From Bifidobacterium pseudolongum subsp. pseudolongum DSM 20099 (GTDB lineage Bacteria; Actinomycetota; Actinomycetes; Actinomycetales; Bifidobacteriaceae), in assembly GCF_000771225.1 (NCBI RefSeq), contig NZ_JDTZ01000003.1, positions 186,001 to 250,000 on the forward strand: a DNA stretch of 64,000 bases, read 5' to 3'. Below the pieces are notes generated by a model that made no database searches, was not told the origin of the DNA, and saw nothing but the letters and a program-made list of their open reading frames with translations. Of this stretch, positions 1-64,000 are shown piece after piece (the stretch's first letter is position 1; each line of letters starts with the position of its first letter). Both the position numbers and the translations under genes were made by a program.

Positions 1-2023
<2,023 letters not shown>

Positions 2024-2060
2024 GCTGATCCGCCGGTGACCAGCCGCTGATCAAATCGCA

Positions 2061-2096
2061 GGAGGGTGCCGCAGCCAGTTGGTTGCGGCACCCTCC
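2061..2096 (+). terminator. Hairpin terminator after secA
   Basis: Perfect 13-bp stem (2061-2073 pairs with 2084-2096) around a 10-nt loop, 38 bp after the secA stop. No run of T follows, as is common for GC-rich actinobacterial terminators. The termination role is inferred from position and stem strength. Confidence 0.7.
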
Positions 2097-2216
2097 CCGT
2101 GTATTGTCAGCCTACATGGATGACCATGATATGGGCGTGGGAACATGCTTGTTGCACGGGTTTCCTAGACTGTGCGTAACAACGTCGGCATTGTGCCGCA
2201 AGCCGTAAGGAGCGCT

Positions 2217-3266
2217 ATGGAACAGGTCACATGGAAGTCGAATCTGAGCAAACTCGTGCGCGGGGAGCATTTGACCGCGGAAGAGACGGAGTGGTTCGTC
2301 GATGACCTGATGCGCGGCAACGCCGATCCGGCCGCGGTGGGCGCCGTGCTCGCCACGCAGCAGCAGCTTGGCCTGACGCAAGAGGAGGTGGCCGGCGCCG
2401 CCAAGGCGATGGTCGCGCATGCGGTGCCGCTCGACGTGCAGGCGGAATGCACCGACATCGTCGGCACCGGCGGTGACGGCATGCACACGGTGAACCTCTC
2501 CACGATGGGCGCGGTCATCGCCGCCGCCGCGGGCGTGACGATCGTGAAGCACGGCAATCGTGCCGCCTCCTCGAAGTGCGGCGCCGCCGACTGCCTCGAG
2601 GCGCTCGGCCTGCCGCTCGACCTCGATCCGCAGGCCGTGGCCGCGGTGGCCGACGAGGTGGGCATCACATTCGCCTTCGCCAAGACCTTCCACCCGGCCA
2701 TGCGTTTTGTCGGGCCGGTGCGCGCTGCCCTCGGCGTGCCCTGCGTGTTCAACGTGCTGGGCCCACTGACCAATCCGGCAAAGCCGAAGCATATGGCGAT
2801 CGGCTGCGCGAACCGTGCGATGAGCCCCATCATGGCTGCCGTCTATGCGGCGAACGGGCAGACCGGCATGGTCTACACGTCGAACGAAGGGCTCGACGAG
2901 ATGGCTCCCACAGGACCGATCAGCGTCTGGGAATTCGGTGATGGCGACGTGCGTGAAACCACGTTCGACCCGGTTGCGGAACTGGGCCTCGATCCGGTCG
3001 TCATTGAGGACCTGCGCGGCGGCGAACCTGCACAGAACGCGCAGGCCGTGCGCGACCTGCTCGCGGGCAAGCCGGTTCCGTTCCGTTCCACCGCGCTGCT
3101 GAACGCCGCCTCGGCGATTGTCGCCGACGGTCGTCTGGTGTCCAACGGCGCGCTCGCAGACCGTTTCCGCGAAGCCTACACAATCGCGCAGCAGGTGGTG
3201 GATTCAGGCAAGGCGGCGGCATTGCTCGACGAATGGATTGCCGTGGCCCAGTCGCACCGCGGCTGA
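2217..3266 (+). CDS. trpD: Anthranilate phosphoribosyltransferase
   Basis: Transfers phosphoribosyl from PRPP to anthranilate, the second step of tryptophan synthesis in the cytoplasm. The 349-residue product has the family length. It shows the PRPP loop GTGGDGMHTVNLST near residue 82 and the KHGNRAASSKCGAADCLEALG region with anthranilate-site residues. I chose ATG 2217 because TAAGGAG lies just upstream; the frame stays open upstream to a GTG at 2172, but that has no ribosome site. A TAGACT hexamer (2166-2171) may be the -10. No other trp gene is in the window, so it appears to be a stand-alone gene. It converges on the next gene with only 10 bp between stops. Confidence 0.95.
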   Translation: MEQVTWKSNLSKLVRGEHLTAEETEWFVDDLMRGNADPAAVGAVLATQQQLGLTQEEVAGAAKAMVAHAVPLDVQAECTDIVGTGGDGMHTVNLSTMGAVIAAAAGVTIVKHGNRAASSKCGAADCLEALGLPLDLDPQAVAAVADEVGITFAFAKTFHPAMRFVGPVRAALGVPCVFNVLGPLTNPAKPKHMAIGCANRAMSPIMAAVYAANGQTGMVYTSNEGLDEMAPTGPISVWEFGDGDVRETTFDPVAELGLDPVVIEDLRGGEPAQNAQAVRDLLAGKPVPFRSTALLNAASAIVADGRLVSNGALADRFREAYTIAQQVVDSGKAAALLDEWIAVAQSHRG

Positions 3267-3276
3267 ACCACAGCGG

Positions 3277-3807
3277 TCACACGCGCGCGCCGTCGTCGAA
3301 TTCGTCACGTTTCGTTTCGTCATGGCCTTTGTGCTGGGCAAACAGTCCGCCGGCACCCACGAGGATGCACAGCGCGAACACCACGCCCAGTACGGAGGCC
3401 ATGTGCGGTATGAACACCGTGGCGATGATGCCGACGATGCCAATCACGAAGATGAGGCCGAACACAAGCCGTGAACGCTTGATGTCGGAAAGGTCCGGGT
3501 TCGGGGGAGTGAACCCGGCGCCGTACTGGTCCATCACGTCATCGGTGTCGAGCCAGCTCGAGCGGTAGTCGCGCGGGCCCCCACCGCCCACGAATGCGTC
3601 GCTCGTCAGGTCGTGCACCGAGACGAGCGTCTGCTTTTCCTGCCGTTCGGCGTGCTTGTTGAACTTGCGGGCGGTCTTCGACTGCTCGATGTCGTGCAGT
3701 TCATGCTGGTGTTCGGAGAGGAACGCCTCCCAATCATCGCCCGAGCCGCCCGATGACCCTGCGGCCCCTGCCGAGTCGCCTGTGCTGCTATTGTTGTGGT
3801 CAGTCAT
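3277..3807 (-). CDS. Small actinobacterial membrane protein of unknown function
   Basis: Not recognised as a named family. The 176-residue product starts with a Ser/Gly/Asp-rich hydrophilic N-terminal part of about 100 residues. Next comes a WLDTDDVMDQYGAGFTPPNP stretch, then two adjacent hydrophobic helices (about residues 113-155), and a short charged tail. The likely topology is a two-helix anchor with the large N-terminal part in the cytoplasm. ATG 3807 was chosen because TACAGT on the minus strand ends exactly 7 nt before it, fitting a leaderless transcript, and no Shine-Dalgarno is visible. It is divergent from the acyltransferase gene (52 bp between starts). Confidence 0.75.
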   Translation of the reverse strand: MTDHNNSSTGDSAGAAGSSGGSGDDWEAFLSEHQHELHDIEQSKTARKFNKHAERQEKQTLVSVHDLTSDAFVGGGGPRDYRSSWLDTDDVMDQYGAGFTPPNPDLSDIKRSRLVFGLIFVIGIVGIIATVFIPHMASVLGVVFALCILVGAGGLFAQHKGHDETKRDEFDDGARV

Positions 3808-3814
3808 ACGCACT

Positions 3815-3820
3815 ACTGTA
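3815..3820 (-). promoter_or_regulatory. Candidate leaderless -10 (TACAGT, N7, ATG)
   Basis: Minus-strand TACAGT ends 7 nt before the ATG at 3807. This spacing puts transcription start at or next to the A of ATG. It is one of eight similar cases in the window. Confidence 0.5.
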
Positions 3821-3859
3821 ATCAAGCGGACAGTCAACCGCAGGGGAAGGAACCGACGC

Positions 3860-4570
3860 ATGCTGTATTGGTTTTTCGTGAAGACGCTGGGGCCGATCGC
3901 ACGGCATCGCATGCATCCGACCGCAGTGGGTCTCGAGAACATCCCACGTCAGGGCGGTGGCATCATCGCGGCGAACCACTTGGCCGTCATCGACGACGCG
4001 CTGTTGCCGCTGACATGTCCACGCATGATCCACTTCATGGGCAAGGCCGAATACTTTGAAGGCAAGGGGCTCAAGGGCAAGTTCAAGAAATGGTGGTTCA
4101 CGTCGGTCGGTGTGTTCCCCGTGGACCGTTCCGGCGGTTCGAAATCGCTCGGCGCCCTCGAGCATGCGCGCGAGATCATCGAAAGCGGCGAGCTGTTCGG
4201 CATCCACGTGGAAGGCACCCGCAGCCCCGACGGGCGCCTGTACAAGGGGCACACCGGTGCCGCGCGCCTCGCGTTGGAGACCGGCTGCCCGATCATCCCC
4301 ACCGCAATCATCGGGTCGCGCGAGATCCAAAAGCCCGGGCAGATCATCCCCGGCAAAGGCAAGAGCACGGTGATCTACGGCACACCGATCGATGTGCCGA
4401 AGACGACGTCCGACCAGGTGACCCACGAGATGCTGCGCGAACTGACCGACCGCGTCGTCAAGCAGATCCAGCAGATGAGCGGCCAGGAATACGTGCCCGA
4501 ATACGCGCAGGTCGTCAAGAAGCAGATGCAGGAGGAACAGCAGACGCTTGACGCCGCTAAAGCCGAGTAG
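3860..4570 (+). CDS. plsC: 1-acyl-sn-glycerol-3-phosphate acyltransferase (PlsC family)
   Basis: Adds the second acyl chain to lysophosphatidic acid to form phosphatidic acid, at the inner membrane face. The 236-residue product has the HX4D acyltransferase motif (NHLAVID near residues 40-46), the glycerophosphate-binding EGTRSPDG motif near residue 118, and the later PIIPTAIIGS block. ATG 3860 follows a GGGGAAGG ribosome site; an upstream extension of the frame runs antisense through the neighbouring gene and was rejected. The gene ends at a strong shared terminator. Exact acyl specificity cannot be read from sequence. Confidence 0.88.
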   Translation: MLYWFFVKTLGPIARHRMHPTAVGLENIPRQGGGIIAANHLAVIDDALLPLTCPRMIHFMGKAEYFEGKGLKGKFKKWWFTSVGVFPVDRSGGSKSLGALEHAREIIESGELFGIHVEGTRSPDGRLYKGHTGAARLALETGCPIIPTAIIGSREIQKPGQIIPGKGKSTVIYGTPIDVPKTTSDQVTHEMLRELTDRVVKQIQQMSGQEYVPEYAQVVKKQMQEEQQTLDAAKAE

Positions 4571-4588
4571 CCAAATGAAATTATGAAC

Positions 4589-4632
4589 AAGAAGGTGCGG
4601 GAACAGTCAAAAAACTGTTCCCGCACCTTCTT
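4589..4632. terminator. Bidirectional terminator between plsC and the PASTA kinase
   Basis: Perfect 19-bp stem (4589-4607 with 4614-4632) with a 6-nt A-rich loop, AA before and TT after. It lies between two converging genes (stops at 4570 and 4644), so it can serve both strands. It is the strongest hairpin in the window. Confidence 0.9.
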
Positions 4633-4643
4633 ACTTATTTGAA

Positions 4644-6710
4644 CTATACAATTTTGATAGTAATAACGGTGGGGTCTCCATTAGTATCTCGTAGTCTGAC
4701 TGAAGAATCTTTTGCGGGATTCTGTTCAATGACACGATGGAGCACTTCTATGCCCAACTTTTTCTCGACTTTGACTCGGAAGCCTGCCTCTTCAAGGATT
4801 TTAGTTGCCTCGCTCGGGGATTTATCAATCACATCTGGAACTGTCCCCATCTCAGGGCCTTTTGAGACCACGAGATGCACGGAGTTGCCCCAGTGCAGCT
4901 GGGCGCCGGCGTCTTCGGAGCTCGATATGACCTGCCCTGCGGGCACGGTATCGCTGTTCTCCTCGCTCGTCGTCACGGTGAGCTTGTCCTCTTCGAGCAC
5001 CGCCTTCACGTCCGACGCGGGTTTGCCGACGACCTCGGGCATCGACACCGGCATCGGGCCCTTCGAGAGCACCACATCGACGGGCTCGTTGTGGTCGACG
5101 GTGGTGCCGGCTTCGGGCGTGATCGAAATGACCTCGCCTTCCGGCACGTCGAGCGACCATTCGTCGGTGTCGGCGCTATGCACGATGTTGGTGAATCCCG
5201 CGCGTTTGAGCGAGGCGAGCGGATCAGTCGAAGACATGATGTCCTCCGGTACCGTCGACTGCTGCACGCCTTGCGAGACGACGACACGGACCTTCTGCAG
5301 GTCGCCGCGTTTGCTCACATGCGCGTTCACGAATTCGGGGTCGGTGGAGATGATGTCGCCTTTCGGCACGGTGTCGCTGTACGATTTGGATGTCTCGTAC
5401 GCAATGCCGGCGGCCTTCAGCGCCTTCTCGTAATCGGCCCACGGCACGCCGGCGATCTTGCACGGCGCGTTCTCCTGGCAGTGCAACGCCTCGATCTGCG
5501 GCATCTCGTAGTAGCTGCCCGGACCGGCGTAATACCACCATCCCCATCCCGCGGCGCCTCCCAGCGCCAACACCGCGGCGGCGATGGCGACACCGATCGC
5601 CCAGCGCTTGCCCGTGGACATGCCATGGTGCACTTGGGTCGGCGTGGCATCGGCGTTGGCGGCCGTGGGCCGCGCGGCCGGCTGTGGTGTGTACGGCGTC
5701 GAAGCGGCCGTCGCGGCACCCGCCATCGGCACGGCCTGTGTGCGGTCGTCCAGCTTCGCGGCGGTGGGTCCTGTCTGAGCCTTGCCGCCCACTGGCAGCA
5801 CCGTTGTGGCGTTCGGTGCCGGCGCATCCGGGTCGAAGTGGTATTGCAGGGCCTGGGGTGAAAGAGTGCGCATGAGGGCGTTGAGACGGTCGAGGGCCTG
5901 CGAGGCGTCGGCGGGGCGGTCGTTCACGTCGCGGTTCGTCAGATACGAGATGAACCGCGCCACCTGCGGGTCGATCCCGGTGCAGACCGTGGCGACCGAC
6001 GGCACGTTCTCGTTCACATGCTTGAACACCATCGTCACGGGATTGTCCGCGAGGAACGGCACCTGCCCGGTGAGCATCTCCCACGCCATGATGCCGACGG
6101 AATAGCAGTCGCCCTGCGGTGTGGCCAGATTGTTCTCGATCATCTCGGGCGCAAGGTAGGCGGCGGTGCCGAGCAGCATGCCGGTCGAGGAGAGCGTGGC
6201 CTGCGAGGCGGCCTTGGCCAGGCCGAAGTCGGTGATCTGCACACGCCCGCGGTCGTTGATCAGGATGTTCTCGGGTTTGATGTCGCGGTGCACGACGCCT
6301 GCGCGGTGCGCCGCGGCGAGGCCATTGAGCGTTTCGGAGACGACGCGCAGCGTCTCGCGCACACTGAAGGTGCGCTTCGTCTGCATCTCGTGCCGCAGGT
6401 TCACACCGTGCACATATTCCATCACGAGGTAGTCGAGCCCGTCGTTCTCTCCGGTGTCGTACACCTGCACGACGTGCGGGTTCGCGATGGCGGCCGCCGA
6501 GTTCGCCTCGCGTCGGAAGCGTTCCACGAACTGGTCGCGGTGCGGTCCCTGCGCGAGTTGGATGTGCATGATCTTGAGCGCCACATCGCGCCCCAACCGC
6601 ACGTCCACCGCCTGATAGACCGTGGCCATGCCGCCGTCCGCGATTTTGCGCACAATGCGGTAGCGCCCGTCGATCAGCTTGTTTTCGGGCATATTTGCAG
6701 CTTCACTCAT
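4644..6710 (-). CDS. pknB: Membrane Ser/Thr protein kinase with four PASTA domains (PknB/StkP type)
   Basis: Transmembrane kinase whose outer PASTA repeats are known in this family to sense muropeptides or lipid II, and whose inner kinase phosphorylates cell-wall and division proteins. The 688-residue product has a kinase domain (about residues 14-275) with glycine loop IADGGMATVY, Lys46 in VALKIMH, HRDIKPEN, DFG and APE. An Ala/Pro/Thr-rich linker and one membrane helix near residue 390 follow, then four PASTA repeats to the C-terminus. ATG 6710 has GAAGGAC upstream. A TAGAAT box on the minus strand (6777-6782) overlaps the end of the preceding gene and may be its -10. It is not beside the usual rodA/pbpA/phosphatase division cluster. 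Confidence 0.92.
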   Translation of the reverse strand: MSEAANMPENKLIDGRYRIVRKIADGGMATVYQAVDVRLGRDVALKIMHIQLAQGPHRDQFVERFRREANSAAAIANPHVVQVYDTGENDGLDYLVMEYVHGVNLRHEMQTKRTFSVRETLRVVSETLNGLAAAHRAGVVHRDIKPENILINDRGRVQITDFGLAKAASQATLSSTGMLLGTAAYLAPEMIENNLATPQGDCYSVGIMAWEMLTGQVPFLADNPVTMVFKHVNENVPSVATVCTGIDPQVARFISYLTNRDVNDRPADASQALDRLNALMRTLSPQALQYHFDPDAPAPNATTVLPVGGKAQTGPTAAKLDDRTQAVPMAGAATAASTPYTPQPAARPTAANADATPTQVHHGMSTGKRWAIGVAIAAAVLALGGAAGWGWWYYAGPGSYYEMPQIEALHCQENAPCKIAGVPWADYEKALKAAGIAYETSKSYSDTVPKGDIISTDPEFVNAHVSKRGDLQKVRVVVSQGVQQSTVPEDIMSSTDPLASLKRAGFTNIVHSADTDEWSLDVPEGEVISITPEAGTTVDHNEPVDVVLSKGPMPVSMPEVVGKPASDVKAVLEEDKLTVTTSEENSDTVPAGQVISSSEDAGAQLHWGNSVHLVVSKGPEMGTVPDVIDKSPSEATKILEEAGFRVKVEKKLGIEVLHRVIEQNPAKDSSVRLRDTNGDPTVITIKIV

Positions 6711-6779
6711 GCTTGCTGTGCCGTCCTTCACGAAGATGCGTACCGCACCACGAATCAATGGCCAATGTCGAAGGTCATT

Positions 6780-7907
6780 CTACATGGTGCCCGTGCCCCG
6801 CTCCGTGCGTGTTCCGGGAACAAACCGCGCGCAGATGGCCGTAAGCTGTTCCTCGCGCTGGGCGTCGAACCCCAGTCCGCCGATCGCGCTCACGGTCTGC
6901 TCCCATTTGTCACGGATGCGCGCATGGGAGGCGGCGATGGCGCCCGTACGCTCGAACAGCGCGATCACTTCGTGCACCTGCGCGTCGGTGCGGCTGGGCG
7001 CGGCATACAGCGCACGCAGCCGCGCGGCGTCGGCGTCGCTTGCCGCGGCGAGCGCGTCGGCGAGCAGCACGGTGCGCTTGCCTTCGCGGATGTCCCCACC
7101 CACCGGCTTGCCGGTTGCACTCGACGAGCCGACGACATCGAGTAGGTCGTCGGCGAGCTGGAACGCCACGCCGAGCGGCAGGCCGATGGCTTCGGCATGG
7201 CGCTCGGCGGGCGTCTGGTCCATGCCGGCGGACAGGAATGCCAAGTGCAGTGGCGCGATGGTGGTGTAGCTGGCCGTCTTCCATCGGAAGACCTCGGCCG
7301 AGGCACCGCGTAGCGCGTCTGGGTCGTCGAGCGGCATGCGTTCGATCGCCAGGTCGAGCACCTGCCCGATTTCCACGTCGTGGTGCATCGAGATGAACGC
7401 CGTGCGCACATCCTGTGCATGGGGCAGTGCGGCGGCGGATGCCTCCATGATTGCGATGCATGCGGTGGCGAGCAGGTCGCCGAGCATGAGGCCGAGCCCC
7501 ATGCCGATCGATTCGTTGGTGCGCGTGGCAAGCGCGCGGTGTGCCGACGGTTTGCCGCGGCGCATGTCGGAATCGTCGATGATGTCGTCATGCACGAGCG
7601 CGGCCGTCTGGAACACTTCGATCGCGCATGCCAGGTCGAGCACCGCGCTGTCCTGCGCGCGTTGCGTCTGGGCGGTGCGCGGTCCGCCCGCGGCCAACGG
7701 TTCCATGATTGCGTAGGCGTCCATCATCAGCAGGGCGCGCAACCGCTTGCCGCCTTCGCTTGAGGCCGCGGCCTGGGCGATGACCATGTCCATGATTGGC
7801 TCGAGCGCCGCGGGCACGTCATGGTGCGCGCCAAGCCCAACATATTGGCGCACCAGCTCACGGATGCGGGTTTCGATGTGCTGCGGGTCGTGACGTGTGA
7901 GTGCCAT
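6780..7907 (-). CDS. Polyprenyl diphosphate synthase (trans-prenyltransferase)
   Basis: Condenses isopentenyl diphosphate with allylic diphosphates to build farnesyl, geranylgeranyl or longer chains for isoprenoid lipids such as undecaprenyl or quinone side chains. The 375-residue product carries all family marks: GGKRLR (52-57), first Asp-rich motif DDIIDD (107-112), and second FQLADDLLD (Asp253-Asp257). Chain length cannot be predicted safely, so no idsA/ispA/ispB symbol is given. ATG 7907 is the only good start; no Shine-Dalgarno is obvious. Its 3' end lies 69 bp upstream of the kinase start on the same strand, so some co-transcription is possible. Confidence 0.92.
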   Translation of the reverse strand: MALTRHDPQHIETRIRELVRQYVGLGAHHDVPAALEPIMDMVIAQAAASSEGGKRLRALLMMDAYAIMEPLAAGGPRTAQTQRAQDSAVLDLACAIEVFQTAALVHDDIIDDSDMRRGKPSAHRALATRTNESIGMGLGLMLGDLLATACIAIMEASAAALPHAQDVRTAFISMHHDVEIGQVLDLAIERMPLDDPDALRGASAEVFRWKTASYTTIAPLHLAFLSAGMDQTPAERHAEAIGLPLGVAFQLADDLLDVVGSSSATGKPVGGDIREGKRTVLLADALAAASDADAARLRALYAAPSRTDAQVHEVIALFERTGAIAASHARIRDKWEQTVSAIGGLGFDAQREEQLTAICARFVPGTRTERGTGTM

Positions 7908-8057
7908 AGAGGTTATTCACGCACAGTGTTGCGACATTGCCGGGGCTGGTTTGACGGCCGCCTCGGCATGGCGCCCGGTGGTGTTCGCCCGCGGAAAATG
8001 TGGATGGAGGGGGCGTCCGACCACAGAGGCCGATCGAGATGGACAAGGAGTGACGGG

Positions 8058-8852
8058 ATGGGCGATAGTGGGGTCACGCGCGGCAACGGTGCCACGCGGG
8101 GCGACCGGCCGGCCAGCAGGCGGAAAGCGAGGCATACCATGGAAATCAAGGAATTGGGCATCCGCGTCACGGCGACGCCGCGCGAGCCCCTCAACGAGCG
8201 GCTCGTCGACGAACGCGACGAACTGGCATGCGAAGCGCTCGATGAGCGATTCAGGCAACAGCGGCGTGAACTCGGTGTCGCACAGGCGTCACGGCTGTGG
8301 TTCGAACCGGTGTTTGACACATGGCGCACATGGATCGAGGATCCGCGGTTCGACGAGTTGGACTGCGAGGCGCAGGCGTTGTGCGAACTGGCGGTGACGG
8401 TCACTGATTCGTTGGCGATGCGCGACGCGTTGATCATGGCGCTCATCATGGGCGCGGACCAATGGAGTTGCGAGGAGATCATGGAATTCGCCGTGCATCC
8501 ACATACGCGGGCAAGCGGCGACGCGATGAGCCGCATGCTCACCGAGGCGTTCGACAATCCACAGTCCAGACCCGACTGCGTGCGCGTGGAGCGCGGCATT
8601 GCGGCGCTCGAGCAGTGTGCGCAGGTTGTACCGGACCAATACTGCGCCCAACCGCTCGCCATGGCGGCGTACGCATGCTGGTGGATCGGTGACGCCAGGG
8701 CCATGCCCATGGCGATGCAGGCCGTGGCCATGGACGACGACGCGACGCTCGCGGGCATTGTGATCGCGGCGCTGCTACGCGATATCCACCCGGCATGGCT
8801 GTGCATGGCGAAGACGCCACGCGAGGCGTGCACGGCGGGGAAGGGGATGTGA
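8058..8852 (+). CDS. DUF4192-family protein
   Basis: No known biochemical role. The C-terminal part carries the recognisable DUF4192 block: AMAAYACWWIGDARA, then paired Ala-rich helices and DDDATLAGIVIAALL. The family is spread among actinobacteria. Two starts compete: ATG 8058, preceded by a near-perfect AAGGAG with 7-nt spacing (264 residues), and ATG 8139 (237 residues), where the conserved-looking sequence MEIKELGIRV begins. I list the first because of its ribosome site; its extra 27 residues are Arg/Gly-rich and may not be conserved. It is divergent from the prenyltransferase gene, with a 150-bp gap. Confidence 0.7.
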   Translation: MGDSGVTRGNGATRGDRPASRRKARHTMEIKELGIRVTATPREPLNERLVDERDELACEALDERFRQQRRELGVAQASRLWFEPVFDTWRTWIEDPRFDELDCEAQALCELAVTVTDSLAMRDALIMALIMGADQWSCEEIMEFAVHPHTRASGDAMSRMLTEAFDNPQSRPDCVRVERGIAALEQCAQVVPDQYCAQPLAMAAYACWWIGDARAMPMAMQAVAMDDDATLAGIVIAALLRDIHPAWLCMAKTPREACTAGKGM

Positions 8853-8970
8853 TGGAACGCGGGAATAATCGTCCGCGTTGCATGGTTAACTCCAATAGTC
8901 AGCGATTTGCCTTTGGCGGGAGTATGCCTTGCAGCGGGTCGCTCAACCATGAATATGGAGGAGGAACAGT

Positions 8971-10398
8971 TTGGTCACGAAGCAAACGTCGAACGCCGCT
9001 AAGAAGTCTGAGGGGAAGGCCTCCTCCAAGGCCGCCTCCACGAAGGCGGACGAGGCGCAGCAGGAAGACGAGGCCACCACGGCCAAGAAGCCGGCCAAGC
9101 GCACGACCCGCAAGAGCACGGCGAAGAAGACAGCAAAGGCCGCTTCACAGACGAAGGCACCGAAGAAGACCACCGCGCGCAAGTCCACCGCGAAGCCCAA
9201 GGACGACGAACCCGTCGACGATGACGAGGTCATGATCGACGAGGAGGACATCGACCTCGACGACGATCTCGACGACGTTGACGACCACGACCGTTTGGAC
9301 GACGACGAAGACGACGAGCACAACGCCGACGACGATGCGGTGGATGACGAGGACGACGACGAAGAGGAGCCCAAGCCCGAGGAGCCCAAGGCCAAGGGTG
9401 CGTTCGTAGTCCGTGATGACGATGACGATGAGACGCTCGCGCCGACCGGCAAGAACCCCAAGCGCCGTGTGGTCACATCGGGCGCCACTGCCGACCCGGT
9501 CAAGGACTACCTCAAGCAGATCGGCCGCGTCTCGCTGCTCAACGCCGAACAGGAGGTCGACCTTTCGGAACGCATCGAGGCGGGCCTGTATGCCCAGCAC
9601 CTGCTCGACACCGAAGGCGACACACTCGACTTCAAGCGCAAGCGTGAGCTCAAATGGGCGGCATCCGACGGCAAGAAGGCCAAGGACCACCTGCTCGAGG
9701 CGAACCTGCGCCTCGTCGTCTCGCTCGCCAAGCGCTACACGGGCCGCGGCATGCTCTTCCTTGACCTGATCCAGGAAGGCAACCTTGGTCTGATCCGCGC
9801 CGTCGAGAAATTCGATTGGAAGAAAGGCTTCAAGTTCTCCACGTACGCCACGTGGTGGATCCGTCAGGCGATCACCCGAGCCATGGCCGACCAGGCGCGC
9901 ACGATCCGCGTGCCCGTGCACATGGTGGAAGTGATCAACAAGCTCTCGCGCGTGCAGCGCCAGATGCTGCAGGACCTGGGTCGCGAACCCACGCCGGACG
10001 AGCTGGCGCGTGAGCTCGACATGCCGGTCGAAAAGGTGCAGGAAGTGCAGAAGTACGGCCGCGAGCCGATCTCGCTGCATACCCCGCTCGGCGAGGACGG
10101 CGATTCCGAGTTCGGCGACCTTATCGAAGACACCGACGCGATCGCCCCGTCTGACGCCGTGGCGTTCTCGTTGCTGCAGGAACAGTTCAAGCAGGTGCTC
10201 GAGACGCTGTCGCCACGCGAAGCCGGTGTGATCAAGATGCGGTACGGACTTGAGGACGGCCAGCCGAAGACACTCGACGACATTGGGCGGGTGTACGGCG
10301 TGACGCGCGAGCGCATCCGCCAAATCGAATCCAAGACGATGTCGAAGCTGCGCCACCCTTCGCGCTCGCAGACGCTGCGCGACTTCCTTGACCAGTGA
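8971..10398 (+). CDS. rpoD: RNA polymerase primary sigma factor (sigma-70 group 1)
   Basis: Housekeeping sigma factor (HrdB/SigA/RpoD) that directs RNA polymerase to most promoters. The 475-residue product has a Lys/Ala/Thr-rich N-terminus (1-70) resembling a histone tail, then an Asp/Glu-dominated stretch (about 70-150). Region 1.2 ([16 protein letters not shown]), region 2 with [22 protein letters not shown] and [14 protein letters not shown], region 3, and region 4 with the -35 helix-turn-helix ending [10 protein letters not shown] follow. The start is TTG at 8971, because an extended GGAGGAGGA (8957-8965) sits 5 nt upstream and no better start follows. A strong terminator lies after the gene. 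Confidence 0.96.
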
Positions 10399-10444
10399 TG
10401 CCTTGCGGCATCGACATGGGCTGCGCCTACACGCGGCCAACACC

Positions 10445-10477
10445 AGGAGAGCGCGAGCCCACGGGCTGCGCTCTCCT
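10445..10477 (+). terminator. Terminator after the sigma factor gene
   Basis: Ten-bp outer stem (10445-10454 with 10468-10477) continued by an inner AGCC/GGCT stem with one bulged base, then TTT. It lies 46 bp after the sigma factor stop and just before the topoisomerase gene. Confidence 0.75.
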
Positions 10478-10522
10478 TTGCATGAGACGTGGCATGCGCC
10501 ATATGGATGGAGAATGAAGGCA

Positions 10523-12853
10523 ATGGCGAAGAAAGACTATGGTGCGGATTCGCTGACCGTGCTCGAGGGACTCGACGCGGTCCGCAAACGCCCCGGCATG
10601 TACATTGGCACGACCGACAGCCAGGGGCTCATGCACTGCCTGTGGGAAATCATCGACAACGCCGTGGATGAGGCGCTCGCCGGCGCCTGCACGCATATCA
10701 CCGTGACGCTGCACAAAGACGGCTCCATCGAAGTCGCCGACAACGGCCGTGGCATTCCGGTGGATGTGGAACCCAAGACGAAGCTCACCGGTGTGGAAGT
10801 GGTGCTGACCAAACTGCATGCAGGTGCGAAGTTCGGCAACGCCTCATACAACGCCGCCGGTGGCCTGCACGGCGTGGGCTCGTCGGTCGTCAACGCGTTG
10901 AGCTCACGTCTCGACGTGGAGGTGGACCGCAACGGCCACACGTACCACATGGCCTTCCATCAGGGCCATCCGGGTGTCTACACCGACGTCGACCCGCTGC
11001 ACCCCTCGCCGGACGCCCCGTTCAAGAAGACACGCAAGAACAGGCCGACCGAACTGGAGATCATCGGCAAGGTGCCGGCGAAGACGACAGGCACGCGCAT
11101 CCGCTACTGGGCCGACCCCGAGATCTTCAACGCCTCGGCGGCATTCGATTACGACCAGCTCATCGACCGTGTGCGCCAGACGAGCTTCCTTGTGCCCGGA
11201 CTGACGATCACCGTGATCGACGAGCACATCGACGAAACCGGCGACGCGGCCGTGGACGAGCTTGTGGAGACGGATGCCGCGCAGGCCCAGGCGGACCAGG
11301 CCGAAGCCATTGACGACGGGCAGCGTGCACACGACGAGTCGCAGGAACAACTGGATTTCGCCAGCAACGATGCGGAGCTCGACCAGGAGCGCGCCGAAGC
11401 GGGCTCCGTGGTGGAACTGGAGCCGGTGGCCACCCCAGTGGACACGAGTGCGCCCACACCGGGGCACCGGCGCGTCGAGGAATTCTGCCACACCGGCGGC
11501 GTCGTCGACTTCGTCGATTTCCTCTCGCATGGCGAACCTGTGTCGACCATCTGGCGCATCGCCGGGCAAGGCACCTACCATGAGGAGACGCAGGTCGTGG
11601 ACGACTCCGGCAACCTGCACGCCGAGAAGATCACGCGCACCTGTGACGTGGACATCGCCCTGCGCTGGATCAACGGCTACGACACGACGGTGCGCAGTTT
11701 CGTGAACGTCGTGGCCACACCCGGTGGCGGCATGCACGTCGACGGCTTCCTGCAGTCGATCACCAAGCAGATCCGCAAGGCGGTCGAAGACAACGCGCGC
11801 AAACTCAAGGTGAACCTCAAAGACACGAAGATGAAGATCGAGCGTGACGACATCCTGGCCGGGCTTGTGGCCGTCGTCACCGTGCGCATCGCCGAACCGC
11901 AGTTCCAAGGCCAGACCAAGGATGTGCTCGGCACCGCGCCGGTCAAGCCGGTCGTGGCGCGCATCACCGACAAGCAGTTCACCGAGATGATCACCGGCTC
12001 CAAGCGCGGGTACAAGGAACAATCCGCGCGCGTGCTCGAAAAGATCGTGGGCGAGATGCACGCTCGCATCCAGGCCCGCAAGACCAAAGAGGTCACGCGC
12101 CGCAAGAACGCGCTCGAATCGGCGTCGATGCCACCCAAGCTTTCGGATTGTCAGCCGGGCAATGACGACGTGGCGGAGCTGTTCATCGTCGAGGGCGATT
12201 CGGCGCTCGGCACCGCCAAGGCCGCGCGCAACTCCGCGTTCCAGGCGCTGCTGCCGATCCGCGGCAAGATCCTCAACGTGCAGAAGGCGTCGCTCGCGCA
12301 GATGCTCTCCAATAAGGAATGCGCAGCGATCATTCAGGTGGTGGGCGCAGGGTCCGGCGCCTCCTTTGACATCGAACAGGCGCGTTACAACAAGATCATC
12401 ATGATGACCGACGCCGACGTGGACGGCGCGCACATCCGCACCCTGCTGCTCACGCTGTTCTACCGCTACATGCGCCCGCTCATCGAAGAAGGGCATGTGT
12501 ATGCGGCGGTGCCGCCACTGCACCGCATCGCCCTGACCGGCCCGCGCAAGGGCGAATACATCTACACGTATTCGGACGACGAGCTCGCCGGCAAACTCGC
12601 CCAGCTCGACCGCGACCACATCGGCTACGCCGACGACATCCAGCGGTACAAGGGCCTGGGCGAGATGGACGCGAACCAGCTCGCCGACACGACGATGGAC
12701 CCGCGCACGCGCCTGCTGCGGCGCATCCGCATGGAAGACGCGGAGCAGGCGAACAGCATTTTCAGCCTGCTCATGGGCGACGAAGTGCCGCCGCGCCGCC
12801 AGTTCATCGTCGACAACGCCGACGACTTCGACCGTTCGAAGATCGACACCTGA
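10523..12853 (+). CDS. parE: DNA topoisomerase IV subunit B (GyrB/ParE family)
   Basis: ATPase subunit of a type IIA topoisomerase that decatenates daughter chromosomes together with ParC. The 776-residue product has the GHKL ATPase marks (NAVDEA, DNGRGIPVD, GGLHGVGSSVVNALS), the toprim domain EGDSALG near residue 556, DADVDGAHI near 630, and YKGLGEM near 708. An acidic Asp/Glu/Gln-rich insertion of about 80 residues (234-316) interrupts the transducer region. ATG 10523 was chosen over ATG 10514 because GGAG lies 10 nt upstream of it. I prefer ParE to GyrB because a ParC-like partner is 10 kb away on the opposite strand and gyrAB normally sits at the origin; this is inference. Confidence 0.88.
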   Translation: MAKKDYGADSLTVLEGLDAVRKRPGMYIGTTDSQGLMHCLWEIIDNAVDEALAGACTHITVTLHKDGSIEVADNGRGIPVDVEPKTKLTGVEVVLTKLHAGAKFGNASYNAAGGLHGVGSSVVNALSSRLDVEVDRNGHTYHMAFHQGHPGVYTDVDPLHPSPDAPFKKTRKNRPTELEIIGKVPAKTTGTRIRYWADPEIFNASAAFDYDQLIDRVRQTSFLVPGLTITVIDEHIDETGDAAVDELVETDAAQAQADQAEAIDDGQRAHDESQEQLDFASNDAELDQERAEAGSVVELEPVATPVDTSAPTPGHRRVEEFCHTGGVVDFVDFLSHGEPVSTIWRIAGQGTYHEETQVVDDSGNLHAEKITRTCDVDIALRWINGYDTTVRSFVNVVATPGGGMHVDGFLQSITKQIRKAVEDNARKLKVNLKDTKMKIERDDILAGLVAVVTVRIAEPQFQGQTKDVLGTAPVKPVVARITDKQFTEMITGSKRGYKEQSARVLEKIVGEMHARIQARKTKEVTRRKNALESASMPPKLSDCQPGNDDVAELFIVEGDSALGTAKAARNSAFQALLPIRGKILNVQKASLAQMLSNKECAAIIQVVGAGSGASFDIEQARYNKIIMMTDADVDGAHIRTLLLTLFYRYMRPLIEEGHVYAAVPPLHRIALTGPRKGEYIYTYSDDELAGKLAQLDRDHIGYADDIQRYKGLGEMDANQLADTTMDPRTRLLRRIRMEDAEQANSIFSLLMGDEVPPRRQFIVDNADDFDRSKIDT

Positions 12854-12857
12854 TCGC

Positions 12858-14003
12858 TCATGCGCGGGCGCGGCGGTCCGCGATCGCGCGCGCATACACC
12901 TGCTCGACTTCGTCCGTCACCGCTTGCACGTTGTACCGGTCGAGCAGCGCCTCCTCGCGCGCATGCAGCCGCCGCGCCCACGGTGCGTCGGTCAGCGCGC
13001 GCTCGATGCGCTCGGCGAGCACACGCGCATGGTCGGGTCCCACGGAGAACAGCGCATCCTCATCGCCGCGCATCGTCCACCGGTAGCCCGGATTGTCGCC
13101 GGCGAGCGTCACCCCCGCGCCGGAAGCGATCGTCTCCGGCAATACGATGCCGAACGTCTCGCCGCCGATGGCCGGGAACACGGCCACATCGGCGCTCGCC
13201 AACAGGTCCGCCTTGCCCTCGTCGACCGTGCCTACGAACTGGACCGGCGTGCGCAGCCGGGCGGCGCGCTGAACGCAGTCGTCCATGAGCGGGCCGTCGC
13301 CGGCGATCGTGACGTGCAGTCCGGGCATCGGGAACATGCCGTGCCTCTCGCCGTAGTCGAGCGCGTCGAGGAGCAGTTGCGCGCCTTTGCGAGGCACCAG
13401 ACGGCCCAGGAACACGATGTGCGGATGTGCGGCGTCGCGCGTGGCCCTGTGCGCGGCCGTGGCGAATTTCTCGACGTTCACCGGGTTGGCGATGATCGTG
13501 CCGTGGGTGTGGGAGGTGAACTGCGCGTATTGCGCGGCGACCTGCGACACGGCGATCACTTCGTCGACGCGCCGGTGCGAATGGGCGTTGACCAGTCCGA
13601 GCGCGCGCCCGCCGTAGCGCGCCCGCCGGTCGATGGGCGCGATGTGGTACGTGGCGACCACGCCCGTCGACTGCGGAGCGCATTCGAGCACACGGCCGCC
13701 GAACAGCGGGCTGTACGGGGCCTGGATGTGCAGGATGTCGTAGTTGTTGTGCGCGAGCGCCGCGCGGATCTCGCGTTTGCGTACAGGCAGCGGAATGCGC
13801 ATGCGGTTGCCGTTGAACGAGACCATCACATTGCGTGCGAGCGAGACGGTCTGCGGTACGGGGGAGTGATGCGTTTCACCCACAAGATAGTGCACGTCGT
13901 GCCCCCGCCGGGCCAGTTCGGTGCCGATGGTGATGATGTGCTGCTGCACGCCGTCCAGTGCGTCAAGGGTGTCGTCGAACACGAATCCGATAGTCAGGGC
14001 CAT
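12858..14003 (-). CDS. Glycosyltransferase, GT4 family
   Basis: Retaining nucleotide-sugar glycosyltransferase with a GT-B fold. The 381-residue product begins with IGFVFDDTLDALDGVQQHI, typical of GT4 donor-domain relatives that act on glycolipids. It contains the GT4 block HIVFLGRLVPRKGAQLLLDAL and the EX7E nucleotide-sugar motif GGETFGIVLPETIASG. PimB/MgtA-like mannosyl or glucosyl transfer to a membrane lipid is possible, but donor and acceptor cannot be read. Start ATG 14003 has TACACT ending exactly 7 nt upstream and no ribosome site, so the mRNA may be leaderless. Its stop lies 4 bp from the parE stop (convergent). Confidence 0.87.
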   Translation of the reverse strand: MALTIGFVFDDTLDALDGVQQHIITIGTELARRGHDVHYLVGETHHSPVPQTVSLARNVMVSFNGNRMRIPLPVRKREIRAALAHNNYDILHIQAPYSPLFGGRVLECAPQSTGVVATYHIAPIDRRARYGGRALGLVNAHSHRRVDEVIAVSQVAAQYAQFTSHTHGTIIANPVNVEKFATAAHRATRDAAHPHIVFLGRLVPRKGAQLLLDALDYGERHGMFPMPGLHVTIAGDGPLMDDCVQRAARLRTPVQFVGTVDEGKADLLASADVAVFPAIGGETFGIVLPETIASGAGVTLAGDNPGYRWTMRGDEDALFSVGPDHARVLAERIERALTDAPWARRLHAREEALLDRYNVQAVTDEVEQVYARAIADRRARA

Positions 14004-14010
14004 ATGGGCC

Positions 14011-14016
14011 AGTGTA
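14011..14016 (-). promoter_or_regulatory. Candidate leaderless -10 (TACACT, N7, ATG)
   Basis: Minus-strand TACACT ends 7 nt before the glycosyltransferase ATG at 14003, and no Shine-Dalgarno is present. Confidence 0.5.
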
Positions 14017-14130
14017 GTGGCATGTGGCAATTTCGAGGCGAGTCGAAGCGCCGCCGGCATTTTCTTGCCGGAGGAATATTATTTGTGCGTACAGTGATTG
14101 CAATTCGGCGACGATGACGAGGAGACGCGC

Positions 14131-15375
14131 ATGGTGAATCTGCTGCTTGCCATAATCTACTTGGCCTTCATCTCGCTGGGCTTGCCTGATGGCCTGCTCG
14201 GCGCGGCATGGCCCACGATGAGCGCGGACATCCACGCGCCGTTGAGCTGGGCGGGCGGCATCTCGATAGTGATCAGCGCAGGCACGGTGTGCTCCGCGCT
14301 GTTGAGCGATCGGCTGACATTGCGCTTCGGCACCGGGCGCGTGACCGCCGTCTCTGTGGCCATGACGGCCGCCGCGCTGTTCGGGTTCTCGTTCGCGCCG
14401 AACTACGGCGTGCTTGTGCTTATGGCGATTCCCTACGGACTGGGCGCCGGCGGCGTGGACGCCGCGCTGAACAACTACGTGGCGGTGCATTACACGAGCC
14501 GGCACATGAGCTGGCTGCACTGCATGTGGGGCCTCGGCGCGCTCATCGGCCCGTACATCATGGGCTTCACACTCGCACATGGCGACGGCTGGCAGTGGGG
14601 CTACCGCTCCGTGGGTATCCTGCAGGTCGTGCTGACTGCCGTGCTGATTTTCAGCCTGCCGTTGTGGCGCGCCCGCGGTTCGGCCGCACAGCTGGAAGAG
14701 GTTGTGACGATGCCGGACGGCGATGGCGCGGTGGAACCAAAGGAACCGGCGAAGCGCAAGCCCTTGGGATTTCTTGGCGTGCTGCGCATCCCCGGCGCGG
14801 TGCAGATCCTCATCATGTTCTTCTGCTATTGCGCGGTGGAACAGACGGCCATGCTGTGGGCCAGCAGCTACATGGTGGGCGTGGACCACATCGGGGAGAG
14901 CCAGGCCGCGAATCTGGCGAGCCTGTTCTTCATCGGCATCACCGTGGGCCGTTTCCTCAGCGGCTTCCTGACCATGCGCATGAGCGATCCGCAGATGATC
15001 CGGCTTGGCGTTGTGCTGTTATTCGCGGGCATTGTGGTCATGCTGCTGCCCATCCCCGGCATCGGCAACACCGTGGTTGGCTTTGTGCTGGTCGGCTTGG
15101 GGTGCGCGCCGATCTACCCGTGCGTGATCCATTCCACGCCCACCTATTTCGGGGCGGACCGCTCGCAGGCCATTGTGGGCGTGCAGATGGCATGCGCCTA
15201 CATCGGCACGATGCTTGTGCCGCCGCTCTTCGGCGTGATCGCCCAAGCCACCACATTGGCGTTGCTGCCATGGTTCCTGCTCCTGTTCTCCGCGGCCCTC
15301 ATCGTGATGCACGAGTGGCTGCGCGCCAAGACCCATGCCAAGTCCGACTCTGTGACCGACGCCGCCGCACACTGA
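14131..15375 (+). CDS. MFS transporter, copy 1 of a tandem pair
   Basis: Major facilitator protein of 414 residues with about 12 hydrophobic helices and a hydrophilic central loop (residues about 185-215, Glu/Pro/Lys-rich). It starts directly in helix 1 (LLLAIIYLAFISLGLPDGLLG). ATG 14131 follows GAGGAGA. The next gene is a clear paralogue: both share LP(D/E)xLLGAxWP, FSFAP, YVAV, SWLH/TWLH, EQTxMLWASSYMV and GxGCAPI-P. The substrate is unknown; the fold resembles sugar and drug MFS groups. Confidence 0.87.
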   Translation: MVNLLLAIIYLAFISLGLPDGLLGAAWPTMSADIHAPLSWAGGISIVISAGTVCSALLSDRLTLRFGTGRVTAVSVAMTAAALFGFSFAPNYGVLVLMAIPYGLGAGGVDAALNNYVAVHYTSRHMSWLHCMWGLGALIGPYIMGFTLAHGDGWQWGYRSVGILQVVLTAVLIFSLPLWRARGSAAQLEEVVTMPDGDGAVEPKEPAKRKPLGFLGVLRIPGAVQILIMFFCYCAVEQTAMLWASSYMVGVDHIGESQAANLASLFFIGITVGRFLSGFLTMRMSDPQMIRLGVVLLFAGIVVMLLPIPGIGNTVVGFVLVGLGCAPIYPCVIHSTPTYFGADRSQAIVGVQMACAYIGTMLVPPLFGVIAQATTLALLPWFLLLFSAALIVMHEWLRAKTHAKSDSVTDAAAH

Positions 15376-15447
15376 GCAGGACTGCGCCGCCGGTGGGTCG
15401 TCGTTCGCACTGGGCGTGCGCGGGTGGGCAGACCGGCGCCGCCGCTT

Positions 15448-15453
15448 TACGAT
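15448..15453 (+). promoter_or_regulatory. Candidate leaderless -10 (TACGAT, N7, ATG)
   Basis: TACGAT ends 7 nt before ATG 15461. This makes ATG 15461 the preferred start for the second MFS gene over two in-frame upstream starts, and suggests it has its own promoter inside the MFS pair. Confidence 0.5.
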
Positions 15454-15460
15454 GGGCACC

Positions 15461-16720
15461 ATGGCACACGAACAGATACATGGGGGCATCGTGCGCGCTG
15501 GCACGCCCGGCGTCTCGCTGCAGGTCATCCTTGGATTCCTGGCTATCGGTCTGCCCGAGGCACTGCTCGGCGCCTCCTGGCCGGCCATGGGTGCGGGGGT
15601 ACACGCGCCGCTCGTGGCTGTGGTCGGCATCGCCGCGGTCCTCGCCGCAGGCTCCGCCGCGGCGGCGATAACCGCGGAGCCGGTGGTGCGCCGGTTCGGT
15701 TCCGGGCGCACGGTCGACATGGGCGTGGCACTTACCGTGCTTGCGCTGTTGGGGTTCTCATTCGCACCGCATTATTGGGTGCTGCTCGTATTCGCGCTAC
15801 CGTATGGCATTGGATCGGGCATGCTTGTGGTGGCGTTGAACGCGTATGTGGCCGTGCGTTCGGCGAACGCGCGCATTACCTGGCTGCATGCCACGACCGC
15901 GTTCGGTGCGCTCGTGGGGCACACGGTGCTCGGCTGGATCATCGCGGACGGCGCCGACTGGCGCTGGGCGTACCGCACGATCGGCCTTGTGCAGCTTGCG
16001 CTCGCCGTGGTGCTTGCGGCAGGCACACGTCGATGGCGTGACCATCTGACCGCCGCCCAGATGGCCCAGCTGGGTGAGACGCCGTACGCGCAGGGGGATT
16101 GGCGGCACGACATGCGCCGGCCGCATGTGGTGCGTACGCTTATGGCCATGCCTGCGGCGGTGGCTGTGATCGTCTTGATGTTCGCCACCACCTCGGTGGA
16201 ACAGACGACGATGCTGTGGGCCAGCAGTTACATGGTGCACGCCGGCGGTATGTCCATCCATACGGCGGGCGTCTACGCCAACCTGTTCTTTGTGGGGTTG
16301 GTCGCCGGCTCCGTGGTGGCGGGCGTTGTGGCCCTCAAGGTGCGCGATGTGTGGATGGTCGTCGGCGGCATCGCCGTGCTGCTCGGTGCGGTTGTACTGA
16401 TGGTGGTGCCGATGGCCGGCCTGTGGCGCGCATTGACCGCGCCGGTACTGTTGGGCGTGGGCTGTGCGCCGATTGCACCGGCTGTAGTGCATGCCACCCC
16501 GCGCTTGTTTGGAGCGGCGCGCACGCCGGCGATGATCGGGATGCAGACCGCTGCGGTCTCGCTGGCCACCTTGGTCAGCCCTGTGTTGTTCGCCGGGGTA
16601 GAACGCGTGTCGGGGTCGATGCATGCCCTGCCGTGGTATCTGCTGGGATTCACGGTGATCGCACTTGCGGCATATGCGCGTGTGTTGCGCGTGGCGCGCT
16701 TGCATGCGCGCGGTGAGTGA
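15461..16720 (+). CDS. MFS transporter, copy 2 of a tandem pair
   Basis: The 419-residue product is a membrane carrier homologous to the preceding gene across its whole length, including GLPEALLGASWP, LLGFSFAPHYWVLL, TTMLWASSYMV and a GVGCAPIAPAVVHATP block. Unlike copy 1, it has a 15-residue hydrophilic N-terminal extension and a shorter central loop. The copies are well diverged, so the duplication is old. Start ATG 15461 is set by the leaderless -10 immediately upstream. The gap to copy 1 is 85 bp. Substrate unknown. Confidence 0.86.
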   Translation: MAHEQIHGGIVRAGTPGVSLQVILGFLAIGLPEALLGASWPAMGAGVHAPLVAVVGIAAVLAAGSAAAAITAEPVVRRFGSGRTVDMGVALTVLALLGFSFAPHYWVLLVFALPYGIGSGMLVVALNAYVAVRSANARITWLHATTAFGALVGHTVLGWIIADGADWRWAYRTIGLVQLALAVVLAAGTRRWRDHLTAAQMAQLGETPYAQGDWRHDMRRPHVVRTLMAMPAAVAVIVLMFATTSVEQTTMLWASSYMVHAGGMSIHTAGVYANLFFVGLVAGSVVAGVVALKVRDVWMVVGGIAVLLGAVVLMVVPMAGLWRALTAPVLLGVGCAPIAPAVVHATPRLFGAARTPAMIGMQTAAVSLATLVSPVLFAGVERVSGSMHALPWYLLGFTVIALAAYARVLRVARLHARGE

Positions 16721-16722
16721 CC

Positions 16723-16728
16723 GATAAT
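16723..16728 (+). promoter_or_regulatory. Candidate leaderless -10 (GATAAT, N7, ATG)
   Basis: GATAAT ends 7 nt before the helicase ATG at 16736, with only 2 bp between the preceding stop codon and the hexamer. Confidence 0.5.
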
Positions 16729-16735
16729 CGAACAT

Positions 16736-19700
16736 ATGTGCGAATGCTTGGAGAGTTTCACCGCCCCCACACGGGCATGGTTCGAACGTGGCTTCGGCGA
16801 GCCGACCGAAGCGCAGCGTCTGGCGTGGCCGGCGATCCATAATGGCGAGAACGTGCTCGTCATCGCGCCCACAGGCTCGGGCAAAACACTTTCGGCGTTT
16901 CTCGCGGCGATCGACGGCATCATCGCCCGCAAGGCGCGTGCGGCCGGTGGCAAGCACGGCTGCAAGCGCCCGCGCAAAGGCGTGCGTGTACTCTATATCT
17001 CACCACTCAAGGCGTTGGGCGTGGATGTCGCGAAAAACCTCGAAACGCCGCTCAACGGCATCCGTGAGGAGTATGCGCGCATGGGCCTGGCCGTGCCCGA
17101 GGTCTCGATCGCCATGCGCAGCGGCGATTCCACGCCGCAGGAACGGCGCGCAATCGTCAGCAGGCCGCCGGACATCCTGGTGACGACGCCGGAATCGCTG
17201 TACCTGATGCTCACATCGAAGGCCCGCACCGTGCTCGACACCGTGCAGACGGTGATCCTCGACGAAGTGCATGCCGTGGCCGGCACCAAGCGCGGGGCCC
17301 ACCTCGCGTTGAGCCTGGAGCGGCTCGACGACCGGCTTGAGACACCACCACAGCGCATCGGACTTTCCGCCACCGTGAACCCGGTGGATGAAGCCGCGGC
17401 GTTCCTCGGCGGCAGCCGGCCCGTCACGATCGCCCAAGCGAGCGGCAGGCCGGCACTCGACCTCAAGGTCGTGGAGCCGGCAAGCTGCATGGGCGACGGC
17501 GGCGGCAAGACAGACGCCGCAAAGCCCCATACACCGCAGTCTTCCGGCTCTATCACCGGCGTCACGCCGGCAATGCAGCGGTTGGCGGAGCGCAAGGCCC
17601 GTGAAGCCGGTCGCCCGGCAGCCGCAACGCCATCGGCGGCCGTCCATCGAGGTGGGAGCACAGCCCGAGCCGGTAGTGGGGCGCCAGCGACGGTCGCTGC
17701 CAGCGCCGAACCCACCGCCTCGGTCTGGCCACTGATCCAGCGCAGCGTGCTCGACGAAGTACTTGCACACCGCACCACGCTCGTTTTCGTGAACTCGCGT
17801 GGACTCGCCGAACGGTTCACGGCCCAGCTCAACGACCTCTACTTGGAGCGGCAGGGTAAAAGCCCCGACCTGTCGAACGAGCCGGCGCATTACGGGTCGC
17901 TCATCGGATCGACGACGAAACTCGTCGGTCCTGTGGCGCCGCAGGACGCCATCGCGATGGCGCATCACGGCTCCGTGTCGAAAGACCGGCGCAAGCAGAT
18001 CGAGGAGCAGCTCAAAGCGGGAAAACTCAAATGCGTCGTAGCCACAAGCAGCCTCGAATTGGGCATCGACATGGGTTCGGTGGATCTGGTCATCCAGTTG
18101 GCGCCGCCGCTGTCGGTGTCGTCCGGCCTGCAGCGCGTGGGACGAGCCGACCACCGCGTGGGCGGGGTGTCGCATGCACTCATCTACCCGGTGACGCGCG
18201 AACAGATCATCGGCGCCGCCGCGAGCGTCGAAAGCATGCTCGCCGGCGCCATCGAGCCGCTGCGTGTGCCCAACAGCCCACTCGACGTGCTCGCGCAGCA
18301 GACGGTGGCCGCCGCGAGCCTCGAGCCGATCAGCGCCGATGCATGGTTCCGCACCGTGCGCCGTGCCGCCCCGTACCGCACGCTGCAGCGCGACATGTTC
18401 GACGCCGTGGTGGGCATGGTCACCGGCGCCTATAACGGTGAGGAGTTCTCCGCGTTCCGGCCCCCACTCGTGTTCGAGGAGGAATCCGGCATGCTCGCCG
18501 CCCGCCAAGGGGCGCAGCGCCTCGCCGTGACCAGTGGCGGCACGATCCCCGACCGCGGTCTCTACACGGTGGTGCTTCCCGAAGGGGAGGCCGGTACGGG
18601 CCCGCGGCGCGTCGGTGAACTCGACGAGGAGATGGTGTATGAATCGCGCGTCGGTGACATCATCACCTTGGGCACCACATCCTGGCAGATTCAGGAGATC
18701 ACCAACGACCGCGTGATCGTACTGCCGGCCCCCGGGCGCAGCGCGCGCCTGCCGTTTTGGCATGGCGACGGCGACGGCCGCGATTACCGTTTCGGTCTGG
18801 CGCAAGGCCAATGGGTGCACGACGTGGCGCAGGGGCTTGTGGGCGCCGGCCAGACGCACCCCGATGCCCCGCACGCCCCCGGCCCGCGCTTCACGAATGC
18901 CGTGCAGGCCCGCCTTGTCCAAGATGGCCTCGACGCCAACGCCATCGACAACCTGGCACGGCTGCTGGCCGAGCAGCGCGCCGCCACCGGCGTGGTGCCC
19001 GACGCCACGCATGTGGTGATCGAACGCTGCCGCGACGAGGAAGGCGACTGGCGCATCGTCGTGCACACGCCATTCGGCAGGCGCGTGCACGAGCCATGGG
19101 CGCTCGCGATCAACGCCCGGCTGTTGCAGCGCTATGCCGTTGACGGCCAGATCTATGCGGCTGACGACGGCATCCTCATCCGTCTGCCCGACGGCGACGG
19201 CCGCATCGACATCGCGTCGCTCATCGCGTTCGACCCGGACGACATCCAACGCATCGTCGAGGCGCAGGTCTCGGGCAGCGTGCTGTTCGCCGCGCGGTTC
19301 CGCGAATGCGCGGCGCGCGCGCTGTTCATGCCACGCACCGATCCGGGCAAGCGGGTCCCACTATGGCAGCAGCGCCTGCGGGCGGCGCAACTGCTCACGG
19401 CGGCGCGCGCCCACAAGAATTTCCCCTTGTTGTTGGAAACCGCGCGCGAATGCCTGCAGGACGTCTACGACGTGCCCGCCCTGCGTGAGGTGCTGACCCG
19501 CATGCAGGCGGGACTGATCGATGTGCATGACGCGGAGACGGCCGTGCCGTCACCCATGGCCGAGCATCTGCTGTTCGGGTTTGTGGGGTCGGTCATGTAC
19601 CAATACGATGTGCCGCAGGCCGAACGCAATGCGCAGCTGTTGTCGATGGATCCGCAGGTGCTGGAACGTCTGCTCGGATCCGATGATGTGTCTTCGGTGC

Positions 19701-21409
19701 TCGACGGCGGCGTGATCGATGCGGTCGCGGCCCAACTCGCCGAGCGCACGTTCTGGAACGACCTCGACGACGGCGATGTGCGCGGGCGTGTGCACCGCTA
19801 TGCGGTGACGCACGCGCCGTTCACCGCCGACCAGATGATCGCGGATCTCAGCGTGCCCGCACAGGCGGCGGTCCACGAACTTGACGAGCTGCACGCTTCC
19901 GGCCAGATGTTCACCGGCAGGTTCGACGACCGGCTTCCGGTGGATGTGCCGCAATGGGTGCACGCCGATGTGCTCAAGCGCATCCGGTCGAAATCGCTCG
20001 CCAAGGCCCGCAAAGCGGTCAAACCCGTGGAGGCGGCGCAATTCCAGTCCTTTGTGCTTGACCGGCAGGGTGTGGGATCCCTTGGTGGCGAACGCTACGA
20101 AGGCGTGGATGGCGTGATGCGCGTCGTGGAGCAGCTCGAAGGCGTCAGTCTGCCCATCAACGTATGGGAGGAATCGGTGTTTCCGGTGCGTGTGCGTGAT
20201 TACCGGCCTGCGCTGCTGGACGAACTGATCGCCAGCGGCGAGGTGGTGTGGACCGGCGCCGGCCCGGCCGCCAGCAAGGAGCGGTTGGGAGCAGTGGCGT
20301 TCTATCCGTTCGATTCGGTGCAATTGCAGGTGCATTGTGCATCGCACGCCAACACACCGTCCGGTGAGGGGCTCCAGCCGGAAAACGAGATGGGTATGGC
20401 CGACGCCATTGTGCGGGTGTTCGAGGAAGGTGGCGCCTACGCGGCGAACCAGCTCGAACAGCGTGCCCGCGCGATATGGGAACAACACCCTGAGTCGATG
20501 ATCGACCCCGCAACCGGCGAATTGGTGGCGGCGGGATGGTCGACTGCCGCGTTCGAAGACGCGTTGTGGGGATTGGTGCGCGAGGGCCGCATCACCAACA
20601 GCGCATTCGCCGTGGCCCGTGCAGCAGCCAGTGGCACGGTGAGCGCACGCATGCCATCCTCCTCGCGCAGGCGCGCACGCGTACATATCGCCCAACCCGT
20701 GGCGCTCACGGGGCTCTGGTCGCTGGTCACGGCAGTCGGAGAGCCGTGCACGCCGGAAGAGCAGGCAATCGACTTGGTGGATATGCTGTTGGACAGATAC
20801 GGCGTGGTCAGCCAACCCGTCGTCGAGCAGGTGGGGATCCCCGGTGGATTTTCCGCCATCTACCCGGTGCTCAAACGCATGGAAGAGCAGGGCGTACTGG
20901 CGCGCGGCATGTTCGTCCGCGGGTTTGGCGCGGCCCAATTCGCCCAACGCGAGACGGTAGATGTGCTGCGCGAGTATGCGAACGGCCCGTCGAGCACGGT
21001 GTCCCTGGACGCGACCGATCCCGCCAACCTGTATGGGGCGGCGATGTCATGGCCTGATCCGGCAGGGATGGGCGATACGCACGACGATGCGTCGGCGTCC
21101 GCATCGCCGGAGGAGCGCAGCCCCGCCAAACCGATCCGCCGTGCCGACGCCTGCACGGTGATACGCGGCGGTGAGGCACTGCTGTACATCGGCGTGAAAT
21201 CCGGCCGTCTCGTCATGTTCACGAGTGTGGAAGCGTTGCAGGAGCAGGCGTGCAAGGCGCTTGCGGATATGCTGCACCGCCATATGGGCGGCAGTGTGAC
21301 CATCAAGGATTGCAACGGTGTGCCGCTCACCCAACGCGGTGGCGTCACCGTGGCCTTGCGTGCCGCGGGATTCGCACCGAGCCCACAGGGCATGAAGCTG
21401 TACCGGTGA
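16736..21409 (+). CDS. lhr: Lhr-family superfamily 2 DNA/RNA helicase
   Basis: Large ATP-dependent helicase (1557 residues, the usual size of actinobacterial full-length Lhr), implicated in DNA repair. The N-terminal core has the Q-motif region, Walker A APTGSGKT (43-50), DEVH (about 175-178), SAT, and the second RecA domain with TLVFVNSRGLAERF, SSLELGIDMGSVDLV and QRVGRADHR. The winged-helix and Lhr-specific domains follow, then a long C-terminal region that ends GVTVALRAAGFAPSPQGMKLYR. A Ser/Ala/Pro-rich insertion of about 70 residues (255-328) separates the two RecA domains. ATG 16736 has a leaderless -10 exactly 7 nt upstream and no ribosome site. The gene stands alone. Confidence 0.94.
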   Translation: MCECLESFTAPTRAWFERGFGEPTEAQRLAWPAIHNGENVLVIAPTGSGKTLSAFLAAIDGIIARKARAAGGKHGCKRPRKGVRVLYISPLKALGVDVAKNLETPLNGIREEYARMGLAVPEVSIAMRSGDSTPQERRAIVSRPPDILVTTPESLYLMLTSKARTVLDTVQTVILDEVHAVAGTKRGAHLALSLERLDDRLETPPQRIGLSATVNPVDEAAAFLGGSRPVTIAQASGRPALDLKVVEPASCMGDGGGKTDAAKPHTPQSSGSITGVTPAMQRLAERKAREAGRPAAATPSAAVHRGGSTARAGSGAPATVAASAEPTASVWPLIQRSVLDEVLAHRTTLVFVNSRGLAERFTAQLNDLYLERQGKSPDLSNEPAHYGSLIGSTTKLVGPVAPQDAIAMAHHGSVSKDRRKQIEEQLKAGKLKCVVATSSLELGIDMGSVDLVIQLAPPLSVSSGLQRVGRADHRVGGVSHALIYPVTREQIIGAAASVESMLAGAIEPLRVPNSPLDVLAQQTVAAASLEPISADAWFRTVRRAAPYRTLQRDMFDAVVGMVTGAYNGEEFSAFRPPLVFEEESGMLAARQGAQRLAVTSGGTIPDRGLYTVVLPEGEAGTGPRRVGELDEEMVYESRVGDIITLGTTSWQIQEITNDRVIVLPAPGRSARLPFWHGDGDGRDYRFGLAQGQWVHDVAQGLVGAGQTHPDAPHAPGPRFTNAVQARLVQDGLDANAIDNLARLLAEQRAATGVVPDATHVVIERCRDEEGDWRIVVHTPFGRRVHEPWALAINARLLQRYAVDGQIYAADDGILIRLPDGDGRIDIASLIAFDPDDIQRIVEAQVSGSVLFAARFRECAARALFMPRTDPGKRVPLWQQRLRAAQLLTAARAHKNFPLLLETARECLQDVYDVPALREVLTRMQAGLIDVHDAETAVPSPMAEHLLFGFVGSVMYQYDVPQAERNAQLLSMDPQVLERLLGSDDVSSVLDGGVIDAVAAQLAERTFWNDLDDGDVRGRVHRYAVTHAPFTADQMIADLSVPAQAAVHELDELHASGQMFTGRFDDRLPVDVPQWVHADVLKRIRSKSLAKARKAVKPVEAAQFQSFVLDRQGVGSLGGERYEGVDGVMRVVEQLEGVSLPINVWEESVFPVRVRDYRPALLDELIASGEVVWTGAGPAASKERLGAVAFYPFDSVQLQVHCASHANTPSGEGLQPENEMGMADAIVRVFEEGGAYAANQLEQRARAIWEQHPESMIDPATGELVAAGWSTAAFEDALWGLVREGRITNSAFAVARAAASGTVSARMPSSSRRRARVHIAQPVALTGLWSLVTAVGEPCTPEEQAIDLVDMLLDRYGVVSQPVVEQVGIPGGFSAIYPVLKRMEEQGVLARGMFVRGFGAAQFAQRETVDVLREYANGPSSTVSLDATDPANLYGAAMSWPDPAGMGDTHDDASASASPEERSPAKPIRRADACTVIRGGEALLYIGVKSGRLVMFTSVEALQEQACKALADMLHRHMGGSVTIKDCNGVPLTQRGGVTVALRAAGFAPSPQGMKLYR

Positions 21410-21472
21410 GCACGCGGCCCGGCGGTTGCATGCTGTGAGCAAACCATGGCCTATGGTTGGTGCACGCCGCCG

Positions 21473-21478
21473 TACAAT
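21473..21478 (+). promoter_or_regulatory. Candidate -10 with flanking GGTGCAC repeats
   Basis: TACAAT lies 64 bp before the sugar transporter start. GGTGCACG (21459-21466), the reverse-orientation GGCGCACC (21483-21490) and the palindrome GGTGCACC (21511-21518) surround it. They could be operator sites for a local regulator; this is inference. Confidence 0.35.
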
Positions 21479-21542
21479 GACTGGCGCACCATTCGGTGGG
21501 CGATAGGGGTGGTGCACCGAACAACACGAGAGGACGAACGCC

Positions 21543-22505
21543 TTGACCTATATGCTGCTCGCGCTGCTACCAGCTGTGTTCCTTGGATCCAACAGCATCA
21601 TCACGGCAAAGATCGACGGCAAACCGAGTCAGGGTACCTTGGGCACCACCATCGGTGCACTGCTGTTCGCCATTGCGGTGTCGCTGTGCTATGTGGTGCC
21701 CCACGCCGGCTGGGCCTTCGCCTACAATCCACGCATCTGGGTCGTGGGGCTGTGTTCGGGCGTGTTCTGGACAATCGGCTCGTTCGGGCAGTATTCCGCA
21801 CTCAAACCCCTCGGTGTATCGGTCGCCATGCCCATCTCCACCGCTGGTCAAGTGGTCGGCAACGCGCTCATGGCCGCCATTGTGCTGGAACAGTGGACCA
21901 CGCTCCATGTGTGGGCCGTGGGCATGCTCGCTATCATCCTCGTGACCGCCGGTGCGGTGATGTGCTCGGCGCGCGACCACACCGAAGGCGCCGTGCAACG
22001 CTCGCCGAAGGACGTGCGGGCCGGGCTCACCGCACTGTTGTTCTCCACGCTCGGCTTCATGATGTACTTCCTGTTCCCAAACCTGCTGCACAAAACCGGC
22101 TTCATTGGCGACGACATCTACAATGCGCCCAGCGGCGACGGCCTGTACTACATGACCTCGGTCATCCTGCCACAGGCGGTGGGGCAGGTGCTCACAGCGC
22201 TCGCGATCATCACGTTCATCGAAAAGAACACGCAGCTCATCGTGGCCAAGAAGACCGCCCTCAACATCATCACCGGCCTGGCGTGGGCCGTCGGCAATGT
22301 GCTCGTCTTCATCTGCGCGGCGAGCCCGCATGTGGGGCAGGCCATCGCCACCACGTTCTCGCAGCTCGGCGTGATCGTCTCCACGTATGGCGGCATCGTG
22401 ATCCTGCACGAACACAAATCCAAACGCCAGATGGCGTTCATTCTTTTTGGCACGGTACTGATTACCGTGGGTGCCGTGCTCATGGGCATGTTCACCACGC
22501 GTTGA
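21543..22505 (+). CDS. GRP-family sugar uptake transporter (glucose/ribose porter, GlcU-like)
   Basis: Integral membrane carrier of the drug/metabolite superfamily, GRP branch, whose members import glucose or ribose. The 320-residue product has ten predicted helices, with the family-typical start LLALLPAVFLGSNSIITAK and the middle block LKPLGVSVAMPISTAGQVVGNAL. The start is TTG 21543: GAGAGGA lies upstream and the protein must begin right at helix 1. Sugar specificity cannot be read directly. A strong terminator follows, shared with the converging parC gene. Confidence 0.87.
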   Translation: MTYMLLALLPAVFLGSNSIITAKIDGKPSQGTLGTTIGALLFAIAVSLCYVVPHAGWAFAYNPRIWVVGLCSGVFWTIGSFGQYSALKPLGVSVAMPISTAGQVVGNALMAAIVLEQWTTLHVWAVGMLAIILVTAGAVMCSARDHTEGAVQRSPKDVRAGLTALLFSTLGFMMYFLFPNLLHKTGFIGDDIYNAPSGDGLYYMTSVILPQAVGQVLTALAIITFIEKNTQLIVAKKTALNIITGLAWAVGNVLVFICAASPHVGQAIATTFSQLGVIVSTYGGIVILHEHKSKRQMAFILFGTVLITVGAVLMGMFTTR

Positions 22506-22518
22506 TCGCATAACACAA

Positions 22519-22549
22519 GGGGGCCTGCGGCAGACTGCCGCAGGCCCCC
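22519..22549. terminator. Bidirectional terminator between the sugar porter and parC
   Basis: Perfect 14-bp stem (22519-22532 with 22536-22549), 3-nt loop, very GC-rich, between two convergent stops (22505 and 22558). Confidence 0.85.
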
Positions 22550-22557
22550 CTCCTATA

Positions 22558-25221
22558 TCATGCCACGTATGTGATTGGTGCCGTGAGCTCGGTGCCCGAG
22601 CCATCGCGGCGCATGTCCGGCTGTGGCAATGCCACCGGATGGCCATGCTCGGTGCAGGCCACGAGCGGATAGTCGCCCACATAGGCCTTGACGAGTGTGT
22701 TCTGGCCCTTGAGGAACCGCTGCGACCGCACGCCACCGGTCGCGCGGCCCTTGGTGGGGTAGAGGCTGAACGGCGTCAGCTTCGCAGATCCATTCTCGGT
22801 ACCGGGCAACGCGTCGGCATCGCCGGCGACCGTGAGCACGACGGCGCCATGTGCGGCTTCGGTCACCGCGCCCTGATCATCGGTCTGCGCCTCATGCCAT
22901 GCCACCTGCGCTGCAGGCACGATAGCGCATGTCAGGACCGTGCACCCCTCGGCAAGGCGGATGCCCGCCATGCCCGCGGCCGTACGCCCCTGCGGGCGCA
23001 CCAGTTTGGCATCGAAGGTCAGCAGCGAGGAATCGGAGGAGACGAACACCACACGGTCGCCGTCTGCGGCCTCACGTGCGGTGAGCAGTTCGTCGCCGTC
23101 CTTGAGGTCGATGATGCTCCACGAATCCATCGTCGTGGGCGATTCGCGGTTCCACCGCTTGATCACGCCATGGCGCGTGCCGAGGGCCAGGGGGAGCGGA
23201 TCGCCGTCTTCAGGGATGGCCACTGCCGCAATCACCCGTTCACCACGCACCGGCTCCATATGTTCGGTCGACGCCACCAATTCGGCCGCATCGATGCCGC
23301 CGGTCACACTCAACGGTTCGGAGACGGCGATGGACGGCAGTTCCACCGCGTGCGCCAACACAAAACGGCCTGCGGATGTCACGAGGCCATACGTGGCCCG
23401 TGTGCTCGTGTGGATCATCGAGACGATCACATCATTGCCGCTCTGCACGGCGGCGGGATCCCTCATGCGCCATGCGTCCGCGGCCTTCGGATCCATGCGG
23501 CCGATCAGTCCAGTGGCGCTCAACGCGATGACGCACGGTTCGTCCTCGATCTGCAATGCTGCGGCCATGCCGGCGTCGCTCGCCTTCTTGGCTGCGGCCA
23601 CATCCGCGGCGGCGTCGGAGACCTTCGCGGCGTTGATTGCCGCCGTGTGCGCGAAATCGGCCAAGGAATCATCGCCGTGCGTCTTCACCGGCGTCAGTGA
23701 GCCGTCCTCGTTCTCGTCGAGCAGCACCGTGCGACGCGGCGATCCATAGGTAGCTACGGCATCGTCCATCTCCTGGATCACCACGGCGTCGAGCGATTCG
23801 GCGGAAGCGAGGATCGCTTCCAGCTCCTCGATGCGCCGGCGCAAGTCGTCGCGTTCGGCCTCCAGCTCGATGCGGCTCATCTTCGTCAGGCGGCGCAGAC
23901 GCAGGTCCAGAATGTACTGCGCCTGGATTTCGTCGAGGTCGAATACCTGCATCAGCCGGGTCTTCGCCGTGTCGGCGTCTTCGGACGAGCGGATCACCTG
24001 AATGACCTCGTCGATGTCCACAAGCGCGAGCAGCAGTCCCTCCACCAAGTGCAGCCGTTCGAGCGCCTTGGCGCGCCTGAACTCGCTGCGCCGACGGATC
24101 ACGCCGCGGCGGTGCCCGATCCACACGTCGAGCATCTCGCGCAGGCCCATCGTGTGCGGACGGCCGTCCACAAGCGCCACGTTGTTGATCGTGAAGTTCT
24201 CCTGCAGTGGCGTGTGCTTGAACAGCTGGCTGAGCACGGCGGCCGGGTCGAAGCCGGTCTTCAGTTCGATGACGATGCGCGTGCCGTTGTGTCGGTCGGT
24301 CAGGTCGATCGCATTGGAGATGCCTTCGAGCTTATGGTTCTTCACGCCTTCCGAAATGCGCTCGAGCACGCGCTCGGGGCCCACCATGTACGGCAGTTCG
24401 GTCACGACGATCGCCTTCTTGCGGGCCGTCACGTTCTCCACATGCGTCGCAGCGCGCGTGGTGAGCGAGCCGCGGCCCTGCGCATAGGCGTCGCGGATGC
24501 CCGCGCGGCCGATCACAATGCCGCCACCGGGCCAGTCCGGTCCGGGCACATACTGCATCAGGTCGTCGAGTGTGGCGTCAGGGTGGCGCATCACATGCTT
24601 GGCCGCGGCCACGACCTCGCCGAGGTTGTGTGTGGCCATGTTCGTGGCCATGCCGACGGCGATGCCCGAGGCACCGTTGACGAGCAGGTTCGGAATCGCC
24701 GCGGGCAGCACTTCCGGCTCCTTGAGCTTGTTGTCGTAGTTCGGCGTGAAGTCCACGGTGTCTTCGTCGATGTCGCCGTTCATGCCGAGCGCCGCCGGCG
24801 CCAGACGCGCCTCGGTGTAACGCGAGGCCGCCGGACCGTCGTCGAGTGAGCCGAAGTTGCCATGGCCGTCGACGAGAGGCAGACGCATCGCGAACGGCTG
24901 CGCGAGACGCACCATGGCCTCGTAGATCGCGGAGTCGCCGTGCGGGTGCAGCTTGCCCATGACCTCGCCCACCACGCGCGCGGACTTCATGTAGGGGCGT
25001 GCGGGCAGCAGGTTCATCTGGCCCATCTGGTAGATGATGCGCCGCTGCACGGGCTTGAGGCCGTCGCGTGCATCAGGCAGGGCGCGCGCGTAGATGACCG
25101 AATACGCGTATTCGAGGAACGACTTGCTCATCTCCTCACCGAGCGGCGTCTCGACGATGTGCTCCTTGACCGTGCGCGGATCATATGCTGTCGCTGCCTG
25201 CGACTTGCGACGTGAAACCAT
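22558..25221 (-). CDS. parC: DNA topoisomerase IV subunit A (GyrA/ParC family)
   Basis: DNA-cleaving subunit of a type IIA topoisomerase. The 887-residue product has the winged-helix motif [12 protein letters not shown], the quinolone-determining segment [11 protein letters not shown] (the Ser is intact), and the catalytic Tyr135 in [10 protein letters not shown]. The C-terminal third is a divergent beta-pinwheel with GR(T/A)(A/T)-type repeats ([16 protein letters not shown]). It is named ParC rather than GyrA because the DNA-wrapping GyrA box is not obvious and a ParE-like gene lies nearby; the two families are close, so this remains likely rather than certain. ATG 25221 has GGGAG upstream. 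Confidence 0.87.
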
Positions 25222-25374
25222 GCTGCCTGCTACTCCCTAGAACGACGTGAACCGTATTATTTTAGCAATTCGTGCGGTCCATGAGCGGTGCGCCGAGCGA
25301 ACGCGGTGGAGTCGGGTGGCAAAGGTAAAGACACGCGCCACCGCGCCCAACGCGCGTCCGGCAACCGCGGCATC

Positions 25375-26655
25375 ATGGAAAGCATGAGCATAGACGTCCC
25401 CGACATGCGAACCCTGCTGGAATTCGTGCCGACCGCGCACTACGGCGACACACTGGCCACACCGCCGCGCATGGACGTGCCCGCGCCATTCACACCGGCG
25501 AGTGTGGAACCCCGTGGCGGCGCGCTCCATATATCGTCGGTGCTGCCGGCGCTGTCCGCCGCGATCGGCGCGCCGGTCGAGACCACGGTGCACCATGACG
25601 CCGGTACGCTCCAACGCGCGCTTGGCATTCCGCAGGCGCGCGCCGCGGTTGTGGTGCTTGTGGACGGCCTGGGCTATTGGAACCTCGCGATGCGCCTCGC
25701 GCATGCGAACTATCTGCGCGCGTTGATGAAAGAGCCCATCAACCAGCGCCCCATCTCCACATGCGCGCCAAGCACGACGACCGCTGCCATGGCCACGTTT
25801 GGCACCGGCACTTGCCCGGGCTTGACAGCCATGACCGGCTACACACAGCGCAACGCGCGCACGGGCGTGATGAGCCAACTCATCCAGTTCCGCGACGCCG
25901 AGCCACCGGAGGAACTCCAGCGTGAGCCCACGGCGTTCGAACTGCTCGCCAGCCGCGGCGTGCGTGTGACGAGCGTGGGATTGAAGCGCTTCAAGTCGTC
26001 GCCACTGACCCGCGCCACCCTGCGTGGAGCGCATTACCTCGGTTTCGACACCCCGCTGGCCCGTGTGCGTGCAGCCGCGCAGAGCGCGCAGGAACCGGGG
26101 CTGACGTACCTGTATCTGCCCGATGTGGACAAGACCGGGCACGCCGAAGGCTGGGAATCCGAGGACTGGGTCGTGCAGTTCGAAAAGATCGACGACCAGC
26201 TCGACACGTTGCGCAGGCTCGCCCCGCGCGGCACGGCGATTGTGGTGGTGGCCGACCACGGCATGGTGGCCGCGGACCCGGCAGAACGCATCGACATCGC
26301 GCTCGACCCGCAGCTTACGCAAGACGTGGCGATGGTCGGTGGCGAGCCGAGGTCGGTCATGCTGTATGCGGGCGAGGGATGCGATGTCGCGGCGCTCGCC
26401 GAACGCTGGCGCACGCGGCTTGCGGGCAAGGCATGGGTGCGCACGAAAGACGAGGCGGTCAATGCCGGCCTGTTTGGGCCGGTTTCGGCGCATACGCGCG
26501 AAGTGCTCGGCGATGTGATCGTGCAGGCCGCGCGCAATGTGACGCTTGTCGATTCACGCACGCAGACCGAAGGCGCAATGAGCATGCCTGGCGTGCACGG
26601 CTCGCAGACGATGCTCGAAATGGATGTGCCGTGCATCATCGATATGGTGGACTGA
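25375..26655 (+). CDS. Alkaline phosphatase superfamily protein (nucleotide pyrophosphatase/phosphodiesterase-like)
   Basis: Predicted metal-dependent phosphodiesterase or phosphatase of 426 residues. It shows the metal-site segment VVVLVDGLGYWNL, the nucleophile region STTTAAMATFGTGTCPG (Thr in a TTTA context), the YLPDVDKTGH metal motif, VVVADHGMV, and HGSQTMLEMDVP near the C-terminus. This pattern matches the actinobacterial cytoplasmic phosphodiesterase/NPP branch. No signal peptide or membrane helix is seen. The start is uncertain: ATG 25375 or ATG 25384, neither with a clear ribosome site. Divergent from parC, with its stop 15 bp from the converging sepH stop. Substrate unknown. Confidence 0.83.
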   Translation: MESMSIDVPDMRTLLEFVPTAHYGDTLATPPRMDVPAPFTPASVEPRGGALHISSVLPALSAAIGAPVETTVHHDAGTLQRALGIPQARAAVVVLVDGLGYWNLAMRLAHANYLRALMKEPINQRPISTCAPSTTTAAMATFGTGTCPGLTAMTGYTQRNARTGVMSQLIQFRDAEPPEELQREPTAFELLASRGVRVTSVGLKRFKSSPLTRATLRGAHYLGFDTPLARVRAAAQSAQEPGLTYLYLPDVDKTGHAEGWESEDWVVQFEKIDDQLDTLRRLAPRGTAIVVVADHGMVAADPAERIDIALDPQLTQDVAMVGGEPRSVMLYAGEGCDVAALAERWRTRLAGKAWVRTKDEAVNAGLFGPVSAHTREVLGDVIVQAARNVTLVDSRTQTEGAMSMPGVHGSQTMLEMDVPCIIDMVD

Positions 26656-26670
26656 TATCGCGGTTGTGTG

Positions 26671-27684
26671 TCAGTCCTTCGGCGCCTTGCCGAACATGAT
26701 CTCATCCCAGCTGGGGATGGGGGAGCGGCGCCCACGATGGGCCGGTTTGGCGGCCGGCCGCTCATCTGGCTGTTCCTGCTCGGCCTGCACGGCCTCGACA
26801 TGCACATCATCCGGGGTGTCGGACGACGGTGTGTGATTATCGGTCGGCTCTGCCGATGTGCCAGCAGGCTGTTGTGCCGGTTTCTCAGGTGCGGTGGTGG
26901 CGGTCTCTTCGGTGGCGCTTGCAGGCTGGGCGGACGCGGTGCGGGACTCACGCTGTGCAGTCTGCGATTGTTCATTCCAAGCGGAGACGGTCATCTCGAT
27001 GCGCGCGGACCGCGCGGAGTCACCCGGCAGATCGGCGGTATTGGGCAGTGCCTCATTGAGCGCCGCATCCTGGTCGCCGGTTTCCGCCGCCCGCATGGTA
27101 TTCGCCTCGCCGATGAGCTTGCGCGCGGCGTTGTTGATGCACACCACGGTGTTGTCGTGCATGTTCCACGACCATTCGGCGTGGATCGGGTGTCCTGCGG
27201 ATTGGAACGACGCGATGATGCACCATGGTTCGAGTCCGCGGCGCGTGGCCTTCCACTGCACGGATTCGCGTGGGATGCGCGCGGCCACAAGCGTGCGTTC
27301 GATGAGCTCGGCCAAGGTGTGCACGCGCGATTCCTTCGGGGCGCGCACACGCAGGAACTGTCCGATCGCATAGTTTTTCTCGGATTCCACGGGGGTGGCG
27401 AAGCGGCGCACGAGCGCGCTGTTGAGCGCGTATTTGCGCGCCACTTGATCGGGGTCCGCCCCTGCGCGGATCAGCGCTTGGATCTGCGAGATGGGCAGTG
27501 TGCTCTGCTGGTGCACAGGCTTGTCGTCATGCTGTTCGGCGCGTATCTGCTTGGCTTCGAGGATTGCGCGTTCCAAGGCGTCATTGAGCTCTACGATGAA
27601 ATGGCCATGGTCTGTGGAGAAGACGAGCGCCCCTTCGCCGGTCACATGATCAAACTGGGCAATCGGGTATGATTCCGTTGGCAC
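26671..27684 (-). CDS. sepH: Septation protein SepH (DUF3071)
   Basis: SepH is an actinobacterial division protein known to bind FtsZ and stimulate its assembly. The 337-residue product has the N-terminal DUF3071 domain with its helix-turn-helix (ISQIQALIRAGADPDQVARKYAL, VRRF), the WKATRRGLEPWCIIASF segment, an Ala/Thr/Pro/Glu-rich disordered linker (about 210-315), and the conserved C-terminal tail RRSPIPSWDEIMFG. I place the start at GTG 27684 because GAGG lies 6 nt upstream and the protein then aligns with the family. An in-frame ATG at 27723 is the alternative. Divergent from the DUF4193 gene. Confidence 0.9.
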   Translation of the reverse strand: MPTESYPIAQFDHVTGEGALVFSTDHGHFIVELNDALERAILEAKQIRAEQHDDKPVHQQSTLPISQIQALIRAGADPDQVARKYALNSALVRRFATPVESEKNYAIGQFLRVRAPKESRVHTLAELIERTLVAARIPRESVQWKATRRGLEPWCIIASFQSAGHPIHAEWSWNMHDNTVVCINNAARKLIGEANTMRAAETGDQDAALNEALPNTADLPGDSARSARIEMTVSAWNEQSQTAQRESRTASAQPASATEETATTAPEKPAQQPAGTSAEPTDNHTPSSDTPDDVHVEAVQAEQEQPDERPAAKPAHRGRRSPIPSWDEIMFGKAPKD

Positions 27685-27827
27685 AGGGCACCTCGTTTCT
27701 TCCACAATGTGAACAGTTTCCATTGTGCCCCACGTGTCGGATTTTCCGTTTGCTCATAATCGTGTATCCTATGCGGGGAAAACCCGTGTATTGTGTGGCG
27801 AAGCCATACCAATCGAAAGGAATCGCA

Positions 27828-28121
27828 ATGGCACAGGATTATGATTCCCCGCGCAACAAGGACGAGGACGAGGAGTCGCTGCAGGCACTGGGCAAGAGCT
27901 CGCAGAATTCCGCGGCAGACATGGATGATGACGAGAATGCCATCGCGGAGGACTATGAGCTGCCGGGCGCCGATCTGAGCAATGAGGACGCGTCGGTCAC
28001 CGTCATTCCCATGCAGGGCGATGAATTCATCTGCTCGCAGTGCTTTTTGGTGAAGCACCGCAGCCAGCTTGCCTACACCACCGACGACGGCCAGCCGGTG
28101 TGCAAGGAGTGTGCGGCCTGA
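27828..28121 (+). CDS. DUF4193 small zinc-ribbon-like protein
   Basis: Actinobacterial protein family without an assigned function. The 97-residue product has an acidic N-terminal half and a C-terminal four-cysteine arrangement (CSQC about 30 residues before CKEC), which probably binds zinc. ATG 27828 follows GAAAGGA at good spacing. It directly precedes dut with a TGATG stop/start overlap, so the two genes are translationally coupled; this pairing is common in actinobacteria. TATCCT (27765-27770) could be its -10. Confidence 0.9.
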   Translation: MAQDYDSPRNKDEDEESLQALGKSSQNSAADMDDDENAIAEDYELPGADLSNEDASVTVIPMQGDEFICSQCFLVKHRSQLAYTTDDGQPVCKECAA

Positions 28122-28591
28122 TGACGTTCGACCCCGCATACAACGAGCCGGAACAGACTGAAGTGCTCGTGTGCGCCGTCGACCCGGCGCATCCGGTGCA
28201 GCTGCGCTATGCGCATGCGGGCGACGCGGGCGCCGACCTGAGTACAGCCGAACATGTGGAACTCAAGCCGTTCGAGCGCGCGCTCGTGCGCACCGGCGTG
28301 CGCATCGCGCTACCGGCGGGGTATGTGGGGCTTGTGCACCCACGTTCGGGGCTTGCGGCGAAGCAGGGCGTGACCGTGCTCAACGCCCCCGGCACGATCG
28401 ATGCCGGCTACCGTGGTGAGGTCATGGTACCGTTGATCAACCTCGACGCCGAGCACACGGTGGTGTTCGAACCGGGGGACCGCATCGCGCAGCTGGTGAT
28501 CCAGCGGTATGTGGAGGCGCGGTTCGTACCTGCTCAGGCACTGCCCGGTTCCGACCGGGCCGAGCGCGGGTTCGGCTCGACGGGCGTGTGA
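28121..28591 (+). CDS. dut: Deoxyuridine 5'-triphosphate nucleotidohydrolase (dUTPase)
   Basis: Hydrolyses dUTP to dUMP, keeping uracil out of DNA and feeding thymidylate synthesis. The 156-residue product has all five trimeric dUTPase motifs: DAGADL, PRSGLA, GTIDAGYRGEV, GDRIAQLVI and the C-terminal flexible RAERGFGSTG. The start codon overlaps the stop of the preceding gene by one base, and AAGGAG lies 11 nt upstream. Confidence 0.96.
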   Translation: MTFDPAYNEPEQTEVLVCAVDPAHPVQLRYAHAGDAGADLSTAEHVELKPFERALVRTGVRIALPAGYVGLVHPRSGLAAKQGVTVLNAPGTIDAGYRGEVMVPLINLDAEHTVVFEPGDRIAQLVIQRYVEARFVPAQALPGSDRAERGFGSTGV

Positions 28592-28627
28592 GCGGCGTGC
28601 GGCGGTGACATCCACCGGCCGCGCATG

Positions 28628-28646
28628 GCGCACGTGCGCGTACAAT
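28628..28646 (+). promoter_or_regulatory. Candidate rel promoter with a 12-bp palindrome next to the -10
   Basis: TACAAT (28641-28646) lies 64 bp before the rel start. The perfect palindrome GCGCACGTGCGC (28628-28639) sits one base upstream of it, inside the -35/-10 spacer, where a bound protein would block polymerase. The operator role is inference. Confidence 0.4.
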
Positions 28647-28710
28647 GATGACGTCTGAGCACTGCGTCTCGCGGTGTGCGCGTGAGGGAACAGAGGGACA
28701 GGAGGAGCAT

Positions 28711-31044
28711 ATGGCGGACACGGAGCATGAGATGCAGCCTGCGAACATGTTGGGGTGCGAGATCAGCGAGAACCCGCTGGATCCGCTGCTGCCGATCCTG
28801 TCAATATGCCGCCAGCACCATCCTGACGAAGATATGGAGATCCTCTCGCGCGCCTATGCGCGTGCGGTGCGCCAGCATTCCTCCCAACGGCGCAAATCGG
28901 GCGAGCCGTACATCATACACCCGCTCGCCGTGGCGCAGATTCTGGCCGATTTGGGCATGGGGCCTTTGGTCGTGGCGGCAGGCCTGCTACACGACACGGT
29001 GGAAGATACCGATTACACGCTCGACGAGTGCCGTGCGGAATTCGGCGATACCGTGACCGGTCTCGTGGATGGCGTCACGAAGCTCACGAAGATGGATTAT
29101 GGCGATTCCGCGCAGGCGGAGACGATCCGCAAGATGGTCGTGGCGATGAGCCGCGATGTGCGCGTGCTCGTCGTCAAACTCGCCGACCGTGTGCACAACG
29201 CGCGCACCTGGCGGTACGTCAAGCCGTCGAGCGCGCAGAAGAAGGCGCGCGAGACGCTCGACGTCTATGCGCCGCTCGCCAACCGCCTCGGCATGAACGC
29301 CATCAAGACGGAGCTCGAGGAACTGAGCTTCAAGGTGCTCTACCCGAAGATCTACAACGAGATCGTCATGCTCGTGGCGCACCGTGCAGGGCAGCGCGAA
29401 GTCTACCTCAAGCAGATCATCGCCGAGATCCATGATGATCTGGAAGACCTGCACATCGAGGCCTATGTGACGGGCAGGCCGAAGGACTATTTCTCGATCT
29501 ACCAGAAGATGATTGTGCGAGGCCATGATTTTTCGGACATCTACGACCTTGTGGGCGTGCGCATCATCGTCGACACCATTCAGGACTGCTATGCCGTGCT
29601 CGGTGCCGTGCATGCGCGGTGGAGCCCGGTGCCGGGGCGGTTCAAAGACTACATCGCCATGCCCAAGCTCAACATGTACCAAAGCCTGCACACCACCGTG
29701 GTTGGCCCGGGAGGCAAGCCGGTCGAAATCCAGATCCGTACGTGGGACATGCACCGGCGCGCGGAGTTCGGCATCGCAGCGCATTGGAAATATAAGGAGA
29801 ACGGGCAGGCGGGCCGTGCGCTGAGCACGCCCGACAAGACCGACCGGCGGCGTGGCGAGAATCAGGAGCTCAGCGAGTCCGACAATCTGGCATGGATCCA
29901 GCAGCTCGCCGATTGGACGAGCGAGACACCGGATTCCAATGAGTTCCTCGGCTCACTCAAAGAGGATCTTGGGGCTGCCGAGGTCTACGTGTTCACGCCG
30001 AAGGGCAAGATCGTCTCGTTGCCGGCGGACGCCACGCCGGTGGACTTCGCCTATGCCGTGCATACGGAGGTGGGGCACCGCACGATGGGCGCGCGCGTCA
30101 ACGGCCGTCTTGTGCCGCTCGACACCAAGCTCGAAAACGGCGACACCGTGGAGGTGCTGACGAGCAAGTCGGATACGGCGGGGCCTTCCCGTGATTGGCT
30201 CAGTTTCGTCAAAAGCCCCAAGGCGCGCAACAAGATCCGCCAGTGGTTCAGCAAGGAGCGCCGTTCCGAGGCGATCGAAGAGGGGCGCGACGAGCTGACG
30301 CGTGCGATGCGCAAACGCAACCTGCCCGTGCAGGCGCTGCTGACGTCCGAGGCGATGGTGGGGGTGGCCGACGACATCAACTTGCCGAACGCCGATGCGG
30401 TGTTCGCCGCGATCGGCGAAGGGCAGATCTCCACGCAGAACGTGATCTCGCATCTCGTCAAGGACGCGGGTACCAGCGAGGTCAATGAAGAGGCCGAAGA
30501 GGAGGTGCTGCCGCTACGCGCCTCGAAGCGCAAGCGGGACAATGGCACGCCGGGGATCTCAGTCAAGGGCGTCAGTGATGTGTGGGTGAAGCTCGCACGC
30601 TGCTGCATGCCGGTGCCGGGCGATGGCATCATCGGATTCATCACACGCAACGAAGGCGTGTCGGTGCACCGCGTGGATTGCCTGAACATGATCAACCTGC
30701 AGCGCAGGGAACCGGAGCGCGTGGTGGAAGTGGAATGGACAAGCGCCAAGGGCCTGTTCATGGTCAAGATCCAGGTCGAGGCACTGGACCGCCCGCATCT
30801 GCTCAGCGATGTGACGCGTGTGCTTTCCGACCATGGGGTCAACATTCTCTCGGGGTCGATCGCCACGGGCAGCGACCGTGTGGCGACGAGCCAGTTCAGC
30901 TTTGAAATGGCCGATCCACAGCATCTGAACACACTGCTTTCGGCGGTGCGCAAGATCGACGGCGTCTTCGACGTCTACAGGCTTACCGGGGCCAGGGATG
31001 CGGCGCAACCACGTATGCGCCGCATCCTTGGCCATGTGTCGTGA
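28711..31044 (+). CDS. rel: Bifunctional (p)ppGpp synthetase/hydrolase, RSH family
   Basis: Makes and destroys the starvation alarmone (p)ppGpp. The 777-residue product has the HD hydrolase domain (HPLAVAQIL, LLHDTVEDT, KLADRVHNART), the synthetase domain (GRPKDYFSIYQKM, YDLVGVRIIV, MYQSLHTTVVGP), and the TGS domain starting VYVFTPKGKIVSLP. The zinc-finger/CC domain (LARCCMPVPGDGIIGF) and a C-terminal ACT domain follow. Intact HD residues suggest real hydrolase activity, so it is a long bifunctional Rel. ATG 28711 has GGAGGAG 4 nt upstream. It converges on the cyclophilin gene with 24 bp between stops. Confidence 0.95.
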   Translation: MADTEHEMQPANMLGCEISENPLDPLLPILSICRQHHPDEDMEILSRAYARAVRQHSSQRRKSGEPYIIHPLAVAQILADLGMGPLVVAAGLLHDTVEDTDYTLDECRAEFGDTVTGLVDGVTKLTKMDYGDSAQAETIRKMVVAMSRDVRVLVVKLADRVHNARTWRYVKPSSAQKKARETLDVYAPLANRLGMNAIKTELEELSFKVLYPKIYNEIVMLVAHRAGQREVYLKQIIAEIHDDLEDLHIEAYVTGRPKDYFSIYQKMIVRGHDFSDIYDLVGVRIIVDTIQDCYAVLGAVHARWSPVPGRFKDYIAMPKLNMYQSLHTTVVGPGGKPVEIQIRTWDMHRRAEFGIAAHWKYKENGQAGRALSTPDKTDRRRGENQELSESDNLAWIQQLADWTSETPDSNEFLGSLKEDLGAAEVYVFTPKGKIVSLPADATPVDFAYAVHTEVGHRTMGARVNGRLVPLDTKLENGDTVEVLTSKSDTAGPSRDWLSFVKSPKARNKIRQWFSKERRSEAIEEGRDELTRAMRKRNLPVQALLTSEAMVGVADDINLPNADAVFAAIGEGQISTQNVISHLVKDAGTSEVNEEAEEEVLPLRASKRKRDNGTPGISVKGVSDVWVKLARCCMPVPGDGIIGFITRNEGVSVHRVDCLNMINLQRREPERVVEVEWTSAKGLFMVKIQVEALDRPHLLSDVTRVLSDHGVNILSGSIATGSDRVATSQFSFEMADPQHLNTLLSAVRKIDGVFDVYRLTGARDAAQPRMRRILGHVS

Positions 31045-31068
31045 CGCGCGGACACAACACGGTTTGGG

Positions 31069-31605
31069 TCAGACGAGCTCGATCGCTTCAATCATGACCG
31101 GCTCAAGCGGGCGGTCCTGGCCGTCGGTCGCCACGGCATCGAGCTTGTCGACCACGGCCTTCGACTCCTCGTCGGCCACTTCGCCGAAGATCGTGTGGTG
31201 GCCGTCGAGCCACGGGGTCGGCACCGTGGTGATGAAGAACTGCGAGCCGTTGGTGCCGTGCACCTTGCCATCGGCGCCGCGGCGCAGACCGGCATTGGCC
31301 ATGGCGAGCAGGTACGGGCGGTCGAACTTGAGCGTCGGGTCAATCTCGTCGTCGAAGTCGTAACCCGGGCCGCCGGTGCCGGTGCCGAGCGGGCAGCCGC
31401 CTTGGATCATGAAGTCCTTGATGATGCGGTGGAACGTGAGTCCATCGTAGAACTTCTCGTGCGAAGGCTGGCCGGTGAACGGGTCGGTCCATTCCTTCTT
31501 GCCGGTGGCCAGGCCCAGGAAGTTCTCCACGGTGTGCGGAGCCTTCGTGTCGAACAGATTGATACGGATATCACCCTCAGAGGTGTGCATGATAATAGTT
31601 GTCAT
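31069..31605 (-). CDS. Peptidyl-prolyl cis-trans isomerase, cyclophilin type
   Basis: Cytoplasmic proline isomerase that helps protein folding. The 178-residue product is a single cyclophilin domain with no signal peptide: [29 protein letters not shown] (catalytic Arg region), a GSQFFIT block and [13 protein letters not shown]. Start ATG 31605 has GAGAGG close upstream and also a TACGGT box ending 8 nt before it, so it could be leaderless or use the ribosome site. Confidence 0.94.
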
Positions 31606-31613
31606 AGCCTCTC

Positions 31614-31619
31614 ACCGTA
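31614..31619 (-). promoter_or_regulatory. Candidate -10 (TACGGT, N8, ATG) for the cyclophilin gene
   Basis: Minus-strand TACGGT ends 8 nt before ATG 31605. This would give a transcript with no leader or only a base or two. Confidence 0.4.
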
Positions 31620-31674
31620 GCACAATCCCTGTTGCGCGCTGAGCCCACTGGAAAACAGCCTGCCGGCGCGACGG

Positions 31675-32496
31675 TCAGATCACGCCGAAATGGCGCAGCG
31701 CCTGCGCGATGCCGTCGTCGTCCACGCTGCCGGTCACGTGGTCCGCGGCCTGTTTCGTCTCGTCGGTCGCGTTGCCCATGGCCACGCCGATGCCCGCATA
31801 GCGCAGCATGTCAATGTCGTTGCCGCCATCGCCGAATGCGATCGATTGGCTGCGCGTCAGGCCGTAATGGCACAGCATGCGCTCCATGCCCCGGTTCTTG
31901 CCCCCGTCGGCGGGAATCAGATCCACGAAGTCGGGGTGCCAGCGCACGCCGCGCACGGCATGGCACAAGGAGACGAGCTCGGCCTCGGCAGCGGCATCGA
32001 TGTACGGGCTGATCTGGTAGACCGGATTCGTGCGCGTGCGCGTGCGCGGGTCGATGAAGTCGATGTGCGGCGCGGTCTTGCCCAGCGAGCCCCACATGGC
32101 GCGCAGCTGTGCGGAGTCATGGTTGAAATACGTGTCATCCGCCTCGCTGAAGCAGGCGACGACATCCGGATGGGTATCGAGCCAGCCGAGGATCGTGCGC
32201 ACGTCGTCCGGATGCATCGGCTCAGCACCGATGACGCCGGTGGCGTCCCAGCAGTACTGGCCGTTGACGCCGACGATGCCGTCGAATTCCACCGGCAGCG
32301 TGTCAAGCACGACCGGCGTCTGCGAGGGCGCGCGCCCAGTGCAGATGAAGGTCTTCACGCCCTGCGCGCGCAGGGCGTGAAGGGCGTCCACCGTGGATTG
32401 GGGCACAGTGTGCGTCGTGAAGCTCGTGAGCGTGCCGTCGATGTCGAAGAACGCCGCGCGGATGTCGGGGGCGGTCTGGTCTGGTGCAGTGGTCAT
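31675..32496 (-). CDS. HAD-superfamily phosphatase, Cof-like subfamily
   Basis: Cytoplasmic phosphohydrolase of 273 residues acting through an aspartyl phosphate. It has motif I FFDIDGTLTSF (nucleophile Asp), motif II ICTGR, a C2-type cap, and motif III/IV with the Lys region and FGDGGNDIDMLRYAGIGVAMGNA. Such enzymes dephosphorylate sugar phosphates or flavin/PLP-type substrates; the real substrate is unknown. ATG 32496 has TACAGT ending exactly 7 nt upstream and no ribosome site. Confidence 0.9.
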   Translation of the reverse strand: MTTAPDQTAPDIRAAFFDIDGTLTSFTTHTVPQSTVDALHALRAQGVKTFICTGRAPSQTPVVLDTLPVEFDGIVGVNGQYCWDATGVIGAEPMHPDDVRTILGWLDTHPDVVACFSEADDTYFNHDSAQLRAMWGSLGKTAPHIDFIDPRTRTRTNPVYQISPYIDAAAEAELVSLCHAVRGVRWHPDFVDLIPADGGKNRGMERMLCHYGLTRSQSIAFGDGGNDIDMLRYAGIGVAMGNATDETKQAADHVTGSVDDDGIAQALRHFGVI

Positions 32497-32503
32497 GGGT
32501 GCC

Positions 32504-32509
32504 ACTGTA
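32504..32509 (-). promoter_or_regulatory. Candidate leaderless -10 (TACAGT, N7, ATG)
   Basis: Minus-strand TACAGT ends 7 nt before the HAD phosphatase ATG at 32496. Confidence 0.5.
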
Positions 32510-32780
32510 GCGCGCGCAGGGGAGTGGGCGCTCCGGGGATGATCATTGTACTGCCAGCATATGAGATGATTTTGTTCGAAATATGGCGCAATATGCGGGC
32601 GCCGTGATGTTCGGCACAAGCGCAATCGGCGCCATACCAAGGATTGAGTGGATTGTATAACCAAACCCTATATCCCCGCCCGCGTGTGGTGTGCGGCGGG
32701 CGCCGTATTGTTGGACACGTTGTTCGGCGCCCACGCCGGAAGAAGTGTAGAAGATACCCAACCCAGCACAGAGGAACACC
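32510..32780. other. Intergenic region upstream of metQ
   Basis: About 270 bp between the divergent HAD and metQ genes, AT-richer than its surroundings at first. It holds a GC stem near 32676-32700 (CCCGCC with GGCGGG) and several ATATG/AATATG words. A TATAAC near 32656 could be a -10. No known riboswitch fold was recognised. Confidence 0.3.
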
Positions 32781-33764
32781 ATGTCATCCAACACCCCACA
32801 GTTCAATACCGAGGAACCGGTGCGCGTCAACCACCGCGTACGCAACATCGTGATCGCAGTCGTGGTGGTCGTGGCGCTCGCCGTGGCCGCGTTCTTCGGA
32901 TACCGCGCCATGAACAAGAACGACAACGCGCCGAAGGGCTCGGAGACGAACCCGGTCGTAATCGGTGTGGTCGGCGCCACCGACCCGCAGTGGGTGGAAT
33001 TCACCAAACAGGCCAAGGCCCAGGGCATCTACGTCGACATCAAGGATTTCCAGGACTACACGAGCGAAAACCCGGCGCTCGACGCGGGCGACCTCGACAT
33101 GAACGAGTTCCAGCACCTGCTGTATCTGGCGAACTACAATGTGCAGAACAAGAAGAACCTGCAGCCGCTCGGCGGCGTGGCGATCTACCCGCTCGGCGTG
33201 TATTCGGCGTTCGACGGCGACAAGCCCAAGTACACCGACATCTCGCAGCTGCCCGCCGGCTCCACGGTGGCGATCCCGAACGACGAGACCAATCAGGCGC
33301 GCGCACTCGGCGTGCTCAAGGCGGCGGGACTCATCACGCTCAAGGGTGACTGGACCGCGTTCACGATTCCGCAGGACGTGGACACCGCGAACTCCAAGGT
33401 CAAGGTCGTCCCCATGAAGGCCGAACAAATCGCCAACACGCTCAAAGCCGGCTCAAGCGACCTGTCCGCCGGCGTGATCAACAACGATTACGTGGCCGAC
33501 GCCGGCCTCAAGCCCACCGACGCCCTCTACCAGGACGACGCGGAATCCGAGGAATCCCGCCCGTACATCAACATCTTCGCCGTGCGCGCCGATGATGTGG
33601 ACAACGAAGTGTACAAGAAGTGCGTCGAAATCTACCAGACGAAGCCGGTGCTCGACGCGCTGCAGGAGGAATCCGGCGGCACCGCCGTGTTCGCCGACAA
33701 GTTCACCACGGCGCAGTTGCAGCAGTACCTCAAGGACATCGAAAACGACATCAAGCAGCACTGA
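32781..33764 (+). CDS. metQ: MetQ/NlpA-family substrate-binding protein, membrane anchored
   Basis: Extracellular binding component of a methionine-type ABC importer. The 327-residue product has a short cytoplasmic tail and one hydrophobic helix (about 22-44). An NlpA-type domain follows: VIGVVGATDPQW, DYTSENPALDAGDLDMNEFQHLLYL, GVAIYPLGVYS, STVAIPNDETNQARAL and AGVINNDYVADAGL. No lipobox cysteine follows the helix, so it seems to be held by an uncleaved signal anchor instead of lipid. GAGGA lies before ATG 32781. metN and metI follow, which supports D/L-methionine or a related peptide as substrate. Confidence 0.88.
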   Translation: MSSNTPQFNTEEPVRVNHRVRNIVIAVVVVVALAVAAFFGYRAMNKNDNAPKGSETNPVVIGVVGATDPQWVEFTKQAKAQGIYVDIKDFQDYTSENPALDAGDLDMNEFQHLLYLANYNVQNKKNLQPLGGVAIYPLGVYSAFDGDKPKYTDISQLPAGSTVAIPNDETNQARALGVLKAAGLITLKGDWTAFTIPQDVDTANSKVKVVPMKAEQIANTLKAGSSDLSAGVINNDYVADAGLKPTDALYQDDAESEESRPYINIFAVRADDVDNEVYKKCVEIYQTKPVLDALQEESGGTAVFADKFTTAQLQQYLKDIENDIKQH

Positions 33765-33776
33765 CGCCCGTGCCCG

Positions 33777-33841
33777 CAGTGGGGCCGAGCGGCACCGTTC
33801 GCTACAATGGCGCACGGGCCGTTCGGCCCCACTGTTGTAGC
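33777..33841 (+). promoter_or_regulatory. Interlocked inverted repeats in the metQ-metN gap (possible pseudoknot)
   Basis: Stem A is a perfect 12-bp inverted repeat (33777-33788 with 33823-33834). Stem B is a 7-bp repeat (33801-33807 with 33835-33841). The order A-left, B-left, A-right, B-right, with A-right directly followed by B-right, is the layout of an H-type pseudoknot. A further 8-bp GC hairpin (33854-33861 with 33871-33878) precedes the metN ribosome site. The left arm of B also contains TACAAT (33803-33808), which could be a -10. A leader-RNA control element is one reading; an internal promoter with operator is the other. Confidence 0.45.
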
Positions 33842-33902
33842 ATCGTCACACGTCGGCCGCGGCCTGCACACGCGGCCGGGCCATCAGGTGGAAGGCAGTA
33901 TT

Positions 33903-35164
33903 ATGACGCAGACGAGCGAACCGATCATCGTGTTCGACCATGTGAGCAAGGAGTTCCGGCAGCGCGGCTCCAAACAGCCGATGCGCGCCGTGGACGACGT
34001 GTCGTTGAGCATAGACGCCGGCGACATCTTCGGCATCATCGGGTATTCGGGCGCCGGCAAATCCACGCTCGTGCGCATGATCAACGCGCTTGAACAGCCC
34101 ACAAGCGGATCGGTCACCGTGCTCGGCGAGCGCGTCTCGTCGATGAGCGAATCGAAATTGCGGCCAGTGCGCCAGAAGATCGGCATGATCTTCCAGCAGT
34201 TCAATCTCTTCTCCAGCAAAACGGTCGCACAGAACGTGGCCTACCCGTTGAAACTCGACCACTGGCGCAAGGATTACCAAGACAAGCGCGTGGCGGAGCT
34301 GCTCGAATTCGTGGGGCTTTCCGACCACGCCGGAAAATACCCCTCCCAACTCTCCGGCGGCCAGAAGCAGCGCGTCGGCATTGCGCGCGCGCTGGCGACG
34401 AATCCGAAGATCCTGCTCGCCGACGAGGCGACGAGTGCGCTCGACCCCGAGACGACGTCCGAGGTGCTCGATCTGCTCAAGCGCGTGAACGAACAGTTCG
34501 GCATTACGATCGTATACTCATCACGCACCAGATGAACGTCGTGCAGCAGATCGCGAACCGCGTGGCCGTGATGAGCGGGGGCAAGGTCGTCGAGCAGGGC
34601 GATGTGTATGACCTGTTCGCCGCGCCGAAGCAGGAGGTGACCAAGCGGTTCATCGCCACGGCCATGGACGGGCTGCCCGACCCTGCGCGCGTCGAGGCGA
34701 TGCGCGAACAATGGCCCGGCCGACTCGTGACCGTCGTGATCCGCCAGCGTGACATCACCGACGCCAGCGGCGCCACGATTGTGCCGGCATCCGGGCAGAA
34801 CATCTCCGAGCTCATCGCGCACTACGGCATGCACAGCAGCCTGCTGTACGGAGGCATCGACACCGTGCAGGGCGTGGCGATCGGCGCGGTCACGTATGAG
34901 TTCACCGGCGACGAGGCGAACACCGAGCGCTTCCTCGCGCAGCTTGCGCAAGACAGCGACATCGTGGACTTCGGCACACGCGCCGCCCCGGTCGACTATG
35001 CGCAGGCGGTGGCGCGCGCGCAGCTCGCCGTACCCGATGGGGGCACCGATGCGGACAGCGATGCGCGCACCCTTGCCACCGACGTGGGGATGCTCGAACA
35101 GGTCGATGACGTGGTGGAGATGAACCCCGAAGACGAGCAATCCGAGAACAAGGAGCGTGCATGA
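33903..35164 (+). pseudogene. metN: MetN ABC transporter ATPase, split by a 2-nt insertion
   Basis: ATPase of the MetNIQ methionine importer. ATG 33903 (GAAGG upstream) opens a frame with Walker [11 protein letters not shown]-loop, signature [15 protein letters not shown] and Walker [13 protein letters not shown], but after TIV it reads YSSRTR and stops at 34535. Removing one TA pair at 34515-34516 restores [11 protein letters not shown], so the H-loop His is lost from both halves. The downstream frame (34532-35164, 210 residues) starts with ATG overlapping that stop as ATGA and carries the C-terminal NIL methionine-sensing domain (about DIVDFGT). The intact product would be 419 residues. Sequencing error, a real mutation or two coupled polypeptides are all possible. 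Confidence 0.85.
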
Positions 35165-35865
35165 TGCAGATGCTGACCATACAGACAGGTGTGGCGTTGG
35201 CGAGCCGCAGCGACTGGACCGTGCTGCGGCCGTTGCTGGCACAATCGGTTGTGCAGACCCTGCAGATGGTGCTGGTGACGATTGTGATCGGTGGCGCGCT
35301 CGGCCTTGTGCTCGGCGTCATCCTGTACGGCACGCGCCCCGGCAACCTGTTCGAGAACCGCGTCGTCTACCGCATCCTCGACATTCTGGTGAACATCATC
35401 CGCCCGATCCCATTCATCATCTTCCTGGCGGCCATGCAGCCGCTCACAATCAAGGTGGTGGGAACGTCGATCGGCACCACGGCGGCGATCTTCCCGATGA
35501 TCGTGATGTGCACCTTCGCCACGTCACGCCTTGTGGAGCAGAATCTCGTGCCGGTTGACCACGGCGTGATCGAGGCGGCACGCGCGATGGGTGCCTCGAA
35601 GCTCACGATCATCCGCACCGTGCTCATCCCCGAGGCGCTCGCCCCGCTCATTCTGGCCTACGCGTTCCTGTTCATCGGCGTGCTCGACATGTCGGCCATG
35701 GCCGGGTACATCGGCGGTGGCGGTCTCGGCAACTTCGCCATCGCCTATGGCTACCAGAAGTTTGACCAGACCGTCACATGGACGGCCGTGATCATCATGA
35801 TCGTGCTGGTGCAGGTCGTGCAAGCCCTCGCCAACGCCATCGCCAAGCGCCTGCTGCGCCACTGA
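35161..35865 (+). CDS. metI: Methionine-type ABC transporter permease MetI
   Basis: Membrane permease of 234 residues with about five hydrophobic helices. The cytoplasmic EAA loop, which docks the ATPase, is EAARAMGASKLTIIRTVLIPEA (about 138-159). The IIRPIPFIIFLAAMQP and GGGGLGNFAI blocks are typical of MetI. Its ATG 35161 overlaps the stop of metN (ATGA), so it is translationally coupled to the damaged ATPase gene; AAGGAG lies upstream. The gene itself looks intact. Confidence 0.93.
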   Translation: MMQMLTIQTGVALASRSDWTVLRPLLAQSVVQTLQMVLVTIVIGGALGLVLGVILYGTRPGNLFENRVVYRILDILVNIIRPIPFIIFLAAMQPLTIKVVGTSIGTTAAIFPMIVMCTFATSRLVEQNLVPVDHGVIEAARAMGASKLTIIRTVLIPEALAPLILAYAFLFIGVLDMSAMAGYIGGGGLGNFAIAYGYQKFDQTVTWTAVIIMIVLVQVVQALANAIAKRLLRH

Positions 35866-35908
35866 GCGCGCCCATGAACCGCAGTCATCCACTGGCCGAA
35901 AGGACCCC

Positions 35909-37084
35909 ATGATGGAATCCATCACCGCGCACATCGCGCTCACCGATGAGCTCATCGCCATCCGCCGCCACTTGCACGCGCACCCGGAACGCTCGTTCCA
36001 CGAAGTCGAGACGAGCGCCTATCTGGAGCGCGTCCTGCGCGGGCACGGGGTGGATGTGCTCGCGAATCCGATGGAGACCGGCGTCGTGGCGCAGATCACC
36101 GGCGAGCACCCCGGCCCTACGGTCGCATTGCGCGCCGACATCGACGGCCTGCCGATCCACGAGGATTCCGGACTCGATTTCGCGTCCGTCAACCCCGGGG
36201 TCATGCACGGCTGCGGCCACGACCTGCATATGGCGAGCCTGCTCGGCGCGGTGTTCTGGTTGGGTGATCACCGGGATCTGATCGGCGGTACGGTGCGCAT
36301 CATCTTCCAACCCGCCGAAGAGCTAGGACTCGGCGCGCGCGCCGTGATCGACGCCGGCCTCGTCGATGGGGTCGAAGCGATCATCGGCACGCACAACAAC
36401 CCCAATTACGCGCCTGGCGTGCTCGCCGCAGGCACCGACCCCATGATGGCCGGTTGTGTGCGCTTCAGGGTCACCCTGCACGCGCAGGGCACCCATGCCG
36501 GTTATCCGCACAAAGGCACCGGTCCGCTCGAGGCGATGGCCGCGATGATCATGGGACTGCAGACCATTGTGAGCCGCAACGTCACGCCGTTCCACCCGCT
36601 CGTCGTCTCGGTGACCGAAGTGCACGGCGGCGATGTGTGGAACGTCGTGCCCGCAGAAGCCGGCTTCCAAGGCACCGTACGCTATTTCCACCGCGAGGAC
36701 GGCGATATGGCTGCCGAGCGGTTCCGCACGATCGTCGAACAGACGGCGGCGGCATACGGCATCGGCGCAAGCGTGGACTGGGATGACTTCCAGGACCCGC
36801 TCGTCAGCGACCCCCTGCTCATCGAACCGGTGTGCATGCATATCCCGCAGTATGCGGACCCCGCGCCAATCATCCCGTCGATGGCCGGTGAGGACTTCGC
36901 CGAATACGCCAAGGTCACGCGTCCGGTGTTCGCGTTCGTCGGGTCGAACGGCACGCCCGGATGCGCCGATTGGCATAGCCCGCGCTTCGTGGGGTTTGAC
37001 GAGACGGTGCGCACCGGCGCCGACTTCTATGCGAACGCCGCACTCGACGTGCTTGACGCCCTGCGCATAAGCGGCGCCCGGTGA
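35909..37084 (+). CDS. M20-family amidohydrolase (aminoacylase/N-acyl amino acid deacylase type)
   Basis: Zinc-dependent hydrolase that removes an acyl group from amino acids or small peptides. The 391-residue product has RRHLHAHPERSFHE at the N-terminus, the metal region LRADIDGLPI and MHGCGHDLHMA (metal Cys/His), QPAEELGLGARAV, GTHAGYPHKGTGP, and C-terminal MAGEDFAEY. This is the M20D hippurate/IAA-amino acid/N-acetyl-diaminopimelate deacetylase group. It follows metI by 43 bp with AAAGGA upstream, so it may release methionine or another amino acid from an imported N-acyl conjugate; this is inference. Confidence 0.9.
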   Translation: MMESITAHIALTDELIAIRRHLHAHPERSFHEVETSAYLERVLRGHGVDVLANPMETGVVAQITGEHPGPTVALRADIDGLPIHEDSGLDFASVNPGVMHGCGHDLHMASLLGAVFWLGDHRDLIGGTVRIIFQPAEELGLGARAVIDAGLVDGVEAIIGTHNNPNYAPGVLAAGTDPMMAGCVRFRVTLHAQGTHAGYPHKGTGPLEAMAAMIMGLQTIVSRNVTPFHPLVVSVTEVHGGDVWNVVPAEAGFQGTVRYFHREDGDMAAERFRTIVEQTAAAYGIGASVDWDDFQDPLVSDPLLIEPVCMHIPQYADPAPIIPSMAGEDFAEYAKVTRPVFAFVGSNGTPGCADWHSPRFVGFDETVRTGADFYANAALDVLDALRISGAR

Positions 37085-37117
37085 GTCATTCGAAGCGCGT
37101 AACGCGTGGCGAGCGGA

Positions 37118-37123
37118 TACACT
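37118..37123 (+). promoter_or_regulatory. Candidate -10 (TACACT, N8, ATG) for nadE
   Basis: TACACT ends 8 nt before ATG 37132. An AGGGGAG lies in the spacer too, so either leaderless or ordinary initiation from an upstream promoter is possible. Confidence 0.45.
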
Positions 37124-37131
37124 AGGGGAGC

Positions 37132-38826
37132 ATGAGCACAATACGTTTCGCGCTTGCGCAGATCGACACCTGCGTGGGCGATCTGGACGGCAACGCCGCA
37201 AAAGTCATCGCAACCACCCGCATGGCGCGTGAACGCGCCGACATCGTCGTCTTTCCGGAGATGACCCTGACCGGCTATCCGATCGAAGACCTTGCCCTGC
37301 GCGCCACCTTCCGCGAAGCCGCGTGGAACACGGCCAACGAACTGGCAGCGCAATTGGACGAAGAAGGCATGGGCGGCCTGTACGTGGTGGTGGGCACCGT
37401 GGGCACCGACCACGCCAACGGCAAGCCGCGCAACCGCCTTGTGGTGCTGCACGGCGGCTTGGTGTGGGCCGGGTACGACAAGCACTTCCTGCCCAATTAC
37501 GGTGTGTTCGACGAATTCCGGATCTTCTCCGCCGGTGAGCGGCATACCGTGCTCACCATAGACGGCGTGCGCGTGGGATTGGCGATCTGCGAAGACATCT
37601 GGCAAGACGGCGGGCCGGTCGCCGAACTCGCCACGGAGCACATCGATGTGCTGCTGACGATCAACGGATCGCCGTACGAAGAAGGCAAAACCCAGACCCG
37701 GCTCGATCTGGCCCGCAGGCGCGCCGCCGAAGTGCATGCGCCGATGATCTATGTGAATCAGGTGGGCGGGCAGGACGACCTCGTCTTCGATGGCGGCACA
37801 TTCGTGGTGGATGCGGACGGCACGCTGCTCCAACGCTCGCCGATGTTCATGGAGGACCTTGCATACTTCACCCTCGACACGGACCGCGACCGTCAGGAGG
37901 CGTGCAAGGTCGCGCCGCGCATGGACCCCGACGAAGAGGTGTACACCGCATGCGTGTTGGGTCTCAAGGACTACATGGCCAAGAACGGCTTCACGGGGGT
38001 GTGCCTGGGGTTGTCCGGAGGCATCGACTCGGCCCTCGTGGCGGCCATGGCGGCCGACGCCGTGGGAGGCGGCAATGTGTACGGCATCTCGATGCCGAGC
38101 ATGTATTCGTCGCAGGGCTCAAAAGATGACGCCGCCGACCTCGCCGCCAACATCGGCGCGCACTACGACGTGCAGCCGATCAAGCCGATGTACGAGGCGT
38201 TCCAACGGCAGCTCGCGCTGGACGGCGTGTCCGCGGAGAACCTGCAGGCGCGCATCCGCGGCGTGATCGTCATGGCCTACTCGAACTCCAAGGGCGTGCT
38301 CGCGCTCGCCACCGGCAACAAGTCCGAGCTCGCCTGTGGCTATTCGACGATCTACGGTGACGCCGTGGGCGGCTATGCGCCGATCAAAGACGTATTCAAG
38401 ACCAAGGTCTGGCAGTTGGCGCGCTGGCGCAACAGCGCCGCCGCCGCGGGCATGGGCGTCGGCGGATTGCGCATCGTGGGCAATGAGTCCGCGAATGCCG
38501 GCGTGCAGTTGCCCGACGGCGTGATGATCCCCGTCAACTCGATCACGAAGGCCCCCAGCGCCGAACTGCGCCCGGGGCAGAAAGACAGCGATTCGCTGCC
38601 GCAGTACGAGCTGCTCGACCGCGTGCTCGAGGCATACATCGAACATGCACATGGCCGTGCCGATCTGCTCGCTGACGGATTCGACGACGAAATCGTCTCG
38701 ACGGTCATGCGCCTTGTCGACCGTGCCGAATGGAAGCGCCGCCAGTATCCGCTCGGGCCGAAGGTCAGCGCGCTCGCGTTCGGACGCGACCGCCGCCTGC
38801 CCGTCACGAGCGCGTTTCGTGAATAG
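37132..38826 (+). CDS. nadE: Glutamine-hydrolysing NAD+ synthetase
   Basis: Final step of NAD biosynthesis: amidates deamido-NAD using ammonia taken from glutamine. The 564-residue product fuses an N-terminal nitrilase-type glutaminase with the catalytic triad Glu43 (FPEMTLTGYP), Lys117 (YDKHFLPNYGVFDE) and Cys153 (AICEDIW), and a C-terminal synthetase with the PP-loop SGGIDS (295-300). The STIYGDAVGGYAPIKDVFK block follows it. It matches the two-domain bacterial form of 540-580 residues. ATG 37132 is supported by spacing to TACACT. Confidence 0.96.
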   Translation: MSTIRFALAQIDTCVGDLDGNAAKVIATTRMARERADIVVFPEMTLTGYPIEDLALRATFREAAWNTANELAAQLDEEGMGGLYVVVGTVGTDHANGKPRNRLVVLHGGLVWAGYDKHFLPNYGVFDEFRIFSAGERHTVLTIDGVRVGLAICEDIWQDGGPVAELATEHIDVLLTINGSPYEEGKTQTRLDLARRRAAEVHAPMIYVNQVGGQDDLVFDGGTFVVDADGTLLQRSPMFMEDLAYFTLDTDRDRQEACKVAPRMDPDEEVYTACVLGLKDYMAKNGFTGVCLGLSGGIDSALVAAMAADAVGGGNVYGISMPSMYSSQGSKDDAADLAANIGAHYDVQPIKPMYEAFQRQLALDGVSAENLQARIRGVIVMAYSNSKGVLALATGNKSELACGYSTIYGDAVGGYAPIKDVFKTKVWQLARWRNSAAAAGMGVGGLRIVGNESANAGVQLPDGVMIPVNSITKAPSAELRPGQKDSDSLPQYELLDRVLEAYIEHAHGRADLLADGFDDEIVSTVMRLVDRAEWKRRQYPLGPKVSALAFGRDRRLPVTSAFRE

Positions 38827-38834
38827 CGCGGATA

Positions 38835-38858
38835 ACGGACGTGCGGCCGCGCGTCCGT
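38835..38858 (+). terminator. Hairpin after nadE
   Basis: Seven-bp stem (38835-38841 with 38852-38858) enclosing a GC-rich self-complementary core, 8 bp after the nadE stop. There is no T-run, so it may only weaken or process the transcript into the next gene. Confidence 0.45.
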
Positions 38859-38887
38859 GTGGACATCTCTGAGGAAAGGACTCAATC

Positions 38888-39082
38888 ATGACAGATGCAC
38901 AGCAGTGGTATTACAACACGGCGACCGGCGAAGTGGAACTCGGGCCGCAGTCGCCGATGCAGAACCGGATCGGACCGTACCCCACGCGCGAAGCCGCGAT
39001 GGACGCGTTGAAGACCGCCCAGGCACGCAACAAGCAGTGGGACGACGAAGACCACCAGTGGAACAGCTGGGGCACCAAGTAG
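38888..39082 (+). CDS. Small SPOR-like protein of unknown function
   Basis: A 64-residue product that does not belong to a named family I can place. It begins with WYYNTATGEVELGPQ, has a central RIGPYPTREAAMDALKTAQARN helix and ends in a Trp/Asp-rich tail (WDDEDHQWNSWG). Similar short actinobacterial proteins with a GPYPTRxEA pattern exist next to unrelated genes. It has a strong ribosome site (GAGGAAAGGA) 7 nt before ATG 38888 and clear coding bias, so I treat it as real. No membrane segment. Confidence 0.75.
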   Translation: MTDAQQWYYNTATGEVELGPQSPMQNRIGPYPTREAAMDALKTAQARNKQWDDEDHQWNSWGTK

Positions 39083-39120
39083 GCCCCGGAGGAGCCTGAC
39101 GCCCGGCATCCATGCCGTTC

Positions 39121-39134
39121 GTGAGCTAGCTCAC
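39121..39134 (+). promoter_or_regulatory. pfl operator site 1 (perfect 14-bp palindrome)
   Basis: GTGAGCTAGCTCAC, an exact palindrome, centred about 138 bp before the pflB start. Half-sites GTGA and TCAC are 6 bp apart, which fits both Crp/Fnr-type and Rex-type binding sites. The same 14-mer recurs 31 bp downstream. Confidence 0.7.
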
Positions 39135-39135
39135 A

Positions 39136-39185
39136 GCCAAAACAGGCGATTGTGAGCTAGCTCACGCGGTTTTGGCGCCTTTTTC
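39136..39185 (+). terminator. Hairpin with T-run enclosing the second pfl palindrome
   Basis: GCCAAAAC (39136-39143) pairs with GTTTTGGC (39169-39176), followed by GCC and five T. Between the arms lies the second GTGAGCTAGCTCAC, itself able to fold. It could end the nadE/small-gene transcript as well as hold a protein site. Confidence 0.5.
39152..39165 (+). promoter_or_regulatory. pfl operator site 2 (identical palindrome)
   Basis: Second exact copy of GTGAGCTAGCTCAC. Start-to-start distance to site 1 is 31 bp, about three DNA turns, so two dimers would bind the same face of the helix. Confidence 0.7.
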
Positions 39186-39199
39186 ACACGCCGGACGCG

Positions 39200-39205
39200 T
39201 ACGAT
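39200..39205 (+). promoter_or_regulatory. Candidate pflB -10
   Basis: TACGAT lies 60 bp before the pflB start. If it is the -10, the operators centre roughly 53 and 84 bp upstream of transcription start. No convincing -35 is present, which would fit an activator-dependent promoter. Confidence 0.45.
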
Positions 39206-39265
39206 GGAAGTGTCGACGGCACGAAGACGCGCCGGGCAAAAGATAACCGATATCAAGGAGTACCA

Positions 39266-41641
39266 ATGGCAGCAGTTGATGCGACCGCTCTCTCCCCAGA
39301 AGACGTCAAGGAGCAGGCCTGGGAAGGTTTTGTGCCGGGCAACTGGGAGAAGGACATCGACGTCCGCGACTTTATCCAGAAGAACTACACCCCGTACGAA
39401 GGTGACGAATCCTTCCTTGCCGACGCCACCGACAAGACGAAGCATCTGTGGAAGTACCTGGACGACAATTACCTGGCTGTCGAGCGCAAGCAGCGCGTGT
39501 ACGACGTGGACACCCACACCCCGGCGGATGTGGACGCGTTCCCCGCTGGCTACATCGATTCCGCCGAGGTGGACAACGTGATCGTCGGCCTGCAGACCGA
39601 TGAGCCCTGCAAGCGCGCGATGATGCCGAACGGTGGCTGGCGCATGGTCGAGCAGGCCATCAAGGAAGCCGGCAAGGAACCGGATCCGAAGATCAAGGAG
39701 ATCTTCACCAAGTACCGCAAGACGCACAACGACGGTGTGTTCGGCGTGTACACCAAGAACATCAAGCTCGCCCGCCACAACAAGATCCTCACCGGCCTGC
39801 CGGATGCCTACGGCCGCGGCCGCATCATCGGCGATTACCGCCGTGTGGCCCTGTACGGCGTGGACGCGCTGATCAAGTTCAAGCAGCGCGACAAGGACGC
39901 GATCCCATACCGCAACGATTTCTCGGAGACCGAGATCGAGCACTGGATCCGTTACCGCGAAGAGCATGACGAGCAGATCAAGGCCCTCAAGAAGCTCATC
40001 AACCTGGGCAAGGAATACGGCCTGGATCTGGCGCGCCCGGCGATGAACGCTCAGGAAGCCGTGCAGTGGACCTACATGGGCTATCTGGCCTCCGTCAAGA
40101 GCCAGGACGGCGCTGCGATGAGCTTCGGCCGTGTCTCCACGTTCTTCGACATCTACTTCGAGCGCGACCTCAAGAGTGGCAAGATCACCGAGCAGGACGC
40201 CCAGGAGATCATCGACAACCTGGTGATGAAGCTGCGCATCGTGCGCTTCCTGCGCACCAAGGACTACGATTCGATCTTCTCGGGCGACCCGTACTGGGCG
40301 ACCTGGTCCGACGCCGGTTTCGGCGACGACGGCCGCACGCTCGTCACGAAGACCTCGTTCCGTCTGCTCAACACGCTGACGCTCGAGCACCTTGGACCGG
40401 GCCCTGAGCCGAACATCACGATTTTCTGGGATCCGAAGCTGCCGGAAGGCTACAAGCGCTTCTGCGCCAAGATCTCGATCGACACCTCGGCCATCCAGTA
40501 TGAGTCCGACAAGGAGATCCGTTCGCACTGGGGTGACGACGCCGCCATCGCATGCTGCGTCTCGCCGATGCGCGTGGGCAAGCAGATGCAGTTCTTCGCG
40601 GCCCGTGTGAACTCCGCCAAGGCGCTCCTGTACGCGATCAACGGCGGCCGTGACGAAATGACCGGCCAGCAGGTCATCGACAAGGGCCACATCGAGCCGA
40701 TCACGCCGGAAGCCGACGGCTCCCTGGATTACGAGAAGGTCAAGGCGAACTACGAGAAGGCTCTCGAATGGCTTTCGGAGACCTACGTCGAGGCGCTCAA
40801 CATCATCCACTACATGCACGATAAGTATGCATACGAGTCGATCGAAATGGCGCTGCACGACCGCGAGGTCTACCGCACGCTCGGCTGCGGCATGTCTGGC
40901 CTGTCGATCGCGGCGGATTCGCTTTCGGCCTGCAAGTATGCCAAGGTGTACCCGATCTACAACAAGGACGCCAAGGACATGCCGGGCCATGAGTTCGAGT
41001 ACGTCGAGGGTGCCGATGACGACCTGATCGTCGGCTACCGCACCGAAGGCGAGTTCCCGCTCTACGGCAACGACGATGACCGCGCCGACGACATCGCCAA
41101 GTGGGTCGTTTCCACGGTCATGGGCCAGGTCAAGCGCCTGCCGGTCTACCGTGGCGCCGTGCCGACGCAGTCGATCCTGACAATCACCTCGAACGTGGAA
41201 TACGGCAAGAACACCGGTTCGTTCCCCTCGGGCCACGTCAAGGGAACGCCGTACGCGCCGGGCGCGAACCCGGAGAACGGCATGGATTCGCACGGCATGC
41301 TCCCGTCGATGTTCTCGGTCGGCAAGATCGACTACAACGATGCGCTTGACGGCATCTCGCTGACGAATACGATCACCCCCGATGGCTTGGGCCGTGACGA
41401 GGACGAGCGCATCAACAACCTGGTGGGCATCCTCGACGCGGGCAACGGCCACGGCCTGTACCACGCGAACATCAACGTGCTGCGCAAGGAGCAGCTCGAA
41501 GACGCCGTGGAACACCCGGAGAAGTACCCGCACCTGACCGTGCGCGTCTCCGGCTACGCGGTGAACTTCGTCAAGCTCACCAAGGAGCAGCAACTCGACG
41601 TCATCTCGCGCACCTTCCATCAGGGTGCCGTGGAGGACTGA
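39266..41641 (+). CDS. pflB: Formate C-acetyltransferase (pyruvate formate-lyase)
   Basis: Oxygen-sensitive glycyl-radical enzyme that splits pyruvate with CoA into acetyl-CoA and formate; in bifidobacteria it gives extra ATP and formate from the bifid shunt. The 791-residue product has the adjacent catalytic pair Cys430-Cys431 (AIACCVSPM) and the radical glycine Gly763 in RVSGYAVNF near the C-terminus, both intact. ATG 39266 follows AAGGAG. Codon use is strongly biased, as in highly expressed genes. The activating enzyme follows after a weak terminator. Confidence 0.98.
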
Positions 41642-41670
41642 CGCCTGACCGGCTGACGTGAACGCATGAG

Positions 41671-41696
41671 GGGCGGGGCCATTGGCTCCGCCCTTT
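41671..41696 (+). terminator. Attenuating terminator between pflB and pflA
   Basis: Ten-bp stem with one G-T pair (41671-41680 with 41684-41693), 3-nt loop, then TTT. It would lower pflA relative to pflB, as expected for a catalyst needed in small amounts. Confidence 0.65.
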
Positions 41697-41788
41697 GCGA
41701 TTGGTTACGCAATCGATGAACAATACGCTGGCCCCCGTACGCCACCGTAAGGTGAAAAGGGGCCTTAGCGCCAATGGAGGTGACCGGC

Positions 41789-42679
41789 ATGGAGAACAAC
41801 GCGCAGGGCAACGGGTTCCGCACGACAACACAGCACATGCTCAAAACATCGAAGGAATACGCCAGCCAAACGCTTATGGGCGGCTTGTCCGGCTTCGAAT
41901 CACCGGTCGGCCTTGACCGGCGCGACCGCATCCGCGCGCTGAAGACCGGCGACATCGGCTTCGTGCATTCATGGGACATCAATACTTCGGTCGATGGTCC
42001 GGGCACGCGTATGACGGTGTTCATGAGCGGTTGCCCATTGCGGTGCCAGTACTGCCAGAACCCGGACACATGGAAGATGCGCGACGGCAAGCCGGTGTTC
42101 CTTGACGCCATGATCAAGAAAGTGGAACGCTATGCGGATCTGTTCAAGGCGACGCATGGCGGCATCACGTTCTCGGGCGGCGAATCGATGATGCAGCCCG
42201 CCTTCGTCTCGCGCGTGTTCCATGCGGCCAAACAGATGGGTGTGCACACATGTCTGGACACCTCGGGGTTCCTCAACCGCAACTACACCGACGAGATGCT
42301 CGACGACATCGACCTATGCCTGCTCGACGTCAAATCCGGCGACCCCGACATTTATGAGAAGGTGACGGGCGGTGTGCTGCAACCCACGATCGACTTCGGC
42401 CAACGGCTCGCAGCCAAGGGCAAGAAGATCTGGGTGCGCTTCGTGCTCGTGCCCGGTCTGACCGACGGCGAGGAGAACGTGGACAAGGTGGCCAGAATCT
42501 GCCAGTCCTTCGGCGACAGCGTGGAGCACATCGACGTGCTGCCGTTCCACCAGCTCGGACGCCCCAAGTGGCATGAGATGCGCATCCCATACCCGCTCGA
42601 GGACCAAAAGGGGCCGTCGCGCGCGTGCAAGGATCGGGTCAAAGAGCAATTCGAATCCTACGGGTTCGTTGTGTATTAA
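41789..42679 (+). CDS. pflA: Pyruvate formate-lyase activating enzyme (radical SAM)
   Basis: Uses a [4Fe-4S] cluster and S-adenosylmethionine to place the glycyl radical on PflB. The 296-residue product has the radical-SAM triad Cys82, Cys86, Cys89 (CPLRCQYCQNP), the GGE motif in ITFSGGESMMQP, and C-terminal VLPFHQLGRPKW. It has about 50 extra N-terminal residues compared with E. coli PflA. The start ATG 41789 is fixed by a full GGAGGTGA ribosome site 5 nt upstream; ATG 41774 overlaps that site and was rejected. Confidence 0.96.
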   Translation: MENNAQGNGFRTTTQHMLKTSKEYASQTLMGGLSGFESPVGLDRRDRIRALKTGDIGFVHSWDINTSVDGPGTRMTVFMSGCPLRCQYCQNPDTWKMRDGKPVFLDAMIKKVERYADLFKATHGGITFSGGESMMQPAFVSRVFHAAKQMGVHTCLDTSGFLNRNYTDEMLDDIDLCLLDVKSGDPDIYEKVTGGVLQPTIDFGQRLAAKGKKIWVRFVLVPGLTDGEENVDKVARICQSFGDSVEHIDVLPFHQLGRPKWHEMRIPYPLEDQKGPSRACKDRVKEQFESYGFVVY

Positions 42680-42786
42680 ACGGCTGTGCGCCCGGTGGCG
42701 CGCCCTGGGCCGATGCCATGGACTGTCGTGGAGTGGTTACATGATTTGTCTGTGACCAGTCCGATGCACCAACAAGGAGAGCGCGC

Positions 42787-44073
42787 GTGAACGACGAGCC
42801 CGTGTTGCTGCGGGAACCCCGGGAAGGCGTTCCGCAGGTGACCGACACCCTGAAAGGCTTCGAAGACTACTGCGACAGGCTGGCCGCGGCGCAAGGGCCA
42901 CTCGCGGCCGACGCCGAACGCGCGTCGGGATACCGCTACGGCCACGACGATTGGCTCATCCAATTCAAACGCGATGGCGCCGGCATCGGATTGCTCGACC
43001 CGATGGCGCTCAATGCGCTCGGCGTGGACTGGGGCATGTTCAACAGCGCCGTCGGCGACGCCACATGGATCCTGCACGATGCAAAGCAGGACCTTCCCGG
43101 ATTCGCCCAACTCTCGCTGACGCCCCACGCGCTGTTCGACACGGAGATCGCCGCGCGCCTGCTGGGCCTCCACCGCTTCGGCCTCGCCTATGTGACCGAG
43201 CATTATCTGGCCATGACACTGGCGAAAGAACATTCCGCCGCCGACTGGTCATACCGTCCGCTGCCGCGCGACTGGCGCAATTATGCAGCGCTCGACGTGG
43301 AACTGCTCATTCCGCTCGCGCACAAGATGACGCTCGACCTCAAACGCGCGGGCAAATGGGAATGGGCATGCCAGGAGTTCGAGTATGTGCTGCGCACGGA
43401 ACTGCACCCCCGCCGCCCCCATGCGGTGCCTTGGCTGCGCATATCGCACATCAACACGATCCAACGCGACCGCCGCGCGCTCGCCATCGCCAAGGAACTG
43501 TGGACCGAACGTGACGAGCTCGCCCGTCGGTACGACATCGCCCCGAGCCTGTTGCTCGCCGATGCGTCGATCATCGAAGCCGCACAAGCCAAACCACACA
43601 ACGCCAGACAATTCCGTGCCATCCGGTCGCTCAACGAGCGGGTGCGCATGCATCTGGGCACCGATCAAGACAAGATGTTCGAACGGTATGCGCCGATCCA
43701 GCGCAAGGTCAAGCCGAGCGTGTGGAAGCAGGCGATCCAGCGCGCGCTGGAATTGCCCGAGGACGAACTGCCGGTGATGCCGGCGCCGGAAGGGGCCACC
43801 GTGCAGGTCAATGCGCCGAAATCCATGAAACTCTGGCAAAAGCACCACCCGGACCGCTTCAGGCGGTTGCAGGCGTGCCGGGCGCTCATCAACCAAGTCT
43901 CCCAGGACACGCATACACCGCCGGATGTGCTGCTCAAACCGCAGATTGTGCGTAACCTGTGCTGGACCGATGATCCGGGTGCGCGCGATGTGGCCGGATT
44001 CCTGGAGGAACAAGGCGCCCGCCCATGGCAGATTCATCTGTTGGCAGCGTCGCTGACTCGCGGTATCATGTAA
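42787..44073 (+). CDS. Ribonuclease D-like 3'-5' exonuclease with HRDC domain
   Basis: Predicted RNA 3' exonuclease, DEDD family. The 428-residue product has motif I ADAERASGYRYG (Asp and Glu), motif II WILHDAKQDL, motif III with Tyr and Asp in NYAALDVELLIPL, and a central HRDC helical domain. The C-terminal half is longer than in E. coli RNase D. Start GTG 42787 follows AAGGAGAG. Its role (tRNA trimming or mRNA decay) is inferred from the family. Confidence 0.9.
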   Translation: MNDEPVLLREPREGVPQVTDTLKGFEDYCDRLAAAQGPLAADAERASGYRYGHDDWLIQFKRDGAGIGLLDPMALNALGVDWGMFNSAVGDATWILHDAKQDLPGFAQLSLTPHALFDTEIAARLLGLHRFGLAYVTEHYLAMTLAKEHSAADWSYRPLPRDWRNYAALDVELLIPLAHKMTLDLKRAGKWEWACQEFEYVLRTELHPRRPHAVPWLRISHINTIQRDRRALAIAKELWTERDELARRYDIAPSLLLADASIIEAAQAKPHNARQFRAIRSLNERVRMHLGTDQDKMFERYAPIQRKVKPSVWKQAIQRALELPEDELPVMPAPEGATVQVNAPKSMKLWQKHHPDRFRRLQACRALINQVSQDTHTPPDVLLKPQIVRNLCWTDDPGARDVAGFLEEQGARPWQIHLLAASLTRGIM

Positions 44074-44122
44074 CGGTTGCCTTCGGGCAGAGCATTGACA
44101 ATACGTATCAGGAGCATACAGC

Positions 44123-45511
44123 GTGAAAATCAGCGTTAGGAATCTAGAGCCGACCAAGGCCAAGCTCACTATCACCATCGATCAGGAAGAGTTCGAGCCG
44201 TACCTCGACACCGCTCGCAAGGAAATCGCCGAGCAGATCACTGTTCCTGGCTTCCGTAAGGGCCATGTACCGGGCAAGCTCGTCGACCAACGCGTTGGTT
44301 TCGGCGCTGTCGCCGGCGAAGCCGTGAACAAGGCCATCCCGGACTTCTATTCGCAGGCGCTGCAGACCAAGGAGATCCGTCCGATGGCGCAGCCGGAGAT
44401 CGAAGTCGTGGACACGCCCCAGAACGCGGGCGACGACACGAAGCTCAAGTTCACCGCGACCGTTGAGCGCCGCCCTGATTTCGAGCTGCCGGACCTTGAC
44501 GGCATGACGATCGAGGTCGAGAAGGCCGAGGTCACCGATGAGGACGTGAACAACCGCCTTGAGGCCTTGCGCCAGCGTTTCGCCACACTCGTGGGTGTGG
44601 ACCGGCCGGCCCAGAACGGCGACTTCGTGAACATTGACCTCGATGCCCAGATCGACGGTGAGTCCGTTGATTCGCAGGAGGGCATCAGCTATGAGATCGG
44701 TTCGGGCACCATGCTCGACGGCCTCGACGAAGCCCTCGAAGGCCTGTCCGCAGGCGAGGAGACCTCCTTCGAAAGCACGCTGGAAGGCGGCGAACACGAA
44801 GGTGAGAAGGCCCTCGTCAAGGTCAAGGTCAACTCCGTGAAGACCGAGGAGCTCCCGGAGCTCGACGATGACTTCGCGCAGGAAGCCTCCGAGTTCGACA
44901 CGCTCGACGAACTCAAGGAAGAGATCAAGAAGAACATCGAATCCGATGCGCTCGGCATGCAGGCCACCAAGGCCCGCGACGCCTTCATCGCGCGCATCGA
45001 GGACGGCCTCGAGATCCCGGCGCCGAAGGGTGTCAAGGAGCACATGATCGAGCAGCAGCTGCAGAGCATGGGCACCGACAAGGACAAGGCCACCGACGAC
45101 CAGAAGAAGGAAGCCGAAGAAGCCGTGGACAAGCTGCTCGAAGACCAGATGGTCCTCGACGCGCTTGCGGAGAAGATGGACGTCGAGGTGTCGCAGAGTG
45201 ACGTGTTCAACTTCCTCGCGTCGATCGCCCAGCAGTACGGCATGGATCCGAACCAGTTCATCCAGGCCATCATGCGCAACGGCCAGATCGGTTCCGCCGT
45301 CGAGGAAGTGGCCCGTTCCAAGGGTCTGCTCGCCGGTATGCGCGCCGTCTCGTTCACTGTGGACGGTGAGCCGCTCGACCTGAGCGAGTTCCTCGGTGCC
45401 GAAGAGGCGGAAGCCGAGGTCGCCGTGGACGACAACGAATCCGTTGCCGCCGCCGCTGCCGCCGCAGCTGTGGCCGATTCGCTCAACGCTTCCAACCAAG
45501 AGAACGCCTGA
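44123..45511 (+). CDS. tig: Trigger factor, ribosome-associated chaperone
   Basis: Binds the ribosome exit tunnel and shields nascent chains, with prolyl isomerase activity. The 462-residue product has the ribosome-binding domain with the GFRKGHVPGKLVDQR signature (residues 43-57, variant of GFRxGKxP), the FKBP-type domain (about 160-240), and the C-terminal arm domains. The tail (residues about 430-462) is Ala/Glu-rich and disordered. GTG 44123 has AGGAG upstream. It sits upstream of the ClC and clpP genes; the tig-clpP-clpX order is typical in bacteria, here with a ClC gene inserted. Confidence 0.96.
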   Translation: MKISVRNLEPTKAKLTITIDQEEFEPYLDTARKEIAEQITVPGFRKGHVPGKLVDQRVGFGAVAGEAVNKAIPDFYSQALQTKEIRPMAQPEIEVVDTPQNAGDDTKLKFTATVERRPDFELPDLDGMTIEVEKAEVTDEDVNNRLEALRQRFATLVGVDRPAQNGDFVNIDLDAQIDGESVDSQEGISYEIGSGTMLDGLDEALEGLSAGEETSFESTLEGGEHEGEKALVKVKVNSVKTEELPELDDDFAQEASEFDTLDELKEEIKKNIESDALGMQATKARDAFIARIEDGLEIPAPKGVKEHMIEQQLQSMGTDKDKATDDQKKEAEEAVDKLLEDQMVLDALAEKMDVEVSQSDVFNFLASIAQQYGMDPNQFIQAIMRNGQIGSAVEEVARSKGLLAGMRAVSFTVDGEPLDLSEFLGAEEAEAEVAVDDNESVAAAAAAAAVADSLNASNQENA

Positions 45512-45558
45512 CCTACCGGCGGGCGAACCGCCGATCATGGTTGGCTGACTGCCGTAAG

Positions 45559-45603
45559 GCAATGGTCCCGCCCGCGCCAGCACAGCGCCGGCGGGACCAT
45601 TGC
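45559..45603 (+). terminator. Terminator after tig
   Basis: Perfect 14-bp stem (45559-45572 with 45590-45603) with a 17-nt GC-rich loop, 48 bp after the tig stop. It separates tig from the following channel gene. Confidence 0.85.
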
Positions 45604-45640
45604 ATATCATCACCACAACAGCGAATGGAAAGGGACGACC

Positions 45641-47032
45641 GTGGCGGCAAAGGGAACGGCCATACTGCACTCCGGGGCGCATGCGGGCCATTGGGACAAC
45701 GACGAATTCCAGATGGCCGATGCGCGCGGGGATGACCTCGATCCAGAACGCAGGCCGCTGGGGTCGCGCACCGTCGCATTGATCGTCACGGTGCTGGCGC
45801 TCGGTGTGCTCATCGGCGCATGCGCCGGCGCGCTCACATTGCTGCTCTACGCCATCGAACACCTTGCCTTGGGTTTCGTGGAAACACCCGAATTGCCCGG
45901 GCCGTTCACGACCCACCCAGTGCGTCGCGCGTTGTCGCTCGTCATCGGTGCCTCATGCGCCGCACTGCTATGGTGGCTGCTGCGCACCAGAACGCAGGCA
46001 GTGCCGTCCGTGAGGCAGGCGGTCCGGGGCACGCTGATGCCGGTATGGCAGACCGTGGCGCATGTGTTGCTGCAGATCTTCATCGTCGGCTGCGGACTGT
46101 CCGTCGGCCGCGAGGTCGCCCCGCGCGAACTCGGCGCCATGCTCGCGCAACGGCTCTGCCGGTGGACGGGGTTGCACCGTGCCGATCTGCAGACGGTCGT
46201 CGCCATCGCCGCGGCCGCCGGCCTCGCTGGCGTCTACAATGCACCGCTCGCCGGTGGGTTCTTCGCCGTGGAGATTCTGCTCGCCAATGTGAGCGCCGTG
46301 ACCGTCGGCCTTTCGTTCGCATGCGCCGCGCTTGCCGCATGGGTCGCCACGCTGATCAAAGGCACGCACACGTTCTATGTGATCGGGCAGGTGGACGCCG
46401 TCTTCACGCCGGACCTCATGGGTTTCGCATTGATCGCCGGGCTTGTTGTGGGCGTGTGCGGCGCATGGTTCCGCCGCGGCGCGCAATGGGCCGAATCACA
46501 CAAGGCGAGCGGTGCGGCCATCCTCTGGCAGCTGCCGCTCGCCGGATGCGTCACCGCGCTTATCGCCATCTGGATTCCACAGGTCATGGGCAATGGCCGG
46601 GCGACCGCGCAGATGGGGTTCGCCGGACGCCCCGAACTGGCATTCATCCCGCTCCTGCTGCTTTCGTTCGCCGCCAAGGCCGTCGTCACGCTGATGACAA
46701 TCCGTGCAGGCGCCTCCGGTGGTGTGCTGACACCTGGCATCGCGCTTGGCGCATCGATGGGCTGTGTGCTCGGCATTGGTTGGCTGCAGCTGTTCGGCAC
46801 CAATTCGATCGGCGTCTATGCGCTCATCGGCGCCTGTGCGCTGCTCAGCGCCTCGCAGAACGCCCCACTCATGGCGATGACGCTCGTCATGGAACTCACC
46901 GAGGCGCCGTCGAACCTCTATGTGCCCGTGGCGCTCGCCTGCGCCGTGGCCACGCTGGCCGGCGCACTCGTGGCGGGGCGCCATGCCGGGAATAGAAACG
47001 GGCTCCCGTCGTTTGAAACAAGTAATGTGTAA
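45641..47032 (+). CDS. ClC-family chloride channel/antiporter
   Basis: Membrane anion transporter of 463 residues with about ten to twelve hydrophobic segments. It has the ClC signatures: GREVAP (156-161, in place of the usual GREGP), GVYNAPLAGGFFAVE and GASGGVLTPGIALGA. The changed selectivity motif means the anion (chloride, nitrate or other) cannot be assigned from the canonical rule. The N-terminal 40 residues are hydrophilic. Start GTG 45641 follows AAAGGGA. No CBS domain is present at the C-terminus. Confidence 0.9.
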   Translation: MAAKGTAILHSGAHAGHWDNDEFQMADARGDDLDPERRPLGSRTVALIVTVLALGVLIGACAGALTLLLYAIEHLALGFVETPELPGPFTTHPVRRALSLVIGASCAALLWWLLRTRTQAVPSVRQAVRGTLMPVWQTVAHVLLQIFIVGCGLSVGREVAPRELGAMLAQRLCRWTGLHRADLQTVVAIAAAAGLAGVYNAPLAGGFFAVEILLANVSAVTVGLSFACAALAAWVATLIKGTHTFYVIGQVDAVFTPDLMGFALIAGLVVGVCGAWFRRGAQWAESHKASGAAILWQLPLAGCVTALIAIWIPQVMGNGRATAQMGFAGRPELAFIPLLLLSFAAKAVVTLMTIRAGASGGVLTPGIALGASMGCVLGIGWLQLFGTNSIGVYALIGACALLSASQNAPLMAMTLVMELTEAPSNLYVPVALACAVATLAGALVAGRHAGNRNGLPSFETSNV

Positions 47033-47059
47033 CTGCACAACAACCGCAAAGGAGACAAG

Positions 47060-47671
47060 GTGAGTGGAATACTGACACCGACCATGGCCGAAGGCGATAT
47101 GCCAGCCGGTCCCTCCGATCCGATTTTCAACCGTCTGCTCAAGGACCGCATCATCTGGATGGGCGAGGAAGTCAAGGATGACATGGCGAACCGCATCTGC
47201 GCGCAGATGCTCATGCTCGCCGCGGAGGACCCGAAGAGCGACATCTGGCTGTACATCAATTCGCCGGGCGGCTCGATCACCGCGGGCATGGCGATCTACG
47301 ACACGATGCAGCTCATCGAACCGGACGTGGCCACGGTGGGCATCGGTATGTGTGCGTCGATGGGACAGTTCCTGCTGAGCTCGGGCACCAAGGGCAAGCG
47401 TTTCCTGACCTCGCACGCGCGCGTGCTGATGCACCAGCCTTCCGGCGGCATCGGCGGCACCACGACCGACGTGCGCATCAGCGCCGAGCTCATCATGAAC
47501 ATGAAGAAGACGCTCGCCGAACTGACCGCGGAACAGACCGGCCACACGGTCGAGGAAATCTACCGCGACAACGAATACGACCATTGGTTCACTGCGCAGG
47601 AGGCGCTCGATTACGGCTTCGTAGACAAGCTCGTCTCCACGCATGACACCATGAACACCGCCAAGGAGTGA
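47060..47671 (+). CDS. clpP1: ATP-dependent Clp protease proteolytic subunit 1
   Basis: Serine protease ring subunit. The 203-residue product has Ser100 (GMCASMGQF) and His125 (LMHQPSGG) of the triad and the [23 protein letters not shown] block. With the second ClpP it probably forms a mixed ClpP1P2 barrel, as is known in other actinobacteria. Start GTG 47060 follows AAAGGAGA. Its stop lies 2 bp from the next start. Confidence 0.96.
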
Positions 47672-47673
47672 GC

Positions 47674-48330
47674 ATGGCATCTGAAGAAGCGAAATTCGTA
47701 GCGCGCGCCCAGCGTCTCGCCGGGCCGCAGAACCGGTATGTCGTGCCGGAGTTCGAAGAGAAGACGCCGTATGGCTACAAGCGCCAGAACCCGTACACGC
47801 GCCTGTTCGACGACCGCATCATCTTCATGGGTGTGCAGGTCGACGACACGACGGCCGATGACATCATGGCCCAGCTGCTCGTGCTGGAGAGCCTCGACCC
47901 GAACCGCGATGTGATGATGTACATCAATTCGCCGGGTGGTTCGATGACGGCGATGACGGCAATCTACGACACGATGAACTACATCCAGCCCGACGTGCAG
48001 ACCGTGTGCCTCGGTCAGGCGGCATCGGCCGCCGCGATCCTGCTCGCGGCAGGCACCAAGGGCAAGCGTCTGATCCTGCCGAACGCCCGTGTGCTGATCC
48101 ACCAGCCGGCGATCGACCAGGGCTTCGGCAAGGCCACCGAGATCGAGATCCAGGCGCGCGAGATGCTCCGTATGCGCGAATGGCTCGAGAACACGCTTGT
48201 CGAACGCACCGGGCAGCCGCTCGAACGCGTGCGCAAAGACATCGAAGTGGACACGTTCCTCACCGCCCAGGAAGCCAAGGACTATGGCATCGTGGACGAA
48301 GTGCTGCAACCGCGCGGCGTCAAGCAGTGA
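47674..48330 (+). CDS. clpP2: ATP-dependent Clp protease proteolytic subunit 2
   Basis: Second ClpP isoform, 218 residues, with Ser118 (GQAASAAAILL) and His143 (LIHQPAI) and an N-terminal extension of about 30 residues typical of the second actinobacterial ClpP. ATG 47674 was chosen because AAGGAG sits 5 nt upstream, overlapping the clpP1 stop; a GTG two codons upstream is less likely. Co-transcription and coupled translation with clpP1 are almost certain. Confidence 0.96.
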   Translation: MASEEAKFVARAQRLAGPQNRYVVPEFEEKTPYGYKRQNPYTRLFDDRIIFMGVQVDDTTADDIMAQLLVLESLDPNRDVMMYINSPGGSMTAMTAIYDTMNYIQPDVQTVCLGQAASAAAILLAAGTKGKRLILPNARVLIHQPAIDQGFGKATEIEIQAREMLRMREWLENTLVERTGQPLERVRKDIEVDTFLTAQEAKDYGIVDEVLQPRGVKQ

Positions 48331-48357
48331 TTCAATCCATGCATATGGCAGCATGAT

Positions 48358-48400
48358 GTGTGGCGCGCCGGCCCGCCTATGAGGTGCCGGCTCGCCACAC
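48358..48400 (+). other. Strong hairpin between clpP2 and clpX
   Basis: Outer 8-bp stem (48358-48365 with 48393-48400) and inner 5-bp stem (48368-48372 with 48386-48390) separated by a 2-nt internal loop. There is no T-run. It may attenuate or process the clpP1P2-clpX transcript. Confidence 0.5.
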
Positions 48401-48433
48401 ACCGGCAGTCCCACGGGAAGGACGGCATGACCA

Positions 48434-49765
<1,332 letters not shown>

Positions 49766-49804
49766 GGGCGCCACAAGGTGCAATGCGAGGCGACACGCCG
49801 AGAT

Positions 49805-49833
49805 TTGAGTTTTTTGTGAAAGTGATATATCTT
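49805..49833 (+). promoter_or_regulatory. Candidate promoter for the tRNA-Arg genes
   Basis: TTGAGT (49805-49810), 17-bp spacer, TATCTT (49828-49833), in an AT-rich patch. Transcription would start about 20 bp before the first tRNA. Confidence 0.45.
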
Positions 49834-49860
49834 TTTCGAGTTGCCTGAAACAAGCAACAT

Positions 49861-49934
49861 GCGCGAGTAGCCCAGTGGATTAGAGCAGCTGACTACGGAT
49901 CAGCAGGTCGCAGGTTCGAATCCTGTCTCGCGCA
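49861..49934 (+). tRNA. tRNA-Arg (anticodon ACG), copy 1
   Basis: A 74-nt cloverleaf with 7-bp acceptor GCGCGAG/CTCGCGC, D arm GCCC...GAGC, anticodon stem GCTGA/TCAGC with loop CTACGGA, T arm GCAGG TTCGAAT CCTGT with one G-T pair, and discriminator A. CCA is not encoded. ACG (inosine at position 34 after editing) reads CGT/CGC/CGA. Confidence 0.95.
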
Positions 49935-49991
49935 CTTGGCCGTTGCAGTGGAGACGCGCATAGCGTCAGTCACATCGGACGCAGCGGTGCT

Positions 49992-50065
49992 GCGCGAGTA
50001 GCCCAGTGGATTAGAGCAGCTGACTACGGATCAGCAGGTCGCAGGTTCGAATCCTGTCTCGCGCA
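49992..50065 (+). tRNA. tRNA-Arg (anticodon ACG), copy 2
   Basis: Base-for-base identical to copy 1 over all 74 nt; the 57-bp spacer is unrelated to the flanks. A terminator follows directly, so both are probably made from one precursor. Identity suggests recent duplication or gene conversion. Confidence 0.95.
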
Positions 50066-50069
50066 CAAT

Positions 50070-50101
50070 AACCCCTTGATCGCGTATGCGGTCAAGGGGT
50101 T
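50070..50101 (+). terminator. Terminator after the tRNA pair
   Basis: Stem of about 14 bp with one wobble pair (50070-50083 with 50088-50101), GTAT loop, then TTT. Confidence 0.85.
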
Positions 50102-50143
50102 TGCCAATTTCCGGGTCGTTCCACCGATTTCACACAAGCGCAT

Positions 50144-50149
50144 TACACT
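50144..50149 (+). promoter_or_regulatory. Candidate -10 for the MalY/PatB gene
   Basis: TACACT lies 62 bp before the preferred start at 50212. It also ends 8 nt before an in-frame ATG (50158), so a longer leaderless product is a less likely alternative. Confidence 0.4.
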
Positions 50150-50211
50150 GAAGGCGCATGCGGACGCATAGGGCGTGCGTATACGCGGGCAGACGGTCAG
50201 GAGGGCAGGGC

Positions 50212-51396
50212 ATGTACGACTTCACGACACGTGTAGAACGACGCAACACCACATCGATCAAATGGAAACTGATCGAAGACGACATGGGCGAAGGCAATGA
50301 CGACGTGATCGCCATGTCCGTCGCCGACATGGAATTCAAACCGGCGCCGCAGATCGTCCAGGCGATCGTGGACGCAGCCCGACACGATGTGTTCGGCTAT
50401 GACTACGCCACCGACGATTATTTCGCAGCCCTCGCCGGTTGGATGGCGCGCCGGCACCACATGGAGGTGCGCCCGGAATGGGTCACGCTCTCCGACGGTG
50501 TGATGCCCGCTGTCCATACGGCCTTGCGCGCGTTCACACACCCGGGCGATGCGATCGTGATCCAACGGCCGGTGTATTACCCCTTCACCTCGGCCGCGCA
50601 ACACAATGGGCTGACGATCCTCAACAACACACTCGTCTACGATGAGGCGACCCACACCTACGCGATTGATTGGGGCGATCTGGAGGCGAAGCTCGCCGAT
50701 CCACGCTGCACCACGATGCTGCTGTGCAACCCACACAACCCGGTGGGCCGCGTCTGGACGGCTGATGAACTGCGCCGCATCGCCACACTGTGCCGCACAT
50801 ACGGCGTGCTGTTGCTCGTCGACGAGATCCATGCCGATTTCTCATGGCCCGGACATCCGGTGACGATGATGGGGGAGCTGGGCGATGACATTGCACGGCA
50901 GTGCATCGAATTCACCGCGCCAACAAAAACATTCAATCTGGCCGGCCTGCTGTGCTCGAACACCATCATCCGCGATCCGGAGCTCAAAACGCGCTTCGAT
51001 GTGGCCGCCGAAAACATCGGCGGCATGACGGTCAGCCACTTTGGACTCGTCGCGTGCATCGCCGCATACAACGAAGCAGAAGGCTGGTTTGACGAACTGC
51101 TTGATGTGATTGCCGCCAACCTCGCCACGGTGCGCGAGTTTGCCGCCGCACACCAGGGCATCGCACTCGTCGAACCCGAGGGCACGTATCTCGCGTGGCT
51201 CGACTGCCGCGGTCTGGGCTTCGCCGGCGCCGATGCGTTGCGTGATTTCATGCGCACCAAAGCCCGCGTGTATTTCGACGAAGGCGCGCTGTTCGGCGTG
51301 GAAGGCGAAGGCTTCGAACGTGTCAATCTGGCATGCCCGCCGTCGATGCTCGCCGACGTGCTGGAACGGATGCATACCGCGCTCGCCAATCGTTAA
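50212..51396 (+). CDS. MalY/PatB-family PLP aminotransferase, probable C-S beta-lyase
   Basis: Fold-type I PLP enzyme; the MalY/PatB branch cleaves cystathionine or cysteine conjugates to homocysteine or thiols, pyruvate and ammonia. The 394-residue product begins MYDFTTRVERRNTTSIKW, has FGYDYATDDYF, LLCNPHNPVGR, VDEIHADFSWPG and the PLP lysine Lys239 in APTKTFNLAGL. ATG 50212 has AGGAGGG upstream. In this window it complements MetQNI and MetY in sulfur amino acid metabolism. Confidence 0.9.
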   Translation: MYDFTTRVERRNTTSIKWKLIEDDMGEGNDDVIAMSVADMEFKPAPQIVQAIVDAARHDVFGYDYATDDYFAALAGWMARRHHMEVRPEWVTLSDGVMPAVHTALRAFTHPGDAIVIQRPVYYPFTSAAQHNGLTILNNTLVYDEATHTYAIDWGDLEAKLADPRCTTMLLCNPHNPVGRVWTADELRRIATLCRTYGVLLLVDEIHADFSWPGHPVTMMGELGDDIARQCIEFTAPTKTFNLAGLLCSNTIIRDPELKTRFDVAAENIGGMTVSHFGLVACIAAYNEAEGWFDELLDVIAANLATVREFAAAHQGIALVEPEGTYLAWLDCRGLGFAGADALRDFMRTKARVYFDEGALFGVEGEGFERVNLACPPSMLADVLERMHTALANR

Positions 51397-51507
51397 GAAC
51401 CTGTGCATATGGCCACGCACCCGTGCATCTGGGAGGCGATTGCGGCATAATGGAATGGTTTGACGCACATCACAGGCGGTCCGCATCGGCCGCATTCGGG
51501 AGGCACA

Positions 51508-52899
51508 ATGAGCACAGGCAGGAACGGCGCATGGGCAGCCATACGCAGGGTCGCGGCATCGGACCGCATTTCGGGTCTTATCATGCTCGGATTCGCGCTC
51601 GCCGGGCTCATCCTCGCCAATATCCCGGCCACGGCCGTTGGCTTCGAACACCTGTCGCATTGGCATGTGGGCATTCCCGGCACGAACATCGACATGGGGC
51701 TGGGGCATTGGGCGCAGGACGGCTTGCTCACCATATTCTTCCTGACCGTAGGACTTGAACTGCGCCAGGAGCTCACCACCGGCTCGCTGTCGAACATCCG
51801 CGCCGCCGCCGTGCCGATGCTGTGCGCGGTGGGTGGCATGATGGTTCCGCCAATCCTGTTCATCGGTGTCATCGCGGCGTTCTCCCAGTGGGGTGCAGGC
51901 GACCCGGGCAGTCTGCTCATCGCGAATGGGTCGTTCTTCCCCTTCGGTGAGACCGCGCACGGCTGGGCGATCCCCACGGCGACCGACATCGCGTTCTCAC
52001 TCGCGGTGCTCGCCCTGTTCGCCAAGGCGCTGCCTGGTTCGATCCGCGCGTTCCTGATGACACTCGCCACGGTGGATGACCTGCTGGCCATCATCCTCAT
52101 CGCCGTGTTCTTCTCGTCGCTCAACGCCTGGTATTGGTTCGTGGGTATCGCGATCTGCGCGGCTGCATGGTATTTCCTTGTGCGCATGCGTAAGGTGCCA
52201 TGGTTCGGCGTGGCGGTCATCGGCATCCTCGCATGGGTCATGATGTATGAGGCTGGTGTGCACCCCACGCTCGCCGGTGTGCTTGTCGGCCTGCTCACGC
52301 CGGCGCGCTCGATGTACGGCGAGCGTTCGCCGCGCGCCGAACGCTACGCCGACAAACTGCAGCCATTCTCCGCGTTGCTCGCCCTGCCGATTTTCGCGTT
52401 CTTCGCCACCGGCGTGCACTTCGATGCGATCACGCCGATGCTGCTCGTCTCGCCGGTCGTCATCGCCATCATCGTGGCGCTCGTCATCGGCAAACCACTG
52501 GGCATCATGATTGTGGCGTGGGTGTCGACGCACCTCGGTTCGCTCAAGATGCCCAAGGGGCTGCGTGTGCGCGATATGTTCCCGGCCGCCGTGGCCTGTG
52601 GCATCGGGTTCACCGTCTCGTTCCTCATCGCGTCGCTCGCGTACGCCAACGCTGAGCTTTCGGCTGAAGCGAGGTTCGGCGTGCTTGTCGCCTCACTGAT
52701 CGCCGCGGCGGTTTCCGGAGTGCTGTTGAGCCGGCAATCCAAACGCTTCGAGCTCGCCGAGGCGAACGAACCGGTGACACCGGCGAGCGTGGACAAGCCC
52801 AAGGACGAAAGCGTGACCACGTTGTCCGATGGTACTGTTGTGCTCAGCCAACGCATTGGAAAGGGCACGCATGAACACTCCACACACCACCCATCCTGA
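51508..52899 (+). CDS. nhaA: Na+/H+ antiporter NhaA
   Basis: Sodium/proton antiporter of the cytoplasmic membrane. The 463-residue product has the NhaA helices with the ion-binding aspartates in PTATDIAFSLAVLAL and ATVDDLLAI, and LTIFFLTVGLELRQE. The C-terminal tail (about 420-463) is hydrophilic and disordered. ATG 51508 follows GGGAGG; the frame is open further upstream but without a ribosome site. The 3' end overlaps the next gene by 29 bp. Confidence 0.95.
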   Translation: MSTGRNGAWAAIRRVAASDRISGLIMLGFALAGLILANIPATAVGFEHLSHWHVGIPGTNIDMGLGHWAQDGLLTIFFLTVGLELRQELTTGSLSNIRAAAVPMLCAVGGMMVPPILFIGVIAAFSQWGAGDPGSLLIANGSFFPFGETAHGWAIPTATDIAFSLAVLALFAKALPGSIRAFLMTLATVDDLLAIILIAVFFSSLNAWYWFVGIAICAAAWYFLVRMRKVPWFGVAVIGILAWVMMYEAGVHPTLAGVLVGLLTPARSMYGERSPRAERYADKLQPFSALLALPIFAFFATGVHFDAITPMLLVSPVVIAIIVALVIGKPLGIMIVAWVSTHLGSLKMPKGLRVRDMFPAAVACGIGFTVSFLIASLAYANAELSAEARFGVLVASLIAAAVSGVLLSRQSKRFELAEANEPVTPASVDKPKDESVTTLSDGTVVLSQRIGKGTHEHSTHHPS

Positions 52900-53647
52900 C
52901 GACGGACGCTCGCCGCTCGGCGAAACCTACCGGCAAGGCCCCGTGCTGCTCCGCGGGCAGATGATCCCCGAGGAAAGCACAACCGAACGCCTGCTCAAAA
53001 CGGATGAATCCATCGACTGGCTCCACCGCGACCCGTGGCGTGTGCTGCGCATCCAGGCGGAATTCGTGGATGGTTTCGGATCCCTTGCGGAGCTGGGACC
53101 CGCCGTCAGCATCTTCGGTTCGGCGCGCACCGACTCTTCCGATCCCGCCTATCAAGCGGCGCAAACCATGGGAGCACAGATCGCGCGGCGCAACGTTGCC
53201 GTCATCACCGGTGGGGGACCGGGCATCATGGAAGCGGCGAACAAGGGCGCCTCCCTCGAAGGCGGCAAATCCGTTGGCCTTGGCATTGAACTGCCACATG
53301 AACAGGGAATCAATGAATGGGTCAACCTGGGCATGACGTTCCGGTATTTCTTTGTGCGCAAGACGATGTTCGTGAAGTACTCGTCAGGCGTCATCGTGTG
53401 TCCGGGGGGTTTCGGCACACTCGACGAGACCTTCGAGCTGCTTACGCTTGTGCAGACGCACAAGGCGGCCACCATTCCGATTGCGCTCTACGACAGCTCA
53501 TATTGGCAAGGCCTGTTCGACTGGGTCAATGGCACGCTCGCGCAGCGCGCCATGATCTCACCACTCGATCCAAGCCTCGTCACAATCACCGATGATGCGG
53601 ACGAGGCTGTGGATGTGGCGTTGAGCGGAATGGCCAGTCAACGGTAG
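52871..53647 (+). CDS. LOG-family (TIGR00730) Rossmann-fold protein
   Basis: The family includes cytokinin riboside 5'-monophosphate phosphoribohydrolases and nucleotide 5'-monophosphate nucleosidases. The 258-residue product has GSARTDSSDPAY, the VITGGGPGIMEAANKGA motif, RKTMFVKYSSGVIVCPGG and the PGGFGTLDE catalytic motif, all intact. ATG 52871 follows GAAAGGG and lies inside the nhaA 3' end. It converges on the O-methyltransferase with a 10-bp overlap of the stops. Physiological substrate not assigned. Confidence 0.92.
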   Translation: MNTPHTTHPDDGRSPLGETYRQGPVLLRGQMIPEESTTERLLKTDESIDWLHRDPWRVLRIQAEFVDGFGSLAELGPAVSIFGSARTDSSDPAYQAAQTMGAQIARRNVAVITGGGPGIMEAANKGASLEGGKSVGLGIELPHEQGINEWVNLGMTFRYFFVRKTMFVKYSSGVIVCPGGFGTLDETFELLTLVQTHKAATIPIALYDSSYWQGLFDWVNGTLAQRAMISPLDPSLVTITDDADEAVDVALSGMASQR

Positions 53648-54309
53648 CCGGCAATCAGCAGGCCCGTGCCGGCTGGGGTCAGCGCGGTGACGAACCGTTC
53701 GTCTTCTTCGATGCGGTCGAGCAGGCCGCGCATCATCACGGCCTTCGCACTGCGGTCAGCCGGGTTGGTCAGGCCGCCCTTGGCTTGGGGTGAGGCCATG
53801 GCGAGCGCATCGGTGAAGACGATGGTGCCGCCGTGCTTGAGCAATCGCGGCGCCTGCTCATAGGCCGGCTCGTAGTTCGAGGCGTCGCCGCACACCACGA
53901 TCAGGTCGTAGTCGGCGCCGTTGAGCCGCTGCAGGTACACGCCCGGCTGCGCGCTGACCATGCGCAGCGTGGTGCGCGTGTCGTCTTCCATCGACTTGAG
54001 CAGCATGCGCACCTGCGCGCCGCCCTGCACCGAGGAATCCACTGCCGTGAGCTTGCCTTCGCCGTGCAGCCCTTCGACGAGTTGGGCTGTTTCGACGAGC
54101 GAACCCGTGCCGATCACAATGACCGATGACGCGCGTGTGAGCGTCTCGTAGGTGTTGAGCAGACCGCCCACAGCCGCGGAGCATACAGGCAGTTGCGTCT
54201 GCTGCGCCAACGTGCGGGCATGGCGCACGAACGGGGTCTCGCGCGCGGCCTCATGGTCCTCGATGCACTCCCACGCCTTGGCATGGTTGATATAGCTGCG
54301 TTTGTCCAT
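53638..54309 (-). CDS. SAM-dependent O-methyltransferase (class I, O-MT family 3 like)
   Basis: Methyltransferase of 223 residues with an N-terminal helical part and a Rossmann domain: SSVIVIGTGSLVETAQL (SAM motif I), GKLTAVDSS, the YDLIVVCGDAS metal/SAM segment and GGTIVFTDAL. Motif I is somewhat divergent from GxGxG-type O-MTs, so the substrate (catechol-type or a small acceptor) cannot be stated. ATG 54309 starts 5 bp after the sdhB stop, with GAGGTG upstream, so it is likely co-expressed with sdhAB. Confidence 0.83.
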   Translation of the reverse strand: MDKRSYINHAKAWECIEDHEAARETPFVRHARTLAQQTQLPVCSAAVGGLLNTYETLTRASSVIVIGTGSLVETAQLVEGLHGEGKLTAVDSSVQGGAQVRMLLKSMEDDTRTTLRMVSAQPGVYLQRLNGADYDLIVVCGDASNYEPAYEQAPRLLKHGGTIVFTDALAMASPQAKGGLTNPADRSAKAVMMRGLLDRIEEDERFVTALTPAGTGLLIAGYR

Positions 54310-54314
54310 GAAAC

Positions 54315-55265
54315 TCACACCTCGCGTTCTTTGACCTTGGCGATGAGCTGCCAGATCTCTTCGCCCACGTCGATGCCGACGGGGCATTCACGCGAGCAGG
54401 CACGCACCGATTGGCACGCTTGGATGCCGTCCGCGGAGTCAATCGCCTCGAGACGCCGGGCAGTGGCCGTGTCGCGCGAATCGTTGACGAACCGTGCCTG
54501 GTTGATGAGTGTGGCGGGGCCGATGAACGCTTCGCCGCCTGCATAGACCGGGCAGGCGCCTTCACAGACACCACAGGTGATGCACGTGGTGAGCGTCTCG
54601 TATTGCGCGAGTTGTTCGGGCTTCTGCAGGTATTCGAACACGTCGACCTTGCCGTCGACCGTGGTGGCGAGCGTGCCGTCCGCGATCAGATAGGGTTTGA
54701 GCCTGGTGATCTGTTCGAGCATCGAGTCGATGTCGGCGATGAGGTCGCGTTGCACGGGGAAACCGGGCAACGGCGCCAGTTCGATCGTGCCACCGGACGG
54801 TGCATCGACAGGGTGCGTCGGTGTGCCGGGTTGTGCCTCGTCATCGACGTCGCCGGTGCGGCGGAAGCCTTCGTCGTCGTGCGCGGCTCCAGACAGCTGT
54901 TGGATCCAGTCGCGCACTTTCGCCTTGCACAGGAGCGTCGGCGTGCCATTGACCGCCACGGCGTCCGATCCACACATGCCGTGCCCGCACGAATACCGGA
55001 ATGCGAGCGTCGGATCGACTTCGCGTTTGATGGTGAGCAGGCAGTCGAGCAACGTGTCGTCGGGACGTACGATCAGCTGGTAGTCCTGCACCCACTGCTT
55101 GCCGCGCGCACGGCGTGCGGAGCGTGAGCCGGAATCGCCGAATGGTGAGCTTTTGCGCGCGAAGGGGCTGCCGCCGCGCGCACGGTCGCGGTCACGTTGT
55201 GGGCGTGGCGCGAACCGATGGATGCGCAGGGTCACTGTCTCGCTGCGCGAATCGTCGTGATGCAT
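54315..55265 (-). CDS. sdhB: Succinate dehydrogenase/fumarate reductase iron-sulfur subunit
   Basis: Carries electrons from the flavoprotein through iron-sulfur clusters. The 316-residue product has the [2Fe-2S] ligands C93, C98, D101, C113 (SCGHGMCGSD; Asp in the third place as in E. coli SdhB), C228/C231/C234 with C238 (CITCGVCEGACP), and a last cluster ending CSRECPVG. It is longer than the usual 230-260 because of an Arg/Ser-rich insertion (about 21-56) and an acidic/Pro-rich insertion (about 124-158). ATG 55265 follows GGAAAGG. It follows sdhA by 84 bp. Confidence 0.91.
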   Translation of the reverse strand: MHHDDSRSETVTLRIHRFAPRPQRDRDRARGGSPFARKSSPFGDSGSRSARRARGKQWVQDYQLIVRPDDTLLDCLLTIKREVDPTLAFRYSCGHGMCGSDAVAVNGTPTLLCKAKVRDWIQQLSGAAHDDEGFRRTGDVDDEAQPGTPTHPVDAPSGGTIELAPLPGFPVQRDLIADIDSMLEQITRLKPYLIADGTLATTVDGKVDVFEYLQKPEQLAQYETLTTCITCGVCEGACPVYAGGEAFIGPATLINQARFVNDSRDTATARRLEAIDSADGIQACQSVRACSRECPVGIDVGEEIWQLIAKVKEREV

Positions 55266-55349
55266 AGTCGCCTTTCCGGAAAAACCCTCACCAGTGTGCC
55301 ACATGCGGTGCACGTGGTGGGGGTGGTATGTGTGGTCGTGATTAGGGCG

Positions 55350-57209
55350 TCAGTAGGCGCGCGTGCCCGGTTCGATGTTGACGATGTGCACCGGCTGCCA
55401 CAGTGGCGTCTGCCCGGCTGCGGTCATCGAATGTGCCAGGAACCCGGTGTCGTCGCGCTGCGGGAAATCGGTGCGGTAGAGCGATCCGCGCGATTCATGG
55501 CGGGCGTTGGTGGCCGCGAGCATGGTGCGCGCCAGTTCGACGAGATGGCGCGCCTCCCAGATCGCGGTGATCTCCTGATTGAACGTGCGTGCGTCGCTGT
55601 GTGTGCGCAACGCGTGTGCACGCGGCTCGAGGTCCGTTTCCAGACGGTGCAGCGCCTGCGTGATGGACGCGTTGTCGCACGTCACAGCCACACCGGCTTC
55701 CATCACCGAACCCAGATCGGCCATGAGCTGGTAGGCGTTGTCAGTGGGCTGTTCGCTTGCCTCGACATCGTCGGGGGAAGTCGTGGCGAGCAGGGCGGTG
55801 ATCTGCGCGTCTCGGCGCGCCTGCGCAGCATCGAGCGCCTCGGCCAGCGCAGGGTCCACGTCAGATGCGGCGGCAGGCTGGTCCAGTAGGCGCAACGCCA
55901 CCATCGCGCCGGCGCGGGTGCCGAACAGGCAGGCGTCGAGCAGTGAATTGCCGCCGAGGCGATTGGCGCCGTGCACGCTGACGCAGGCGCATTCGCCGGC
56001 AGCATACAGGCCTTCGACGATATGGCGTTCGCCATCGGACCACGTGTAGACCTGGCCGTTGAGTGTCGTGGGGATGCCGCCCATCGTGTAGTGTGCGGTC
56101 GGTTTGACAGGAATATACTCACGGCTGGGGTCGAGCCCCGCGTAGTCCTCCACGGTCTGCACGACCTGCGGCAGTACGGCGCGCATATGTTGCGTGTCGA
56201 GCCCGGTCAGGTCGAGCCACAGACAATCCTTGGGGCCTTGAGGGTCCTTGGGGTCGGCTACACCGCGGCCCGCTTCAATCTCGGCGCGCATGGCGCGGCT
56301 GACCACATCTCGCGCGGCAAGGTCCTTGTGTTCGGGCGCATACCGCGCCATGAACGCCTCGCCGTCGGCGTTGCGCAGCACACCGCCTTCGGCACGTGAG
56401 GCTTCGGAGAGCAGGATGCCGGTATGCGCCAGACCGGTGGGGTGGAACTGCATGAACTCGATGTCTTCGAGCTGCAGCCCCGCCTGCAGGGCGAGCGCCA
56501 TGCCGTCCCCAGTCAGGTCGTATGAGTTGGAGGTGGTGTGGAACAGGCGGCCTGCGCCGCCGGTGGCCATGATGACATGCGTGGCGGCGATGGCGTGTGT
56601 GGTGCCGGCATGGGTGTCGTAGGCCACGATGCCGGCCACACGACCGCCGGTCTCATCGAGCACGAGGTCGCTCACATACCATTCCTCGGCGAACTGCACC
56701 CCATATGCCACACACTGCTGCCAGAGAGTGTGCAGGATCTGGTGGCCGATGCGATCCGCGGAGTAGGCGGCGCGCTTGACCGGTTCCTGGCCGAATTCCC
56801 TAGTGTGGCCGCCGAAACGGCGCTGGGCGATGAGCCCGTCCTTGGTGCGGGAGAACGCCACGCCGGAACGTTCGAGGTTGATCACCGTCTGTGGCGCCTC
56901 CTGGGCGAGCACGCGTGCGGCGTCTTGGTCCACAAGCCAATCGCCGCCTTTGACGGTGTCAAAGTAATGCCAATGCCAGTTGTCCGGTTCCACATTGCCC
57001 AGGCTGGCGGCGATGCCGCCTTCGGCAGAACCGGTGTGCGAGCGCAATGGCTGCAGCTTGGACACTACAAGGATCTTCGGCGCCGACCCTTGGGCGCGCA
57101 ATGCCTGCATGGCATCGCTCCGGTACAGTCCCAACGCTGCGGACAGGCCCGCGGCCCCCGCTCCTACAATGACGGCATCATATAACTCTTCGATGTGCTT
57201 CGGACTCAT
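55350..57209 (-). CDS. sdhA: Succinate dehydrogenase/fumarate reductase flavoprotein subunit
   Basis: FAD-containing catalytic subunit interconverting succinate and fumarate. The 619-residue product has the dinucleotide motif VIVGAGAAGLSAALG, the FAD-binding SHTGSAEGGIAA with His58, the QFHPTGLAHTGILLSEASRAEGG block, ARDVVSRAM, TAHYTMGGIPT and NRLGGNSLLDACLFG. Start ATG 57209 has GACAAT ending exactly 7 nt upstream. No cytochrome b or membrane anchor gene lies nearby, so it may be a soluble SdhAB or use an anchor encoded elsewhere. Bifidobacteria lack a full citric acid cycle, so fumarate reduction may be the main role. Confidence 0.92.
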   Translation of the reverse strand: MSPKHIEELYDAVIVGAGAAGLSAALGLYRSDAMQALRAQGSAPKILVVSKLQPLRSHTGSAEGGIAASLGNVEPDNWHWHYFDTVKGGDWLVDQDAARVLAQEAPQTVINLERSGVAFSRTKDGLIAQRRFGGHTREFGQEPVKRAAYSADRIGHQILHTLWQQCVAYGVQFAEEWYVSDLVLDETGGRVAGIVAYDTHAGTTHAIAATHVIMATGGAGRLFHTTSNSYDLTGDGMALALQAGLQLEDIEFMQFHPTGLAHTGILLSEASRAEGGVLRNADGEAFMARYAPEHKDLAARDVVSRAMRAEIEAGRGVADPKDPQGPKDCLWLDLTGLDTQHMRAVLPQVVQTVEDYAGLDPSREYIPVKPTAHYTMGGIPTTLNGQVYTWSDGERHIVEGLYAAGECACVSVHGANRLGGNSLLDACLFGTRAGAMVALRLLDQPAAASDVDPALAEALDAAQARRDAQITALLATTSPDDVEASEQPTDNAYQLMADLGSVMEAGVAVTCDNASITQALHRLETDLEPRAHALRTHSDARTFNQEITAIWEARHLVELARTMLAATNARHESRGSLYRTDFPQRDDTGFLAHSMTAAGQTPLWQPVHIVNIEPGTRAY

Positions 57210-57216
57210 ACTCGGT

Positions 57217-57222
57217 ATTGTC
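57217..57222 (-). promoter_or_regulatory. Candidate leaderless -10 (GACAAT, N7, ATG)
   Basis: Minus-strand GACAAT ends 7 nt before the sdhA ATG at 57209. Confidence 0.45.
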
Positions 57223-57261
57223 GCACAAGGCGTGGCGAATGTATATGGCCATGTGCGGGGA

Positions 57262-58605
57262 CTACTTGGCCGTGCACACGGCGATCCGGCCCCCTGCAGT
57301 ACTGATGCGCCCCTGCAGTTCGAGCAGGCCGAGTGTGGCATGAACCTGTTCGAGGCTTAAGACGGCGCTGCCATCCGCCTGCAAGGCCTCGGCGAGGGTG
57401 TCCGGTGTGGCATGGCGTCCGGTGCGGTGCATGCGCTCAAGGGCGCCAAGCACGGCTTGTTCGCTTGCCATGCCTTCTGCGCCGGCGTCGTCGTGTACCG
57501 GTGCGTCTGGAGCCGGATCTGTCTTCGGTAGATGGGGCGTATGCGCGGCATGGCATAGGTCGTCGGCTGTTGTGCCGGCGAGCAGGATTGCCTGCTGGTT
57601 GCGGATGAGCTCATTGCAGCCCGCGTTGTCGGGGGCGGTTATGTTGCCGGGGACCGCATAGACCTCGCGGTTGAGTTCGGCCGCCCAATGCGCGGTGTTC
57701 AAGGCCCCTGATCGCCGGCGCGCCTGTGCGATCACCACGGTGGGGCATAAGGCGGCGATGATGCGGTTGCGCAGCAGGAACCGGTGCGCCTCCGGCACGG
57801 TCTGTGGGCACATCTCGCTGACAAGCGCGCCATGCTGGGCGCGTATGGCCTCGAACAACCGCTGGTTGCACGTCGGCCCCATATGGTCGAGACCACCGGC
57901 GAACACGGCGATCGTGCGGCCGGCCTGCCCGCCGCCCACGGTGTCCACAGCGCGCAGTGCGCCCCAATGCGCGCTCGCGTCGGTGCCCATGGCGCCGCCC
58001 GAAACCACGGTGTGCCCCTGCATGGCCACCTCGTGGGCGATCTCGCCCGCCACATGCCGGCCGTATTCGTTCACGCCGCGCGACCCCACAACGGCCACGG
58101 GCGACGAGCATGCCGCAAGCGCATGCCGGTCGCCGATGCCCCACAAGCACAATGGGGGAGCCCAATCCGAACGGACCGCCAAGTCGCCAAGGCGTTCGGG
58201 CCACAGGTCATCGCCCGGAATCACCACCCATTGCGTGCCCGCATGCGTCATCCATGCGGTCAATGCGTCATACTCCCATGTGGGGAGGGACTGCAAGCGG
58301 GCACGCCAGCGTTTGAGGGCACGATGGAAGGCCTGCAGCCCTTGGGGCTTCACATGGCAGCCCCACCGTGCGGCCCCTTGGCTGAACAGATGGTCCAATG
58401 CGCGTTCGGCGTGTCGGCGTTCGGTGTCGTCATGGCCATCAAGGCCCTCGACGAGCAGGGTGAACACCGCGAGCGCATGTGGCGCGCCTTTGAGCAGCGC
58501 CATCATCAGCGCGTCCGCACCATCGATGCAATACGTGAGCAGGCACCTCGCCATGCGCTCACCGCAGCGGTCGACCAGCCGCGTATGTGCCGCCACGCCG
58601 CTCAT
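57262..58605 (-). CDS. dprA: DNA processing protein DprA (Smf)
   Basis: Binds incoming single-stranded DNA and loads RecA in transformation and recombination. The 447-residue product has the DprA Rossmann domain with VAVVGSRGVNEYGRHVAGE, VVSGGAMGTDASAHWGALR, TIAVFAGGLDH and FLLRNRIIAAL, and a C-terminal winged-helix-like region. An N-terminal part of about 130 residues is longer than usual. ATG 58605 overlaps the comM stop as ATGA with AAGGAG upstream, so it is translationally coupled to comM. Confidence 0.93.
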   Translation of the reverse strand: MSGVAAHTRLVDRCGERMARCLLTYCIDGADALMMALLKGAPHALAVFTLLVEGLDGHDDTERRHAERALDHLFSQGAARWGCHVKPQGLQAFHRALKRWRARLQSLPTWEYDALTAWMTHAGTQWVVIPGDDLWPERLGDLAVRSDWAPPLCLWGIGDRHALAACSSPVAVVGSRGVNEYGRHVAGEIAHEVAMQGHTVVSGGAMGTDASAHWGALRAVDTVGGGQAGRTIAVFAGGLDHMGPTCNQRLFEAIRAQHGALVSEMCPQTVPEAHRFLLRNRIIAALCPTVVIAQARRRSGALNTAHWAAELNREVYAVPGNITAPDNAGCNELIRNQQAILLAGTTADDLCHAAHTPHLPKTDPAPDAPVHDDAGAEGMASEQAVLGALERMHRTGRHATPDTLAEALQADGSAVLSLEQVHATLGLLELQGRISTAGGRIAVCTAK

Positions 58606-60134
58606 GTCAACTCCTTGGTGCGCAGGGCGATCGCCTGAGCCATATGGTCCACGGTCGGCTCGCCGCAATCGTCGAGGTCACATAGCGTCCATGCCAAACG
58701 CATCGAACGGTCCGCGCCACGCAGGCTCAACCGTTGCGAGGCAAGCGCCGCATTGACCATGGCGAGCACCGCCGACGGCGTATGCTCGCGCAGCCATGCG
58801 CCGGACGCCTGCGCATTGCACGTCCATCCCTGCGCACGGAAGCGCGCCTGCGCCACACTGCGCGCATGGACGACTTGCTCGCGCATCTGCGCGCTCGAAG
58901 GCCCCGGATCGGTGCACAACGCGCCGATCCGGCGCACCGGATTGACCTCCACCTGAATGTCGATGCGGTCGAGGATCGGCCCGGACAGACGGTTGAAATA
59001 GCGGATGCGGTCGCGCTCACGGCAAGTGCAGCGCTCGCCGGCGCCATACCCGAACCCGCATGGGCAGGGGTTGGCCGCCATGATCAACTGGAATCGGGCG
59101 GGGTAGAACGTGGTGCCTTTGGCCCGTGACACCGCGACCGCACCTGATTCGAGGGGCTCGCGCAAGGTCTGCAGCGCGCGTGGGGCGAACTCGGGGGCCT
59201 CGTCCATGAACAGCACGCCACGGTGCGCACGGGTGACCGCTCCCGGTTTGCCCAATCCGGAACCACCCCCCACCAAAGCGGGCACCGTGGCGGTGTGGTG
59301 CGGCGCCTCGAACGGTGGCACATCGCTGATGCCGAACGAGCGCAGGGTGCCGCTCAACGAGCGGATCGACGCCACTTCGAACTGTTCGTCCTCGGTCAAT
59401 GGCGCCATGATGCCGGGAAAGCGGGAGGCGAGCATCGTCTTGCCGGTACCGGGCGGGCCCATCATCAGCACATGGTGGCCGCCGGCCGCCGCGGTCTGCA
59501 ACGCTCTCTTGGCGCCATCCTGATCGACGACGTCGCGCATGTCGCCCACATCGGCTACGGGAGCGAAGGTCTGGTCTGCGCTGTCGGCAGGCACCGGGAC
59601 GTGGGGCGCGGCGACTTTGGCCTGTGCGCCGTACATCTCCAACAGTTCGCCCACGTGCGAGACATAGGCCACATCCACACCGTCCACAAGCTCGGCTTCG
59701 TCACGGTTGGCGCGGGGCACCACAACGCGCCGCACCGCATGGTTGCGCACATGCAGCAGGATCGGCAGCAACCCGTTGATCGGCAGCACGGTGCCGTCGA
59801 GGTTGAGCTCGCCAAGCACCACCGTGTCGGTCAGGCATTCGGGGTCGATGATTCCCTGCGCGCTCAACACGCTTGCGGCGATCGCCAGATCATGGCTCGA
59901 CCCACGTTTGGGCAGCGAGGCCGGCGACATGTTGACGGTGACCCGGGTCTGCGGCCATGCGACGCCGGCCGCGGTGCAGCCGGATTTGACCCGTTCGCGC
60001 GCCTCGCTGAGCGAGGCATCGGGCAATCCGATGATCGAGAAGTAGGGCAGCCCCGGCGAAATGAACGCCTGGAGTTGGATGATGAACGCCTTCAGCCCAA
60101 TGAGTCCCACGGAAAGCGCCCCGCCGATTGCCAT
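58602..60134 (-). CDS. comM: ComM/YifB-family Mg-chelatase-like AAA+ ATPase
   Basis: Known in other bacteria as a branch-migration helicase that widens recombination tracts in transformation. The 510-residue product has the N-terminal Lon-like fold domain (VGLIGLKAFIIQLQAFISPG, SEARERVKSG), Walker A GPPGTGKTMLASRFPG, Walker B GVLFMDEAPEF, and a CPCG...CTC zinc-type Cys cluster near the AAA+ region. ATG 60134 overlaps the yraN stop by one base (TGATG). Operon order yraN-comM-dprA is common in actinobacteria. Confidence 0.94.
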   Translation of the reverse strand: MAIGGALSVGLIGLKAFIIQLQAFISPGLPYFSIIGLPDASLSEARERVKSGCTAAGVAWPQTRVTVNMSPASLPKRGSSHDLAIAASVLSAQGIIDPECLTDTVVLGELNLDGTVLPINGLLPILLHVRNHAVRRVVVPRANRDEAELVDGVDVAYVSHVGELLEMYGAQAKVAAPHVPVPADSADQTFAPVADVGDMRDVVDQDGAKRALQTAAAGGHHVLMMGPPGTGKTMLASRFPGIMAPLTEDEQFEVASIRSLSGTLRSFGISDVPPFEAPHHTATVPALVGGGSGLGKPGAVTRAHRGVLFMDEAPEFAPRALQTLREPLESGAVAVSRAKGTTFYPARFQLIMAANPCPCGFGYGAGERCTCRERDRIRYFNRLSGPILDRIDIQVEVNPVRRIGALCTDPGPSSAQMREQVVHARSVAQARFRAQGWTCNAQASGAWLREHTPSAVLAMVNAALASQRLSLRGADRSMRLAWTLCDLDDCGEPTVDHMAQAIALRTKELT

Positions 60135-60595
60135 CAGAACGCCTCCGGAATATGGTGCATGTGCACTTCGTCGCCGTGCACCTGCACCGCCATGACATCG
60201 AAGCGGATGCCGATGTGCGGAACCTTGGGGGTTTGTTGGGTGAGCCATTGGGTGGCGGCGCGCCGCAGGTTCATCTGCTTCGCCGGATGCACGGCCTCCT
60301 GCGGCAGTCCGTACCGCGTGGTGCGGCGCGTCTTGACCTCCACGAACACGATGGTGCGGTGTGGGGTGAGCGCGATGATGTCGATCTCGCCATAGCGAGT
60401 GCGCCAATTGACGTCGAGGATATGCCAGGACCGTTCCCGCAGCCATTGGCATGTGGCGGCCTCGCCATAACGCCCCAATGTGCGGGCCGGAAGGGTGGGG
60501 TCGGTCAAACGGTGCGACCACTGCGCGAAGGTGAGGTCGCTGTGTGCGTCATCGAGCGTGCGGATGGCTGGTGATACTGGTGTTGCAATAGTCAT
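60134..60595 (-). CDS. yraN: YraN/UPF0102 family endonuclease-like protein
   Basis: Small protein with the restriction-endonuclease-like fold; exact activity not established. The 153-residue product has GRYGEAATCQWL, the catalytic-type YGEIDIIA...VFVEVKTR pattern with conserved Asp, Glu and Lys (residues about 75-95), and the C-terminal RFDVMAVQV segment. ATG 60595 has only a weak ribosome site, and no better start is seen. First gene of the yraN-comM-dprA unit. Confidence 0.9.
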   Translation of the reverse strand: MTIATPVSPAIRTLDDAHSDLTFAQWSHRLTDPTLPARTLGRYGEAATCQWLRERSWHILDVNWRTRYGEIDIIALTPHRTIVFVEVKTRRTTRYGLPQEAVHPAKQMNLRRAATQWLTQQTPKVPHIGIRFDVMAVQVHGDEVHMHHIPEAF

Positions 60596-60742
60596 GCAGC
60601 CCAGTTCAGCGCATGCGTGCACCCGATGCAAGCGTGGGGCGCCCCTGTGGTCGGACGCCCCGTTTCGGCTGCGCGGTGTGGACGGATCAGGTGTCGTCCA
60701 CCGTTGTCCACAATGGGCGTGGACGGCCACAGGCCGCTGGGG

Positions 60743-61615
60743 TCAGTCGACGAGGTTGGTCAATTCGCCGAGGCACAGTTCGAAGCTCACGCCACGGTTC
60801 TCGTAATCAGGCTGGTGGCGTGTGCTGAGCATCGCATTGCACACGAACACGCTCGCGATGCGGCATGCGGCCGCCAGGTCGAGACCGGCCATGACGGCGC
60901 CGATCAGCGCCGAGGCGAATGCGTCGCCGGTTCCGTGGCACATGAACGGCAGTTTTTCGTTGACGATTTCTTCCTTGGCGTCCACACCCGCCTGCGCATT
61001 GGCCACGAAGTTGCGGATGCGCCCGTCGTTGCGGTCGATGCCCTTGAGCACCACGTTGCGTGCGCCCAAGTCGAGCAGCGCCTGCAGCAGATCGTTGACC
61101 TGCGCGTCGTCGAGGTCAGCGCCCGCATAGGCGGTGCCGGTCAGGATCGAGGCTTCGGTCAGGTTCGGCATGAGGATGTCGGCGCCGTCCGCGAGCGCGC
61201 CCATCGCCTCGCACAGTTCGGCCGTGTACGTGGGGTACATCTCGCCGTTGTCACCCATGACCGGGTCGACAAGGCGTAGGGCGTTCGGGTATTCGCGGTA
61301 CAAGCGTTGGATGACGGCCACCTGTTCGGGGGCGCCGAGGAATCCGGAATACACGCCATCGAGGTCCACACCCTCCTTCTGCCATGCATCCAGGTAGCCT
61401 TCGAGCATGTCGGTCGTGTCGGTCATCGTGAACACAGGGAACTTGGTGTGCGCCGAGAACAGTGCGGTCGGCACCGGGCACACATCACAGCCGGCGGCTG
61501 AAAGGATCGGGATGGCCGCGGTCAGCGAGCATTTTCCATAGCCGCACATGTCGTGCACGGCGGCGATGCGCGGAATGTATTCACGGTTGCGGTGGTACAG
61601 GATGGTCTCGTTCAT
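60743..61615 (-). CDS. pdxY: Pyridoxal/pyridoxamine kinase, PdxY/PdxK-like
   Basis: Ribokinase-fold kinase that phosphorylates pyridoxal for PLP supply. The 290-residue product has the substrate region RIAAVHDMCGYGKCSL, the VYSGFLGAPEQV and LRLVDPVMGDNGEMYPTY blocks, and the anion-hole motif HGTGDAFASAL (catalytic Asp). ATG 61615 is chosen; the frame is open far upstream through non-coding sequence. A consensus TATAAT on the minus strand (61673-61678) lies about 58 bp upstream. Divergent from metY. Confidence 0.9.
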   Translation of the reverse strand: MNETILYHRNREYIPRIAAVHDMCGYGKCSLTAAIPILSAAGCDVCPVPTALFSAHTKFPVFTMTDTTDMLEGYLDAWQKEGVDLDGVYSGFLGAPEQVAVIQRLYREYPNALRLVDPVMGDNGEMYPTYTAELCEAMGALADGADILMPNLTEASILTGTAYAGADLDDAQVNDLLQALLDLGARNVVLKGIDRNDGRIRNFVANAQAGVDAKEEIVNEKLPFMCHGTGDAFASALIGAVMAGLDLAAACRIASVFVCNAMLSTRHQPDYENRGVSFELCLGELTNLVD

Positions 61616-61672
61616 GATGCTGCTTTCTGCCGTATGGTTCCCGGTGGCTACGCCATCGGCTGTCAGTGCCGG

Positions 61673-61678
61673 ATTATA
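61673..61678 (-). promoter_or_regulatory. Consensus -10 of the pyridoxal kinase gene
   Basis: Perfect minus-strand TATAAT in the 298-bp divergent gap between the kinase and metY genes. No clear -35 was seen. Confidence 0.5.
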
Positions 61679-61810
61679 GCCATGTGTGTGCATCACGCCG
61701 TCCGCCGCCCATCCGCGCCACCGGCGTGTCGCGATGGTGGCCGTGCCCCGCCTTGGCGCGGTCCGTCGCGCCATGATAGCGAGGTATAGGAAAGCGCGAT
61801 AACGCCGCGC

Positions 61811-61840
61811 TTGCGTTGCGCCGCAACGGTTCCGTATCGT
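61811..61840 (+). promoter_or_regulatory. Candidate metY promoter
   Basis: TTGCGT (61811-61816), 18-bp spacer, TATCGT (61835-61840). It would give a leader of about 65 nt before ATG 61914. Confidence 0.4.
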
Positions 61841-61913
61841 CATGTCCAGCAGTGCGGTGGCACCCCGCGCCGCACACACCCCAGACACCCATCCGAAGCA
61901 AAGGAACCACGCC

Positions 61914-63236
61914 ATGAGTGAGACGAACGCCAAGCACCCCTACCATTTCGAAACGCTTCAGCTGCATGTGGGGCAGGAGCGGCCCGACCCGGCGAGCGAT
62001 GCGCGCGCCGTGCCGATCTACCAGACCACGAGCTACGTGTTCCACGATTTCGACCATGCCGAGGCGCGGTTCGGGCTGGCCGACCCAGGCAACATCTATG
62101 GACGCCTGACCAACTCCACGCAAGGGGTGTTCGAAGACCGCATCGCGGCGCTTGAAGGCGGCACGGCTGGCCTCGCGGTGGCATCCGGCGCAGCGGCTGT
62201 GGATTACGCGGTGCGCAACATCACGCAGAGCGGTGATCACATCGTGGCCGCCAAGAACATCTACGGCGGCACCTACAACCTGTTGCGCCACACCTTGGAA
62301 CGCGACGGCATCACCACGACCTTCGTCGATGTGAACGACCCACAGGCCTTCGAAGCCGCGATCAAAGACAACACCAAGCTCGTGTATTTCGAGACCTTCG
62401 GCAATCCGAACGCCGACTTCCCGGATTTTGAGGCGATCGCCGACATCGCCCACCGCCACCATCTGCCCGTCGTGGTCGACAACACGTTCGCCACCCCGTA
62501 CCTGTACCGTCCGCTCGAGCATGGCGCGGACGTCGTGGTCGAATCGGCCACCAAGTTCATCGGCGGCCATGGCACGACGCTCGGTGGTGTAATCGTGGAG
62601 GGCGGCAATTTCGACTGGGCCGCCGTGCCGGGCAAGTTCCCCACGCTCACCGAAGCCGACCCCTCGTACCACGGCCTCAATTTCTATAAGGCGCTCGGCC
62701 CGGCCGCGTTCGTGACGCGCATCCGCGCGATCCTGCTGCGCGACACCGGCGCGACGCTTTCGCCGTTTGCCGCGTTCCTGCTGCTGCAGGGCACCGAAAC
62801 GCTGTCGCTGCGCGTGGAGCGGCACGTGAGCAACGCGCTGGCGGTGATCGACTACTTGAAGACCGTGCCCGAAGTGGAGTCGATTTCGCACCCGAGCATC
62901 GAAGGGCGCCCCGACCATGAGCGCTATGCCAAGGCGTTCCCGCACGGCGCGGGGTCCATCTTCACGTTCGATATCAAGGGAGGCAAAGACGCGGCGCGCG
63001 TGTTCATTGACAACCTCGAGCTGTTCTCGCTTCTGGCCAATGTGGCCGACGCCAAGAGCCTCGTCATCCACCCCGCGTCCACCACGCATTCGCAGGAAAG
63101 CGAGGCCGAGCTCGAAGACCAGGGCATCCATCAGGGCACGATCCGCCTGTCGATTGGCACCGAGCACATCGACGACATCCTCACCGACCTGCGCCGTGGA
63201 TTCGAGGCGGTGCGTGCAAGCGGGTTCGCCCAGTAA
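61914..63236 (+). CDS. metY: O-acetylhomoserine sulfhydrylase family PLP enzyme
   Basis: Cys/Met-metabolism PLP enzyme that makes homocysteine (or cysteine) from O-acetylhomoserine or O-acetylserine and sulfide. The 440-residue product has FETLQLHVGQ, PIYQTTSYVFHD, YGRLTNSTQGVFEDRIAALEGG, the VDNTFATPYL block and the PLP lysine Lys214 in ESATKFIGGHGTTLGG, with no domain missing. ATG 61914 follows AAAGGA. Cystathionine gamma-synthase is less likely because of the 430-440 length typical of the sulfhydrylase group. Confidence 0.93.
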   Translation: MSETNAKHPYHFETLQLHVGQERPDPASDARAVPIYQTTSYVFHDFDHAEARFGLADPGNIYGRLTNSTQGVFEDRIAALEGGTAGLAVASGAAAVDYAVRNITQSGDHIVAAKNIYGGTYNLLRHTLERDGITTTFVDVNDPQAFEAAIKDNTKLVYFETFGNPNADFPDFEAIADIAHRHHLPVVVDNTFATPYLYRPLEHGADVVVESATKFIGGHGTTLGGVIVEGGNFDWAAVPGKFPTLTEADPSYHGLNFYKALGPAAFVTRIRAILLRDTGATLSPFAAFLLLQGTETLSLRVERHVSNALAVIDYLKTVPEVESISHPSIEGRPDHERYAKAFPHGAGSIFTFDIKGGKDAARVFIDNLELFSLLANVADAKSLVIHPASTTHSQESEAELEDQGIHQGTIRLSIGTEHIDDILTDLRRGFEAVRASGFAQ

Positions 63237-63402
63237 TGGCACAGGGCCACTTCACCGCCATCCGCACGCATTGTGCCTGTCGTCACAACCAGCCAGCCAC
63301 GTAGCCGTTGTCTGATATAACAGTGTCATTCGCTGGTATCGGTTCGCCGCTGCCTTACGCACATCTGCGCAAACAGCGGGCGGTTATCTGGATGGAGCAT
63401 GT

Positions 63403-64000
63403 GTGGCCGACATTATCACTGTGATGAATCTGGGATGGCGGTATGCGGCGCCCGGTGGCGGGGGAGATCCGATCCAAGGGCTGCGTGACGCCAGCTGCTA
63501 TGTGCAGCAGGGCGCGCTCGCCGGCGTCATAGGACCCACCGGATCGGGCAAAAGCACACTCGTCAAGGCGCTCGCCGGCATCATCCCGCACTGCACGAAA
63601 GGCTCGCTCAACGGGTATGTACGCATCGCCGACATGAATGTGAAAAGCACCACGGTGAGCGACCTCTCCCTGCGCGTGGGCTATGTGGGTCAGGACCCAC
63701 GCGCCCAGCTCACGAGCCCCACCGTGGCCGAGGAGATCGCGTTCCCCTTGGAGAACCGCGGTGTGGAACCCGACGAAATCGAGGCGCGTGTGGATGACGT
63801 GCTCGCCATGCTGCACATCGGGGACCTGCGCGACCGCGACACCGCCACATTGTCGACCGGTGAGATGGAGCGCGTCGCCATCGGCGCGGCCATCGCCGGC
63901 GAACCGGATGTGCTGATCGTGGACGAGCCGGCGAGCCTGCTCGATGAAGAGGGGTACGAAGACCTCGTCAATGTGATCGACGTGATGCGCCGGCGCACGC
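63403..64000 (+). CDS. ECF-type ABC transporter ATPase, 5' part (continues past window)
   Basis: First 199 codons of an ABC ATPase; the end lies outside the window. Visible are Walker A GPTGSGKST (about residues 46-54), the Q-loop GYVGQDPRAQLTSPTVAEEIAF, a signature that reads LSTGEMERVAIG (Thr-Gly-Glu instead of Ser-Gly-Gly), and Walker B VLIVDEPASLLD. The Q-loop phrase is typical of EcfA proteins that power vitamin or metal uptake. Start GTG 63403 has GGAG 5 nt upstream. Its position after metY hints at a vitamin or sulfur-related solute, but this is only inference. Confidence 0.85.
   Translation, partial: MADIITVMNLGWRYAAPGGGGDPIQGLRDASCYVQQGALAGVIGPTGSGKSTLVKALAGIIPHCTKGSLNGYVRIADMNVKSTTVSDLSLRVGYVGQDPRAQLTSPTVAEEIAFPLENRGVEPDEIEARVDDVLAMLHIGDLRDRDTATLSTGEMERVAIGAAIAGEPDVLIVDEPASLLDEEGYEDLVNVIDVMRRRT

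Follow-up and report, generated by a model that had tools for sequence, protein, structure and literature searches.

A two-base insertion ahead of the H-loop in one of two metN genes of Bifidobacterium pseudolongum subsp. pseudolongum DSM 20099, probably a recent loss-of-function allele

In the assembly of Bifidobacterium pseudolongum subsp. pseudolongum DSM 20099, one of two genes for MetN, the putative ATPase of a methionine importer, carries a net insertion of two bases that breaks its reading frame just before the H-loop. The gene lies in a window of 64,000 nucleotides (positions 186,001 to 250,000 of contig NZ_JDTZ01000003.1, forward strand), and positions below are those of the window. 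The insertion, at codons 204-205, shifts the frame and truncates the predicted ATPase, and we consider it probable that this is a recent loss-of-function allele whose effect a paralogue buffers. The first metN would then most likely be non-functional, either as a recent pseudogene or as a strain-level null allele, and its loss would be tolerated owing to the genome's MetE-type methionine synthase and its second, complete metQNI set. A familiar form of single-lesion bacterial pseudogene is the frameshifted allele that is backed up by a paralogue. The metN gene is like these in having one frame-breaking indel, otherwise conserved sequence and a second copy, with nothing distinctive about it; such a private frameshift, striking one metN of a pair, is an ordinary kind of event.

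The gene stands in an operon with metQ and metI, as judged from the Pfam matches of its neighbours. Upstream is an intact metQ-like gene for a substrate-binding lipoprotein (32781-33764, plus strand; Lipoprotein_9, 6.6e-59), and downstream an intact metI-like permease gene (35161-35865, plus strand; BPD_transp_1, 9.3e-18), the start of which overlaps the metN stop. Between them metN is read, also on the plus strand, as two fragments. The 5' fragment (33903-34535) runs for 210 codons from the ATG at 33903 to a TGA at 34533-34535. It matches ABC_tran (2.3e-38) and, in translation, contains all of what we take to be the Walker A, signature and Walker B motifs. The solved sequences that match it best are 7mbz, labelled as an ABC transporter, and 3dhw, 3tui and 6cvl, labelled as MetN. 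The 3' fragment (34532-35164), in the -1 frame relative to the first, runs from the ATG at 34532 to the TGA at 35162-35164 and encodes 210 amino acids; the NIL domain (1.8e-09) is found only on this separate piece. The operon members metQ, metN and metI, the ABC ATPase motifs and the C-terminal NIL domain are shared with MetN of the MetNI-Q methionine ABC importer (3dhw, 3tui, 6cvl), whereas the frame broken ahead of the H-loop is not. No Rfam element reaches the gathering threshold within 30000-38000. The C-terminal tail past the NIL domain (34952-35164) is rich in acidic residues and highly variable among relatives, and in many other Bifidobacterium the match stops at about residue 161-163 of the 3' fragment.

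The lesion itself is short. Positions 34512-34517 read GTATAC, compared with GTGC in the two nearest relatives, which are 94% identical to the window over metQNI; the whole homologous stretch measures 3085 bases in the window and 3083 in these two genomes. In the alignment with the comparison genome G064, GTATACTC stands against GTG--CTC, the sole indel listed inside metN; more widely, ATCGTATACTCATC stands against ATCGTG--CTCATC, and the genome G089 reads ATCGTGCTGATC across the site. Because the insertion leaves TATA at 34513-34516, the extra pair may be taken as 34513-34514, 34514-34515 or 34515-34516. A preliminary description of this DNA had put a TA at 34515-34516; the two extra bases stand, while the exact pair is ambiguous. 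Since the nearest relatives have G as the third base of the valine codon where the window has A, the change reads as GTG>GTA plus a duplication of TA, or as a single replacement of G by ATA.

The consequences for the protein, as described earlier, are borne out by the sequence, its translation and the alignment of relatives. The gene is split just before the H-loop, and TIVLITHQMN becomes TIVYSSRTR followed by the TGA at 34533-34535, so that the 5' product ends with six out-of-frame residues (YSSRTR) and lacks LITHQM and everything beyond it. The 3' fragment starts past the H-loop histidine and, if translated from its internal ATG, would supply only the piece beyond the H-loop with the NIL domain. 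THQM, and hence the histidine, is found in neither translation. In the excerpted text of PMC2896483 this histidine contacts the gamma-phosphate, and in that of PMC7756269 the H-loop is described as important in hydrolysis. The latter excerpt also reports that mutating the histidine at one of ABCC1's two sites had little effect; the requirement for it is thus not absolute everywhere. A literature search returned no paper on metN or methionine auxotrophy in Bifidobacterium, and neither methionine nor pseudogene occurs in PMC8535030.

Comparison of this position in relatives, a check proposed earlier for related strains and made here with one genome per species, gave a uniform answer. From both strands, 92 loci were fetched; a search of the genus gave matches in 64 of 112 genomes at E 1e-60, and 30 of those loci were fetched. 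After 13 loci without both halves of the gene had been set aside, the remaining 79 reduced to 50 distinct sequences, as judged by 300 bases around the site, mostly from Bifidobacterium with a few others of the order. Every one of the 50 keeps its frame across the site, with no stop between the aligned start and a point 300 bases beyond it. Thus, among the fetched loci and at one genome per species, the lesion reads as private to this genome, and a split metN common to the lineage is rejected. The codon preceding the site is GTG in 41 of the 50, GTC in five, GTA in three and ATG in one. Of 41 tabulated loci, 40 have LITHQM or VITHQM as the H-loop and the remaining one has VITHEM; this table does not cover 26 loci on the minus strand and one of low score, 27 in all. 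In subsp. globosum of the same species (loci L039 and L040), metN is about 97% identical to the window in its N-terminal half and 88-90% in its C-terminal half, with metQ and metI alongside; unlike in the window, its frame is intact and the insertion is missing.

The same relatives bear on whether the two halves could still be used together. The stop of the 5' fragment overlaps an internal methionine codon of the downstream frame as ATGA (34532-34535, plus strand), and the preliminary description saw in this a re-linking of the halves, perhaps under selection. The overlap is real. However, 45 of the 50 intact relatives have ATGA, out of frame, at the corresponding site, where it consists of the THQM methionine codon and the first base, A, of the next codon, and a shift of +2 just upstream brings its TGA into frame. 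The overlap thus needs no selection and adds no coincidence; selected re-linking is rejected, and an ATGA found at a break may simply be coding sequence that was there before. This weakens the proposal of coupled polypeptides, in which ribosomes would stop at the TGA at 34533-34535 and restart at the ATG at 34532, giving fragments that form a working or regulatory split MetN. ATGA geometry permits termination-reinitiation, both halves are still open and constrained, and a restart would carry translation towards metI. Against this, no Shine-Dalgarno-like stretch was seen by eye just upstream of 34532, the two products would lack the H-loop histidine between them, and none of the 50 relatives is split, so we regard a working pair of polypeptides as very unlikely. 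It is harder still to credit a variant in which the break is real and is tolerated by restart at the pre-existing ATGA, which keeps the NIL fragment and MetI made, while the operon persists and the ATPase fragment takes an altered, possibly regulatory, role. A restart at 34532 would yield only the portion past the H-loop. Least credible of all is programmed or recoded -1 frameshifting. From 34094 onwards the -1 frame is open, giving an overlap of 442 bases, and a slip near 34515 would retain LITHQM, as had been suggested; the joined product would have 420 residues because of an extra tyrosine, while the 419 given earlier applies to the unbroken frame. However, a scan of 34094-34535 found no slippery heptamer of the form XXXYYYZ, in agreement with the preliminary description, and slippery-site recoding is rejected on that ground. 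Nor does 34500-34620 contain a stable stimulatory fold (z-score +0.65; 149 of 200 shuffled sequences fold as well or better, in a model that does not include pseudoknots), which removes a structured stimulator, and the shifted arrangement occurs in 0 of 50 relatives.

The main rival to a recent loss is a simpler one, namely that the insertion is an error of assembly or sequencing and that metN is intact in the living strain. This we consider unlikely, yet far more credible than any use of the two halves. In its favour, the lesion is single and private to one genome among those compared, selection on the gene is not clearly relaxed, and the assembly is a draft of 1.9 Mb in 23 contigs. Against it, the site is not a homopolymer (34490-34540 contains no run of at least three equal bases), the neighbouring third codon base also differs from the nearest genomes, and the locus is remote from the ends of a 487-kb contig. 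A census of the surrounding genes likewise assigns no other frameshift of this kind to the genome. Together, the nature of the site, its distance from the contig ends and the census favour a true mutation over an error, as far as an assembled sequence can indicate.

The census compared 184 kb around the window (of the 1.9 Mb genome) with one contig of G064, of which 179 kb aligned. An unfiltered comparison had flagged 36 of 133 and 24 of 125 open reading frames, mostly judged to be spurious, and was replaced by one restricted to frames that passed a filter on GC content by codon position; frames shorter than 80 codons, those dropped by the filter and those with no orthologue (three in this genome, two in G064) were excluded. 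Of the 121 frames in G064, 119 have an orthologue in this genome, and nine of these were flagged: metN, seven that differ only towards the N-terminus, and a Peptidase_S51 gene. The largest N-terminal difference spans 191 of 481 residues, upstream of a gene for a HAD-type hydrolase, and the seven were judged to be over-extended starts. A check of coverage (best match below 85% of the frame) returned eight frames, namely metN, the S51 gene and six that miss only N-terminal residues. On this evidence, metN alone, of 119 pairs over about 180 kb, is assigned a mid-gene frameshift on the side of this genome.

When frames of this genome were instead compared with G064, 6 of 117 were flagged. Besides the S51 gene, they comprise two with stops at residue 18 of 304 and residue 31 of 663, a frame of 434 residues interrupted in G064 by a stop at residue 184, one of 738 residues whose first 240 differ, and a candidate gene of 157 residues that G064 encodes as two halves in different frames, where either genome may be the broken one. 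The Peptidase_S51 gene (5251-6057 of locus L115) has GGGGG near 5842, at about 275842 of the contig, where G064 has GGGG (contig C8, about 73.6 kb). Its match covers the Pfam profile from end to end here, which suggests that the gene is intact in this genome and broken in G064.

If the insertion is real, it is likely to be young. Compared with the two nearest genomes, the 5' part of metN has a dN/dS ratio of 0.10 and the 3' part one of 0.23-0.26; the neighbouring genes give 0.05-0.08 (metQ), 0.05-0.06 (metI) and 0.11-0.12 (a downstream M20 gene). Between these two relatives, both intact, the values are 0.03 for the 5' part, with a single non-synonymous change, and 0.37 for the 3' part. The 3' part in the window is therefore no looser than between intact genes, and the 5' part hints otherwise (0.10 vs 0.03). 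Three-way raw counts for the 3' part are 20 synonymous and 20 non-synonymous codon changes on the branch of the window, versus 5 and 6 for the two other branches combined; for the 5' part they are 20 and 6, against 11 and 1. Any loosening thus appears at most slight. Since metN still appears to be under purifying selection, the break would be recent or not real; the lack of clear decay fits a recent event, and fits just as well an error in the assembly of a strain whose gene is intact.

A recent loss-of-function allele would leave the cell with a substitute. On the same contig but outside the window lies a second complete and intact metQ-metN-metI set (locus L127, C17:2001-10000, 2659-5168). 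It consists of a metQ-like gene (Lipoprotein_9 match at C17:4659-5342), an intact metN2 of 374 amino acids downstream of it (C17:5388-6512; TIVFITHQ; ABC_tran 1.1e-35, NIL 6.7e-15), and then a permease gene (C17:6509-7168; BPD_transp_1). The genome also has a gene for a MetE-type methionine synthase (Meth_synt_2, 1.2e-145). Methionine import and synthesis are thus probably retained, with the substrate of either set assigned from its family, and the paralogue may compensate for activity lost from the first metN. Among the three options first offered, loss of the gene now fits best, with sequence error the less probable choice and coupled polypeptides poorly supported. Loss of methionine import by the strain, the form in which gene loss had been put, does not follow, and it should not be inferred from the broken gene, since a second complete set exists. 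The annotation should mark this gene as a frameshifted metN; the finding has little significance beyond this. Two genes with a NIL domain are present in eight of the nine relatives searched, and one in the ninth.
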